Positions 1 to 46,566 of a DNA stretch of 46,566 bases are shown here, piece after piece. How positions within the stretch are numbered: the first letter of the stretch is position 1; every line of letters starts with the position of its first letter. Under the pieces are notes generated by a model. It was not told the DNA's origin. It made no database searches and saw nothing but the letters and a program-made list of their open reading frames with translations. Made by a program: the position numbers and the translations under genes. Origin of the DNA: Vulcanimicrobiota bacterium. GTDB lineage: Bacteria; Vulcanimicrobiota; Vulcanimicrobiia; Vulcanimicrobiales; Vulcanimicrobiaceae. The stretch is from contig DAHUZB010000016.1 in the NCBI GenBank assembly GCA_027306785.1, positions 1-46,566 on the forward strand, written 5' to 3'.

Positions 1-1
1 T

Positions 2-76
2 CGCCCGGGCCCGCGCCTGGTGGAGACCGCCGAGATCATGGCGGAACTGCTCGCGTCAGCGCACGCCGAACGCTAA
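2..76 (+). CDS. C-terminus of probable cobalamin/iron-type ABC transporter substrate-binding protein (partial)
   Basis: Only the last 24 codons lie in the window, ending at a TAA at 74-76. The tail begins RPGPRLVETAEIMAELL. An RPGPR-Lv-x-E-leel tail is typical of the C-terminal helix of BtuF/FepB-type periplasmic substrate-binding proteins. The 3' end overlaps the 3' end of cobS by 21 bp in convergent orientation. A cobalamin-binding protein next to cobalamin assembly genes is plausible, but the specific ligand is inferred from context only. Most of the gene lies upstream of the window. Confidence 0.5.
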   Translation, partial: RPGPRLVETAEIMAELLASAHAER

Positions 77-796
77 GAGGATCAGCACCTCGGCGATCAC
101 CGCGATCGCGCCGTACACGTCGCCGGTGAGCCCGCCGCCCAGCCGACGACTCGCCCACCAGCCCGCCGCCGCCGCGGCGAGCGGCGCTCCGACGAGGGCG
201 ACGCGCGCGGGCGGCGGCAGATGCCACGCCGCGTAGGCGAGCAGCGCGAAGACGATCGTCATCACGACGGGGCTCGGCCGCGCTTCGAACGAGCGCGTCA
301 CCGCACCCGCGCGCGCGTAGGGAAAGATCCATGCGTTGCAGACCGCCGCCGCGCGCGCAAGCGCCCCGCTGAATGCGAGCGCCGGAATCCACAGCACGGG
401 GGAGAGCTGCGCGATCGCCGCGATCCAGAACGCCGCGAGCATCGCCATGCCCGCCACCGCAAACGTGCCGTGACGCGGATCGCGCAGGATATCCAAGCGA
501 CGCTCCACGCTCGCGGTGACGAGTAGACCGTCGCACGAGTCCAAGAATCCATCCACGTGAATCGCGCCGGTCAGCCCGATCGCGCACGCCCACGCCACGA
601 TCGCCGCCGCGAGCGTCGGCAGATGTTGCGCGGCGAGCAGGCCCGCCGCCCCCGCGAGCGCGCCGACCACGGCGCCCACGAGCGGGAGAAACGAGAGCGC
701 GTAGGCATCGGGCGCGGGGCCCGCGGCAAGCGGGCCGAGCGGAATCACCGTGAAGTAGCTAAACGCGCTTGCGAGGGCCGCGAGCGCGCGCTTCAC
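56..796 (-). CDS. cobS: Adenosylcobinamide-GDP ribazoletransferase (cobalamin synthase) CobS
   Basis: The 246-residue integral membrane protein matches the CobS family, which joins adenosylcobinamide-GDP to alpha-ribazole (or its phosphate) in the last steps of B12 assembly. The family signature is present near residues 78-95 as HVDGFLDSCDGLL, followed by RRLDILRDPRHGTFA, which supplies the acidic metal-binding residues. Several Ala/Leu/Val-rich membrane segments follow, and the length is normal (about 240-270 residues). The start is a GTG at 796 that overlaps the cobT stop as GTGA, so translation is probably coupled. It is the last gene of a minus-strand operon that begins with serA. No damage is seen. 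Confidence 0.95.
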   Translation of the reverse strand: MKRALAALASAFSYFTVIPLGPLAAGPAPDAYALSFLPLVGAVVGALAGAAGLLAAQHLPTLAAAIVAWACAIGLTGAIHVDGFLDSCDGLLVTASVERRLDILRDPRHGTFAVAGMAMLAAFWIAAIAQLSPVLWIPALAFSGALARAAAVCNAWIFPYARAGAVTRSFEARPSPVVMTIVFALLAYAAWHLPPPARVALVGAPLAAAAAGWWASRRLGGGLTGDVYGAIAVIAEVLILLAFGVR

Positions 797-1845
797 GCTT
801 CGATCGGCGCGCTCGCCGTCGAGACGCCCGCTTGCGCGAACGTCTTCATCTCGCGCACCATGCGCGAGGCCGCCTCGCAGAGCGGCAGCGCGAGCGCCGC
901 TCCGCTCGCCTCGCCCAGACGCAGGTCGAGATCGAGCAGCGGCACGAGGCCGAGATGACGCAGCGCGATCGCATGCCCGAGCTCGCGCGAACGGTGCGCC
1001 GCGATGCAGTACCCGATCGACTCGGGCGCGATCTGCTGCGCCACGAGCGCCGCCGCCGAGACGATGAACCCGTCGAGCACGACCGGCACGCGTTTGCTCG
1101 CCGCCGCGAGCAGCACGCCCGCGAGGCCGAGAATCTCATACCCGCCGAGCTCCGCCACGATCCGGCGCCAGTCGCCGCCCGCGGTGCGCGCGGCCGCCTG
1201 TGCGACCACCTGCTGCTTGCGCCGCAGAGCCTCGTCGTCGACGCCGGTCCCGCGACCCACCACATCCTCCGCATCGGCGCCGGTGAAGGCGCAGATCAGC
1301 GCGGCGGCGCTCGTGGAGTTGCCGATCCCCATCTCGCCGAGCGCCACGATCTCCGGGCTCACGCGCGCCTCGACGTCGGCGAACGCGCCGATCCCCGCAT
1401 CGAGCGCGGCATCGACGTGCGCGTCGGGCATGGCGGCCTCGCGCGCGAGATTGCGCGTTCCCCGCGCCACGCTGCGTTCGAGCAGGCGCGGATGCCGCGG
1501 CAGCTCCCCCGCCACGCCGAAATTCGCGACGAAGACCTCGGCGCGCGCCACGCGAGCGAACGCGTTGATCGCCGCGAACTCCCCGAGGAAGGCGCCGACC
1601 ATCTGCGGCGTCACCTCGCTCGGATAGGCGCTCACGCCCTCGGCGGTCACGCCGTGATCGCCCGCGCCGACCACGATCGCCCGTCGTTCGTAGAGCGGCG
1701 GCAGCCCACCGTGGACGGCGGCAAGCCGCTCGGCGAGCTCCTCGATGCGCCCGAGGCTGCCGACCGGCTTCGTGAGCTGATCGATGCGTTCGCGCGCCGC
1801 GAGCGCGGCGGAGGCATCAAGCGATGGAATCGAGATGGGCAACAT
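793..1845 (-). CDS. cobT: Nicotinate-nucleotide--dimethylbenzimidazole phosphoribosyltransferase CobT
   Basis: This 350-residue protein matches CobT, which activates the cobalamin lower-ligand base with the phosphoribosyl group of nicotinate mononucleotide to give alpha-ribazole phosphate. Visible family motifs are GAGDHGVTAEGVSAYPSEVT (about 65-85), EMGIGNSTSAAAL (about 175), GRGTGVDD (about 200) and the C-terminal RLGEASGAALALPL, whose Glu corresponds to the general base of the Salmonella enzyme. The length is normal. The ATG at 1845 lies inside the 3' end of the preceding phosphatase gene (29-bp overlap), and the stop overlaps the cobS GTG. Genes cobC, cobT and cobS together cover base activation, ring joining and dephosphorylation. 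Confidence 0.96.
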   Translation of the reverse strand: MLPISIPSLDASAALAARERIDQLTKPVGSLGRIEELAERLAAVHGGLPPLYERRAIVVGAGDHGVTAEGVSAYPSEVTPQMVGAFLGEFAAINAFARVARAEVFVANFGVAGELPRHPRLLERSVARGTRNLAREAAMPDAHVDAALDAGIGAFADVEARVSPEIVALGEMGIGNSTSAAALICAFTGADAEDVVGRGTGVDDEALRRKQQVVAQAAARTAGGDWRRIVAELGGYEILGLAGVLLAAASKRVPVVLDGFIVSAAALVAQQIAPESIGYCIAAHRSRELGHAIALRHLGLVPLLDLDLRLGEASGAALALPLCEAASRMVREMKTFAQAGVSTASAPIEA

Positions 1846-2425
1846 GATTGAGCGTGATTATCCGTACGGCGTCGCCATCCATGGCGAGTTCGGTGATGCT
1901 CGCGGGGTTGAAGCTGAGCGAGAGCGCGTCGCCCTTGCGATCGACGATCGAGGCCCCGAAGACCTCGAGCGTCGCGTGGAGCACCCCCGCATGGGTGACC
2001 ACCAGCACCGTCTCATCGCTCGGCGTGCGAATATCCTCGAAGAACGCGCCGACGCGCGCGCACACCTCGTCGAACGATTCGCCGCCTTCGGGCTGGTAGA
2101 GCTTGGCCGCGGTGCTGCCGTGATCGCGCAGCTCCGGCCAGCGCTCGGTGATCTCGTTCCACGTCAGCCCTTCCCACGCACCGAAGTTGAACTCGCGTAA
2201 CCGCGCGTCGGGCGCGACCGCGAGTCCGTGCGGTGCGGCGATCGCGCGGGCCGTCTCCATCGCGCGGCCGAGATCGCTTGCGTAGGCGCGCGCAAACCGC
2301 CGCTCGCGTAGAACGTCGGCGAGGGCCTGCGCTTGCGCGCGGCCCTCGGCGGAGAGTGGAATATCGCTGTGACCCTGGAAGCGCCGGCCGGCGTTCCATT
2401 CCGTGCGTCCGTGACGCACCAACAC
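1817..2425 (-). CDS. cobC: Histidine phosphatase, probable alpha-ribazole phosphatase CobC
   Basis: Histidine-phosphatase superfamily protein of about 202 residues. The catalytic LVRHGRTEWN motif is at the N-terminus, a GHSDIPLSAEGRAQA segment follows, REFNFGAWEGLTW carries the acid residue region, and VVTHAGVL near residue 155 gives the second catalytic His. In the neighbouring Cob context it most likely dephosphorylates alpha-ribazole or cobalamin phosphate. The sequence alone does not exclude a phosphoglycerate-mutase-like role. The start is unclear. No ATG exists. A GTG at 2425 leaves only five residues before the catalytic His. An in-frame ATA at 2434 sits 8 nt after a GGAAAGGA sequence that would make a better ribosome-binding site. 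The 3' end overlaps cobT by 29 bp. Confidence 0.85.
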   Translation of the reverse strand: MLVRHGRTEWNAGRRFQGHSDIPLSAEGRAQAQALADVLRERRFARAYASDLGRAMETARAIAAPHGLAVAPDARLREFNFGAWEGLTWNEITERWPELRDHGSTAAKLYQPEGGESFDEVCARVGAFFEDIRTPSDETVLVVTHAGVLHATLEVFGASIVDRKGDALSLSFNPASITELAMDGDAVRIITLNHVAHLDSIA

Positions 2426-2430
2426 GACGT

Positions 2431-3000
2431 TTATTTGCGGCGTCCTTTCCCGTTGCTCGACGGTTCGATCTCTTCGATCAGATCGAGCATATCGTTGGCG
2501 TGCTCTTCTTCCACCCCGAGAATCTCTTCGATCAGCCGACGCGACGTGACGTCGCGATCGCCGAGAAAGCGAATGATCTCCGTATAGCTCTCGATCGCGA
2601 TGCGTTCCGCGATCAGATTCTCTTTGATCATCTCCACCAACCCGCTCGCCTCCACGTATTCGGAGTGGCTGCGTGCGGTGAGCGTGGCCGGATTGAGATC
2701 GGGTTCGCCGCCGAGTTGAGTGATGCGCTCGGCGATGCGATCGGCGTGCTGTTGCTCCTCGTTCGCGTGCTGCAAGAACTCCTGCGCGACCGCATCTTTG
2801 TTCAGGCCCCGCGCGGCGTAGAAATGGCGCTTGTATCGCAGCACGCACACGATCTCGGTCGCGAGCGCCGCATTGAGCACGTCGACCACCTGCGCGGGAT
2901 CGAGCGTGTAGCTCTCGGTGACGGCGCCGCGCTCCATGTTCGCGCGAGCGCGTTTGCGCAGTTCTTTGACGTCGGTCAGAAACGGTTTCACGGTAGCCAT
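2431..3000 (-). CDS. Bacterioferritin/ferritin-like di-iron protein
   Basis: The 189-residue protein has the four-helix ferritin-like pattern. An N-terminal helix contains ATEIVCVLRYKRHF. A second helix, HANEEQQHADRIAERI, carries the E-x-x-H ligand pair. A third, NLIAERIAIESYTEII, carries another Glu, and a fourth, GVEEEHANDMLDLI, carries the last E-x-x-H. All expected di-iron ligands of the bacterioferritin class are therefore visible. It probably oxidises and stores iron or protects against peroxide. It lies between a histidine phosphatase and cobC in the same direction (39-bp gap upstream, stop next to the cobC start), an unusual place for a ferritin. The C-terminal tail is basic (NGKGRRK). 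Confidence 0.85.
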   Translation of the reverse strand: MATVKPFLTDVKELRKRARANMERGAVTESYTLDPAQVVDVLNAALATEIVCVLRYKRHFYAARGLNKDAVAQEFLQHANEEQQHADRIAERITQLGGEPDLNPATLTARSHSEYVEASGLVEMIKENLIAERIAIESYTEIIRFLGDRDVTSRRLIEEILGVEEEHANDMLDLIEEIEPSSNGKGRRK

Positions 3001-3039
3001 CGTCGCATCGAGCCTTTCCTTATCGAACGAGCGCGTCGG

Positions 3040-3669
3040 TTAGAGCGCTTGGTGCGCGGTATCGACCACAAGTCTTCCCAGATGTGCGTCGATGCATTCG
3101 TCGAGAAGTCGAAGGCGCCCGCCCGCGAGCGCGAGGCGCGCGTAGCCGCCGTTGACGACGCGCGGCCGCCAGAGCTGTGCGAGCGGGCGATCGCCCGCGT
3201 CGAGGATCGCCAGGCGCACCAGCACGTCGTGCGTGACGATCGCAACCTCGCCGTCCTCGTCACCGAGTGCATGCACGAAGGCGCGCCAGCGCGCGTGCAC
3301 GTCGGCGAGCGACTCGCCGCCCGCAAAACGCACCCGATCGGGCGTCTCGCGCCAGGAGCGCATCGTCTCGGGATCGTCGCACTCGATCTCCTCGCGCAAC
3401 CGACCCTCCCAACTGCCGTGCGCGATCTCGAGCAGCCGTGCGTCGAGTTCGAGCGGCACGTCCGCGCGTTCCGCGAGCGGGCGCGCGGTCTGCGCGCAGC
3501 GTCGTAGCGGGCTTGCGATCGTGCGCGCGAGCGGACGAGCTCCGAGCGCGTCGGCGAGCACTCGCGCCTGCGCGCGGCCGGTCTGCGTGAGCGACGACTC
3601 CTGCTGTCCCTGATAGCGGCCGTCACGATTCCAATCGGTTTCGCCGTGACGCGCGACGTAGAGGATCAC
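3040..3669 (-). CDS. Histidine phosphatase, probable metal-independent phosphoserine phosphatase
   Basis: This 209-residue histidine phosphatase starts at a GTG that overlaps the serA stop (GTGA), so it is probably made together with SerA. The catalytic motif VARHGETDWN is at residues 5-14, followed by GRYQGQ; the second His is in IVTHDVLVR. Compared from memory with the metal-independent phosphoserine phosphatase PspA of Hydrogenobacter thermophilus, it shares the IxHGxWxG segment, the W-x-E-x-P-x-x-V-x-F-x-GGESLA-x-V stretch and a C-terminal HLG...AH-x-x-L/I tail. In the PspA group a C-terminal His contributes to phosphoserine recognition. Together with serA coupling this supports a role in the last step of serine synthesis. 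No SerB-type HAD enzyme is present in the window. Confidence 0.75.
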   Translation of the reverse strand: MILYVARHGETDWNRDGRYQGQQESSLTQTGRAQARVLADALGARPLARTIASPLRRCAQTARPLAERADVPLELDARLLEIAHGSWEGRLREEIECDDPETMRSWRETPDRVRFAGGESLADVHARWRAFVHALGDEDGEVAIVTHDVLVRLAILDAGDRPLAQLWRPRVVNGGYARLALAGGRLRLLDECIDAHLGRLVVDTAHQAL

Positions 3670-5264
3670 AGGCGGACGAGCCGCACGGCGCTCATGCCGT
3701 CGCAGCGCGCGATCGCAGCGACCACGCCGCGCTCGATCTCGCGATCGACTTCGAGCACCATCATCGCGTCGCCGCCGCGTTCGCCGCGGGCAACCTGCAT
3801 CGTGGAGATGTTCACGCCCGCATCGCCGAGGATCGTGCCGATGCGTCCGACCATGCCCGGAATATCGCGATGGCGCGTGACGAGCATCGTGCCTTCGGCC
3901 ACCGCATCGACTTCGAATCCGTCGATCTCGACGATGCGCGAACCGTGCGGCAGCACCGTTCCGGCCACCCGGTGCTCGCCCGCGGCGATCACGATGCGCG
4001 AGCGAAACGGCTCCGCGCCGCGTTCGCGCGTGAGCGCGGTGCGCACGCCGAGTTCGCTCGCGAGCGCGCGCGCGTTCACCGGCGTCACGCGGCGGTCGGT
4101 GACGAAGGGCAGCGCGCCTGCGAGCAGCGCCGAGACGAACGGCTGCGCGTCGAGCGACTCGATCTCGCCCTGCAGCACGATCGCGATCTCGTGGCGCAGC
4201 GCTTCGTCGAAGAGCTGCGGCAGCAGCGCGCCCAGGCGGTAGGCGAGATCGACGAAGCCGCTCGCGCGCTCCGCGTCGGCGCCGGTGAGCGCGGGGGCAT
4301 TCACCGCGCCCGCCGCCGGACGGCCGCCGAGCACCCGCACCACGTCGTGCGCGAGCTCGAGTGCGATGCGCTCGAGTGCTTCGTACGTCGAACCGCCCAG
4401 GTGCGGTGTTGCCACCACGCGCGGATGGCGCAGTAGCGCGGAGGATGCGGAGCCTTCCGGCGGCGGCTCCTGCGGCACCACGTCGATCGCGACCGCACGC
4501 AGATGCCCGCCGTTGACCGCATCGAGCAGCGCGTCGGCATCGACCACCGCACCGCGGGCGCAGTTCACGAGCACCGCGTGCGCTCGCATCAGCGCGAGCG
4601 CGCGCGCATCGATCATGCCGCGCGTCTGCGGCGTGAGCGGCACGTGGAGCGTGACGATGTCGGCCCGCGCGAGCACGTCGTCGAACTCCGTCAGTTCCAC
4701 GCCGAGCGCGCTCGCGCGCGAAGCGGGCACGAACGGGTCGTACGCGATCGGCGTCATACCGAACGCCGCGGCGCGAGCGGCGACGCCGCTACCGATGCGT
4801 CCGAGTCCGACGATGCCGAGCGTCTTGCCGTAGAGTTCGTAGCCGATGAACGGCTTGCGATCCCAGATGCCCGCGTGCACGCTCGCATGCGCCTGCGGCA
4901 CGTTGCGCATCGCGGCGAGCAACAGCGCGAAGGTCTGCTCCGTGGCGGCGAGCGTGTTCGCGCCCGGCGTGTTCACCACCACGATCCCGGCGGCGGTCGC
5001 GGCATCCACGTCGATCGCATCCACGCCCACGCCCGCGCGCGCGACGACCTCCAGACGCGGCGCGGCGCCGAGCAGCGCGTCGTCGACGCGGGTCTCCGAG
5101 CGGACGATCAGGCCGCGCGCGTCGCGCAGCGCCTCGTGCAGCGCTTCGCGCGGTTTTCCGACCAGCGAGACGATCTCGGCGCCGGCACGGCGCAGCACGT
5201 CGAGCCCGCGCTCGTCGAAGGGTTCGGCGACGACGACGCGCCCCAGGGAATGTTCCTCGACCAT
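3666..5264 (-). CDS. serA: D-3-phosphoglycerate dehydrogenase SerA (long form with ACT domain)
   Basis: SerA catalyses the NAD-dependent first step of serine synthesis. The 532-residue length from the ATG at 5264 fits the long bacterial form. In order: a substrate-binding half beginning VVVAEPFDERGL; the nucleotide-binding motif GIVGLGRIG at about 150; the catalytic Arg in NCARGAVVD at about 236; and the catalytic His in TPHLGGSTYEAL at about 288. An intervening allosteric domain follows. A C-terminal ACT domain starts at about RHRDIPGMVGRIG and contains AGVNISTMQV, which usually mediates serine feedback. An upstream in-frame extension to 5363 was rejected because it is not SerA-like. It is the first gene of the operon leading into the cobalamin genes; the promoter must lie in 5265-5316. 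Confidence 0.95.
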   Translation of the reverse strand: MVEEHSLGRVVVAEPFDERGLDVLRRAGAEIVSLVGKPREALHEALRDARGLIVRSETRVDDALLGAAPRLEVVARAGVGVDAIDVDAATAAGIVVVNTPGANTLAATEQTFALLLAAMRNVPQAHASVHAGIWDRKPFIGYELYGKTLGIVGLGRIGSGVAARAAAFGMTPIAYDPFVPASRASALGVELTEFDDVLARADIVTLHVPLTPQTRGMIDARALALMRAHAVLVNCARGAVVDADALLDAVNGGHLRAVAIDVVPQEPPPEGSASSALLRHPRVVATPHLGGSTYEALERIALELAHDVVRVLGGRPAAGAVNAPALTGADAERASGFVDLAYRLGALLPQLFDEALRHEIAIVLQGEIESLDAQPFVSALLAGALPFVTDRRVTPVNARALASELGVRTALTRERGAEPFRSRIVIAAGEHRVAGTVLPHGSRIVEIDGFEVDAVAEGTMLVTRHRDIPGMVGRIGTILGDAGVNISTMQVARGERGGDAMMVLEVDREIERGVVAAIARCDGMSAVRLVRL

Positions 5265-5316
5265 GGCCGTCGATTCGCCCGAGGGCTCCCCGCATCTTGC
5301 GTCGTAGCGCCGTACG

Positions 5317-6201
5317 GTGTCGAAACATGACGACGTGCGCCTCGACGTGCGCAAGATGTACAAGCTCTACATCAACGGGGCGTTCGTTCGCTCGGAATCC
5401 GGGCGCAGCGATCCGATGTGGGACGGCAAAGCCTTCGGCGCCAACGTCGCGCGAGCTTCGCGCAAAGATGCGCGTGATGCGGTGGTCGCCGCCCGCGCCG
5501 CGCAGCCGAAATGGTGGAAGAGCGCGCCCGGAACGCGCGGGCTCGTGCTCTATCGCTTAGCCGAGATGCTCGAAGCGCGGCGTGACGAGTTGATCGAACG
5601 CGTGCGCGAGGGCGCCGGCTGCTCGCACGCCGACGCCGAGCGCGAGGTGGCCGCCGCGATCGATCGCACGGTGTGGTACGCCGGGTGGTGCGATAAGTAC
5701 AACGCGCTGCTCTCGACGCGCAATCCGGTCGGGGGACCGCATTTCAATTTCTCCACCGCCGAGCCGATGGGCGTCGTCGCGGTCTGCGCGCCGGATCGCC
5801 CCGCGCTGCTCGGCTTGGTCTCGGTGCTGCTGCCGCCGATCGTCGCGGGCAACAGCGTAGTGCTGCTCGCATCCGAGCACGATCCGCGCACCGCGATCGT
5901 CTTTGCCGAAGCGCTCGCCATCTGCGATCTCCCCGCGGGCGTCGCGAACGTTCTGACCGGCCTGCGCGACGAGGTCGTGCCGGTGCTCGCCAAACACATG
6001 GACGTCAATGCAATCGCGTTCGCGCACGCCGACGATGCCGCGCGCGCCGCAATCGAACGCGAAGCGGCCGAGAATCTCAAGCGCGTGCACGCCCATCCGA
6101 AGCGTTCGCGCGAAGACTGGTTCGCCCCCGATGCGCAGAGCCTCGATGAGATCGCGGCCTTCTGCGAGATCAAGACCATCTGGCATCCCGCCGGTGTCTG
6201 A
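5317..6201 (+). CDS. Aldehyde dehydrogenase family protein lacking the catalytic domain
   Basis: The 294-residue protein resembles the N-terminal, NAD-binding half of aldehyde dehydrogenases. It opens with VRKMYKLYINGAFVRSESG, followed by a helical segment and FSTAEPMGVVAVCAPDRPAL, equivalent to the EPVGVVG-x-I-x-P stretch. PPIVAGNSVVLLAS and DLPAGVANVLTG match the cofactor fold. It then stops before the ELGGK general-base motif and the catalytic Cys, which are both absent, so it cannot be a normal dehydrogenase. Full enzymes have about 480 residues. There is no internal frameshift in the coding frame. I recall similar half-length ALDH proteins encoded beside complete ones in Actinobacteria, but no full-length partner is in this window. 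The GTG start is tentative (GTG 5335 and ATG 5356 are alternatives). It overlaps the aldolase gene by 8 bp. Confidence 0.8.
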   Translation: MSKHDDVRLDVRKMYKLYINGAFVRSESGRSDPMWDGKAFGANVARASRKDARDAVVAARAAQPKWWKSAPGTRGLVLYRLAEMLEARRDELIERVREGAGCSHADAEREVAAAIDRTVWYAGWCDKYNALLSTRNPVGGPHFNFSTAEPMGVVAVCAPDRPALLGLVSVLLPPIVAGNSVVLLASEHDPRTAIVFAEALAICDLPAGVANVLTGLRDEVVPVLAKHMDVNAIAFAHADDAARAAIEREAAENLKRVHAHPKRSREDWFAPDAQSLDEIAAFCEIKTIWHPAGV

Positions 6202-6802
6202 CGACGCCGCTCGACGCGAGCTCGCCGACTTCTGCCGCCGTCTCTGGGAGCGTGGGCTCACGAGCGGATCGAGCGGCAACGTGAGCCTGCTACTCGACGA
6301 CGGCTACCTGCTCGTCACCCCCTCGGGTCGCTCGCTTGCAAACCTGCGCCCCGACGAGCTCGTGCGCGTCTCCCCGAGCGATCCGGGACGAGGCGCGACG
6401 AGCGAACTGCCGCTGCACCTCGCCGCCTACCGCGTGCGCGGCGACGTGCGCTGCGTGGTGCACACGCACCCCACCTTCTCGGTGGTCTGGTCGAAGACGG
6501 GCGCGCTCTTCCCGCGCGACACGGTCGGCGCGATGGAGTCGCTGCGCGCCTGCGCGTGGACGCCGTACCGTAAGAACGGCACGCACGAACTCGCCGAGCT
6601 TTGCGCCCGCGAATTCGCCCGCGGGATCGACGTGGTGGTGATGGAGCGCCACGGGCTCTCCGCGGTCGGCGCCGATTTGGAAGACGCATTCGTTCAGACC
6701 GAGCTTGCCGAGGAGGCGGCCAAGATCGCCTATTACAGCAGGCTGCTGCTCGGTTCGGTACGGGAGGCATCCGACGACGCGGAGAATCCGAAGCGCCCGT
6801 GA
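6194..6802 (+). CDS. Class II aldolase/adducin family protein (fuculose-phosphate-aldolase type)
   Basis: The 202-residue protein matches zinc-dependent class II aldolases that cleave sugar phosphates into dihydroxyacetone phosphate and an aldehyde. Visible elements are GLTSGSSGNVSLLL and TPSG for phosphate binding, SELPLHLAAYR with the catalytic acidic residue, the HTH zinc pair in CVVHTHPTFSV, and a third His in VMERHGLSAVG. The full catalytic set therefore appears intact. The GTG start at 6194 lies within the end of the ALDH-like gene, and its stop overlaps the EAL gene as GTGA. An aldolase next to an aldehyde-dehydrogenase-like protein suggests handling of an aldehyde product; the substrate is not known. 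Confidence 0.88.
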   Translation: MSDDAARRELADFCRRLWERGLTSGSSGNVSLLLDDGYLLVTPSGRSLANLRPDELVRVSPSDPGRGATSELPLHLAAYRVRGDVRCVVHTHPTFSVVWSKTGALFPRDTVGAMESLRACAWTPYRKNGTHELAELCAREFARGIDVVVMERHGLSAVGADLEDAFVQTELAEEAAKIAYYSRLLLGSVREASDDAENPKRP

Positions 6803-7587
6803 GCTACCGTCTCCCCATGCATCAGCGCCTGGCGAACGCGCTGAGCTACAACGAGTTTCGGCTCTTCTATCAGCCGGTCGTCGATCTGCGCACGGACAAG
6901 ATCGTGGGCGTCGAGGCGCTCTGCCGCTGGCCGCAGCGCGACGAGACCTTCGCCCCGCCGGAGACCTTCATCACGCAGGCCGAGACCTCGGGCTTCATCG
7001 TGCAGTTGGGCGATTGGGTGCTGCGCACCGCGCTCGACCAGGTGCGGGCGTGGCAGGCGCAGTTCGCGACCGATCTCACCGTGGCGGTCAACCTCTCGGG
7101 ACGCCAATTTCTGCACTACAATCTGGTGAAGTCGATCGAAGACGCACTGCGCGCCTCGCAGGTGCATCCGCGGACGATCGAGTTCGAGATCACCGAGAGC
7201 GTCGCGATGCACAACGCCGAGGATTCGATCGGCATCATGCGTCAGATCAAGGGCCTGGGCATGGAGCTCGCGCTCGACGATTTCGGCACCGGCTACTCGT
7301 CGCTCGCCTATCTCAAGCGCTTCCCGATCGATAAACTCAAGATCGACAAAGCCTTCGTGCGCGATATTCCCGACGACGGCAACGATCTCGCGATCGTCTC
7401 GGCGATCATCGCCATGGCGCACGCGCTCGGCCTCAAAGTGCAGGCCGAAGGCGTGGAGACCGCCGCCCAGGCCGAGTTTCTCGCCGAGTGCGGCTGCGAA
7501 TACGCGCAGGGCTACCTTTTCGGCCGCGCCCTCCCCGCCGACGACCTGGCCGCCCTCCTCACCGCTCAATCCGAACAACCCGCATAG
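6799..7587 (+). CDS. Stand-alone EAL-domain cyclic-di-GMP phosphodiesterase
   Basis: The 262-residue protein is essentially one EAL domain with no sensor or GGDEF domain. The catalytic set is complete: VGVEALCRW (EAL motif), NLSGRQF, FEITES, DDFGTGYSSL with the paired Asp residues, KIDKAFV, QAEGVET and AQGYLFG. It is therefore expected to hydrolyse c-di-GMP to pGpG in the cytoplasm. The GTG at 6799 overlaps the aldolase stop by 4 bp; an ATG at 6817 is an alternative start. Being in one transcription unit with two metabolic genes is unusual for a c-di-GMP enzyme. The stop is followed by a short gap and then tRNA-Ser. Confidence 0.93.
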   Translation: MSYRLPMHQRLANALSYNEFRLFYQPVVDLRTDKIVGVEALCRWPQRDETFAPPETFITQAETSGFIVQLGDWVLRTALDQVRAWQAQFATDLTVAVNLSGRQFLHYNLVKSIEDALRASQVHPRTIEFEITESVAMHNAEDSIGIMRQIKGLGMELALDDFGTGYSSLAYLKRFPIDKLKIDKAFVRDIPDDGNDLAIVSAIIAMAHALGLKVQAEGVETAAQAEFLAECGCEYAQGYLFGRALPADDLAALLTAQSEQPA

Positions 7588-7650
7588 GACTCCCCACCAC
7601 GGAAGTCCAATCGAACGCGTCGCCGCAAGCTCGGAAAGCGCGCACTTCGG

Positions 7651-7738
7651 GGAGAGGTGGTCGAGCGGTTGAAGGCACTCGCTTGGAAAGCGAGCAGACG
7701 TGACAAGCGTCTCGAGGGTTCGAATCCCTCCCTCTCCG
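7651..7738 (+). tRNA. tRNA-Ser (anticodon GGA)
   Basis: An 88-nt cloverleaf with acceptor stem GGAGAGG/CCTCTCC, a D-arm around GGTCGAGCGGTTGAAGG, an anticodon stem-loop CTCGCTTGGAAAGCGAG with anticodon GGA (reads UCC and UCU), a long class II variable arm near CAGACGTGACAAGCGTCT, and the T-arm GAGGGTTCGAATCCCTC. The discriminator base is G and no CCA is encoded. The long variable arm agrees with serine identity. Confidence 0.97.
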
Positions 7739-7750
7739 GATTGCAGACAG

Positions 7751-7780
7751 AACCCGGCATCGCTGCCGGGTTCTTCTTTA
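7751..7780 (+). terminator. Rho-independent terminator after tRNA-Ser
   Basis: A perfect 9-bp stem AACCCGGCA/TGCCGGGTT with the tetraloop TCGC, followed by CTTCTTTA, starts 12 nt after the tRNA. On the other strand it could also limit minus-strand readthrough from the SnoaL-like gene ending at 7792, though its T-tract favours the plus direction. Confidence 0.88.
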
Positions 7781-7791
7781 TTCCCGGAGCG

Positions 7792-8097
7792 CTACCGGTG
7801 GGACGCGAGGCGCCAGACGCCGTCGATCCGTACCCAGCGGTCGATCGCCGTCGCGTCGTGCCCGTGCCGGCCGACGTAACGGGCGTGCACTTCGAGCGAG
7901 CCGTCGCGCAGTTGCACGATCTTCTGCACCATCACCGCGAGCGGATCGAGATCGAACGACGCGAGCTTCACCGCCGCGCGATCGTGAAAACGGGGCGCCA
8001 GAATCGCACATTCGGCCGCCGTGTCGCCGTGCTGCATCGCGGTCGCGAGATCGGCGTACCGCTCGGCGATCGCCGCCTGCGTCGCAATCCCTACCAT
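7792..8097 (-). CDS. SnoaL/NTF2-like small protein
   Basis: The 101-residue protein has the size and layout of the SnoaL-like/NTF2-like fold. A helical N-terminus (IAERYADLATAMQHGD) is followed by beta-strands, including DGSLEVHARYVGRHGHD and the C-terminal RWVRIDGVWRLASHR, whose IDGVWR-ending strand is common in this fold. A strong GGAGG ribosome-binding site ending 9 nt before the ATG at 8097 fixes the start; a longer in-frame extension is rejected. Members range from isomerases and cyclases to non-enzymatic binding domains, so the function is open. It lies 55 nt downstream of the adenylating enzyme and could be the last gene of that operon. Confidence 0.6.
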   Translation of the reverse strand: MVGIATQAAIAERYADLATAMQHGDTAAECAILAPRFHDRAAVKLASFDLDPLAVMVQKIVQLRDGSLEVHARYVGRHGHDATAIDRWVRIDGVWRLASHR

Positions 8098-8152
8098 CCC
8101 ACCTACCTCCGCTCGGGCGTCACTGCCACGCCGCGCGCGCAGGCTCCTCGCA

Positions 8153-9328
8153 TCAGCGCCGAAAGTCGACGAGCTCCGGCGCCTTCGTGCTCGCCGCGTC
8201 GTGGTGCAGCGCCTCGCGTGCGGATCGTGCGACGACGAGCACGTCGTCGTAGCTCGGGCCCTCGGCGAGCGCCGCCAGTCGCCGCGCGATCGCCTCGGGA
8301 TCGCAGAGACCCGCCTGATCGACGAGCAGCAGGCGCAGCGTGTCGCGCCCGTGCGCGTCGAAGCGCAATTGCACCTGAAACGCCTCGGCCTCCGCCGCAA
8401 GCGCGGCGATCGCATCGAGGTCGAAGGTCATTTCGAGAAACTGAAACGAGCGGCGATCGCGACCGCGCAGTTCGAGATAGCGCGAGCCCTCGTGCGCGAC
8501 GATACGACCCACATCGCCCACGCGATAGCGAAAGACCGGAAAGCGCGCTCGATACGCGTTCGTCACCGCGAGCGCGCCGAAGCCCTCCGCGTCGGGATCG
8601 AGCACCTCGACGACGATGCCCGGCAGCAGCGCGAAGAGCCCGGGCGCGCGCGTGGCGTCGCTCCACGCCCAGATGCCGGTCTCGGCGCCGCCGTAGAGCG
8701 ACCAGATCTGCCGCACGCCGAAGCGCTCGGCGAGCAGTCGCGTCGTGCTCTCGCGTAGCGGCTCGCCCCCGTAGACCAGCTGCGGGATCGCGAGGCGCAC
8801 GTCGGCTTCGCCTAAATACCGCGCGAAGAGCGTGAGCTTGGACGGCGTGCCGAGCAGATGCGTCGGCGTGAAGCGGTGCGCGATCGCGAGCAGATCCGCG
8901 TACGGGGCGTGCGCGCTCATCGCGAGCGTGGTCGCTTCGCAGCGCTCGAGCAGATCGTCGAAGATCGCCGCGGTGCGGTAGAGCTCGGAGTATCCGAAGA
9001 CGTTGAGCGCCACCGTGTGCGGCCCGAAGATCCCCGCGGCGCGCAGATGCTGCGCGAGCGCCGCGCGCTGCGCGTGATTCTCGACGATATCGACCGGAAA
9101 GACGAGCGGTTCGTTCGTGCTGCCGCCGGAGCGCACCAGGTACACGCCGCGTGCTTCGGCGCCGGGCGTGAAGGTTCGCAGCTGCGCGAGGAGCGTCGCT
9201 TTCCCGATCGAGGGCGCGGCTCGATGATCGTCGATGCCCGCAAGCTCGGTGCGAAAGAACGGGTGCGCGCGGGCACGTTCGAAACAGACGCGCAGCAGTT
9301 CGTCGTCGGTACGCTCCGGGCTCAGCAC
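8153..9328 (-). CDS. PaaK/CapK-like adenylate-forming enzyme
   Basis: The 391-residue protein resembles the phenylacetate-CoA ligase/CapK branch of adenylate-forming enzymes. The nucleotide-binding loop appears as LVRSGGSTNEPLVFP, where the family has SGGSTG-x-P or SSGTTG. A second core motif, SLYGGAETGIWAW, corresponds to the Y-G-x-T/A-E motif. A hinge region FRYRVGDVGRI follows, and a small C-terminal lid domain starts near RGRDRRSFQF. It probably activates a carboxylate as an acyl-adenylate; the acceptor (CoA, amine or sugar) is unknown. The GTG start at 9328 overlaps the GT2 stop by 7 bp. It sits in an operon with a glycosyltransferase, an ATP-grasp ligase and a haem-oxygenase-like protein, which points to biosynthesis rather than phenylacetate catabolism; no paa genes are present. 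Confidence 0.72.
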   Translation of the reverse strand: MLSPERTDDELLRVCFERARAHPFFRTELAGIDDHRAAPSIGKATLLAQLRTFTPGAEARGVYLVRSGGSTNEPLVFPVDIVENHAQRAALAQHLRAAGIFGPHTVALNVFGYSELYRTAAIFDDLLERCEATTLAMSAHAPYADLLAIAHRFTPTHLLGTPSKLTLFARYLGEADVRLAIPQLVYGGEPLRESTTRLLAERFGVRQIWSLYGGAETGIWAWSDATRAPGLFALLPGIVVEVLDPDAEGFGALAVTNAYRARFPVFRYRVGDVGRIVAHEGSRYLELRGRDRRSFQFLEMTFDLDAIAALAAEAEAFQVQLRFDAHGRDTLRLLLVDQAGLCDPEAIARRLAALAEGPSYDDVLVVARSAREALHHDAASTKAPELVDFRR

Positions 9329-10224
9329 GCGATGCCGAACTCCGCGAGCAGCGCGCGATGATGCGCGATAAACTCCGCCGCCTGCGCGTGGGGCAGCGTT
9401 GCGCGGGCGTGCGCGAGCCAACGCTCGGCGAGCATCGCCGCGAGCGCGCGATCCCGCGCATCGCCGCTCGCACGATAGCGGGCGAGGCTAGGCGGAATCG
9501 CGAGCGCGCGCCAGTCGGTCGGACGCGCGTGCGAGAGGCTTGCGCTCGTGATGCGAAAGCGAATCAGCGGCTCCGCGCAGAGCGCAACGATCTCCCCGTC
9601 GTCGGACGCGGCTTTGAGCACGCGATACCACAGATCCACGCCTTCGTTCAATCGCGCGTGCGCGTCATACCGTAACGTGCCCAAGCACGAGCGCTGCACC
9701 GCGACGTTGCTCGCGCGCCCCATCACGAATTCCGGATGCGCGGCGGCGCGCGGCGGATCGATCAGGCGATACACGTCGGGCGCGAGCGGCTCGAGCTCAC
9801 CCGCGAGCAGGCCCAGATCGGGAAAGGCCTCGCCGGGCGGATCGCTCGCGTAGCCGAGCACGAGCATCGCGAGACGATGGCGCTCCATGCTCTCGCGCAC
9901 GAGTTGCAGGGCGCCCGCGTGCAACGCATCGTCGGCGTCTAGACAGAGCACGACATCGCTGTCGACGCGGGCGATGCCGTCGTTTCGCGCCGCGCCCGGC
10001 CCGCCGTTGCGCGCCCGTCGCACGATCTCCGTGCGCGTCGCGCGCAGGGCGCCCGCATGGCGATCGAGCGCCGCTTCGAGCGCGGCCACGCTGCCGTCGG
10101 TGCTCGCGTCGTCGACCACGATCAACTGTTCGGGCGGCGCGCTCTGCGCCGCGAGCGAGGCGATCGCGTCGCCGATGTACGACGCCTTGTCGTAGAGCGG
10201 CACGACGACGGCAAGCGAGGTCAT
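9322..10224 (-). CDS. Family 2 glycosyltransferase
   Basis: The 300-residue GT-A fold enzyme shows the GT2 pattern. It has AVVVPLYDKASYIGDAIASL at the N-terminus, LIVVDDASTDGS with the nucleotide-binding Asp pair, RNGGPGAARNDGIA, and the DXD-like metal motif LCLDADDAL at about residue 110. The later part, EFVMGRASNVAVQRS then NEGVDLWYRVL, is where the catalytic base (ED-like) is expected. There is no membrane segment, so it is likely cytoplasmic. The start overlaps the upstream ATP-grasp stop as ATGA, and the stop overlaps the adenylating enzyme. Donor and acceptor are unknown; the operon context suggests glycosylation of a small product rather than a polysaccharide. Confidence 0.88.
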   Translation of the reverse strand: MTSLAVVVPLYDKASYIGDAIASLAAQSAPPEQLIVVDDASTDGSVAALEAALDRHAGALRATRTEIVRRARNGGPGAARNDGIARVDSDVVLCLDADDALHAGALQLVRESMERHRLAMLVLGYASDPPGEAFPDLGLLAGELEPLAPDVYRLIDPPRAAAHPEFVMGRASNVAVQRSCLGTLRYDAHARLNEGVDLWYRVLKAASDDGEIVALCAEPLIRFRITSASLSHARPTDWRALAIPPSLARYRASGDARDRALAAMLAERWLAHARATLPHAQAAEFIAHHRALLAEFGIAC

Positions 10225-11456
10225 GCGCCGACCAGCGGTACGTAGATGCGCCCGCGCTCGCCGTGCACGTTGATCACCTTGGCATCCGAACCGCGAAAGA
10301 CGCCCGCGCCGTAGCTCACGTCATCGCGGCAGAGCTGCATGCCGACCAGGTGCACCGGCCGCTCGCCGTCGACCACGACGAACGGATATTGCTCGACGTA
10401 GCGCTGGTACATGTCGCGGCGCCACTCGGCGCGCACGCGCGCGCGCCAGCGCTCTTCACCGCATTCGCTGCGTACCAGGGCGTCGATGCCGCGTCCGCCG
10501 CTGCTGCGTTTGGCGATCAGCTCCTCATGGCGCGCCACGAACGCCTCGCACTCCTCCACGTTGCGGATCACGAACGACGGGATGAGAAACGCGCGCAACA
10601 ACGCGCGATCGGCGGGCGCCAGCAGATCGGCGAGAATCGCCTCGTCGTCGAGCACGGCGAGCGTGCGCTTATCGTGCACGAGAATCAGCGTGCGAACGTC
10701 GTTGAAGTAGCAGCCGCGTTCGATCATCAGGCGCAGGGCGTCGCGCGGGATTGCCGCAAGCTCGCTGCGATCCATCTCGAGGATGCAAGCGTCGATCGCG
10801 CGATCGCCCGCGAAGAGCCGCCCACCGCGATCCGCGAGCGCCGCGGGCGGCGTCTGCACGAACTCGATGCCCCGCTCGCGGAGCGCCCGCGCGAGCAGAA
10901 AAATTTCGGTACCGGCCTCGCGCTCGTGCACCATCGAGACCACCTGACCCGGGCGATATCCGGCGCAGAGATCGTCTACGAAACGGAGCTGTTCGTGCTG
11001 CACGCCCAGGCCGAGATCGCCCGCACGGCTCGCATAGGCGTCGATGACCGCGCGGCTGAGCATCCAGCCGTTGAGCGGATAACGCGCGCCGATCTCGCAG
11101 ATGCGCGGCTGTCCCTCGCGATCGTACACGAAATCCGGGCGATGGAATCCCACGCGGTACGGCTCGGCCGCATGCGCCGCGCAGAAGGCGAGCAGTTCGT
11201 CAAGTTCGGGCGGCAGCGCATAGACGGCGCGAATCCGCGCATCCTCGTGGTAGCGCGCCACGATTCCGCGCAGCGCCGCATCGAGCACGCGGTTAAGCGC
11301 CCGCAGACGCTCGAGATAGGCGGGCGCGAGGATCGCCGGGTAGGGTGCGATCTGCTCGGGCGCAACCACCGGCGGATCGCCGAGCAAGCGCGCGAGCTCC
11401 GCGCGCGCATCGTCGGCAAAGGCGCGCGACGCGATGTGAAGCGAGTGATCCAGCAT
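10221..11456 (-). CDS. Circularly permuted ATP-grasp-like ligase
   Basis: The 411-residue protein from the ATG at 11456 resembles circularly permuted ATP-grasp proteins of the glutathionylspermidine-synthase-like type. Typical blocks are VGFHRPDFVYDREGQPRICE followed by ARYPLNG (substrate/ATP-grasp strand); VSMVHEREAGTEIFLLARAL; LEMDRSEL, where related proteins have a YRR-type motif; FNDVRTLILVHDKRTLAVL; and IAKRSSGGRGIDAL (Lys plus Gly-rich loop for ATP). Such enzymes join a carboxylate to an amine through an acyl phosphate. The substrate is unknown. An in-frame extension up to 12374 was rejected, because it overlaps the upstream gene in another frame and has no coding character. The gap from the upstream stop is about 17 nt, and the downstream GT2 overlaps as ATGA. 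Confidence 0.68.
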   Translation of the reverse strand: MLDHSLHIASRAFADDARAELARLLGDPPVVAPEQIAPYPAILAPAYLERLRALNRVLDAALRGIVARYHEDARIRAVYALPPELDELLAFCAAHAAEPYRVGFHRPDFVYDREGQPRICEIGARYPLNGWMLSRAVIDAYASRAGDLGLGVQHEQLRFVDDLCAGYRPGQVVSMVHEREAGTEIFLLARALRERGIEFVQTPPAALADRGGRLFAGDRAIDACILEMDRSELAAIPRDALRLMIERGCYFNDVRTLILVHDKRTLAVLDDEAILADLLAPADRALLRAFLIPSFVIRNVEECEAFVARHEELIAKRSSGGRGIDALVRSECGEERWRARVRAEWRRDMYQRYVEQYPFVVVDGERPVHLVGMQLCRDDVSYGAGVFRGSDAKVINVHGERGRIYVPLVGA

Positions 11457-11473
11457 CGAGGCCGTCTTCGCAG

Positions 11474-12295
11474 TCAACGCGCCGCCACCGCCTCCGCCAC
11501 CCCGAGCGCGCAGACCGCATCGATCACGGCGGCCTTCTTCTCCACGTACGCGGCCACGATCGGGCCGAGTTCGTAGCTGCTCAGATCGCGATCGAGCGCG
11601 GTTGCCGCATGCCCGACCGCATGGAGCGCATGAAAGAAGTGATTCTTCTCCGTCGGGCCGCAGTGCACGCGAATCCAGGCGAGCGCGCGGCGCGCCTCGC
11701 TCGGCGTCATCCCGTACTGCAGCACCGCGCGTTCGAAGAGCGGCAGGATGAACTCCACTTCGCCGTGCGTGTAGATTTCGTGCACGAGCGTGGTGAGTAG
11801 CGCGATCATCGGATCGGCGTCGCGCAGCGACGCGCGGTCTTTCCACGCCTTGAATGCGCTTGCCGTCTCGTCGATCCACTGATGCGAGAGCCAGGCGTCG
11901 TCGCCGACGAACGCGGTCGCCATCTCGTAAAAGAGCTGCGCGTGCAGCACGTGTCCCACGACCGCCAAATCTTCGTCGATGATGCGGTCGAGGCTGGTCA
12001 ACGCGCGCAGGAGCGCCGTTTCGTCGGCGACGGGGTCGCCGCGGTGCAGCAGCAGCGTGAGGCGGTTTCCGATTCCGGCGACCGTCATCGCGCTGTTGTT
12101 CGTCTGTGCCCAGCTCGCAAAGAAGCGCCGCAGCGCCGCGGGCTCGCAGCGCCGCGCCGTCATCGTGCGAAAGCCCGTTTCGATGCGGGCAAACGCCTGC
12201 GGATGCGCGGCGAACGCGACGAGGAGTTCGCGTTTGAGATGCGACTCCGGCATCGATTCCAATACCGGTGCCACGATCGCGTAGAGAGAGTCCAT
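11474..12295 (-). CDS. Haem-oxygenase-like (possibly di-iron oxidase/TenA-like) protein
   Basis: The 273-residue, all-helical protein starts at the ATG at 12295, with AAGGG about 9 nt upstream. I see a pattern like the haem-oxygenase-like di-iron oxidases and PqqC/TenA relatives. A helix IIDEDLAVVGHVLHAQLF has a Glu seven residues before a His. A later helix VHEIYTHGEVEFILPLFERA has further Glu/His. The C-terminal helix WIRVHCGPTEKNHFFHALH has H-x4-E-x2-H, close to the usual H-x3-D/E-x2-H. These could form a metal site, but this rests on pattern only, and alignment or structure prediction could change it. It heads the operon with the ATP-grasp, GT2 and adenylating enzymes. About 160 nt upstream to aroE should hold the promoter. 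Confidence 0.5.
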   Translation of the reverse strand: MDSLYAIVAPVLESMPESHLKRELLVAFAAHPQAFARIETGFRTMTARRCEPAALRRFFASWAQTNNSAMTVAGIGNRLTLLLHRGDPVADETALLRALTSLDRIIDEDLAVVGHVLHAQLFYEMATAFVGDDAWLSHQWIDETASAFKAWKDRASLRDADPMIALLTTLVHEIYTHGEVEFILPLFERAVLQYGMTPSEARRALAWIRVHCGPTEKNHFFHALHAVGHAATALDRDLSSYELGPIVAAYVEKKAAVIDAVCALGVAEAVAAR

Positions 12296-12459
12296 GATCA
12301 CACCCTTGTCTCGAACGTGCGAAACGACGGGTATGCACGAAATGCGTACGCTGACGGAGCTCCTTCGAACGCACACCCCTCGTTCCGCGGAGAATACCGG
12401 GCTGTTGCGTTCGCGGCGCGTCCGCTCCTCTCGGGACGTTCGGCCTATGACGACGGTTG

Positions 12460-13209
12460 CTAGACGGGTTCTTCTTCGGGTGCGACGCCGTCGAGGTGCG
12501 CGAGCCAGAAATCGAACGAGGCGCGGGCCTGCGCTTCGAGCATCGCGTCGCCGGTGACGATCTCGCGCTCGAGCTGGCGATGCAGCGTGGAGCGCTCGCC
12601 GTAATTCGCGTCCATCAGCAGATCGGCATGCATCAGCGCATCGAGCATCGCCGGTTCGAAGCGCACGCTCGGCGGCAGCGTGCTGATCACGATCTCCGGC
12701 GGGTTCTCGAAGGGAAACGGCTGCGCGTCGTAGCGCTCGCAGGCGGCCTCCACCTTCGCGCGATCGCGCCCCCACACGAAGCAGTAGGCATCGTGATCGG
12801 CGAGTTCGGCCAACAAGGCGCGTGCCGTGGCGCCGTAGCCGAGCACGCCGATGCGCTTGAGCGCGACCGAATCGTCGAGCAGTGCTTCGAGCGCGGTGCG
12901 CGCACCGATCCCGTCGGTATTGTGGCCCAAAATCTCGCGCCCGAAGAGAATCGTGTTCACCGCGTCGGCGCGCTGCGCTTGGTCGGTGAGCGCATCGCAG
13001 GCGCCGAGCGCCTCTTCTTTGAGCGGATAGGTGACGTTGCAGCCCAGGTAGCCGTCGAGGCGCATGCGGCGGATCACGGCGGTCGCGTTGCTCGCGGGCA
13101 CGCGAATCGCGACGTAGCTGCCGTCGATTTCGGCGTCTCGAAGAAACGCTTTGTGCAACTGCGGCGAGCGGCTATGATCGACCGGGTCGCCGATGACCGC
13201 GAGCTTCAC
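12460..13209 (-). CDS. aroE: Shikimate dehydrogenase AroE
   Basis: The 249-residue protein matches shikimate dehydrogenase (NADPH-dependent reduction of 3-dehydroshikimate in aromatic amino-acid synthesis). The N-terminal substrate site is clear: VIGDPVDHSRSPQLHKAF, then GCNVTYPLKEEAL with the catalytic Lys and neighbouring acidic pair in place of the usual NVTxPxK. NTDGIGARTAL follows. The cofactor loop is VLGYGATARALLAEL, a GxGA/G variant of the usual GAGGA. The length is slightly short (family about 260-290). The GTG start at 13209 overlaps the yqeG stop as GTGA. The C-terminal EAQARASFDFW matches the family's Q-A-x-x-x-F-x-x-W tail. Confidence 0.93.
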   Translation of the reverse strand: MKLAVIGDPVDHSRSPQLHKAFLRDAEIDGSYVAIRVPASNATAVIRRMRLDGYLGCNVTYPLKEEALGACDALTDQAQRADAVNTILFGREILGHNTDGIGARTALEALLDDSVALKRIGVLGYGATARALLAELADHDAYCFVWGRDRAKVEAACERYDAQPFPFENPPEIVISTLPPSVRFEPAMLDALMHADLLMDANYGERSTLHRQLEREIVTGDAMLEAQARASFDFWLAHLDGVAPEEEPV

Positions 13210-13691
13210 GAGCCGCCGCGTTCCGGCAGCATCAGGCGCTCGAAGTAGCGGAAGACCTTGGTGATCGGAAAATCCTTGGCCTCGATCGGCTCGGTGAGGA
13301 TCGTGTAGAGCCCGCAGAGTTTGCCCGAGAGCACGTCGGTAAAGAGCTGATCGCCGACGACCGCGATCCGTTCGCGCGGCAGCTCGAGCATACGCACCGC
13401 GCGCATCACCCCGAAGGGCAGCGGCTTGAGCGCGTTCGGGATGCACGGGATGCGCAGCTGGCGCGCGATGCCGGTCACGCGTTCGGTGAAGTTGTTCGAG
13501 ACCATCACCATGCGAAAACCGCGCTCGTGCGCGCGCTCGCACCACGCCAGGTGATCTTCGCAGAGCTCGGTCTGGCGAAAGCCCATGAGGGTGTTGTCGA
13601 GGTCGACGATCAGGCCGTGCTTGCCCATCGCCTCGAGCTCCTCGTGCTCGATATCCGCCAGCCGCGAGACGAAACGATCAGGTCCGAACAT
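13206..13691 (-). CDS. yqeG: YqeG-family HAD phosphatase
   Basis: The 161-residue HAD subclass IIIA phosphatase has GLIVDLDNTLMGF (motif I, nucleophile Asp), MVSNNFTER (motif II), PNALKPLPFG (motif III Lys) and IAVVGDQLFTDVLSG (motif IV). These match YqeG, whose physiological substrate is not well defined. The pairing with aroE, with a 4-bp overlap, mirrors the yqeG-yqeH-aroE neighbourhood known from Bacillus; the GTPase gene yqeH is missing between them here. The ATG at 13691 faces the divergent nrdJ promoter region. Confidence 0.92.
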   Translation of the reverse strand: MFGPDRFVSRLADIEHEELEAMGKHGLIVDLDNTLMGFRQTELCEDHLAWCERAHERGFRMVMVSNNFTERVTGIARQLRIPCIPNALKPLPFGVMRAVRMLELPRERIAVVGDQLFTDVLSGKLCGLYTILTEPIEAKDFPITKVFRYFERLMLPERGGS

Positions 13692-13792
13692 TGCCGGAAG
13701 GCTTCCGCGCCCTTATCCCCAGGTCATCCACCCCTGCTCCTCCGATATTTCTCGCAATCCACAGCCCGATCACAAGGAATTGGGAGTACCAA

Positions 13793-13840
13793 CCCCAATA
13801 TCTTGTGCCAATGGGGTCGGTGTGGCACAATAGGTGTCCC
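13793..13840 (+). promoter_or_regulatory. nrdJ promoter with two NrdR-like boxes
   Basis: Box 1 (13793-13808, CCCCAATATCTTGTGC) matches about 12 of 16 positions of the NrdR box ACACwATATaTwGTGT. Box 2 (13825-13840, around GCACAATAGGTGT) is weaker. Their starts are 32 bp apart, about three helical turns, the usual arrangement for NrdR sites. A possible sigma70 promoter, TTGTGC (13803-13808) - 17 bp - CACAAT (13826-13831), lies on top of both boxes, so binding would block polymerase. The region is 100-150 bp upstream of nrdJ. No NrdR gene is in the window. Confidence 0.65.
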
Positions 13841-13941
13841 GCCGGCACTCCGCGTCTCACGGGCGCAGATCGAACACCTGTTCGATAGAGAACGTCATCG
13901 GTCCACCTTTTTTCAAGCGCGTAACGAGCAAGGAGCAGCTC

Positions 13942-16900
13942 ATGAAATTCCGCCGCCTCTATTCCACGTCGGGCGACCCCTACGCGGGCCTCGCGTTCGA
14001 GCCCCGCACCTCGCGCATCGTCAACCCCGACGGCTCGGTGATCTTCGAGGCGAAGGACGTGATGGTGCCCGCGGGCTGGAGCCAAGTCGCGGTCGACGTG
14101 CTGGCCCAGAAGTACTGCCGCAAGGCGGGCGTGCCCGATAAGACGGTGCGCGTGCCCGAGGACGGCGTGCCGGAGTGGCTGTGGCGCTCCGAGGCGGCCT
14201 CCGATGCCACCTTCGGTCCCGAGCGCGACGCGCGCGGCGTCTTCGAGCGCCTGGCGGGCTGCTGGACCTACTGGGGCTGGAAGTACGGCTATTTCGATAC
14301 CGAGGACGACGCCAAGACCTACCGCGACGAGATGTGCTCCATGCTCGCGCGTCAGGTCGGCGCTCCAAACTCGCCGCAGTGGTTCAACACCGGCCTGCAT
14401 TGGGCGTACGGCATTTCGGGCCCGGCGCAGGGCCACTACTACGTGGACCCGCGCACGAACGAGGTGCTGAAATCGGCCAACGCCTACGAGCATCCGCAGG
14501 TGTCGGCGTGCTTCATCCTCTCGATCGAAGACGATCTCGTGAACGAGGGCGGCATCTTCGACGGGCTCGTGCGCGAGGCGCGCATCTTCAAAGGCGGCTC
14601 CGGTTCGGGTGCCAACTTCTCGAAGATTCGCAGCGCGGGTGAAAAGCTGACCGGCGGCGGTACCTCGAGCGGCCTGATGTCGTTCCTCAAAGTCTTCGAT
14701 CGCGCCGCGGGTGCGATCAAATCGGGCGGCACCACGCGTCGCGCCGCGAAGATGGTCGTGCTCAACGCCGATCATCCCGACATCGAAGAGTTCGTGTCGT
14801 GGAAGGTGCGCGAAGAGCGCAAGGTGGCCGATCTCGTGATCGGTTCGCGTATGCTGCAAGAGCAGCTCAACGCGATTCTCACCGCCGCGCACGATACGCG
14901 CATCCCCGAATCGGCGCGCATGGATCTCGCGCTCAACCCGCATCTGCGCGAAGCGCTGCGCAAGGCGCTCGCGATCGGCGTGCCGAGCGGCGCGACGCAG
15001 CAGGCGCTCGACTACGCGCGCCAAGGCTACACGCGCATCGAGATCGATCAGTACGACACCGGCTGGGATTCCGAAGCCTACGGCACCGTCGCGGGCCAAA
15101 ACTCCAACAACTCCGTGCGTCTGGCGAACAGCTTCTTCGAAAAACTCGACCGCAACGAAGATTGGGATCTGATCTCGCGCACCAAAGGCACCGTGGTCAA
15201 GACGGTCAAGACCGCGGATCTGTGGGAGCAGATCGGGCTTGCCGCATGGCAGTGCGCCGACCCCGGCCTGCAGTTCGACGACACGATTCAAGAGTGGCAC
15301 ACGTGCTCGAACGACGATCGCATCAACGCGACCAATCCGTGCTCGGAGTACGTCTTCATCGACGACACCGCGTGCAATCTGGCCTCGATGAACCTCGTGA
15401 CGTTCCTCAAAGATGACGGCACGTTCGACGCCAAGCGCTTCGCCGAAGCCTCGCGCATTTGGACGACCACGCTCGAAATCTCGGTGACGATGGGCCAGAT
15501 GCCCTCGAAGACGATCGCCGAGAAAAATCACGGCTATCGCACGCTCGGCCTCGGCTACGCGAACATGGGCACGCTGCTCATGCGCATGGGCCTGCCCTAC
15601 GATTCGGAAGAGGCGTTCGGCTGGTGCGCCGCGATCAGCGCGCTGATGACCGGCTCGGCGTATCGCACGTCGGCCGAGATGGCACAGCAGCTCGGTGCGT
15701 TCGCGCGCTTCGAGGCGAACCGCGATCCGATGCTGCGCGTGATCCGCAACCATCGCCGCGCCGCCTACAACGCGCCGGATGCGGAGTACGAAGGGCTCAC
15801 CGTCAAACCGGTGACGCACGCGCCGACGCTCTTCACGCAGGAGACGTGGGCGCTCGCGCGCCGCAGGTGGGACGACGCGCTCGCCATCGGCGAGGTCTCG
15901 GGCTTCCGCAACGCGCAGACCGTGGTGATCGCGCCGACCGGCACGATCGGCCTCGTGATGGATTGCGACACCACCGGCATCGAGCCCGACTTCGCGCTCG
16001 TGAAGTTCAAGAAGCTCGCGGGCGGCGGCTACTTCAAGATCGTCAACCAGTCGGTCGAGCCCGCGCTGCGCAAGCTCGGCTACAGCGAAGAGCAGATCGT
16101 CGCGATCGAGGCCTACGCCAAGGGCACCGGCACGCTCGAGGGCGCGCCGCACATCAACCGCGCCACGCTCAAAGCCAAGGGCTTCGACGACGACGCGGTG
16201 GCTCGCATCGAGCAGGCCCTGCCGGGTGCGTTCGAGCTGCCGTTCGTCTTCAACAAGTTCGTGCTCGGCGAAGAGTTCTGCAAGCACAAGCTCGGCCTCA
16301 CCGACGAACAGTTGAACGACTGGAACTTCTCGCTGCTCCGCGACGGCCTCGGCTTCTCGCTGCAGCAGATCGAAGAGGCGTCGGCCCACATCTGCGGGCG
16401 GATGACGCTCGAGGGCGCGCCGTATCTGAAGGACGAGCATCTGGCGGTCTTCGACTGCGCGACGCCGTGTGGCAAGTTCGGTTCGCGCTACATTCGTCCG
16501 CTCGCGCATGTGGACATGATGGCCGCCGCGCAGCCGTTCGTCTCGGGCGCGATCTCGAAGACGATCAACCTGCCGCAGAGCGCATCGATCGCCGACGTGA
16601 AGGAAGCCTATCGCTATAGCTGGGAGCGCATGATCAAGGCGGTCGCGCTCTATCGCGACGGCTCGAAGCTCTCGCAGCCGCTGGCCGCGAGCTACGATCT
16701 CGGCGGCGATGCGAGCGACGAAGACGGCGTTCTCGCGGCCGCCCCGCAGGCGTACGCACAGCCGTTGCAGATCGCCGAGAAGATCGTGTACCGCTACATC
16801 GCCAAGCGCCGCCGCATGCCCGAACGCCGCAGCGGCTACACGCAGAAAGCGATCATCGGCGGACACAAAGTCTACCTGCGCACGGGCGAATACGAGAACG

Positions 16901-17550
16901 GGCAGCTCGGTGAGATCTTCATCGACATGCACAAGGAAGGCGCCGCGTTCCGTTCGCTGATGAACAACTTCGCGATCGCGGTTTCGATCGGTCTGCAGTA
17001 CGGCGTGCCGCTGGAAGAGTACGTGGAAGCCTTCACCTTCACGCGCTTCGAGCCCAACGGTCCGGTGGTCGGCCATCAGAACATCAAGATGGCGACCTCG
17101 CTGCTCGATTACATCTTCCGCGAGCTCGCCGTGAGCTATCTCGGCCGCTACGAACTTGCGCACGTGCAGCCGTCGATGGAGATGGACGCGATGGGTGTCG
17201 AGGCGGGCGAAGCCGAGTACCTCGCCGAGGAAGAGGGCCCGACCCACATGCGCCCGGCCGGCGTTGCCGAGCAATTCCATCCGGTCTCGCCGCATCTGCG
17301 CCCGGGAACGGAGAGCGCGCAAGGCAGCGCCACGCTCACCCCGCCCGCGCCCGCGATGCACGACACGCCGAGCACCGGCGCCGTGACGGCCACGCTGACC
17401 GCAACGATGCCCAAGACCGACGCGATCAACGCCGCGCGCGCCAAGGGCTACACCGGCAACGCCTGCGGCGAATGCGGCCAGCTCACCATGGTCCGCAACG
17501 GCGCCTGCGAAAAATGCGACAACTGCGGCGCCACGAGCGGGTGCTCATAG
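13942..17550 (+). CDS. nrdJ: Adenosylcobalamin-dependent (class II) ribonucleotide reductase NrdJ
   Basis: The 1202-residue enzyme reduces ribonucleotides to deoxyribonucleotides using a B12 radical. The start at 13942 is set by AAGGAG 7 nt upstream. Diagnostic segments include [29 protein letters not shown] with the first redox Cys; [36 protein letters not shown] with the active-site Cys region and the N-x-C-x-E signature; [20 protein letters not shown]; and [14 protein letters not shown]. The C-terminus is extended: a Pro/Thr/Ala linker (about 1110-1160) leads to GNACGECGQ...[13 protein letters not shown], a CxxC-rich zinc/redox tail. Length and layout match the long NrdJ type. Cobalamin assembly genes at 56-2425 make its cofactor supply local, and NrdR-like boxes lie upstream. 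Confidence 0.97.
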
Positions 17551-17597
17551 GGCGCTCTGGTACGATAATGACCCTAAAAACGGGCATCAGCGTACTT

Positions 17598-17641
17598 TCG
17601 CGATAGTCGCGAAGCAAAATCGAACTTTGCGATTATCGCGA
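17598..17641. repeat. Imperfect 13-bp inverted repeat downstream of nrdJ
   Basis: TCGCGATAGTCGC (17598-17610) and GCGATTATCGCGA (17629-17641) pair at 12 of 13 positions around an 18-nt loop that itself contains GCAAA...TTTGC. It lies 48 bp after the nrdJ stop and just before a second hairpin. It may help terminate nrdJ or be a protein-binding palindrome. Confidence 0.6.
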
Positions 17642-17650
17642 GAACACAAA

Positions 17651-17684
17651 GAAGCAGCCGACGAAGAAATTCGTCGGCTGCTTC
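17651..17684. terminator. Strong hairpin, probable terminator between nrdJ and hipBA
   Basis: A perfect 15-bp stem, GAAGCAGCCGACGAA/TTCGTCGGCTGCTTC, with a GAAA loop. It is preceded by an A-rich stretch (AACACAAA), giving a T-rich tail on the minus strand, while the plus-strand tail (GTGCTAGG) is poor in T. It probably insulates nrdJ from hipBA. By base composition it would terminate minus-strand transcripts better. Confidence 0.65.
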
Positions 17685-17738
17685 GTGCTAGGCGGCTTCC
17701 ACGTCGCCTTCGATCAGAACGCAACCTCGAGCTACCGA

Positions 17739-17781
17739 TTGAAATAACCGCTCTTATCTGATATAATAAATTTCGTATCTG
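17739..17781 (+). promoter_or_regulatory. hipBA promoter and candidate HipB operator
   Basis: TTGAAA (17739-17744), a 17-bp spacer and a perfect TATAAT (17762-17767) form a near-consensus sigma70 promoter. Two direct TATCTG repeats (17755-17760 and 17776-17781), 21 bp apart, flank the -10 and would lie on one DNA face; they are candidate sites for autorepression by HipB. Transcription would start about 25 nt before the hipB ATG, and no clear ribosome-binding site is present. Such a plain AT-rich promoter is not seen elsewhere in the window. Confidence 0.75.
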
Positions 17782-17798
17782 GACATAAAACCTCAAAT

Positions 17799-18101
17799 AT
17801 GAGCGTTAATTTATTCTCGCCGGCCGATCTCCTGGCCGCCGTGGCCAAAAACGCGAAAGCCCGCCGCCTGGCCTACGGCTTACGGCAGGCCGACCTTGCG
17901 TCGGCAGCGGGTGTCGCGATAGCCACGGTTCGCCGATTTGAGGCTGGCCAGGCGGTCGGCTTCGATGCCGTCGTGGCCATAGCTCTTGCCTTGCGAGCGG
18001 AAGGCGGCTTCATTGATCTCTTTCCGGCGGTCGAACAGCGCTCGCTCGAAGATATTCTCGCGTCTCAAAAGCATCGAGTTCGCGCGAGAAAACGCTCATG
18101 A
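17799..18101 (+). CDS. hipB: HipB-type antitoxin (XRE-family HTH)
   Basis: The 100-residue protein has one XRE helix-turn-helix at about residues 22-60 (ARRLAYGLRQADLASAAGVA then ATVRRFEAGQAV), the typical Q-x-x-L-A-x-x-x-G-V-x-x-x-T-V-x-x-x-E-x-G pattern. The C-terminal tail is basic (HRVRARKRS). It overlaps the hipA start by 4 bp (ATGA). In HipBA modules the antitoxin binds HipA and represses the operon; the direct repeats around the promoter fit this. Its GC content is clearly below that of the housekeeping genes on either side. Confidence 0.88.
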   Translation: MSVNLFSPADLLAAVAKNAKARRLAYGLRQADLASAAGVAIATVRRFEAGQAVGFDAVVAIALALRAEGGFIDLFPAVEQRSLEDILASQKHRVRARKRS

Positions 18102-19327
18102 AAATCAAGCCTGGAACGCCTCTTGAAGTTCGTCTGGATTTCGGGAATGCAAACGTCAACGTCGGTCGGCTTGCCCTCGATCGGGGAATAGCCGTTTTCG
18201 AGCCGTCGGACCAAGGCATGGTCATCAATCCGCAATTCCCGCCGGAGAAGTTAATCAGGGCCGGAAACCCGCGCGCGTTCGACGGTCTCCATGGCGTATT
18301 TGCGGATAGTCTACCCGACGCGTGGGGCTCGATGCTCATTCAACGTCGAGCGGAACGAGCCGGCATTTCGTATTCATCGCTCACCGTTCTGGACAAACTT
18401 GCAATCGTCGGAACGCGCGGCATGGGCGCCTTGACCTATCATCCCGAAGTTGCGCATCCGGATGTCGAAAGCAGTGTCGACCTCGAAACATTGGCATTCG
18501 AATCCGAGCAACTACTGCAAGGTGCGGCGAGCGACTTCGTCGCGCAATTGGAAGAACTCGGCGGCTCCTCCGGTGGCGCGCGGCCGAAAGTGCTCGTCGG
18601 AATGAACGATGCCGATCATATCGTCGCCGGAGCTCGCGAACTCCCGGACGGGTTCGATTCGTGGCTCGTAAAATTCCGGACGGCGAAGGATTTTCCGGAC
18701 ATCGGACCGCTCGAAGCGGCCTACGCGCAGATGGCCCGCACCGCGGGGGTCGAGATCAGCGACACCAAACTGATCGCCACAAAAAAGGGGCCGGGCTATT
18801 TCGCGACTCGTCGCTTCGACCGACTCGCGGGAAAGAAGCGCCTTCACGTCGCCTCTGCCGCCGGCATTCTCGACACCGAATGGTTCACGCCGACCATCGA
18901 CTACGATGATCTTCTCAAACTCACGATGTACCTCACGCGCAATTATCAAGACGTCGTGAAGGTGTTCCGTCGAATGGTTTTCAACGTGCTGGCGCACAAT
19001 CGCGACGACCATGCAAAGCAGCACGCCTTTCTCCTAGATGCCTCAGGGAATTGGCGAGCCGCACCGTCCTACGATTTAACGTTTTCCTATGGACCCGGAA
19101 AGGAACATTACCTGGCCGTCAACGGCAAGGGCACCGAAATTACGCGTAGCGATATCCGAAAACTCGGAGCGAAGCACAATATCGATGCAAAGGAAACGAA
19201 CGAGATCATCGAGCGGACGTTACAAGCGACGCAACACTTTCCGCACATAGCCAAAGACTTCGGAGTACATTCGGCGACAGTCAAAATCGTGAAGACCGGC
19301 CTCGAATCGGTCTTCAAAGGGATCTGA
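18098..19327 (+). CDS. hipA: HipA-type serine/threonine kinase toxin
   Basis: The 409-residue protein matches full-length HipA kinases. The N-terminal HipA-N domain contains FADSLPDAWGSMLIQRRAE, common in this family (D-x-L-P-D-x-W-G). GGSSGGARPKVLV is the Gly-rich loop. Kinase motifs are LAHNRDDHAKQHAFL (catalytic Asp, metal Asn/Asp; the usual final N is Q here) and PSYDLTFS (D-L-T-x-S metal motif). E. coli HipA phosphorylates glutamyl-tRNA synthetase and causes dormancy; the target here is unknown. The frame is intact, so the toxin may be active. A decayed transposase lies about 90 bp downstream, agreeing with horizontal arrival. Confidence 0.92.
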   Translation: MKIKPGTPLEVRLDFGNANVNVGRLALDRGIAVFEPSDQGMVINPQFPPEKLIRAGNPRAFDGLHGVFADSLPDAWGSMLIQRRAERAGISYSSLTVLDKLAIVGTRGMGALTYHPEVAHPDVESSVDLETLAFESEQLLQGAASDFVAQLEELGGSSGGARPKVLVGMNDADHIVAGARELPDGFDSWLVKFRTAKDFPDIGPLEAAYAQMARTAGVEISDTKLIATKKGPGYFATRRFDRLAGKKRLHVASAAGILDTEWFTPTIDYDDLLKLTMYLTRNYQDVVKVFRRMVFNVLAHNRDDHAKQHAFLLDASGNWRAAPSYDLTFSYGPGKEHYLAVNGKGTEITRSDIRKLGAKHNIDAKETNEIIERTLQATQHFPHIAKDFGVHSATVKIVKTGLESVFKGI

Positions 19328-19361
19328 GCCCCCGAATCTAGTCCAAGATAGCTCGGCGGGA

Positions 19362-19405
19362 GCCCATCACGATAGGCGGCGCCGAAAGTCACCGGGTGCC
19401 ATGCC
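19362..19405. repeat. 44-bp direct repeat, copy 1 (detached AraC 3' end)
   Basis: All 44 bases are identical to 23026-23069. In the second copy this DNA encodes, on the minus strand, the end of the AraC-family protein (MAPGDFRRRLS and stop). Here the coding context is missing, so this is a detached gene fragment. The matching stretch ends abruptly on both sides. Confidence 0.9.
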
Positions 19406-19419
19406 GATCGTAAGAGATT

Positions 19420-19978
19420 GACGGGCACGTGAATGCCTTTCTCATGCGGCCGATCGAAGGCGATTGGCGCAACCTCTAGATCGATGCGACGTACGTGAAG
19501 ACGAGTTCGGGCCGGCGTATCGTATCGGTCGCGATGATACTGACCGTCGGCGTCAACACCGATGGAACGCGGATTTGCTGAGCTTCGCGGTTGGTACGAG
19601 CCAAGCAGAGCCATTCTGGGCGGATTTTCTGCGCAGCCTGAGCTGCCGCGGATTGCGCGGTGTCAAGATCGTGATCTCGGACTCTCACGTCGGTTTGAAA
19701 CCGGCCATCGCGAAGGTGTTCAAAGCAACGTAGCAGCGCTGCCGAGTCCATCTCATGCGAAACGCGCTCGCACATGCGGCTAAAGGACAACGGCAGATGG
19801 TTCTCGCGTTGATCAACTGGAACAGAATTTCGAATGACAACTGCAGCGGCGCTACATGCAACTCGAAGGACTCAGTGCCGTCAGCGATAATCAGCCCGCC
19901 AAGCTCTCCGCCGTGATCAACGACGGAGCGCTACCCCCGCCGAGCCACCGCTCGTACACCACGGCAGGGGACACGATC
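19420..19978 (+). mobile_element. Decayed IS256-family (mutator-type) transposase remnant
   Basis: Broken pieces of an IS256-type transposase read in order on the plus strand: VNAFLMRPIEGDW-RNL then a TAG where the family has Trp; IDATYVKTSSGRRIVSVAM and VGVNTDG; a frameshift near 19575; SQAEPFWADFLRSL and GLRGVKIVISDSHVGLKPAI (with the D-x-H region); KVFKAT then TAG where TWQRC is expected; CRVH-LMRNALAHAAKGQRQMV; then a jump to QLQRRYMQLEGLSAV near the normal C-terminus. The N-terminal third and an internal part, including the last catalytic Glu region, are missing. It cannot make active transposase. The right end may be near 19978, after TACACCACGGCAGGGGACAC. Confidence 0.85.
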
Positions 19979-19982
19979 CTGT

Positions 19983-20753
19983 CTAATCTTCCAGGAGACC
20001 GATGGCTCTTCTTCGGTCGTTAAACTCCTTGCCGATGACTTCGACCACGCGTCGGCTTGGAAGGTCCAACGAGCGGCACACATCGCCGGAAAAGTCCAAT
20101 AAAAATACGAGCATGTTCCCGCCGATCTGGTTCGTAAATGGACGGGCTGAATTCACGTGAACGCCTTCTTGATCGCCATCGACCTTCAAGATATCCATGC
20201 TAAGCATCGCATCGCCGTGGAGCAACGAGCCAGGATATGAGTAGAAATGCGCGTAGTATTCCGGCGCGTCACCCCCGTAGACGGCATCGCAAATCGCCGA
20301 GAAGTTCGGATACTTTCGGCGCGCAGCGTCGTATCGGTCCTGCTTGAAGTTGGGGTCGCGGATGAACGTCACTTGCCCAGGAACCCGTCTTTCGAACTTC
20401 CGGCCCAGATCGTGGAACTCGTCCATTGCCGTTGAGGCTTGGCTCGGATCGATAACGAATAGCCGGAAGCGAGTACGGTATTCGAACATGGCCCTGCGCA
20501 GCATCAGCGCGGCACGAGAATGGCTCCCGTCACTCAATAGGTTTGCCGCCGACCTGCCGATATCGCGCAAGACGACTGCGTACATAATCGCCCAGCGCAT
20601 TAAATTCTTATTCTCCGCATCCTCGGGCGTCTCGCGAATAAGACGTAGCACCTCATCACGAATCGACGCAAGGACGTCAGCCGTGCGCTCAAAGAAGCGT
20701 TTCAGCTCATCGTCCAAAGGTTCGTGCTCGGATTGAATTAGTACGTCAGACAT
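19983..20753 (-). CDS. DUF5677-like protein of unknown function
   Basis: A protein of about 256 residues, mainly helical and cytoplasmic. It resembles DUF5677 proteins. The central part, SRAALMLRRAMFEYRTRFRL, matches the R-slfE-y-x-x-l helix, and AHFYSYPGSLLHGD matches the later Y-x-x-S-x-x-x-H-G motif. The family function is unknown to me. The start is taken at the ATG at 20753 (MSDVLIQSEHE); an ATG at 20774 would add seven residues. Its GC content is lower than in the core genes. It begins next to the transposase remnant and points toward it, and it belongs to the accessory block. Confidence 0.65.
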   Translation of the reverse strand: MSDVLIQSEHEPLDDELKRFFERTADVLASIRDEVLRLIRETPEDAENKNLMRWAIMYAVVLRDIGRSAANLLSDGSHSRAALMLRRAMFEYRTRFRLFVIDPSQASTAMDEFHDLGRKFERRVPGQVTFIRDPNFKQDRYDAARRKYPNFSAICDAVYGGDAPEYYAHFYSYPGSLLHGDAMLSMDILKVDGDQEGVHVNSARPFTNQIGGNMLVFLLDFSGDVCRSLDLPSRRVVEVIGKEFNDRRRAIGLLED

Positions 20754-20865
20754 TGTTAGCGATCCAATATACATGGGAGCGCGAGAGCGGATCGTACCGA
20801 TTTCGGCGCGAGCCCGAGAAGCGCAGCCCGTCTCCCATGCATGCTCTTGAAGCCGAGACGGCCTG

Positions 20866-20988
20866 CTAGCCGCCCATTGCTGCGATGAATTTTGCTACGA
20901 GCGACTCCTCACGCCTGATGGCCAGTTCGGCCGTCAGGCCGATCGACACCAGGGTCAGGAGCGCCGCAACCGGATGTATTCTATTCAT
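20866..20988 (-). CDS. Possible 40-residue single-pass membrane peptide
   Basis: ATG at 20988, TAG at 20868-20866. It reads MNRIHPVAALLTLVSIGLTA, then a charged segment with IRREESL and ends AAMGG. It has a short basic N-terminus, one hydrophobic span and a hydrophilic tail, as in small membrane proteins or type I toxins. Only a weak purine-rich stretch (AGAGAGA) precedes the start. The ORF also contains a hairpin (GCCTGATGGCC/GGCCGTCAGGC). It is transcribed away from the HTH gene at 21097. The rest of the 343-nt gap (20754-21096) shows nothing else I can support except the promoter regions of the flanking genes. Confidence 0.35.
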   Translation of the reverse strand: MNRIHPVAALLTLVSIGLTAELAIRREESLVAKFIAAMGG

Positions 20989-21096
20989 TCATTCGTCTCT
21001 CTGTAGGCGGACCCAGTGTGTGTCCCCCTCACGTGGTGGATTATCTCACACGAATAAGGCCATTTCAGCCCAAATCGCGAAGCAGTTTTAATCAAA

Positions 21097-22008
21097 ATGG
21101 CAAATTCTGTGTCCACGCCCCAAAAGCCCCGGGCGCGCCTTGAGAACTGGCGCGTCATGAAATGGCTCGAGTCGGAGATCCAGGAGCGCGGGCTTCCACT
21201 CCGCGAGGTGAGCCGCAGGATGGGTGGCACCGCTAATGCCACGCGTATCCGACAGTATCTCAACCAACAGATTGTCTGCGGCCCGGCGGTCCTCACCAAC
21301 CTCGCGATGGCGGTTGGCGTGTCGCCGATCGAAGCACTTTGGCTTGCCGGCAGACATGAAGCAGTTTTCGACATTCTGCTCGCTCTGTACGGACTTGGGT
21401 ACCGGTGGATGACAGCGGACAAGACGCACCTGGACACGCAAAGCGGCGCGAATTTCATGGGCTATTACATCGAACAAGCTCGCGGCAGAAAGGTCCGCAC
21501 TCGCGAGGATAGCTGCGTCGTGCCGGAGCCATTGCGCCGCCGTTACCATCAGGCCGATATCTACAACTACGCTGGCCTTTACAACCACGTCACGCTGCCC
21601 AAGCCCATGGCGTGCGCGATCCTACTCGCAGTTGGATTATTTCCACGCCGTGGCGAACGCGCACACGAACAGACGCGCACGTTTATTCGGGAACTTGGCT
21701 CAATCGCAGCACGCATGCTTCCGGCCGCGGAGCGAGTTACGCTTCCGCGACACCTTAACTCAATGCACAAACCGTTTGAGTCCGCCAAAACACTTCTTCC
21801 GCTCCGATACTACGGCAAGATGCGATTAGCCGTCGTAGGCGAGTACGTCCAAACCTGGGCTGATGAGGTTTGCAAGGGCTACGCTGACTACGCCAGGATC
21901 GCACTCTACGAATGCGGGTCGTTCATCGGCGAACTTGGCGAGAGCGAAAACCTTTGGGAATGGCAGCGCACCGCATTCCCACGAGCGAACGAGTTCTCTA
22001 CGGACTGA
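21097..22008 (+). CDS. HTH protein with an unrecognised C-terminal domain
   Basis: The 303-residue protein has a putative XRE-like helix-turn-helix at residues about 20-85. MKWLESEIQERGLPLREVSR is followed by RMGGTANATRIRQYLNQQIV and a helix GPAVLTNLAMAVGVSPIEAL. This is a regulator-like reading head in which helix 3 carries TRIRQYL. The remaining 215 residues, from about HLDTQSGANFMGYYIEQARG, I do not recognise; they are helix-rich, with an RRRYHQADIYNYAGLYNH segment and no clear catalytic motif. The moderate GC content fits the accessory block. It may control its neighbours (divergent small ORF at 20866-20988) or be a stand-alone foreign regulator. Confidence 0.6.
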   Translation: MANSVSTPQKPRARLENWRVMKWLESEIQERGLPLREVSRRMGGTANATRIRQYLNQQIVCGPAVLTNLAMAVGVSPIEALWLAGRHEAVFDILLALYGLGYRWMTADKTHLDTQSGANFMGYYIEQARGRKVRTREDSCVVPEPLRRRYHQADIYNYAGLYNHVTLPKPMACAILLAVGLFPRRGERAHEQTRTFIRELGSIAARMLPAAERVTLPRHLNSMHKPFESAKTLLPLRYYGKMRLAVVGEYVQTWADEVCKGYADYARIALYECGSFIGELGESENLWEWQRTAFPRANEFSTD

Positions 22009-22141
22009 GGTTTAAGCACTCCCACCCTCGGAGCGCTGCAAGGTTCTTCTTAACGCGCTTTCGGTTATCATCAAGCGATGCAGGCGTGTACTCACCGGAG
22101 AGGACATCCACGTCGTGGTAGTAACGCGCGGCTCTCGGCAA
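21998..22141 (-). CDS. Possible 47-residue small protein or gene fragment
   Basis: Minus-strand frame from a TTG at 22141 to a TAG at 22000-21998. It contains ARYYHDVDVLSGEYTPASL, then DDNRKRVKKNLAALRGWECL. The composition (YYHD, charged helix, W) looks protein-like rather than like the Arg/Ala-rich shadow frames usual in this genome. There is no clear ribosome-binding site. A neighbouring frame just upstream (LRSAGDTVLKRLNAGVAESRA) also looks coding, so the region may be a frameshifted remnant of a longer gene. It overlaps the end of the HTH gene by 11 bp, convergently. Confidence 0.3.
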   Translation of the reverse strand: MPRAARYYHDVDVLSGEYTPASLDDNRKRVKKNLAALRGWECLNLSP

Positions 22142-22202
22142 CGCCTGCGTTCAGACGCTTAAGCACGGTGTCGCCGGCGCTTCGCAAAGTAAGCGATCGA
22201 TC

Positions 22203-22832
22203 CTATTCCTGCGCTTGCATTCGCAATCGGCGAACCTCGTTGGCTACAACATGGTACGGTGCGGCTTCGAAAGAGTCAGGCGACTCTTCGATGCGATCGC
22301 TAGGCGCCTCAACGCTTTGCTCTATCATGCCATATTGCGGATTGAAAAATGCTTTGTTCGCTTTAACGAACGCAAAAATCTTGTCCTCTAACACGAACTC
22401 GCCCATTGGCTCCGCTTTGAAGAAGGCATCATCACAGGCATCAAGCTCTGAGTCACGTGTCGGATCCTCCGTCGACATAATCACGTCGATTTGGTCCGGA
22501 TCCGTCGAGCCGATCGCTATAATCGCACGCTCGATGATTTCTGCTATTTCAAAAGCGCCGATTGCGACAAGCGCCTCCCGTATAACGGGCGCGAAGCCGA
22601 CAGATGAATTCGTAAAAAATTGATCGAAACCACCGTTGTTGACCTCACGGTCAAACGCGAGTGTCGCGAGCACGAAGAGTTCCGCGGCGGATAGCTCTCC
22701 TCGCAAGGATAGACTTCTCTCCAATCCTCGTTCTAAAGCGAACAGTATCTCGAATACGTCATACTCCGGGGCAAGACTAATGAGTTCGTCTATCGTCTGG
22801 CCGTTGTACTGAAGGTCTTCACGAGCGCCCAT
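22203..22832 (-). CDS. DUF4375 (DMP19-like) family protein
   Basis: The 209-residue acidic protein has the core DUF4375 signature DREVNNGGFDQFFTNSS at about residues 60-77, followed by an amphipathic helical segment IREALVAIGAFEIAEII. The family includes DMP19 of Neisseria, described as a DNA-mimic protein that sequesters a transcription factor. The many Asp/Glu residues (for example MSTEDPTRDSELDACDDAFF) agree with such a surface but do not prove it. The N-terminal 55 residues and the C-terminal stretch (IEESPDSFEAAPYHVVANEV) are unassigned. GC is low relative to the genome core. No obvious partner is adjacent except the HTH gene across the gap. Confidence 0.75.
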   Translation of the reverse strand: MGAREDLQYNGQTIDELISLAPEYDVFEILFALERGLERSLSLRGELSAAELFVLATLAFDREVNNGGFDQFFTNSSVGFAPVIREALVAIGAFEIAEIIERAIIAIGSTDPDQIDVIMSTEDPTRDSELDACDDAFFKAEPMGEFVLEDKIFAFVKANKAFFNPQYGMIEQSVEAPSDRIEESPDSFEAAPYHVVANEVRRLRMQAQE

Positions 22833-23025
22833 AGCCGCGCCCTTTACCGACCAACCTCGAGGAATCCTCGGGTTTCAAGGGTCGATGCTAGAGGGCAATC
22901 CGCCGCAGCGAGGATTCTCGTTGGCGCAGCCGGGCAGGAAAAAGACCGTTCGGGATTAGCCACCTCAAAACGGCGTGATCGAGGCGTGCCGCAAGACATT
23001 CAGACGGACGTTCGTTGGCGTTGCC

Positions 23026-23069
23026 GCCCATCACGATAGGCGGCGCCGAAAGTCACCGGGTGCCATGCC
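23026..23069. repeat. 44-bp direct repeat, copy 2 (within AraC gene)
   Basis: Identical to 19362-19405 over all 44 bases. It covers the last codons, the stop and five bases beyond the end of the AraC-family gene. The two copies bracket 3.6 kb holding the transposase remnant, the DUF5677-like, HTH and DUF4375 genes. Confidence 0.9.
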
Positions 23070-23978
23070 TGCTTCGCGGCGAAATATCTTCACGAAGTTC
23101 GAGGGCTCGTCATATCCGAGGCGCTCGGCAATCGCGCTGATCGGCAACGACGTATTGGCGAGCAGTCGTTTTGCTTCCAGGATTACTCTGCGGGTAAGAT
23201 ACGCCTTCGCCGTAGCTCCCGTTGCTGCAAGGACGGCGCGCCCGAGCGTTTTCTCCGACACGTCCGCCATCGTAGCGTAGTCGCGCACGCGGTGCGTCTT
23301 AGCCAAACTGACTTCCACATCGCGACGGAAACGCCGGAAGAGCTCCGCATTCGCTCCACTGGCGCCGGAAGCGACATCTACCGTCAGTCCGCACAACCGT
23401 AAGCGCGCGAAGAGCGCTGCCAATTCGTGACTGAGCAGCGCATCGATGATCCGTGCGTCGCCAGCAATGCGGGCGTCATCGTACATGCGCCCGATGCTCG
23501 TCACGACACATTCGCGATCTCGCCCGCGTAGGTGATACCGACTCGGGAGATCGAAAATGGCGCCGCTACCATCCACCGTGAGCGTTTCGCGCAGAAACTG
23601 CGGACCGCTCATCACAATCCATCCGTCCCAGGTCCGCATCGCTGCATCGAAGCGCTGCACCTGTCCGGGATGGAGCACGAGCAGCGTCCCCGGATAACAC
23701 GGCACGGGCTCGAAGTCGATCGTATGCGTGCACGTGCCCGACGCGAAATAGATCAGGAGATGAAAATCCACCCGCTGCGGCGTGCGCAAATGAGCATCAC
23801 TGACCCGCCGGCGGAAATCCGCGAGCGTGAAGACTTCCACGCCGAGTGCATATCGCGAGGGCGGACAATACGATACATCGATGATCTCGGCGGACGCCCT
23901 GACGCCCGATTTCCGCAAGTTCTGCACGAGGTGTCCGGTTTGTACCACGAACGGACGTGAATATACCTTGCGACTCAA
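23031..23978 (-). CDS. AraC-family transcriptional regulator
   Basis: Up to 315 residues. The C-terminal two-HTH AraC domain is clear: VRDYATMADVSEKTLGRAVL for the first helix-turn-helix; AKAYLTRRVILEAKRLLANT; then SAIAERLGYDEPSNFVKIFR and the G-x-x-P-x-x-FR ending (GMAPGDFRRRLS). The N-terminal part has a cupin-like sensor (HLLIYFASGTCTHTIDF, PGTLLVLHPGQVQRF). No ATG is available; TTG 23978 is the longest start, while GTG 23948 or later codons would leave more room for a divergent promoter. It is divergent from the NmrA-like oxidoreductase, which it probably regulates. Its last 14 codons are duplicated at 19362-19405. Confidence 0.9.
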   Translation of the reverse strand: MSRKVYSRPFVVQTGHLVQNLRKSGVRASAEIIDVSYCPPSRYALGVEVFTLADFRRRVSDAHLRTPQRVDFHLLIYFASGTCTHTIDFEPVPCYPGTLLVLHPGQVQRFDAAMRTWDGWIVMSGPQFLRETLTVDGSGAIFDLPSRYHLRGRDRECVVTSIGRMYDDARIAGDARIIDALLSHELAALFARLRLCGLTVDVASGASGANAELFRRFRRDVEVSLAKTHRVRDYATMADVSEKTLGRAVLAATGATAKAYLTRRVILEAKRLLANTSLPISAIAERLGYDEPSNFVKIFRREAGMAPGDFRRRLS

Positions 23979-24004
23979 GCGAGCGCATCGGTACCATACC
24001 GTTC

Positions 24005-24646
24005 ATGGAAATCGCTTTAATCGGGGCGACCGGCTTCGTCGGCTCGTCGATCCTGGCAGAACTGTTACACCGCGGGCACCACGTCACCGCGCTACTCCGC
24101 GACCCGTCGCGGCTCGCTCCGCACGAACACCTTCACGTCGTCGTGGCCGACGTGCAGAACGAAGGCGAAGTGGCAGCCGCGGTGGCAAATCACGATGCGG
24201 TCGTAAGCGCGTTCAACGCGGGCTGGGACAACCCTAAAATCTACGGCGATTACATGAGCGGCATGCGTGCCATCATCGACGGCGTCAAAGCTGCGGGCGT
24301 CACGCGCCTGCTCACGATCGGTGGTGCCGGCAGCCTGTATGTCGCGCCTGGAATCCAGGGCCTCGACCGTCCGGAGTTCACCGGAAAGTACCGCCCCGGC
24401 GCGATGGCGGCTCGCGATGCGTACGTGCTGCTCTCTCGCGAATCATCGCTCGAATGGACGGTGCTCTCGCCGCCTCCGGGTCTCGAACCAGGTGAACGCA
24501 CCGGCATCTTCCGCCTCGGCGGCGACGACGTGCTGCTCGGGGCTGATGGTACCTCGCGCATCACCACGAGCGATCTCGCGGTCGCGGTCGTCAACGAGCT
24601 CGAGAAACCGGCCCACGTTCGCCGTCGATTTACCGTCGCTTATTAA
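24005..24646 (+). CDS. NAD(P)-binding NmrA/SDR-like oxidoreductase
   Basis: The 213-residue Rossmann-fold protein starts MEIALIGATGFVGSSILAEL, with the GATGFVG dinucleotide-binding loop. VTALLRDPSRL follows at the end of strand 2, where Arg residues favour NADPH, and VVVADVQNEGEVAAAV resembles atypical SDRs (YwnB/NmrA-like). TRLLTIGGAGSLYVAPG and WTVLSPPPGLEPGERTG are family-typical; there is no YxxxK catalytic pair of classical SDRs. The ATG at 24005 is preferred over an in-frame upstream codon that would overlap the AraC gene. It is the likely target of the divergent AraC regulator. Substrate unknown. Confidence 0.85.
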   Translation: MEIALIGATGFVGSSILAELLHRGHHVTALLRDPSRLAPHEHLHVVVADVQNEGEVAAAVANHDAVVSAFNAGWDNPKIYGDYMSGMRAIIDGVKAAGVTRLLTIGGAGSLYVAPGIQGLDRPEFTGKYRPGAMAARDAYVLLSRESSLEWTVLSPPPGLEPGERTGIFRLGGDDVLLGADGTSRITTSDLAVAVVNELEKPAHVRRRFTVAY

Positions 24647-24664
24647 GCGCCTGAACGCGAAGCT

Positions 24665-24695
24665 CGGGAGTCGCAATCGCCGCAAGCGACTCCCG
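24665..24695 (+). terminator. Hairpin after the NmrA-like gene
   Basis: CGGGAGTCGC (24665-24674) pairs perfectly with GCGACTCCCG (24686-24695) across an 11-nt loop, extendable by one T-A pair. It begins 19 nt after the stop at 24646. There is no T-tract, so termination would be weak or Rho-assisted. Confidence 0.5.
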
Positions 24696-24717
24696 ACTCG
24701 ACGGCGAAGAAGGCCCC

Positions 24718-24969
24718 ATGGCGAAGCCAACCGAGCGCCCGGGTGCCGTGCACGATATGCCGCCGGATCTCCAGCGCGCGATCGATGGGGACCCGGTCGC
24801 GCAAGCGGCGTGGGTGCACGTCACGCCGCTCGCGCGCAACGAGTGGATCTGCTGGGTCACCTCCGCCAAGAAAGACGAGACCCGGCAGCGCCGGATCGCC
24901 GTCGGCCTCGATAAGCTCCGCAAGGGCATGCGCCGGCCCTGCTGTTGGCCGGGATGCCCGCACAGATAG
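24718..24969 (+). CDS. YdeI/OmpD-associated-domain small protein
   Basis: The 83-residue protein resembles the C-terminal domain of the YdeI/OmpD-associated (bacteriocin-protection-like) family. Visible are MPPDLQRAIDGDPVAQAAW (D-L-x-x-A-L/I-x-x-x-P-x-A-x-x-x-F/W), then PLARNEWICWVTSAKKDETR (the WI-x-x-AK-x-x-ETR motif) and QRRIAVGLDKLRKGMRR. The ATG at 24718 has AAGAAGG 5 nt upstream. Five nucleotides separate it from the following hydrolase gene, so the two are probably co-transcribed. The molecular role of the family is unclear. Confidence 0.78.
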   Translation: MAKPTERPGAVHDMPPDLQRAIDGDPVAQAAWVHVTPLARNEWICWVTSAKKDETRQRRIAVGLDKLRKGMRRPCCWPGCPHR

Positions 24970-24974
24970 GACAC

Positions 24975-25895
24975 ATGCGCATCATTCTTGCCGCTCTCTT
25001 TTCGCTTGTTCTGCTTGGCGTAGCGGCACCGAGCGCCATACCGCCCGTCATTCCGCCGACCGGGTACGTGCGCACGCACGACGTCGATCTCGCCTACTGG
25101 GTCTACGGCGCAAAGCGAGGCACGACGCCCGTGATCGCCGTGAACGGCGGCCCGGGCCTTTCGCACATCTACATGATGCAGAACGACGTGTGGCTGCGCA
25201 TCGCGCGCGAGCGCGAGGTGGTGCTCTACGATCAGCGCGGAACCGGGCGCTCCACGCGCATCGTCCGCGGCGCCTCGCAAAGCATGGCGGCGCAGGTGGC
25301 TGATCTCGACGCGCTGCGGGCGCACCTCGGCTTCAAGCGGTTCGATCTCGTGGGCGACTCGTACGGCGGAATGATCGCAATCGCATACGCCGCGGCGCAT
25401 CCGCAACACGTGGCGAAGCTCGTGCTCAGCGACTCCGTCGCATCGTGGAACGGCATCGTGCACCTGCTCCCCGATGTCTTTCCCGACGTGGAAGCGGCCG
25501 ATGCCGCCGCGATGAAGCGGCTCGGGCCCGATTCCGACGCCGCCGCGCAGCGCTCGCTGCGCGATCATTTCAAGATGATCTTCTATAGCCCCGAGCTGCG
25601 CGATCGCTATCTAGCGCACGCGAAAGACCTCGGCTACACGCCGGCGGTCGGCGCGGCCGTCGCCAAAGCGACCGCATCGCTCGATCTCATGAGCGCGCTG
25701 CCGAAGTTCCGCTTTCCCACCCTCGTGATCAATGGCCGCTACGATATGAACGTCGCGCCGCTCACCGCCTGGCGCATGTATCGCGCAATCCCGGGCGCAC
25801 GCATCGTGTTCTTCGAGCACAGCAGCCATCTGCCGTCGTACGAAGAGCCCGATCGCTACGTCCGCGTTCTCGACGATTTTTTCAACGGCCGCTAA
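24975..25895 (+). CDS. Exported proline-iminopeptidase-like alpha/beta hydrolase
   Basis: The 306-residue protein has an N-terminal signal peptide (MRIILAALFSLVLLGVAAPS) and an alpha/beta-hydrolase fold of the prolyl-aminopeptidase (S33) type. Markers are the oxyanion motif VNGGPGLSHIYM, YDQRGTGRS, the nucleophile elbow LVGDSYGGMIA (Ser), the acid in INGRYDMNVAP, and the catalytic His in EHSSHLPSYEEP. A cap domain lies between GIVHLLPDVF and about residue 250. It should act outside the cytoplasm on N-terminal Pro peptides or another small ester or amide. The start at 24975 rather than an in-frame upstream ATG (24945) is chosen for the signal peptide. Confidence 0.88.
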   Translation: MRIILAALFSLVLLGVAAPSAIPPVIPPTGYVRTHDVDLAYWVYGAKRGTTPVIAVNGGPGLSHIYMMQNDVWLRIAREREVVLYDQRGTGRSTRIVRGASQSMAAQVADLDALRAHLGFKRFDLVGDSYGGMIAIAYAAAHPQHVAKLVLSDSVASWNGIVHLLPDVFPDVEAADAAAMKRLGPDSDAAAQRSLRDHFKMIFYSPELRDRYLAHAKDLGYTPAVGAAVAKATASLDLMSALPKFRFPTLVINGRYDMNVAPLTAWRMYRAIPGARIVFFEHSSHLPSYEEPDRYVRVLDDFFNGR

Positions 25896-26086
25896 TCAGC
25901 TCGTTCCGCTCGTTCCACCACCGCATCGCCCTCGGAATCGATCGACACCGTAAACGCGATCGGGCTGCAGCAGACCGGGCAGTCCTCGATAAACTGCCGG
26001 CGTCGCGCCGCGAGCGGATCGACGCCGACGTAGTTCGTCTCGCCGCAGAACGGGCACTGATACGATGCGTCGGCATCGAGGGGCAT
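25892..26086 (-). CDS. CPXCG-motif cysteine-rich protein
   Basis: The 64-residue protein has two CxxC pairs, YQCPFCGETNYVGVD and IEDCPVCCSPI, expected to bind one zinc. This is the CPXCG-motif family of short zinc-ribbon-like proteins of unknown function. AGGAG lies 9 nt before the ATG at 26086. The 3' end overlaps that of the hydrolase by 4 bp, convergently. The 266-nt stretch upstream, to 26352, contains only a weak small ORF, which I rejected. Confidence 0.85.
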   Translation of the reverse strand: MPLDADASYQCPFCGETNYVGVDPLAARRRQFIEDCPVCCSPIAFTVSIDSEGDAVVERAERAD

Positions 26087-26352
26087 TCGAGCGGTCTCCT
26101 ACGAAGGCGTGCGCGATGACCGTTCGACACGCTCGTTCCGGCGCCCGCATCGCTTCGGAACTTCTTGCGCTTCTTCACGATCGGGAGCAATGTGCTCGTC
26201 GTCGTCGTCGTAGCGGGGATTAGAGAAACCGTGCAAAATCGTAAAGCGACAATAGAGCGATCCCTCACCGAAGCGCGGACTGCAGCATAGGCCATGTGGA
26301 CTAGGCCGAGCATGCACATCACAGCACGACGGGAGTCATCGAAATAGCGTTC

Positions 26353-27036
26353 GTGGCATTCGTTATCTCGCTATTGTTCGGGTTCTCGACTGAAGAGCCG
26401 CATGTTAGCGCGGCGGCTAAAACCGTTTGCTGCGAGTTACAATACAGATGGACGATCGCACCGCTCCCACCTGCTCACGATCCCGAGCCCGCACCCATTC
26501 ACTTTGAAGATGCCTCGTTGAAATTGAAACCAACGAGATCAACGAGCGGTGCGGGCCTCCGAATTTTCGCCACCGCTCCGCAACTGGCCGAGGAAATTAG
26601 CTATGACGATGCCGGGCGCGAAGTCGGGTTTCGGCCGAGTAAAGACTCGGGGATTTTGCACTTTACGTATGCTCCCTCATCATTGCCGACCTCAAAGCTC
26701 GATTTTATTTTTCTTATCGGGCAGCGTCACATGAAGTTCAAGGCCGACAAGAGCGAAAACAAAGCCCTGGGAATTGTCATCATCTCCGGCGAGCTTTATC
26801 CACTTGACGCTCCGGAAAACCGCGTAACGTTTGAGGAAACGCTCGATGCCGGAGTCGTCTCGACGGCGCGTTTTCGTGCCTTTCGTGGGGAGGAAGTAGG
26901 GAGATTGTTCTTCACCTTGCAGAACGAAACAAGAGCTCCCGACTTCGCTTTTCCCACCATTACGCTTGCGTGCCTTGCAAGTCGCCAATTTTTGCGACCG
27001 AGGACGATGCAGCTCGACCCGTGCTTTCCTTCCTAG
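26353..27036 (+). CDS. Hypothetical protein with no recognised family
   Basis: The 227-residue protein begins at a GTG (26353) with a hydrophobic stretch FVISLLFGFS, which could be a short signal or anchor. It continues with a mostly beta-type, Pro/Thr-rich body (HFEDASLKLKP, KSENKALGIVIISGELYP, RVTFEETLDAGVV, ARFRAFRGEEVGRLFFTL). Two Cys lie near the N-terminus (TVCCELQY). I recognise no domain. GC and codon use are lower than in the flanking core genes, which suggests acquired DNA, and it marks the right end of the accessory block. It could be an exported beta-sandwich protein. The start is uncertain; no ribosome-binding site is obvious. Confidence 0.5.
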   Translation: MAFVISLLFGFSTEEPHVSAAAKTVCCELQYRWTIAPLPPAHDPEPAPIHFEDASLKLKPTRSTSGAGLRIFATAPQLAEEISYDDAGREVGFRPSKDSGILHFTYAPSSLPTSKLDFIFLIGQRHMKFKADKSENKALGIVIISGELYPLDAPENRVTFEETLDAGVVSTARFRAFRGEEVGRLFFTLQNETRAPDFAFPTITLACLASRQFLRPRTMQLDPCFPS

Positions 27037-27098
27037 CGTACTCTCACGCGCAACCGAGACCGTGAAACATTTCCGACTTCATGCGCGTTGCCGCCATA

Positions 27099-27944
27099 CT
27101 ACGCGTACTCGTAGGCGATGTCGTCGATGGTTGCGCGCCACACCGGGAACTCGCCGTCCGGCGGTGCCCACGACACCTCGGCGGCGTGCGGGATCATCAT
27201 GCCGTCCACCCGGCGATAGTCGGCATAGCGCCCGATCCAGCGCGTCGGCACGAGCTCGGTGCCGACCGCGCGGGGTCGCATCCCGGCCACCTCCACCATC
27301 TCGCCGCGTTCGTTGAATCGCACGTCCAGCGTGATCTTCGTCACGCCGTCGGCGAACGTCAAGAGTGCCTCATACTCGCCGATCGGGCTCCACCGCACGT
27401 GCGTGCTCGGCTCGAGCACGGTCGGGAACCAGGCGGCCTCAGCCGCATAGCGCATCAACGCCGCCGCATCGAGCGCCTCGGAGGCATCCGGTGCGCGCAG
27501 CGGTACCGCGCCGAGCAGGCTGCCGCGTGTCGATCCGCGTCCGTCCAGATAGCGATCGTGCACAGCGAAGAGCGGCATCCGCCCCACGTAGACGTTCGCA
27601 TCCCATACGAAGCCGGGCGGCTCCGCCGACACGTGTTCCTCGGCGCTGAAGCGATTCCACGCGCCGCGTGCGCCGCCGCGCAATTCGCCGTGCTGACGCA
27701 AATGCACCGCGCGAATGCGGCGTTGCTCGATGGCGAATGCGTAATCTAAATACCGCGCGACGCACGACGGCACCGCGAACGGAATGGCGAGCGTGGCCGA
27801 TTCCGGTGCGAGCGAGCGTCCGCACACCAGCGCGGCCTCGTCGCGCATCTCGCGATTCCAGCGCGATCGTGCGATTCCGACCGCGGCGGCACCGACCGCT
27901 GCTACGGCTGCCGCGCCTGCGGCTCTGCGAGTCCAACGTTCCAT
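27099..27944 (-). CDS. DUF6544-like protein with N-terminal membrane anchor
   Basis: The 281-residue protein from the ATG at 27944 starts with a basic, Ala/Val-rich anchor (MERWTRRAAGAAAVAAVGAA). The body matches what I recall of DUF6544 proteins: AVPSCVARYLDYAF, VHLRQHGELRGG, FSAEEHVSAEPPGFVWDA, LMRYAAEAAWFPTVLEP, VRWSPIGEYEALLTFADG and a final DYRRVDGMMIPHAAEVSW. The role is unknown; the fold is probably an extended beta-sheet resembling outer-membrane lipoprotein-sorting proteins. An upstream in-frame start at 27986 would add only a charged stretch and is disfavoured. It is followed after 62 nt by the end of the convergent 26353-27036 gene. Confidence 0.7.
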   Translation of the reverse strand: MERWTRRAAGAAAVAAVGAAAVGIARSRWNREMRDEAALVCGRSLAPESATLAIPFAVPSCVARYLDYAFAIEQRRIRAVHLRQHGELRGGARGAWNRFSAEEHVSAEPPGFVWDANVYVGRMPLFAVHDRYLDGRGSTRGSLLGAVPLRAPDASEALDAAALMRYAAEAAWFPTVLEPSTHVRWSPIGEYEALLTFADGVTKITLDVRFNERGEMVEVAGMRPRAVGTELVPTRWIGRYADYRRVDGMMIPHAAEVSWAPPDGEFPVWRATIDDIAYEYA

Positions 27945-28007
27945 ACCGCTCTTGTGCCCACCACGACGCGCATCGTAACAGTGCACGTCATTACCGGCAT
28001 GGAGCGG

Positions 28008-28336
28008 CTACTGCCAGCGCTCCTGATAGTGCTCGTTGAGCGCTCGCAGCGCGCGGCGGAACGCGTGGCGCACCGCGAGCGCCGGATCCTTGCCGCTCTC
28101 TTCCGCATCGCCGGCATCGGTATGTCGGCTCACCACCACGTTGCGGCCGGGATATCGAGCTCGATACGCACGTCGTACGGCGCACCGCCGCGCGCATGAT
28201 CGCGCTCGATCGTCACGTGCGCGCTCACGATGCCCGCGAAGACACGCTCCAAGCGCTCCATCTCGGCGCGCACCAGCGCCTCGAGCGCGGGCGTTGCGTC
28301 CATGCGGCGGAACGTGAGATTGAGCGTGGCGATCAT
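28008..28336 (-). pseudogene. Frameshifted ribosome hibernation promoting factor (HPF/RaiA-like)
   Basis: Two frames together give one short HPF/S30AE-like protein of about 109 residues. The first frame, from the ATG at 28336, reads MIATLNLTFRRMDATPALEA, then RAEMERLERVFAGIVSAHVT and VRIELDIP before stopping at 28130. The second frame resumes as PGRNVVVSRHTDAGDAEE and AVRHAFRRALRALNEHY to 28008. Joining them gives DIPGRNVVVSR, as expected for the family (V-P-G-x-x-l-v-V). The shift is one base in the CCCGG run near 28148-28153; an extra G would restore the frame. It may be real decay, programmed shifting, or a sequencing error. The start overlaps the upstream gene stop as ATGA. Family members bind the 30S decoding site and dimerise or silence ribosomes. 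Confidence 0.7.
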
Positions 28337-28854
28337 CGGATGCCGCCGCGACCGCGCGCCGTCGGTCGATACGCGAATACGGCGCCGCGATCGTGCGCAT
28401 CGGGCGCCAGACGGCGGCGCAGACGCAGGCGCCGATCGGCCCACATGCCCACGCCTAAGATCGTGTAGTCGTTCTCGCGCACGAAGATGGGATCGAAGAG
28501 CAGCGTCATCACGCCCGCCTGCTCGCAGATGCGCGCGGCACGCTCGAGCAGATGGGCCAGCATGCCGCGGCTCTGCACGCCGAGCGGCACCGCCCCCTCG
28601 CTCTCGAGTTGTGCCACCATCGCCTCCGCCTCGTACGCGGTGAGCGGAAGCAAGCGTCCGGTGCGATACTCGCCGTGCCCGATCGAGATGCGCATGCCGT
28701 CGTAGGCGGGCGCTGCTCGCACCCAGAGACGCACGCCGCGATCCACTCGCGCGTGCGCAAGGAAGCGCTCATCGGTGCTCGGGGCGTGAATCTCGTAGCG
28801 GCGCAGCAGCTCGACGATGTCCTGCATCCGCAGGCGTTGTCCGACGGTATTCAT
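28333..28854 (-). CDS. Acyl-CoA synthetase beta-like (ATP-grasp_5-type) fragment protein
   Basis: The 173-residue protein looks like a compacted piece of the ADP-forming acyl-CoA synthetase beta/ATP-grasp_5 family. It starts with an LLRRYEIHAPSTDE helix like the L-L-x-x-Y-G-I-x-x-P opening. It then moves directly to ISIGHGEYRTGRLLPLTAYE (family: G-x-x-v-E-v-x-x-D-v-a-f-R-l-x-P-L-t). It ends with ERAARICEQAGVMTLLFDPI and LGVGMWADRRLRL (family: i-x-E-l-D-x-N-P-l...v-D-a-r). The central ATP-binding lysine region is missing, so normal catalysis is unlikely. Its stop overlaps the HPF-like start by 4 bp. The 88-nt gap to the divergent M50 protease gene should hold both promoters. Confidence 0.5.
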   Translation of the reverse strand: MNTVGQRLRMQDIVELLRRYEIHAPSTDERFLAHARVDRGVRLWVRAAPAYDGMRISIGHGEYRTGRLLPLTAYEAEAMVAQLESEGAVPLGVQSRGMLAHLLERAARICEQAGVMTLLFDPIFVRENDYTILGVGMWADRRLRLRRRLAPDAHDRGAVFAYRPTARGRGGIR

Positions 28855-28942
28855 ATGCACACCCCGAGTCTACCCGCGCATTGTGAATCTCTCGCGAGCG
28901 GCGCTTCTTCGGATTCGCCCCGCCCGAGCGCAGAATACCGGC

Positions 28943-30073
28943 ATGACGATCGGCAGGCTCTTCGGTATCCCGATCCGTGTCGACTGGAGTTGGCTGCTCG
29001 TCTTTGCGCTCTTCGTGTGGGCGATCGGGCAGCCGAGCGGTATCTTCGCGCATGCAACGCCGTCGCTGCGGCTCGGCGCGGCAATCGTCACCATCGTGCT
29101 GCTCTTCGTCTGCGTCGTCGCGCACGAACTCGCGCACGCGCTCACCGCCCGTCGTTTCGGCGCGGCGATCCGCGAAATCGAACTCTTCGCCTTCGGCGGC
29201 GTCTCGCGAATCGATCAAACCGGTACGACGCCGCTGCGCGAAGCGCTGATCGCGCTTGCGGGTCCGGCGGCGAGCGTGGCGATCGCGCTCGTGCTCGCGG
29301 GATTCACGTTGCTCGCCGAGCCGCGCGGCATCGTGTTTCAAGCGCTCGGCTACCTCACCACGATCAACCTCGTGCTCGCCGCCTTTAACATGCTGCCGTC
29401 CTACCCGCTCGACGGCGCACGCGTGCTGCACGCCGTCGTCTGGGCGGTCGCAAAACGGCGATCGACCGCGGTCAGCGCCGTCTCCGCAACGAGCACGATC
29501 GTAGGGCTGCTCTTGGTCGCGGCCTCCTTCGCGCTCTTCTTCTCCGGGTACGTGACGAGCGGCGTTTGGACCGCCTTCCTCGCCTGGTTCATCATGCGTG
29601 CCGCCCGCGCCGAGACCACCAACGAACTCTACGTTGCGCCCCTCGCCGAGCTGCGCTGCGCGCAGATCGCCGACGACGTTCCCGAAGCGGTGCCGCCCGA
29701 TACCGCCGGCGCGGACGCGCTCGCACGGTTGATCGCTTCGCGACGCCGCGCAATCCCGGTCGCCGAGGCGGGCACGTTCATCGGTATCGTCACGCTCTCC
29801 GATTTCGCAAAACTCGCGGGCGACGACCTCGCGCGCACCGCGGTACGAACGATCATGACGCCGCGAGCGCTGCTGGTGAGCGTCGAGCCCTCGCTCTCGG
29901 CGCTCGATGCGTTTCGTAAGCTCTCCGACTGCGGATTCCACCAGCTGCCCGTCATCGAGAACGGCGAGTTGCTCGGCTTCATCAGCGGCGAGACATTCCA
30001 TCGCGCACTCACCTTCGCGCGCGAGCAGCGCGCGATACTGCCCACAAGGGGGTCTTCATGCGTGCATTCGTGA
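28943..30073 (+). CDS. Site-2 protease family (M50) membrane metalloprotease with C-terminal CBS domains
   Basis: The 376-residue protein has an N-terminal membrane protease domain and a C-terminal CBS pair. The zinc motif HELAHAL (HExxH) lies in the hydrophobic segment VCVVAHELAHALTARRFG, and the third ligand motif is NMLPSYPLDGAR. Further membrane segments surround IALAGPAASVAIALVLAGF and STIVGLLLVAASFALFFSG. From about residue 235 two CBS-like repeats follow (ALARLIASRRRAIPVAEAG...GIVTLSDFAKL; IMTPRALLVSV...HQLPVIENGELLGFISG), which usually bind adenosine nucleotides. It is probably an intramembrane protease cleaving a regulator or signal remnant. The start at 28943 replaces an upstream extension without coding character. 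The end overlaps the dehydrogenase gene by 16 bp. Confidence 0.92.
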   Translation: MTIGRLFGIPIRVDWSWLLVFALFVWAIGQPSGIFAHATPSLRLGAAIVTIVLLFVCVVAHELAHALTARRFGAAIREIELFAFGGVSRIDQTGTTPLREALIALAGPAASVAIALVLAGFTLLAEPRGIVFQALGYLTTINLVLAAFNMLPSYPLDGARVLHAVVWAVAKRRSTAVSAVSATSTIVGLLLVAASFALFFSGYVTSGVWTAFLAWFIMRAARAETTNELYVAPLAELRCAQIADDVPEAVPPDTAGADALARLIASRRRAIPVAEAGTFIGIVTLSDFAKLAGDDLARTAVRTIMTPRALLVSVEPSLSALDAFRKLSDCGFHQLPVIENGELLGFISGETFHRALTFAREQRAILPTRGSSCVHS

Positions 30074-31164
30074 TGAAAGAGATCGGTACGGTCGGCTTCA
30101 TGGAAAAGCCGGTGCCGAAGCCCGGTCCGAACGAGGCGCTCGTGCGCACGACGCAGGCGCTCATCTGCACCTCCGACGTTCATACCGTTGACGGCGCGAT
30201 CGGTCCGCGCACCGATCTCACCCTCGGACACGAAGCGGTCGGAATCGTCGCCGAGGCCGGCTCGGAGGTCAAGCGCTTCAAGCCCGGCGACCGTGTCGTC
30301 GTCGGCGCAATCACGCCCGACTGGGGCGATCCCGCCTCGCAGGCGGGACACCCGTCGCAGTCCTCGGGCGCGCTCGGCGGCTGGAAGTTCGCAAACGTGA
30401 AAGACGGCGTCTTTGCCGAGTTTTTTCTCGTCAACGAGGCCGATGCGAACATGGCGATCATCCCGGCGAGCGTCCCCGACGACAAGGCGGTCTACTGCGC
30501 CGATATGCTCTCCACGGGCTTCGCGGCGGCCGAGCACGGCACGATTCCACTCGGCGGCACCGTGGCCGTCTTCGCCGAGGGCCCGGTCGGCTTGATGGCG
30601 ACGCAGGGTGCGCGGCTCTGCGGCGCGGGATTCGTGATCGGCGTCGAGAGCGTGCCGCAGCGGCAGCAACTCGCACGGCACTTCGGCGCGGATTTCATCG
30701 TCGATCCGAGCGACGGTGACGTGGTGGGGCACATTCTACGTGCGACCGAGGGCGAGGGCGTGGATGTCGCGATCGAAGCGCTCGGCAACGAAACGACGCT
30801 CGCGCAAGCGATCGCCGCCGCCAAACCCGGCGGTACGATCAGCAGCGTCGGCTACTACGGCAAAGGCGACACCATCGGCATCCCACGGGTCGGTTGGGGC
30901 GTCGGCATGGCCGAAAAGACGATCGTCACCACGCTGTGCCCGGGCGGGCGTCTGCGGCTCGAACGCTTGCTGCGCCTGCTCGAACACCGTCGCGTGGACC
31001 CGAGCGCGCTCACCACGCATGTGATGCCCTTCGATCGCATCGACGACGCCTTCGAGATGATGCGCACCAAGAGCGGCGGCATCATCAAGCCGCTCGTGCA
31101 GTTCGCTCCGGTTGCGATCGAACGCGGCGAAGTCGAAACGAAAGAGCGCGCTCGCACGCGCTGA
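30058..31164 (+). CDS. Zinc-dependent secondary alcohol dehydrogenase (isopropanol-dehydrogenase type)
   Basis: The 368-residue medium-chain dehydrogenase is closely similar, from memory, to the Thermoanaerobacter secondary alcohol dehydrogenase. Catalytic zinc ligands are CTSDVHT (Cys), LGHEAVG (His) and CADMLSTGF (Asp), as in that enzyme; the four-Cys structural zinc loop is absent. Other matches are VVGAITPDWGDP, GGWKFANVKDGVF, AEGPVGLMATQGA and LCPGGRLRLERLL. At the end of the second Rossmann strand the NADPH-binding G-S-R of the T. brockii enzyme reads V-E-S-V here; the acidic residue suggests NAD rather than NADP. It overlaps the protease gene by 16 bp, so co-transcription is likely. 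The substrate is probably a short secondary alcohol or ketone. Confidence 0.9.
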   Translation: MRAFVMKEIGTVGFMEKPVPKPGPNEALVRTTQALICTSDVHTVDGAIGPRTDLTLGHEAVGIVAEAGSEVKRFKPGDRVVVGAITPDWGDPASQAGHPSQSSGALGGWKFANVKDGVFAEFFLVNEADANMAIIPASVPDDKAVYCADMLSTGFAAAEHGTIPLGGTVAVFAEGPVGLMATQGARLCGAGFVIGVESVPQRQQLARHFGADFIVDPSDGDVVGHILRATEGEGVDVAIEALGNETTLAQAIAAAKPGGTISSVGYYGKGDTIGIPRVGWGVGMAEKTIVTTLCPGGRLRLERLLRLLEHRRVDPSALTTHVMPFDRIDDAFEMMRTKSGGIIKPLVQFAPVAIERGEVETKERARTR

Positions 31165-31165
31165 G

Positions 31166-32491
31166 TTACTTTACTTCGATCCGCTCGATGCCGTCGAAGT
31201 CGGCGACGCGATCGATCAACACCGATCGAGAGCAGCTGTCGCGATAGTAGGCGGCGACGGTATCGAGCGGATTTGCCGCGACGATGCGATTGAACGCGCG
31301 CTGCGCGCTCAGCAGCAAGCCCTTGCGAAAATCCGCCACGCCGCTTGCGAAGAGGGCCGCCATCTGCAATTTGCTCTCGCGCTGATCGATCGGATCGGTG
31401 TCGAAGCACTCGTAGATCTCGACGCTCTTCGTCTTGCCTTTCGCCTGCACGGCGCCCAGATGTCGCAACAGGAAGCCGTGATCGGCCGGCAGTCGGTCGA
31501 CGACGGGCCCGCTCACCAGCAGCGAGACGCCGAAGCGCTTCGTGAGACCCTCGATGCGCGAGGCCACGTTCACCGCGTCGGCGATGACGGTCGTCTGCAT
31601 GCGCTCCTCCTCGCCGATCGTGCCGAGAATCAGCTCGCCGCGATGCAGGCCGATGCCCACGCGAATCGGCGTGTAGCCCGCCTTCTTCCGCCCGGCATTA
31701 TAGGTATCGAGCGCGCGCTGGATCTCGACCGACGCCCGTAGCGCGTCGATCGGCTCGTTCGGAAAGAGCGCCATGATCGCATCGCCGATGTACTTATCGA
31801 TAAAGCCGCGGTTCGCGCGAATGATCGGCGTCGCGTTACGCAGATACGAGTTGAGAAATTTGAAATTGTCCTGCGGCGACATCGCTTCGGAGAGGGCCGT
31901 GAAATCGCGGATGTCGCTGAAAAACAGCGTCATCTCGCGCTGCACGTGATCGCCCAGCTCCACGTCGGCGATCGTCTCGCGCCCGAGGTGGGTGAGAAAT
32001 TCGCGCGGGACGAATTTGCGCGCCGCCTGCGAGTAGAGCTCGATTACGGCGGTCTCGTTCATCTCCGGTCCACGGGAACGCAACCGTACGGTGAATTCGC
32101 GCAGGTTTTTGCGCTGCAGCGCGAGCTCCACGCGGCGGGTGAGCGCCAGGGCATATTGCGGATCGAAGGGCGTGATCGCGTAGTCTTCCGCTCCACGCTG
32201 CAGACACGCATCGATGCGGTCCATCGCGTTCGCGGGTGCGGTCACGATCACGGGAACGCGGCTGCTCTTGCCGGGCGACGGCGCGGCCGCCCGCAGCAGC
32301 GCGAACACGTCGGTGCTCGGTAACAGAAGATCGAGGAACAGCAGATCGACCTCGCGAGCCGCAATCGCAACCGCCGCGTCTTCGGGCGATGCGGCAGCGA
32401 CGTCGCCGTAACCGGCGCCGCGCAGATGCGTCTCGAAGATCGTGCGGTCGCTTTCGCTCCCACCGACCCGCAGGATACGCCCAGCGTTCAA
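31166..32491 (-). CDS. Adenylate cyclase (class III) with degenerate receiver domain
   Basis: The 441-residue protein starts at a TTG supported by GGAGGG 8 nt upstream. An N-terminal response-regulator-like domain (1-125) has the phospho-Asp (LLFLDLLLP) and Thr (VIVTAPA). It lacks the acidic pair (RVGGSES where DD-E is usual) and the conserved Lys (AITPFDP in place of x-x-KPF), so ordinary phosphorylation is doubtful. The catalytic class III cyclase domain (about 180-370) shows FFSDIRDFT and GDAIMALF (metal Asp), FIDKYIGDA with the adenine-specifying Lys, and DAVNVASRIE with the Asp and transition-state Asn/Arg. It is therefore predicted to make cAMP. A helical tail, FRKGLLLSAQRAFNRIVAAN, is TPR-like. 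Confidence 0.9.
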   Translation of the reverse strand: MNAGRILRVGGSESDRTIFETHLRGAGYGDVAAASPEDAAVAIAAREVDLLFLDLLLPSTDVFALLRAAAPSPGKSSRVPVIVTAPANAMDRIDACLQRGAEDYAITPFDPQYALALTRRVELALQRKNLREFTVRLRSRGPEMNETAVIELYSQAARKFVPREFLTHLGRETIADVELGDHVQREMTLFFSDIRDFTALSEAMSPQDNFKFLNSYLRNATPIIRANRGFIDKYIGDAIMALFPNEPIDALRASVEIQRALDTYNAGRKKAGYTPIRVGIGLHRGELILGTIGEEERMQTTVIADAVNVASRIEGLTKRFGVSLLVSGPVVDRLPADHGFLLRHLGAVQAKGKTKSVEIYECFDTDPIDQRESKLQMAALFASGVADFRKGLLLSAQRAFNRIVAANPLDTVAAYYRDSCSRSVLIDRVADFDGIERIEVK

Positions 32492-32594
32492 ACGAGAGAA
32501 CCCTCCGAAGCGCGTCTTTCGCGCAGGAAGACGTCCATTACCCGTCGTTTACATGAGCTTTACACAACCACGTGCGCAAGGACGAACGATTCGC

Positions 32595-33542
32595 ATGACA
32601 CCGGTTTTGCCCGTCATCGTACGAGACGACGTACGCGATGCACTCGCTCGCGGCGGTGCGGTCGTTGCCCTCGAAACCACCATACTTTCGCACGGAATGC
32701 CCTACCCGCGCAATCTCGCCGTCGCCCGTCGCGTCGAGGCGATCGTGCGTGACTGCGGCGCCGTGCCCGCCACGATCGCGGTGATGGACGGCGCGATTCG
32801 CGTGGGCCTCGACGACGCAGCGCTCGAGCACCTGGCGACCGCGGGCGACGTGATGAAGCTCAGCCGCGCCGATCTGCCGTACGCGGTCGCGATGCAACGC
32901 ACCGGCGCGACCACCGTTGCCGCGACGATGATCTGCGCGCATCTCGCGGGCATCGACGTGTTCGCGACCGGCGGCATCGGCGGCGTGCATCGCGGAGCCG
33001 AATCGAGCTTCGATATCTCGGCCGATCTGCACGAACTCGCACGCACGCCGGTTGCGGTGGTCTGCGCGGGCGCGAAAGCACTCCTCGATCTACCGAAGAC
33101 GCTCGAGGTGCTCGAAACGCTCGGCGTACCGGTCGTCACCTACGGCAGCGATATCTTTCCCGCGTTCTGGAGCCGCGAGAGCGGCCTGCGCTCGCCGCTG
33201 CGGATCGACGAGCCCGACGCCCTCGCCGACTTCATCGTAACCGCGCGCGCGCTCGGCATGACGAGCGGCACGCTCGTGGCGCAGCCGATCCCGGCCGAGT
33301 ACGAGATCGACGCGGCGTCGATGCGCATGCGCATCGATCTCGCCGTTTCGCAGGCGCACCGCGAAGGCGTGACCGGCAAAGCGGTAACGCCCTGGCTGCT
33401 CGATCGACTCTTCCGACTCACCGACGGCGCGAGTCTCGATGCAAACGTCGCGCTCGTCGAAAACAACGCGCGTCTCGCCGCACGATTGGCGCTCGCTATT
33501 CGGGCGCGTCGTCCTGATGCTGGGCGTAGTCGCGCGGATTGA
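32595..33542 (+). CDS. psuG: Pseudouridine-5'-phosphate glycosidase PsuG
   Basis: The 315-residue protein matches PsuG, which reversibly splits pseudouridine 5'-phosphate to uracil and ribose 5-phosphate. Clear signatures are VALETTILSHGMPYPRNL (catalytic Glu region), GAVPATIAVMDGAIRVGL, KLSRADLPYAVA, TGGIGGVHRGAE with the metal/phosphate-binding stretch, VCAGAKALLDLPKTLEVLET and GVPVVTYGSDIFPAFWSR. The kinase partner PsuK is not in the window. The start is set at the ATG at 32595 (AAGGA about 12 nt upstream); an ATG at 32553 is possible. The 3' end overlaps the convergent exported-protein gene by 47 bp. Confidence 0.95.
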   Translation: MTPVLPVIVRDDVRDALARGGAVVALETTILSHGMPYPRNLAVARRVEAIVRDCGAVPATIAVMDGAIRVGLDDAALEHLATAGDVMKLSRADLPYAVAMQRTGATTVAATMICAHLAGIDVFATGGIGGVHRGAESSFDISADLHELARTPVAVVCAGAKALLDLPKTLEVLETLGVPVVTYGSDIFPAFWSRESGLRSPLRIDEPDALADFIVTARALGMTSGTLVAQPIPAEYEIDAASMRMRIDLAVSQAHREGVTGKAVTPWLLDRLFRLTDGASLDANVALVENNARLAARLALAIRARRPDAGRSRAD

Positions 33543-34377
33543 AATACCAGGCGGGCAGCGTGAGCGGAAAGCTCACGTGCTTGAACGTGTAGTCGACCGT
33601 CTGACCGTCGCCGCCGTAGCCGCCGTAGACCACGCCGTGAATGGTCGTGATGATCGGAATGCCGTCGAACATCTTGAAATAGACCGTGAAGAGCACCGGA
33701 TAGACCGGCCCGTTTTGTTCAAAGAGCTTGTCGGTCGCCACGATCTTCTTCAGCTCGAGCGTCTTCGCGTCGACCCAAATCTGACGCAGACGATTGCGAT
33801 CCGGCTGACGGCGCGGTTCGAGTGAGAGGTGAAGCTCGTCACCTTCGCGCTGCACGCTCGTCACGCGATAGTCGAACTCGCCGCGCACCTTCAGTACGGC
33901 GATAACGGGCGGTGCCGACGGCTCCGGCGTGGGCACGAAGGACGGCGAGAGCGTGTGCAGCGGCGCGGGTTCGAATACGTCGGCGGTGGGCGGCCCCGGA
34001 TCGGTGTCCTGATTGAACATCGGGCGCATGAATTCCATGTAGCCGACGGCACCGAGTTCCGAGATCTTGCGCTCGAGCGCTGCGTGATCGTACGAACGAT
34101 ACCACACGTGGTAGGTGTAGCTGTTCGCGTAGTCCGGATAGCCGTAGTTCGTGTTTTGCTTGCGTACGAGCGTATAGACCTCGTACGGCGGCGGCGGCCG
34201 GTGCGAGCGGAATTTGGCCCGAATCATTGCGAGCAAATCGTCGGGCGAGGGGAGCGGCGTGGGCGCGGTTGCGGTAACCGCCGCGGTGACCGGTCTCGAT
34301 CCGGCAAGCGCGAGCGACGCACCGCCAAGCGCGAGCGCCGCCGCCAAAAGAAGCCTTCGCATCATCGTCATCCTCAA
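33496..34377 (-). CDS. Exported protein of unknown function (LolA-like layout)
   Basis: The 293-residue protein has a signal peptide (RRLLLAAALALGGASLALAG), then a Pro-rich linker and a mainly beta-sheet body. FDYRVTSVQREGDELHLSLE, IWVDAKTLELKKIVATDKLF and VYFKMFDGIPIITTIHGVVY resemble outer-membrane lipoprotein-sorting (LolA/DUF4292-like) domains, where strands list what the factor does to a substrate. I do not claim the family firmly. The central PTPEPSAPP stretch is low complexity. The start may be any of the ATGs at 34377-34362. It ends in convergent overlap with psuG and is divergent from the c-di-AMP riboswitch. Confidence 0.6.
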   Translation of the reverse strand: MRMTMMRRLLLAAALALGGASLALAGSRPVTAAVTATAPTPLPSPDDLLAMIRAKFRSHRPPPPYEVYTLVRKQNTNYGYPDYANSYTYHVWYRSYDHAALERKISELGAVGYMEFMRPMFNQDTDPGPPTADVFEPAPLHTLSPSFVPTPEPSAPPVIAVLKVRGEFDYRVTSVQREGDELHLSLEPRRQPDRNRLRQIWVDAKTLELKKIVATDKLFEQNGPVYPVLFTVYFKMFDGIPIITTIHGVVYGGYGGDGQTVDYTFKHVSFPLTLPAWYFNPRDYAQHQDDAPE

Positions 34378-34503
34378 TACGTCGTAACGCTCAACCGTTG
34401 CTGAGCGTTCTTCGTGACATCCGACGTGATGACCTGAATCATCGCATCTTTTCTCATCCAGGATTCATGCACGATTAGCGCCAACCTATTCCGGGTACGA
34501 TCA

Positions 34504-34634
34504 TCTCGGCCGAATCCCGCGATCGCGGGAGCGGGGGACCCAACCGCGCGGTAACCGCGCATGGGGTGAATCCGGCACCTCGCCGGACGGAAACGGGCAC
34601 ACTTCCGAACCCGACAGCTAACCTCGTAGGCGCC
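34504..34634 (+). ncRNA. Cyclic di-AMP (ydaO-yuaA) riboswitch
   Basis: Conserved blocks of the ydaO-yuaA motif occur in the correct order: CGAATCCCGC...GCGGGAGCGGGG, GGACCCAACC, then ATGGGGTGAATCC, and CCGAACCCGACAGCTAACCT followed by CGTAGGCG. Internal helices are visible (CCCGCGATCGCGGG; ACCGCGCGGT; CCGGC...GCCGG). After the aptamer, CGGCAG (34642-34647) pairs with CTGCCG (34657-34662), just before the AGGAG ribosome-binding site at 34670-34674. This may be the expression platform, probably translational, since no T-tract follows. The class binds c-di-AMP and usually lowers expression when it is bound. The first 126 nt of the 34378-34503 gap should contain promoters for both divergent transcripts; I see no clear boxes. 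Confidence 0.93.
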
Positions 34635-34681
34635 ATGTCCGCGGCAGCACTGTACCCTGCCGATCGATGAGGAGTTATCTT

Positions 34682-35908
34682 TTGCTTTCACCCGAGCTTC
34701 TCGCTCCCGCATTCGCGCGCGCGCGCTCCGTTGCGCTCGTCTCGCTGCATGCCGATCCCAGCACGCTCGTCGGTGCGCCCCAAAACGGCGGCGTGACGAT
34801 CTACGTGCGCGAGCTCGCCCGAGCACTCGCGCGCTACGGCCATCACGTCGACGTCTTCACCCGCCGCACCGATGCGGCGCAGCCCGCCTACGAACGCATC
34901 GACGGCTACACGCTGCGCCGTATCGACGCGGGCCCGGCTGCTCCGCTCGGCAACGACGAGATCGCCGCGTTTCTCGACGAAGCCGAGTTACAGCTCGACG
35001 ACGCCGCCCGTGCCGCGGACTACGATCTGATCTCCTCGCACTACTGGCTCTCCGGCAAGATCGCGGGCGCGGTGGCGCGCCGCAACGGCATCGCGCACGT
35101 TCACACGCTGCACTCGCACGGCGTGGCGCGCAAACGCCGCGATGCGCTCACGCGCGAACGCATCGAGATCGAACGCGCCCTGCTCTCGCAAGCGACGATC
35201 GTCGCGCTCACGCCCTCGCATCGGGAACTCTTTGCGATGGAGTACGGCGTGGTACCGCCGCGGCTCGAGATCGTACCCGCGGGCGTCGATCTGGCACGCT
35301 TTCGGCCCGGGCCCGCAGCGGCGGCGCGCGCGGCGCTCGGCGTGCCCGAACGCGCGCAGATCATCGGCTACGTGGGCCGCATCACGCCGGAAAAGGGCAT
35401 CGACGAGTTGATCCAGGCGTTCGCGCTGCTGCGCGCAAGCGGCTCGCATGCGCGCTTGATGGTGGTCGGCGGAGCGCAGCGCGGATCGCGCATTCCGGCC
35501 CTGCGCGATCTGGCGGCGCGTTTCGGCGTGGTGGATCGCGTCGATTTTCTCGGCGCGATTCCGAACGATCGCATTGCGGATGCCTTCCGCGCAAGCGACG
35601 TGATCGCGGTGCCGAGTCACTACGAAGCCTTCGGCCTCGTCGCGCTCGAGGCGCGCGCCTGCGGTATCCCCGTGGTCGCGAGTGACGTGGGCGGCCTGCG
35701 CGATCTCGTGCGTCCCGAAAGCGGCGGCGTGCGCGTGCCGCCGCACGATCTCACCGGTTGGGCGCATGCCCTCGCCGCCGCGCTCGAACCGCACGAGCGC
35801 GCGCGCCGTCGCGAACGCGCGTTGCATGCGGGCGTGCACGAGTACGCCTGGACGACGATCGCCGAACGCATCGTTCACGCGGGCCTGCGCGATGTCGAAG
35901 CACGCTAG
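34682..35908 (+). CDS. GT4 glycosyltransferase, sucrose-phosphate-synthase-like
   Basis: The 408-residue GT-B enzyme resembles the sucrose-phosphate synthase/MshA group. It starts with VALVSLHADPSTL followed by NGGVTIYVRELARALARYGH (where sucrose-phosphate synthases have GGQNVYV) and VDVFTRRTD. Donor-site motifs are YVGRITPEKGIDELIQAF and the E-x7-E motif in SHYEAFGLVALEARACG. The start is the TTG at 34682: AGGAG lies 7 nt upstream, while the in-frame ATG at 34667 overlaps that ribosome-binding site. A sucrose-phosphatase-like HAD gene overlaps its end by 17 bp, which supports a two-step disaccharide-phosphate route. Sucrose is the best guess; mannosylfructose or another disaccharide is possible. 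The c-di-AMP riboswitch directly precedes it. Confidence 0.75.
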   Translation: MLSPELLAPAFARARSVALVSLHADPSTLVGAPQNGGVTIYVRELARALARYGHHVDVFTRRTDAAQPAYERIDGYTLRRIDAGPAAPLGNDEIAAFLDEAELQLDDAARAADYDLISSHYWLSGKIAGAVARRNGIAHVHTLHSHGVARKRRDALTRERIEIERALLSQATIVALTPSHRELFAMEYGVVPPRLEIVPAGVDLARFRPGPAAAARAALGVPERAQIIGYVGRITPEKGIDELIQAFALLRASGSHARLMVVGGAQRGSRIPALRDLAARFGVVDRVDFLGAIPNDRIADAFRASDVIAVPSHYEAFGLVALEARACGIPVVASDVGGLRDLVRPESGGVRVPPHDLTGWAHALAAALEPHERARRRERALHAGVHEYAWTTIAERIVHAGLRDVEAR

Positions 35909-36632
35909 GCTGCTGGTCTGCGATCTCGACGGCACGCTGATCGGCGACGACGCGGCGCTCGCCGAGCTGCTAGGGCTGCTCGAAGAGCCGGGAGCACCCG
36001 CCCTCGCCTTCGCGACCGGACGCCAGCGCGAATCCGCGTGCGAGCTCCTCGCCGCCGCGGACGTGCGGGCGGGTGCGTATCTGATCGCGGGCGTGGGCAC
36101 CGAGCTCCATCGCCGCGGCGGCGACGCGTGGGAGCGCATGGACTGGCCCCCGCAGCTCGATGCCTGGGATCCGCAACGCGTCCGCGCGGCGCTCGATGCG
36201 TTGGATGTGGTACCGCAGAGCGTGCGCTCGCCCTACAAAGTCTCCTACGTCGCGCACGCCGCTGCGATCCCGGCCGTGAAAGACGCACTCGCGCGCGAGG
36301 CGATCGTGGCGACACTCGTGCACAGCCACGGCGATCTGCTCGACGTCCTACCGCCGGGAATCGACAAAGGCAGCGCGGTTCGTCACCTTGCCGAGCGCAC
36401 GGGCACGCCGCTTCGCGCGGTCATGACCTGCGGCGACACCGAGAACGATCTCGCGATGCTCGCCCTGCCCGGGCCCTCGGTGATCGTCGGCAACGCGGGC
36501 CCGGAGCTCCGCGCGGCCGCGCCGCGTTTGCGTAACGTGTACATCGCGCGCGCGCACGCCGCCGCCGGCGTTCGTGAAGGACTCGAACGCTACGGCTGGC
36601 TCACCGCGCGAGGCTGGTCGCTGCTCGACTAG
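35892..36632 (+). CDS. HAD phosphatase, sucrose-phosphatase-like
   Basis: The 246-residue HAD (Cof/SPP type, C2 cap) phosphatase has LLVCDLDGTLIGDD (motif I), ALAFATGRQRESA (motif II), PPGIDKGSAVRHLAER (motif III Lys) and MTCGDTENDLAML (motif IV), the pattern of sucrose-6-phosphate phosphatases and mannosylfructose-phosphate phosphatase. The cap contains AYLIAGVGTELHRRG and SPYKVSYVAHA, like the GTE-I and P-x-K-x-S-y motifs of the sugar-phosphatase group. It overlaps the GT4 gene by 17 bp and presumably removes the phosphate from that enzyme's product. The 3' end overlaps the convergent beta-glucosidase by 32 bp. Confidence 0.82.
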   Translation: MSKHARLLVCDLDGTLIGDDAALAELLGLLEEPGAPALAFATGRQRESACELLAAADVRAGAYLIAGVGTELHRRGGDAWERMDWPPQLDAWDPQRVRAALDALDVVPQSVRSPYKVSYVAHAAAIPAVKDALAREAIVATLVHSHGDLLDVLPPGIDKGSAVRHLAERTGTPLRAVMTCGDTENDLAMLALPGPSVIVGNAGPELRAAAPRLRNVYIARAHAAAGVREGLERYGWLTARGWSLLD

Positions 36633-37956
36633 CCGCGATCGCGTCGCGATACCAGCGCCCGCTGTCCTTGATCGTACGCTGCTGCGTCTCGTAGTCCACG
36701 TGCACGAGCCCGAAGCGCTGGCGATAGCCTTCGGTCCATTCGAAATTGTCGAGCAGCGACCACGCAAAATACCCGCGAACCGGCACGCCCTCCGTCATCG
36801 CGCGCCGCACTTGGGCCAGATGCGCCTCGTAGTATGCGATGCGCTGCGCGTCGCGAATGCGTCCGTCGGCATCCACGATATCGGCGTAGGCCGCGCCGTT
36901 CTCGGTGATCAGCATATCGCCCGGCGCGTAGCGCTCGTGAATGCGGCGCAGCGTGTCGTAGAGCCCGTCGGGATAGACTTCCCATCCCATCGAGGTGCGT
37001 TCCGCGTGCGTCTGCTCGACGTACTCGCCGAGCGGGTTGTGGCGTGAGGGTCCGCTGCGCAACAGAAAGCGCGTGTAATAATTGACGCCCAGAAAATCGG
37101 GCTTCGAGCCGATGATCGCCATGTCGTCGTCGCCGATGCGCAGCTTCGCGAACGAGAGTTCGGGCAGCAGTACTTCGTTGTAGCAGCCGCGATAGAGCGG
37201 ATCCAGAAACCACAGATTTACGTTCACGTCGGCCGCGCGCGCCGCCGCGATATCGTTCGGATCGCTGCTCGCCGCCTCGATCGGGCTGAAGTTGAGCGTG
37301 ATGCCCACGCGCGCATGCGGCGAGTTGCTACGCAGCACGGGCACGGCCATGCCGTGCGCGAGGAGCAGATGATGCGCGGCCTGCATGCCGAGCTCCATCG
37401 AACGATAGCCGGGCGCGTGGCTGCCCCATCCGTAACTCAGCCACGAACTCACCCACGGCTCGTTGAGCGTGATCCAACCCGCCACGCCGTCGCCGAGCTC
37501 GCGCGACACGACATCGGCGTATTCGGCGAAGGCCTCGGCGGTATCGCGCCCGGCCCAGCCGCCGAAACGATCCTGCAGCGCCTGCGGCAGATCCCAGTGA
37601 TAGAGCGTCGGATAGGCCGCGATGCCGCCCTCGGCGAGCCGTTCGAGCAGGCGCTTGTAGAAATCCAAGCCGCGCCGGTTCACCGCACCGACGCCGTCCG
37701 GCATGATGCGTGGCCATGCGATCGAAAAACGGTAGGCGTCGATCCCGAGCTCGCGCATCAACGCGACGTCCTGCGGCATGCGATGATAATGATCGGCGGC
37801 AACATCGCCCGTTTCGCCGTTCGCGATCGTCTCGGGGATCGCGCAGAACGTATCCCAAATACTCGCGCCGCGCCCGTCCTCGCGCACGGCTCCCTCGATC
37901 TGATAGGCGGATGTTGCGACACCCCACACGAAATCACGCGGCCACGATGAATCCAT
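36601..37956 (-). CDS. GH1 beta-glucosidase
   Basis: The 451-residue family 1 glycoside hydrolase has an N-terminal signature FVWGVATSAYQIEGA. The acid/base Glu is in ITLNEPWVSSW at about 165 and the nucleophile Glu in MLITENGAAY at about 350. The LLDNFEWTEGYRQRFGLVHV aglycone-site segment follows. It lacks a signal peptide, so it acts in the cytoplasm on beta-glucosides or related disaccharides. The ATG at 37956 has AGGA 8 nt upstream; a GTG at 37962 is less likely. It is convergent with the disaccharide-synthesis pair. Whether it acts on the same sugar is unknown; sucrose itself is not a typical GH1 substrate. Confidence 0.95.
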   Translation of the reverse strand: MDSSWPRDFVWGVATSAYQIEGAVREDGRGASIWDTFCAIPETIANGETGDVAADHYHRMPQDVALMRELGIDAYRFSIAWPRIMPDGVGAVNRRGLDFYKRLLERLAEGGIAAYPTLYHWDLPQALQDRFGGWAGRDTAEAFAEYADVVSRELGDGVAGWITLNEPWVSSWLSYGWGSHAPGYRSMELGMQAAHHLLLAHGMAVPVLRSNSPHARVGITLNFSPIEAASSDPNDIAAARAADVNVNLWFLDPLYRGCYNEVLLPELSFAKLRIGDDDMAIIGSKPDFLGVNYYTRFLLRSGPSRHNPLGEYVEQTHAERTSMGWEVYPDGLYDTLRRIHERYAPGDMLITENGAAYADIVDADGRIRDAQRIAYYEAHLAQVRRAMTEGVPVRGYFAWSLLDNFEWTEGYRQRFGLVHVDYETQQRTIKDSGRWYRDAIAASRAATSLAR

Positions 37957-37984
37957 AGACACATCCTACCCGCTCATCCGCGCG

Positions 37985-38656
37985 ATGCCTTCCGGCGTTC
38001 TCAAGATTGTGATGATGCAGACGATCAAACGGCTCGCCCTCGCGAGCGCCATGCTTCTCTCGATGCTTCCCCTCGGGGCGCGCGCCGCAACGCAGCACGT
38101 GGTGCTCGCGGGCGGCTGCTTTTGGGGTATGCAGGCCGTCTTCGAATCGGTGAAGGGCGTAACGCACGTCGTCGCCGGCTACTCCGGCGGCAACTTTCTT
38201 ACCGCGCACTACGAGATGGTGAGCACCGGCACCACGGGACACGCCGAATCGGTCGATGTGACCTACGATCCCGCGAAGGTGAGTTTCGCGGATCTGCTCC
38301 GCGTCTATTTTCTCGTCGCCCACGATCCGACCGAGTTCAACCGTCAGGGCCCCGACGACGGCTCGCAGTATCGCTCCGAGATCTTCTACACCACCGCCGC
38401 GCAGCGCGCGCAAGCTCAAGCCATGATCGCCGAACTCACGCGCAAACGCGTCTTCGATGCGCCGATCGTCACGCAGCTCGCGCCGCTGCGCGGCTTCTTC
38501 CCCGCCGAGAGCTACCACCAGAATTTCCTGGTGCACAATCCCGACAATCCCTACATCGTGATCAACGATATTCCGAAGCTCAAGGCGCTGCGCGCGAAGT
38601 TCCCGCAACTCGCGCGCATGGATGCCGCGCCGATGCGCGTCGCGTTCGGGCGCTAA
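37985..38656 (+). CDS. msrA: Peptide-methionine (S)-S-oxide reductase MsrA, exported
   Basis: MsrA repairs methionine-S-sulfoxide in proteins. The catalytic motif VVLAGGCFWGMQAVFESVKG is intact, followed by GYSGGNFLTAHYEMVSTGTT and GHAESVDVTYDP. FLVAHDPTEFNRQGPDDGSQ and YRSEIFY carry the usual HDPT-x-x-NRQG-x-D-x-G-x-QYRS block. The AESYHQNF segment matches the EDYHQ motif. No resolving Cys is seen after the catalytic one, so another thiol system may regenerate it. An N-terminal signal peptide (IKRLALASAMLLSMLPLGAR) indicates an extracytoplasmic enzyme. The start could be the ATG at 37985, 38012 or 38015. The stop overlaps the convergent CoA-transferase gene by 4 bp. Confidence 0.92.
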   Translation: MPSGVLKIVMMQTIKRLALASAMLLSMLPLGARAATQHVVLAGGCFWGMQAVFESVKGVTHVVAGYSGGNFLTAHYEMVSTGTTGHAESVDVTYDPAKVSFADLLRVYFLVAHDPTEFNRQGPDDGSQYRSEIFYTTAAQRAQAQAMIAELTRKRVFDAPIVTQLAPLRGFFPAESYHQNFLVHNPDNPYIVINDIPKLKALRAKFPQLARMDAAPMRVAFGR

Positions 38657-39495
38657 CGGATCGCGGCGAGCGGCACGTCGTGTTCGTCGGCGAGCCGCTC
38701 CCATTCCGCCATGCTGCGCCGCACGAACGCATCGCGCAGCGCTTCATGCGTGAGCGTCGCAACGCCGGTTAGCGTGCGTAGGCGCTCCACGAAGTGCGGC
38801 TCGAGCGCGGCGAGCGCTATCCAGCCGTCTTCGGCGGGATAGATCGCGTAGGTCGGCTCCGCGCCGCCGAGCCATCCGTCGGCACGCGTGAGCCCGTAGC
38901 GGTACGGCTCCGCGAAGGTGCGCGCCGCGTCGACGATGCTGACATCCGCGCGTACCGCTCGATCGAAACGTTCGCGCAGCAGCAGCGCGCCGAGCGCCGC
39001 TTCCACCGCGCGTTCCGCCGCGGCCATGTCGCCGACGAGCGTGCGCGGCATCGCGGGCGGCGAGATCAATCCCGCCTGCGCCTGATAGGTGAGATCGTGG
39101 CCGGCTCGATCGTCATGCGGCGGCGGATCGCCCACGATCGCGACGTGCGCGAGGCGCGGATACCGCGCGTGCAGATGTTCCCACGCGAGGCCGAGCCGTT
39201 CGAGCGTGCTCGCGCGCACGGAGCTCAGGAGCAGATCCGCATCGCCGAGCAGCGCGTCGAGCGTGGCGGCGCCGCCGTGCTCGCGAAGATCTACCCGCAC
39301 GATCTCGAGCCCCGCCGAGATCGCGCGATACCACGGCGGCGACGCCGTTTCGAGGGCGTCGCCGCGCAGCGGCTCGATCTTGGTGACGCGCGCGCCGAGC
39401 GCGCGCAAACGCGCGGCGGCGAGCGGTCCGGGAACGTTGGCGACGAGCGCGACGACGTGCATGCCGTCGAGCGCGCCTGCGAGCGCTTCGATCAT
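38653..39495 (-). CDS. Short CaiB/BaiF-type (class III) CoA transferase
   Basis: The 280-residue protein shows the class III CoA-transferase core: VPGPLAAARLRALGARVTKI (P-G-P-x-x-x-x-x-L-x-x-x-G-A-x-V-x-K-I-E), LLLSSVRASTLERLGL, and the catalytic Asp in DRAGHDLTYQAQAGL (usual G-H-D-x-x-Y-x-A-x-x-G). A later block, GWLGGAEPTYAIYPAEDGWI, matches the substrate-site strand (x-P-x-Y-x-x-y-x-x-a-D-G). Typical members have 350-420 residues; here the C-terminal domain ends soon after FVRRSMAEWERLADEHDVPL, giving a compact enzyme, as in alpha-methylacyl-CoA racemase-like forms that lose the tail. The frame is intact. Confidence 0.85.
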   Translation of the reverse strand: MIEALAGALDGMHVVALVANVPGPLAAARLRALGARVTKIEPLRGDALETASPPWYRAISAGLEIVRVDLREHGGAATLDALLGDADLLLSSVRASTLERLGLAWEHLHARYPRLAHVAIVGDPPPHDDRAGHDLTYQAQAGLISPPAMPRTLVGDMAAAERAVEAALGALLLRERFDRAVRADVSIVDAARTFAEPYRYGLTRADGWLGGAEPTYAIYPAEDGWIALAALEPHFVERLRTLTGVATLTHEALRDAFVRRSMAEWERLADEHDVPLAAIR

Positions 39496-39514
39496 AGGCT
39501 CGCGCTCTTCGACA

Positions 39515-39970
39515 TTAGGCGCGGCGAGCGCTGCGTGAGAGAACGAACGTCACCGGCAGCGCGTAGAACACGACGTGCGCGAGCAGTCCCTGCACGAACG
39601 CCGGTCCGAACGGCTGACCGATCTTCACGAGGAGCAGCAGCTCCATCGCCGCATCGACCACGACGCCGAGCACGATCGCGCCGAGAATCCACTGCTTGAG
39701 CGCGCCGAGTGCGTTGAATGCGTAGGCATAGAGCACCGCCCACACGATCGAGACGATGAAATGCACCACCACCCCGAGCACCGCGTAGCCGGCGCTCGTG
39801 AACGCGACCTTGCCCACGATCGTAGAAGCGACGAACTGCCAGATGCCGATCGGCGATGTGTGCATCATCAGCGCCAGAAACGTATCGACGATGATGCCGC
39901 CCACGATACCGGCGACGACGGCGGCGCCGACGGGTGCGCCGGCGGATGAGGAGCGAGCAACGGTAGCCAC
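39515..39970 (-). CDS. Small four-segment membrane protein
   Basis: The 151-residue protein has about four hydrophobic spans: AAVVAGIVGGIIVDTFLALM; the GKVAFTSAGYAVLGVVVHFI region to VSIVWAVLYAYAF; WILGAIVLGVVVDAAMELLL; and FVQGLLAHVVFYALPVTFVL. The GTG start at 39970 has GGAGG 8 nt upstream. I recognise no named family; the layout loosely resembles YagU/DUF1440-type inner-membrane proteins. Function unknown. The AT-rich 102-nt gap to the divergent YibQ-like gene contains CTATTTATAG and TAGCTTACT, possible regulatory sequence. Confidence 0.7.
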   Translation of the reverse strand: MATVARSSSAGAPVGAAVVAGIVGGIIVDTFLALMMHTSPIGIWQFVASTIVGKVAFTSAGYAVLGVVVHFIVSIVWAVLYAYAFNALGALKQWILGAIVLGVVVDAAMELLLLVKIGQPFGPAFVQGLLAHVVFYALPVTFVLSRSARRA

Positions 39971-40072
39971 GAGATGAACCTCCGATAGATTAGCTACTTA
40001 CTATTTATAGATAGCTTACTCTTCATAGGTTCGTAGGTCAAGCGGCGGGGCGCGCACAATCGTCGGGACGTC

Positions 40073-41029
40073 GTGCCCAAGCGTAAAGCATCGCGGCGCC
40101 GCGCCGCTCGCCCCTCCTGGATCGCCCCGGTCCTGCTCCTCGCGATCGCCGCGTTCGCCGCCTGGTTCCTCTTCCGTCCCGCGCACCGGCCCGCGCGGCA
40201 CGCACCGCACCGCGTCGCCGTCGCCACCGCGAGCCCGACGCCCGAGCCGACGGTCGCCGCGACCCCGACCGCCACCCCGTCACCCGCCGCCACGGCGAGC
40301 GCCACCCCGACCGAGACGCCGAGCCCCGCGCTCGCACCGAGCGCCGCCGCCTCGGCCGCCGCGGTGAGCGGACCCAAGCTCGCGCTGATCGTCGATGATT
40401 GCGGGCAATGGATATCGACCGAGCGCGGCTTCATCGCGCTGCCGATCCCGATCACGCTCTCGGTGCTGCCCGACGTGCACGGCACCACCCTCATCGCGCA
40501 CGAGGCGGCTGCGGCGGGCAAAGGCGTGATGCTGCATCTGCCGATGGAGACGATCTCCGGACTGAATCCGGGCCCCGGCAAGGTGACGACCGAGATGACC
40601 GACGCGCAGATCACCGCGCGCGTGGAGAGCGACCTCGCGCAAGTGCCGCTCGCGGCGGGCGTAAACAATCACGAGGGCAGCAAGGCCACCGCCGATGCGC
40701 GCGTAATGCGCGACGTGGCCGAGGTACTGAAATCGCACGGCGACCTGTTCTTCATCGATTCGCGCACGAGCGCCGCGACCGTCGGCGCGCGGGTCGCGGC
40801 CGAGGTCGGCATTCCCACCGCCTCGCGCGACGTCTTTCTCGACGATAAAGCGAACGTCGCCTACGTAGAAGGCCAGCTGCGCGAAGCCGCCGCCGTGGCT
40901 AAGCGCACCGGCAGCGCGATTGCGATCGGCCATCCGCGACCGAGCACGCTCGCCGCGGTGCAAGCAATGATTCCCGAACTACAGGCCGAGGGAATTCATT
41001 TCGTGCTCGCGCAGAGCCTCACGCACTAG
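40073..41029 (+). CDS. Divergent polysaccharide deacetylase family protein (YibQ-like)
   Basis: The 318-residue protein starts at a GTG with a basic N-terminus and one membrane anchor (WIAPVLLLAIAAFAAWFLF). About 60 residues of Pro/Thr/Ala linker follow, then a divergent polysaccharide-deacetylase domain of the YibQ type: KLALIVDDCGQWISTERGFI, ITLSVLPDVHGTTLIAHEA, KGVMLHLPMETISGLNPGPG, AGVNNHEGSKATADARVMRD and FFIDSRTSAATVGARVAAEV. It is probably anchored in the membrane with the domain in the periplasm or wall space; the family's exact substrate is not defined. The stop overlaps the convergent HxlR gene by 4 bp. Confidence 0.88.
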   Translation: MPKRKASRRRAARPSWIAPVLLLAIAAFAAWFLFRPAHRPARHAPHRVAVATASPTPEPTVAATPTATPSPAATASATPTETPSPALAPSAAASAAAVSGPKLALIVDDCGQWISTERGFIALPIPITLSVLPDVHGTTLIAHEAAAAGKGVMLHLPMETISGLNPGPGKVTTEMTDAQITARVESDLAQVPLAAGVNNHEGSKATADARVMRDVAEVLKSHGDLFFIDSRTSAATVGARVAAEVGIPTASRDVFLDDKANVAYVEGQLREAAAVAKRTGSAIAIGHPRPSTLAAVQAMIPELQAEGIHFVLAQSLTH

Positions 41030-41373
41030 TCGCCGACGGGCATCCAGCGCTCGGCCCACTGGCCGATCGCATCCATCGCGCCCTGGAGCTCGGCTCCGGC
41101 GCAGGTGAGCTCGTAGACCACTTTCACGGGCGAACCGGGCTCCACGTGGCGCGCGATCAGACCCGCGCCCTCGAGTTCGCGCAGGCGCTCGGTCAAAAGG
41201 CGGTCGGAGATGCCGGGAATCGCGCCGAGCAGCTCGTTGAAGCGCCGCGGCCCGGCCAGCAGCACGCGGATGACCGCGCCCGTCCATCGTCGCCCGATCA
41301 ACTCGACCGCGCGGTGAAAGCGCGGGCAGAGCATCCCGTCGAGCTGGTGTTCTTGCGTCTGCGTGCTTGCCAT
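41026..41373 (-). CDS. HxlR-family transcriptional regulator
   Basis: The 115-residue winged-helix protein has the HxlR/DUF24 hallmark Cys near the N-terminus (MLCPRFHRAVELIGRRWTGA) and the wing helices RFNELLGAIPGISDRLLTER with LRELEGAGLIARHVEPGSP. LTCAGAELQGAMDAIGQWAE follows, as in the family. Such proteins often sense electrophiles or redox change through the N-terminal Cys. It is divergent from a 3-hydroxyisobutyrate-dehydrogenase-like gene at 41471; the 97-nt gap contains CTTAC-N5-GTAGG (41398-41412), a possible operator. Autoregulation and control of that dehydrogenase are likely but inferred. Confidence 0.92.
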   Translation of the reverse strand: MASTQTQEHQLDGMLCPRFHRAVELIGRRWTGAVIRVLLAGPRRFNELLGAIPGISDRLLTERLRELEGAGLIARHVEPGSPVKVVYELTCAGAELQGAMDAIGQWAERWMPVGD

Positions 41374-41470
41374 TCGTTCGTGTTCTCCGCCCCTAGCTTA
41401 CCATAAGTAGGTTGAAGGCACAAATCGCGTTGAAACCGCGCCCTTTCGCCTGGTTTTGGAATAGGACGTC

Positions 41471-42316
41471 ATGACATTTCGCACCGTTGCATTTTTCGGA
41501 GCCGGTATGCTCGGCTCGGGGTTCGTCAAATCGCTGCGCCGTCAGGGCTATGCGGTGAATGTTTGGAATCGCAGTCACGAGAAGGCGCAGGCGCTCGAAG
41601 CGACCGGCGCGCGCGCGTTCGCCGATGCGGCCGATGCCGCGCGCGACGCCGACATCGTGCATCTGTGCGTGCGCGACGATGCCGCGGTCGACGCGATTCT
41701 CGATGCGGCGCTGCCCGGCATGCGCGCGCAGACGCCGGTGATCGATCACACCACGGTGCTGCCGAGCGGCGTCGTCGCGCGAGCGGCGCGCCTCGATGCG
41801 GCGGGACACCCGTTTCTGCACGCGCCGGTCTTCATGGGACCGCCGCAGAGCGAGAGTGCGACCGGCACCATGCTCGCCTCGGGTCCGCGCGCGCGCTTCG
41901 ACCAACTCGAACCGCACCTCGCGAAGATGACGGGCAAGGTGGTCTACCTCGGTGAGCGCGCCGACGTGGCCGCGGTGTACAAGCTGATGGGCAACTTGAT
42001 GATCCTCGCGACGGTCGGCGGGCTGCGCGATCTCTTCGCCTTCGCGCAGGCCAACGGCGTCTCCAAAACCGATGCCTACACGCTCTTCGACTTCTACAGC
42101 CCGCAGGGGCAGATCGAAGGCCGCGGCAAGCGCATGGCCGAGAACGCGTTCGAACCCGCGTGGACCGTCGACATGGCGCTCAAAGACGCGAATCTGATGC
42201 GCGCGGGTGCGAGCGGCACCACGCTCGCCGTCGTGGATGCGGTGGTCGGCGAACTGGAACGCGCCATCGCCGACGGCGCGGCCGGGCTCGACCTCGCCGC
42301 GATCGCTCGCGATTAG
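41471..42316 (+). CDS. 3-hydroxyisobutyrate-dehydrogenase-like NAD(P) oxidoreductase
   Basis: The 281-residue beta-hydroxyacid-dehydrogenase-family protein has the N-terminal dinucleotide motif AFFGAGMLGSGFVKSL, NVWNRSHEKAQAL, and DHTTVLPSGVVARAARLDAA (the D-x-S/T-T-V-x-P segment). HAPVFMGPPQSESATGT follows (substrate site, where G-G-x-x-x-A-x-x-G-x-L is usual). The catalytic Lys is in AAVYKLMGNLMIL, where the family has K-x-x-x-N. The C-terminal all-helix domain holds WTVDMALKDANLMRAGA. It could act on a small hydroxy acid or as an imine reductase; the motif set does not separate these. It is divergent from HxlR, which probably controls it. Confidence 0.88.
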   Translation: MTFRTVAFFGAGMLGSGFVKSLRRQGYAVNVWNRSHEKAQALEATGARAFADAADAARDADIVHLCVRDDAAVDAILDAALPGMRAQTPVIDHTTVLPSGVVARAARLDAAGHPFLHAPVFMGPPQSESATGTMLASGPRARFDQLEPHLAKMTGKVVYLGERADVAAVYKLMGNLMILATVGGLRDLFAFAQANGVSKTDAYTLFDFYSPQGQIEGRGKRMAENAFEPAWTVDMALKDANLMRAGASGTTLAVVDAVVGELERAIADGAAGLDLAAIARD

Positions 42317-42810
42317 GGCGAGGGCGTCGGCTCCGGTAGCGGTTCGTCGAAGGGCAGCGGCGTGCGGCGGGGCAGCGGTGAGCCGGTCCAGACCGGGCGC
42401 GGCGTCGGCGTCACCGTCGGGGTGAAGACCACGTTCGGAGCGACTTGCGGGGCCCCGGGCGCAAACGGGGTCGGCGTGGCCACCTCGGGCGGTAGCTCGC
42501 GCACGTCGAGCACGCGGGAACGCGCGTCGTAGGTGACGTTTAGTCCGAGCTCGCGGAGCAGCGGTCCGAGCGCAACGTAGGTGTGATCGAGGCGCGTCGG
42601 CACGGGTGGCAGCAAGAGCACGCTCACGCGGCGGCCGTCGCGCACCACGATCAGGCGTCCATCGGCGATCCAGGCGCGGTCGGCGACGCGGCTCAGCAGC
42701 GGCGCCGCGGGTCCGACGACCCGGCCGTCTTGCGCGAGCACCGGCGTATAGGCCCGAATGCGGCGCCCGTCGAGGCGGACGCTGACCGGCGGGGGAGGGT
42801 ATACGGTCAC
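42313..42810 (-). CDS. Copper-amine-oxidase-N-like (stalk) domain protein with Pro/Thr tail
   Basis: The 165-residue protein has a domain of the copper-amine-oxidase N-terminal type: VSVRLDGRRIRAYTPVLAQD, GRLIVVRDGRRVSVLL and LGPLLRELGLNVTYDARSRV. This has the repeated pattern of I-x-V-x-x-x-G-x-x-L and V-P-x-x-x-x-x-x-x-L-G. From about residue 108 it continues as a Pro/Thr-rich tail (TPTPFAPGAPQ, TPTVTPTPRPVW). No signal peptide is visible, although such domains are usually outside the cell; the GTG start at 42810 may therefore be wrong or export may be unusual. It overlaps the dehydrogenase stop by 4 bp. Function unknown. Confidence 0.65.
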   Translation of the reverse strand: MTVYPPPPVSVRLDGRRIRAYTPVLAQDGRVVGPAAPLLSRVADRAWIADGRLIVVRDGRRVSVLLLPPVPTRLDHTYVALGPLLRELGLNVTYDARSRVLDVRELPPEVATPTPFAPGAPQVAPNVVFTPTVTPTPRPVWTGSPLPRRTPLPFDEPLPEPTPSP

Positions 42811-42833
42811 GTCACGGCGATATACGGCTAGCG

Positions 42834-43694
42834 ATGCCGCGACTCATCTCGGCCCTGCGCGAAGCGGGCCTGCGCTTCTCGCGCGACGGCTGCGCCTTCC
42901 TCGCCCAGGCCGTGGCCTTCAACGCGATCTTCGCGCTCTTTCCGCTCGTCGTGCTGATCCTCGCCGCGGCGTCGTACGTGTATCCGGAGGCGCAGACGCG
43001 CGTGCTCGCCTTCTTCGACACGTTCAGCCCCACGCTGCACGGCTTCATCGCCGCGAACCTGCAGTCGTACATCTACGGGCGCGGCATCTCGAGCATCATC
43101 GCGTTCGTCTTCCTGGTGTGGTCGGGCAAGAATCTCTTCATGGGCCTCGCCTATGCGCTCGATCGCGCGCTCGGCGTGCCCAAAGGGCGACCGCTGATCC
43201 ACAACATCTTGCTCTCGCTCGTGATGCTGCCGGTGATGAGCGTGCTGATCCTCATCGCGATGGCGTTGCCGGTGATTCTCTCGATCGTGATGTACGTCAC
43301 CGATGTCCCCGATCGTCAGAACCTCACCCACCTCGGCGCCTACGGGATCTCGCTGCTGCTCGTCTTCGCCGCCTCGATGCTGCTCTATCACTTTTTGCCG
43401 AATCGGCGCATGTCGTGGCGCTTCTCGCTGCCCGGTGCGACGGTCGTCGCGGTGCTCTGGCCGATCGTGCAGTACGCGTTCACGCAGTACACGTTGCACG
43501 TCAACTTCACCGAAATCTACGGCGCGCTCTCGGTTCCGCTCGCGCTGTTGCTCTGGTTCTACGTGATGGGATCCACGTTTTTCTACGGAGCGGAATTTTC
43601 GGCGGCGTGGCATGCGCACTCGGGCCGCGAACGGATTCCGCTCGTGGTCGACGTGATCGAGCCGGATGCCGACACCGTCCCCGTCGAACGATAG
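42834..43694 (+). CDS. YihY/virulence-factor-BrkB family membrane protein
   Basis: The 286-residue inner-membrane protein has about six spans and YihY-family blocks: RDGCAFLAQAVAFNAIFALF near the N-terminus, LVWSGKNLFMGLAYALDRAL, LLYHFLPNRRMSWRFSLPGA (the P-N-x-x-x-W-x-x-x-x-x-G-A segment) and YGALSVPLALLLWFYVMGST with FFYGAEFSAAW. The family was once called ribonuclease BN; it is now thought to be a transporter or envelope protein of unknown role. The start is in a divergent pair with 42810. It is followed after 4 nt by the hydrolase at 43699. Confidence 0.93.
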   Translation: MPRLISALREAGLRFSRDGCAFLAQAVAFNAIFALFPLVVLILAAASYVYPEAQTRVLAFFDTFSPTLHGFIAANLQSYIYGRGISSIIAFVFLVWSGKNLFMGLAYALDRALGVPKGRPLIHNILLSLVMLPVMSVLILIAMALPVILSIVMYVTDVPDRQNLTHLGAYGISLLLVFAASMLLYHFLPNRRMSWRFSLPGATVVAVLWPIVQYAFTQYTLHVNFTEIYGALSVPLALLLWFYVMGSTFFYGAEFSAAWHAHSGRERIPLVVDVIEPDADTVPVER

Positions 43695-43698
43695 TCCG

Positions 43699-44385
43699 AT
43701 GCCGATCTTCTGCTTCATTCACGGTGCGGGCTGCACCGCCGACGTCTTCGCCGCGCAGCGCGCCGCGTTTCCCGATGCGCTCGCGCTCACGCTTCCGGGT
43801 CATACGACGCCCGGCGCCCCGGCGAGCATCGCCGCCTTCGCCGATGCCGTCGCGGAAGAATTGGAGCGACGCGGCGCGCGCGACGTCGTCCTCGTGGGGA
43901 GTTCGATGGGCGGCGCAATCGCGCTCGAACTCGCGCTACGCGCGCTGCCCGCGGTGCGCGGCGTCGTCCTGATCGGCTCGGGAGCACGGCTGCGCGTGGC
44001 GCCCGCGATCTTCGAAGCGATCGAGGCCGACTTTCCGGCGGCGGCTCGCATGCTTGCGGGCTACTTCTTCGCCGAGCCGAGCGCCGAACGGATCGATGCC
44101 GCGGTCGCCGCGATGCTCGCCGTCGGCCCGGAACAGACCGTGCGCGATTTCGCCGCCTGCAACGCGTTCGACGTGACCGAGCGGCTGGGCGAGATCGCGG
44201 TGCCGCTGCTCGCACTCGTGGGCGAGCGCGACGTGATGATGCCGCCCAAATTCTCAGCGTTCGTCGCCGACCGGGTCTCGGGGGCGACGACGCGAATACT
44301 GCCCGGAGCCGGCCACCTCGCCATGATCGAGTCCCCGGCCGAGACGAACGAAGCGCTACGCTCGTTCATTACCCAGTTGTCGTAA
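43699..44385 (+). CDS. Alpha/beta-hydrolase
   Basis: The 228-residue cytoplasmic alpha/beta-hydrolase has FIHGAGCTADVF with the oxyanion region, ALTLPGHTTPG, and the nucleophile elbow DVVLVGSSMGGAIALEL (Ser). The acid is in LALVGERDVMMPP and the His in PGAGHLAMIESPAE. All three triad residues are present. It resembles MenH-like and esterase-type hydrolases, so the substrate is open. It probably shares a transcript with yihY. The start at the ATG at 43699 replaces a longer reading frame that overlaps yihY. Confidence 0.88.
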   Translation: MPIFCFIHGAGCTADVFAAQRAAFPDALALTLPGHTTPGAPASIAAFADAVAEELERRGARDVVLVGSSMGGAIALELALRALPAVRGVVLIGSGARLRVAPAIFEAIEADFPAAARMLAGYFFAEPSAERIDAAVAAMLAVGPEQTVRDFAACNAFDVTERLGEIAVPLLALVGERDVMMPPKFSAFVADRVSGATTRILPGAGHLAMIESPAETNEALRSFITQLS

Positions 44386-44413
44386 GAACCGCCGTCCCGA
44401 AAAAAGGAGTGCC

Positions 44414-45430
44414 GTGCGCCGCCTCGTTGGTGTTCTCTTGCTCTGTTCCGGTCTCGCCCTGATCGCGGCCGCGCCCCCCGCAGCGAAACCCAGTCCCGCC
44501 CCCAAACCTTCGCCGAGCGCCGCCGCGAGCGCGACGCCGGTGCCGACCGGGCCGAAGATCGTGATCTACGACTTCCAATCGCCGAGCGATCTCGATCCGA
44601 AATACGGCGGCGCGGTGGCGCAAGTCTACGCCCAGGTGATGCAGCACGTGGGCGGCGTGCAGATTCTGCCGACGCCCAAAGATATCAAGCGCGAGGATTA
44701 CTCCAAGTACGCGCACTCGCGCGGCGCGGATTATTACATCAGCGGCTATCTGCAGCCGATCGGCGACAGCATCGCGATCGTCTCGCAGATCTACGACGTG
44801 AACGACGGCATCAGCGTCTATTCGCAGACCGCGCAGGTCACGAGCATGCAGGACGTCGGCTCGCAAGCGCTGACCGCGCGCCAGATCATCTTGCAGGCGG
44901 CGGGCGTGGATCGCCCGCAGATCGCGGCGCCGCAATCGACGCCGACGCCGAGCGCGACGTCGGGCGCGTCGCTCTCGATCACGAACGTGCTCGGCAGTCT
45001 CTTCAAAGGCAAGAGCAAGCCCGCGCCCGCGAAGACCGCCGAACCGGTCAAGAAACCGGCGCGCGGCGTGCTGATCGCGCGCGTCTACGGCAACGCGGCG
45101 GGCGGCGATCTCACCACCGCCACCGACGAACTCTATCGCGGAATGAACGACCACTATCGCACGCAGATGACGAACGTGAACAGCATCGCGATCGCGAAGG
45201 ATGCCAATACGGCCTGCGGCATGCATCGCGATAACACGATCGCGGGCGGCCGTCTCGACGTCGCGCGCGAAGGCGGATTCCGTCCGCACGACGTCTACAC
45301 GTTCACGCTGGATATCTATACGTGCTTCGGTGCGAAGCTCTACACCGACAAGCAGACCGATCCGGATCGCGCGAAGGTCGTGCGCGAAGCCGTTGCCGCG
45401 TACGCGAAAGCGCACCCGGGCAACAACTAG
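44414..45430 (+). CDS. Exported protein with TolB-N-like domain
   Basis: The 338-residue protein has a signal peptide (RRLVGVLLLCSGLALIAAAP), a Pro/Ala/Ser linker and a domain reminiscent of the TolB amino-terminal/FlgO fold. That domain is IVIYDFQSPSDLDPKYGGAV, VQILPTPKDIKREDYSKYAH and SRGADYYISGYLQPIGDSIA, in which a periplasmic domain begins with a strand and an A-D-x-x-x-x-G stretch. A second linker (APQSTPTPSATSGAS) separates a C-terminal segment with KDANTACGMHRDNTIAGGRL and YTCFGAKLYTDKQTD, containing two Cys that may pair. The GTG at 44414 follows AAAGGAG. Function unknown. It converges with rimM (4-bp overlap). Confidence 0.65.
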   Translation: MRRLVGVLLLCSGLALIAAAPPAAKPSPAPKPSPSAAASATPVPTGPKIVIYDFQSPSDLDPKYGGAVAQVYAQVMQHVGGVQILPTPKDIKREDYSKYAHSRGADYYISGYLQPIGDSIAIVSQIYDVNDGISVYSQTAQVTSMQDVGSQALTARQIILQAAGVDRPQIAAPQSTPTPSATSGASLSITNVLGSLFKGKSKPAPAKTAEPVKKPARGVLIARVYGNAAGGDLTTATDELYRGMNDHYRTQMTNVNSIAIAKDANTACGMHRDNTIAGGRLDVAREGGFRPHDVYTFTLDIYTCFGAKLYTDKQTDPDRAKVVREAVAAYAKAHPGNN

Positions 45431-45945
45431 TCCTCGTCGAGCAGGCCGGGCGGAACGTCGACGACGATGCGCCCGGCCGCCGTGTCGATCTCGCGGACGA
45501 ACGCGTGCACGAGCGGCAGCATGCGGCCCGCCACGATGAGCATATCGCTTGCCGGATAGTGTTCGACGCGCGTCACGGGGCCGTACGCGCGGCCGTCCAC
45601 GTCGATCACCTCGCAGCCGACCAAGTCCACATCGAGGTACTCGCCCTCGCCGATCTCGAGCAGCTCGCGGGGCGCGAAAAATTCGCCGCCCACGAAGCGC
45701 TGCGCCGCGGTCGCGTCGGGAACGCCGTCGAACGCGACGAGCAATCGCCCGCCGTGCTCGCGCACGCTCGCCAAGCGCACGACCTCGCTGCGGCCGTTCA
45801 CGTCGAGTCGAATTTCGGCACCCGGAGAAAAGACGGCGCGACCCGCGCTGGTCGGGTCGCACTTGAGTTCACCGCGAATCCCGAACAGGCCGGCGATGCG
45901 GCCGATCGGGTGTTCGTTACTCGGCGTCTTCCGCGCCTTGGTCAT
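45427..45945 (-). CDS. rimM: Ribosome maturation factor RimM
   Basis: The 172-residue RimM assists 30S maturation by binding S19. The N-terminal domain starts HPIGRIAGLFGIRGELKCDP (typical G-x-I-x-x-x-x-G-i-x-G-x-l-k-v). The linker and C-terminal PRC-barrel are YLDVDLVGCEVIDVDGRAYG and YPASDMLIVAGRMLPLVHAF, with the final RIVVDVPPGLLDED (P-x-G-L-L). It overlaps the khpA 3' end by 29 bp. In many bacteria rimM is followed by trmD and rplS; here the next gene is convergent and unrelated, so the operon ends at rimM. Confidence 0.95.
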   Translation of the reverse strand: MTKARKTPSNEHPIGRIAGLFGIRGELKCDPTSAGRAVFSPGAEIRLDVNGRSEVVRLASVREHGGRLLVAFDGVPDATAAQRFVGGEFFAPRELLEIGEGEYLDVDLVGCEVIDVDGRAYGPVTRVEHYPASDMLIVAGRMLPLVHAFVREIDTAAGRIVVDVPPGLLDED

Positions 45946-46465
45946 ACGCGGCGGCTTCTTCCTTGTCGAGAATATCGACCGAGACGCGGCTTTCGGCGGT
46001 CGCGCGCACGATGGTCCGCAGCGCTTGCGCGACGCGGCCGTTGCGCCCGATCACCTTGCCGAGATCGTCCGGATCGACGACGAGTTCGATCACCGGTTTG
46101 CCGTCTTCGTCGACGAAGAGTTCGACCGAGGTTTCTTCCGGCTTCTGCACGAGCTTCTTCGCCATGAAACCGAGCAACACGGTCGCGCGGCGCTGCGATG
46201 CCCACGGATCGCTCGGCTGACGGCCGCGTTCGCGACCGCCGCCGCCGGCGGCACCGGCGCTGCGACGACCGCCTTGGTCGCCGCCGCGAGGCTTGCCGCC
46301 GCCGCGCGACGGACGCTCGGTCCGCGGCGCGCGCGCTTCTTCGGGTTCGATCTCGTCGATGATCTTCTCGTTCGAAGCGATCTTGCGAGCGCCTAAGGTC
46401 GAACGACGTTCGGACTCGTCGGCATCCTCGCCGAAGAGACCGAACTCGTCATCGAACGCGCTCAT
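45917..46465 (-). CDS. khpA: KhpA-like KH-domain RNA-binding protein with long RG-rich extension
   Basis: The C-terminal 80 residues are KhpA: VELFVDEDGKPVIELVVDPD, then DLGKVIGRNGRVAQALRTIV with the G-K-V-I-G-R-x-G-R nucleotide loop of KH domains. KhpA is an RNA-binding factor usually of about 75-80 residues, placed between rpsP and rimM, exactly as here. This protein has an additional N-terminal region of about 90 residues that is acidic first (DDEFGLFGEDADESERR) and then rich in Arg/Gly (SRGGGKPRGGDQGGRR; GGGGRERGRQ), likely disordered. The ATG at 46465 overlaps the rpsP stop by one base (TAATG). It overlaps rimM by 29 bp. Confidence 0.9.
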   Translation of the reverse strand: MSAFDDEFGLFGEDADESERRSTLGARKIASNEKIIDEIEPEEARAPRTERPSRGGGKPRGGDQGGRRSAGAAGGGGRERGRQPSDPWASQRRATVLLGFMAKKLVQKPEETSVELFVDEDGKPVIELVVDPDDLGKVIGRNGRVAQALRTIVRATAESRVSVDILDKEEAAAYDQGAEDAE

Positions 46466-46566
46466 TACTCTTTGCCTTCGTTTTTCGGCTTACGCTTGGT
46501 CGTCGGGATCGGGCCGCGATCCATGATGCCCTTCTCGGCGAACAGGCGACGGACGGTCGCGGTCGG
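46465..46566 (-). CDS. rpsP: 30S ribosomal protein S16 (C-terminal part, partial)
   Basis: The last 33 codons reach the window edge: PTATVRRLFAEKGIMDRG then PIPTTKRKPKNEGKE. P-T/S-x-T-V-R-x-L-x-x-x-x-G-I is the C-terminal helix of S16, and a basic tail follows. Its position before khpA-rimM is the conserved order. The stop overlaps the khpA start by one base. Confidence 0.88.
   Translation of the reverse strand, partial: PTATVRRLFAEKGIMDRGPIPTTKRKPKNEGKE

What the first reader, a model, noticed from the sequence alone, without database searches (positions are those of the whole stretch)
8153..12295. Uncharacterised mini biosynthetic operon: haem-oxygenase-like protein, permuted ATP-grasp, GT2 and PaaK-like ligase
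Four same-strand genes, three junctions touching or overlapping by 4-7 bp or separated by 17 nt, combine two different carboxylate-activating enzymes (ATP-grasp via acyl phosphate, PaaK-like via acyl adenylate), a glycosyltransferase and a helical protein with an E-x7-H / H-x4-E-x2-H pattern like di-iron oxidases. A SnoaL-like gene may be a fifth member. There is no NRPS, PKS or polysaccharide gene. Co-occurrence and coupling are seen; that they make a glycosylated, oxidised amide-type small molecule is inference.
Basis: partly seen in the sequence, partly recalled or inferred. Interest (0 to 1): 0.68.

Follow-up and report, generated by a model that had tools for sequence, protein, structure and literature searches.

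The report
Four-gene mobile amide-and-sugar biosynthesis cassette
Four neighbouring genes that recur together, in the same order, in very different bacteria appear to build a small oxidised, amide-linked and probably sugar-bearing molecule without the usual large assembly-line enzymes; I found no description of the set, and its product is unknown.

Summary
Genes for a haem-oxygenase-like protein, an ATP-grasp, a GT2 and a PaaK-like protein lie on the minus strand at 8153-12295. The same order occurs in all 27 related loci with enough sequence (Sphingomonas, Chromobacterium, Lysobacterales, Nitrospirillum, Flavobacterium). A same-genus genome without the set has aroE overlapping the SnoaL gene, so the set is an insertion there and SnoaL is backbone, not a fifth member. 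The first protein has no Pfam or NCBIfam match, but its model (pLDDT 91) matches UndA, CADD and HrmI at Z 18-20 and keeps invariant Glu/His; a tandem degenerate copy has lost most of them. The ATP-grasp's nearest solved relative is Cp1B, which makes the first amide bond of the protease inhibitor E-64. The PaaK-like gene keeps its adenylating motifs. Best reading: an NRPS-free pathway (oxidase, ATP-grasp ligase, adenylating ligase, glycosyltransferase), similar in logic to E-64 and mangotoxin, in a combination I found nowhere described. Substrates, reactions and product are inferred or unknown. In 14 of 15 Flavobacterium loci GDL-type peptides and a radical SAM maturase-like gene lie upstream, so a peptide-tailoring role stays open.

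The parts
11474..12295 (-). Haem-oxygenase-like protein, likely dimetal oxidase (HDO), 273 aa
   Evidence: AlphaFold2 pLDDT 90.6; UndA Z 19.6, CADD 18.8, HrmI 18.3; invariant E108, H118, E181, H211, E216, H219, most lost in a degenerate paralogue. No Pfam or NCBIfam match.
10221..11456 (-). Cp1B-like ATP-grasp ligase, 411 aa; an alternative TTG start at 11477 overlaps the HDO stop
   Evidence: Model pLDDT 88.2; Cp1B 9cjn Z 33.7, 26% over 394 residues; profile hit 2e-31.
9322..10224 (-). GT2 glycosyltransferase, 300 aa
   Evidence: PF00535 91.6 bits; D38-D39, D96-x-D98-D99 and E194-x2-D197-x-W199 invariant. Donor and acceptor unknown.
8153..9328 (-). PaaK-like (ANL) adenylate-forming ligase, 391 aa, GTG start
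   Evidence: PF00501 34.7 bits, above cut-off; S-G-G-S, Y-G-x-A-E, R-Y-x2-G-D-x-G-R and C-terminal K382 conserved; best PDB hit 9s3l.
8103..12474 (.). Approximate extent of the extra segment relative to same-genus genome G002 (between the SnoaL gene and aroE)
   Evidence: blastn matches to L096 end at window 8102 and resume at 12475; tblastn synteny on both sides.

Best explanation
An autonomous, probably horizontally spread, NRPS-independent biosynthetic cassette. Inferred steps: the haem-oxygenase-like dimetal oxidase uses O2 to oxidise an amino acid, another carboxylate, or a small assembled amide; the Cp1B-like ATP-grasp phosphorylates a carboxylate and couples it to an amine; the PaaK-like enzyme adenylates a carboxylate and makes a second amide or ester bond; the GT2 attaches a sugar. 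Shown here: conservation as a unit, the HO-like predicted fold, homology to Cp1B, intact ANL and GT2 motifs, and an extra segment between aroE and a SnoaL gene. Inferred: metal binding, every reaction, the order of steps and the product.
For: Four genes in the same order in 27 of 27 testable loci, distance matrices correlated 0.94-0.98. HDO fold with conserved ligand-like residues lost in a degenerate copy. ATP-grasp closest to Cp1B, which with an ANL amide bond synthetase and an oxygenase makes E-64 without NRPS (PMC12568646). HDOs beside ATP-grasp ligases form a recognised set of clusters including mangotoxin (PMC13185094). No acyltransferase or carrier-protein gene is conserved with the cassette.
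Against: No substrate or product evidence. G372 keeps HDO, degenerate HDO and GT2 without either ligase, so the four are not always needed together. N165 of Cp1B is Gly here. The PaaK-like enzyme could make CoA thioesters. No redox partner is conserved beside the HDO. In Flavobacterium the cassette follows a peptide-maturation set.
Confidence: 0.5

Rival explanations
1. Peptide-tailoring (RiPP-like) module: the enzymes modify a ribosomal peptide, in Flavobacterium the GDL-motif peptides encoded just upstream, elsewhere an unrecognised or unlinked peptide.
For: In 14 of 15 Flavobacterium loci, two or three 56-58 aa DUF1843/GDL-type peptides, a radical SAM/SPASM protein close to TIGR03913 and a methyltransferase precede the cassette on the same strand. 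Chromobacterium G063 and Lysobacterales G065 have peptide and maturase elsewhere in the genome. HDOs can act on ribosomal peptides (PMC13108848).
Against: The window genome, its congener, Sphingomonas G060, G062 and G064 have no DUF1843 match and no TIGR03913 match over cut-off, and no such peptide lies near their cassettes. The Flavobacterium link may reflect one ancestral event.
Confidence: 0.2
2. Sugar-centred decoration: the ATP-grasp and PaaK-like enzymes acylate an aminosugar, and the GT2 transfers it to a glycan, lipid or small acceptor.
For: GT2 is the gene that stays beside the HDO when both ligases are missing (G372). In a KSB1 MAG the ATP-grasp homologue is fused to what reads as a DegT-like PLP aminotransferase (not profile-tested). 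Nitrospirillum-type loci add a second GT2.
Against: The KSB1 case is one fragment at 37% identity in a genome without the HDO. No sugar-nucleotide or polymer genes are conserved with the cassette.
Confidence: 0.15
3. A protective or cofactor-like intracellular metabolite rather than a secreted natural product.
For: Some HDOs serve desiccation tolerance (DtpC, PMC13232832) or pABA synthesis (CADD, PMC13108848). No exporter is conserved with the cassette.
Against: Very patchy distribution: 2 of 149 genomes of the window's phylum, 2 of 349 Pseudomonadota, 1 of 299 in the Flavobacterium family sample.
Confidence: 0.08

Closest known systems
E-64 biosynthesis (cp1/cp2 of Aspergillus; mfa of Microcoleus), PMC12568646
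   Same: Small cluster with an O2-using oxidase, a Cp1B-type ATP-grasp and an ANL ligase, no NRPS.
   Different: Oxidase is Fe/alpha-ketoglutarate-dependent, not an HDO; a PLP decarboxylase is present; no glycosyltransferase; whether Cp1D is specifically PaaK-like was not compared.
Mangotoxin mbo cluster and other HDO plus ATP-grasp clusters, PMC13185094
   Same: An HDO beside ATP-grasp amino-acid ligases, no NRPS.
   Different: Mangotoxin has two ATP-grasp ligases and the redox partner MboB; no PaaK-like or GT2 gene is named in the passages read. The supplement listing at least 25 cluster kinds could not be read, so this one may be in it.
UndA, CADD and HrmI (HDO structures)
   Same: Predicted fold over 210-241 residues, rmsd 2.8-3.2 A; Glu/His on the corresponding segments.
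   Different: 11-14% identity; no PF14518 match; His-x4-Glu-x2-His in place of CADD's His-x3-Asp-x2-His; extra invariant His/Glu in the middle helix.
DUF1843/GDL peptide plus TIGR03913 radical SAM system
   Same: Adjacent to the cassette in Flavobacterium.
   Different: Not found in the window genome or most other non-Flavobacterium carriers tested; I found no assigned product.

Membership tests
Haem-oxygenase-like dimetal oxidase (HDO) | HO-like helical fold | tested here: met
   Model pLDDT 90.6; UndA Z 19.6 over 241 residues, other HDOs 14-19
Haem-oxygenase-like dimetal oxidase (HDO) | Three His and three carboxylate ligands on core helices | tested here: inconclusive
   Invariant E108, H118, E181, H211, E216, H219 fit by pattern; all but H219 lost in the degenerate copy; the assignment, above all E181, is by analogy with motifs
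Haem-oxygenase-like dimetal oxidase (HDO) | Ligands clustered in space, metal bound, O2 activated | not testable with these tools
   Model coordinates are not exposed; needs metal analysis and kinetics
Haem_oxygenas_2 (PF14518) sequence family | Match to the family model | tested here: not met
   No Pfam family for the protein; hhalign against seven PF14518-model proteins Prob 1%. Not filed there
Cp1B-like ATP-grasp | Permuted glutathione-synthetase-type ATP-grasp fold | tested here: met
   Cp1B Z 33.7 over 394 residues; profile E 2e-31
Cp1B-like ATP-grasp | Catalytic R139, D141, E163 of Cp1B | tested here: met
   R106, D108, E121 by the alignment; invariant in 16 sequences
Cp1B-like ATP-grasp | Catalytic N165 of Cp1B | tested here: not met
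   Invariant Gly123; hence treated as a distinct relative, not as a Cp1B orthologue
PaaK-like / ANL adenylating enzymes | AMP-binding core motifs and C-terminal Lys | tested here: met
   PF00501 over cut-off; motifs and K382 conserved
Amide bond synthetase (function) | CoA-free amide formation | not testable with these tools
   Needs assay; only the absence of a partner acyltransferase supports it
E-64 biosynthetic cluster | Fe/alpha-ketoglutarate oxygenase and PLP decarboxylase | tested here: not met
   Neither is among the four genes; the conserved oxidase candidate is the HDO
Glycosyltransferase family 2 | GT-A catalytic motifs | tested here: met
   PF00535 7e-26; invariant acidic motifs
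GDL-peptide radical SAM (TIGR03913) system | DUF1843 peptide and radical SAM maturase present in the genome | tested here: not met
   None in the window genome over cut-off

The most novel reading that the evidence does not exclude
A new class of small glycosylated pseudopeptide made by only four enzymes, in which a new HDO subfamily installs the reactive group, and which in Flavobacterium has been joined to radical SAM-modified GDL peptides to make a hybrid ribosomal and non-ribosomal product.
Probability: 0.2. Interest if true: 0.82.

Novelty: new variant of a known kind. Interest (0 to 1): 0.6.

Why it matters
HDOs perform unusual oxidations (nitriles, azetidines, alkynes, olefins), and only about a dozen had been functionally validated by early 2026 (PMC13108848). 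This cassette offers a compact, strictly ordered four-gene set around an HDO-like subfamily that sequence models miss, with two candidate amide-forming enzymes of the kind sought as biocatalysts. It is small enough to express whole in a laboratory host, so its product is directly testable.

Tried and rejected
Defence system: no PADLOC hit for any of the four. SnoaL as a member: rejected by synteny. Plasmid or viral carriage: no match for the ATP-grasp among plasmids or for the HDO among viral contigs. GDL-type peptide beside the cassette outside Flavobacterium, including the window: none found by tblastn or PF08898 search. Sequence proof of the HDO family: Pfam, NCBIfam and hhalign all negative, so the predicted fold carries that claim. 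Atypical composition: cassette GC 68.8% and GC3 83-85% resemble the neighbours, so composition gives no sign of recent arrival. Direct repeat at the insertion ends: none of 9 nt or more. Sigma-70-like promoter: none. Literature on PDB 9s3l: not found. No paper found naming this combination.

Full report
Observation. The four genes are present on the minus strand as described: haem-oxygenase-like 12295-11474, ATP-grasp 11456-10221 (or from TTG 11477, overlapping the previous stop), GT2 10224-9322, PaaK-like 9328-8153. The second and third junctions overlap by 4 and 7 nt; the first also overlaps by 4 nt if the TTG is used.

Conservation. A scan of one genome per species with the ATP-grasp found 29 loci. 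All 27 with enough flanking sequence carry the four genes in the same order and strand: five Sphingomonas, one Chromobacterium, two Lysobacterales MAGs, four Nitrospirillum/Azospirillum and fifteen Flavobacterium. The other two are a same-genus contig that ends inside the ATP-grasp gene (L007, from genome G001) and a KSB1 MAG fragment. Pairwise distances of the four proteins correlate at 0.94-0.98, as expected if they evolve and move together; shared species history contributes to this too. Apart from the Flavobacterium and Nitrospirillum extensions below, I saw no flanking gene shared between lineages. An independent search with the first protein's profile found 2 of 349 Pseudomonadota: one with the full cassette, one (G372) with an intact HDO-like gene, a degenerate one and a GT2, but neither ligase by profile search. 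The set is rare: 2 of 149 genomes of the window's phylum and 1 of 299 in the Flavobacterium family sample.

Insertion and the SnoaL gene. In the same-genus genome G002, which lacks the cassette, the order EAL - tRNA-Ser - SnoaL - aroE - yqeG - nrdJ is intact and the aroE stop overlaps the SnoaL start. The window differs by an extra segment of about 8103-12474. SnoaL is therefore backbone. An insertion in the window lineage and a loss in G002 are both formally possible; the patchy distribution favours insertion. The congener G001 has the cassette at the same place, yet its HDO and ATP-grasp are only 66% and 60% identical to the window's, hardly closer than Lysobacterales (64%) or Sphingomonas (59%), whereas yqeG and nrdJ next door are 94% identical and aroE 80%. 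That points to fast divergence, replacement, or two arrivals at one site.

First protein. It has no Pfam or NCBIfam match. The AlphaFold2 model from 22 homologues is confident (pLDDT 90.6, pTM 0.89), and its best structural matches are HDOs: UndA Z 19.6, CADD 18.8, HrmI 18.3, with FlcD, PolF and BesC at about 16. The tool warns that helical bundles can reach Z of about 13 by chance; these stand above that and cover most of the protein, though non-HDO members of the same fold (TenA, PqqC, haem oxygenase) score 13-18 as well. Conserved residues fall on segments that resemble the ligand-bearing ones of HDOs: D107-E108-D109 ... H118; H172-E173 ... H177-G-E179-V-E181; H211-x4-E216-x2-H219. I place the middle ligand at E181 by likeness of E181-FILP to the E-D-L-I-P stretch of L082; this is pattern matching, not geometry. 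The degenerate copy in G372 has changed E108, H118, E173, H177, E179, E181, H211 and E216 while keeping H172, H219 and several other residues, which supports a functional role for the changed ones. An E-x9-H spacing is known from DtpC (E143, H153; PMC13232832). Diiron or Mn/Fe chemistry is likely but unproven.

ATP-grasp. The model (pLDDT 88.2) has as its best match Cp1B (Z 33.7, 394 residues, 26%), ahead of the peptidylpolyamine synthetases YjfC and YgiC and of glutathione synthetases. Cp1B is also the only significant PDB sequence hit (2e-31). Cp1B joins epoxysuccinate to an L-amino acid, and an ANL enzyme (Cp1D) then adds an amine (PMC12568646). Of Cp1B's four tested catalytic residues, R139, D141 and E163 are invariant here (R106, D108, E121), while N165 is an invariant glycine (G123). 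The family is related but distinct.

PaaK-like and GT2. Both keep their catalytic motifs. The PaaK-like protein's best PDB hit is 9s3l, labelled phenylacetate-CoA ligase, for which I found no paper. With no conserved acyltransferase or carrier protein, direct amide or ester formation is the simplest role, but CoA ligation is not excluded.

Flavobacterium extension. In 14 of 15 Flavobacterium loci, two or three tandem 56-58 aa peptides of the DUF1843/GDL type, a radical SAM/SPASM protein close to TIGR03913 (525.9 bits against a cut-off of 591.75), a methyltransferase and in three loci another GT2 precede the cassette on the same strand. Chromobacterium G063 and Lysobacterales G065 have the peptide and maturase elsewhere in the genome; the window genome and several other carriers have neither over cut-off. 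The cassette therefore does not seem to need them, but a combined product in Flavobacterium is plausible. In the four Nitrospirillum-type loci a second ATP-grasp-like protein and a second GT2 follow the cassette.

Interpretation. The parts match the logic of NRPS-free pseudopeptide pathways: an oxidase makes or modifies an acid, an ATP-grasp and an ANL ligase make two bonds, and a glycosyltransferase decorates. HDO plus ATP-grasp clusters are a recognised class (PMC13185094), so I call this a new variant of a known kind, with the caution that its supplement, which I could not read, may already list it. The product, substrates and order of steps remain unknown.

Noticed in passing
L014:6377-8994 and equivalents in 14 Flavobacterium loci: Two or three tandem GDL-type (DUF1843) peptides, a radical SAM/SPASM protein close to TIGR03913 and a DOT1-like methyltransferase directly upstream of the cassette; an unmatched protein of about 220-260 aa precedes them.
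   Followed up: partly
L044:9824-13183 (genome G372): Intact HDO-like gene, a second HDO-like gene that has lost most of the candidate metal ligands, and a GT2, without the two ligases: perhaps an active/inactive pair.
   Followed up: partly
L029:2-2440 (KSB1 MAG G067): ATP-grasp homologue (37%) forms the C-terminal half of an 813-aa protein whose N-terminal half reads as a DegT-like PLP aminotransferase; a radical SAM-like gene follows. A PaaK-like homologue lies on another stretch (L106) beside a different ATP-grasp-like gene.
   Followed up: partly
window 8153-12295 compared with L099 (genome G001): Two species of one genus hold the cassette at the same site, yet the cassette proteins are 60-66% identical while yqeG and nrdJ beside it are 94% identical.
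   Followed up: partly
L016:13084-14933 and equivalents in L011, L013, L015: A second ATP-grasp-like protein (weak match to PF05770) and a second GT2 directly downstream of the cassette in Nitrospirillum-type genomes.
   Followed up: partly
L022:1096-3726 and equivalents in L025, L027, L030: A tyrosinase-family protein with a PpoB2-type copper chaperone gene a few kilobases upstream of the Flavobacterium cassette.
   Followed up: no
window 7749-7774: Strong terminator-like hairpin (11 pairs) between the tRNA-Ser gene and the end of the SnoaL gene.
   Followed up: no
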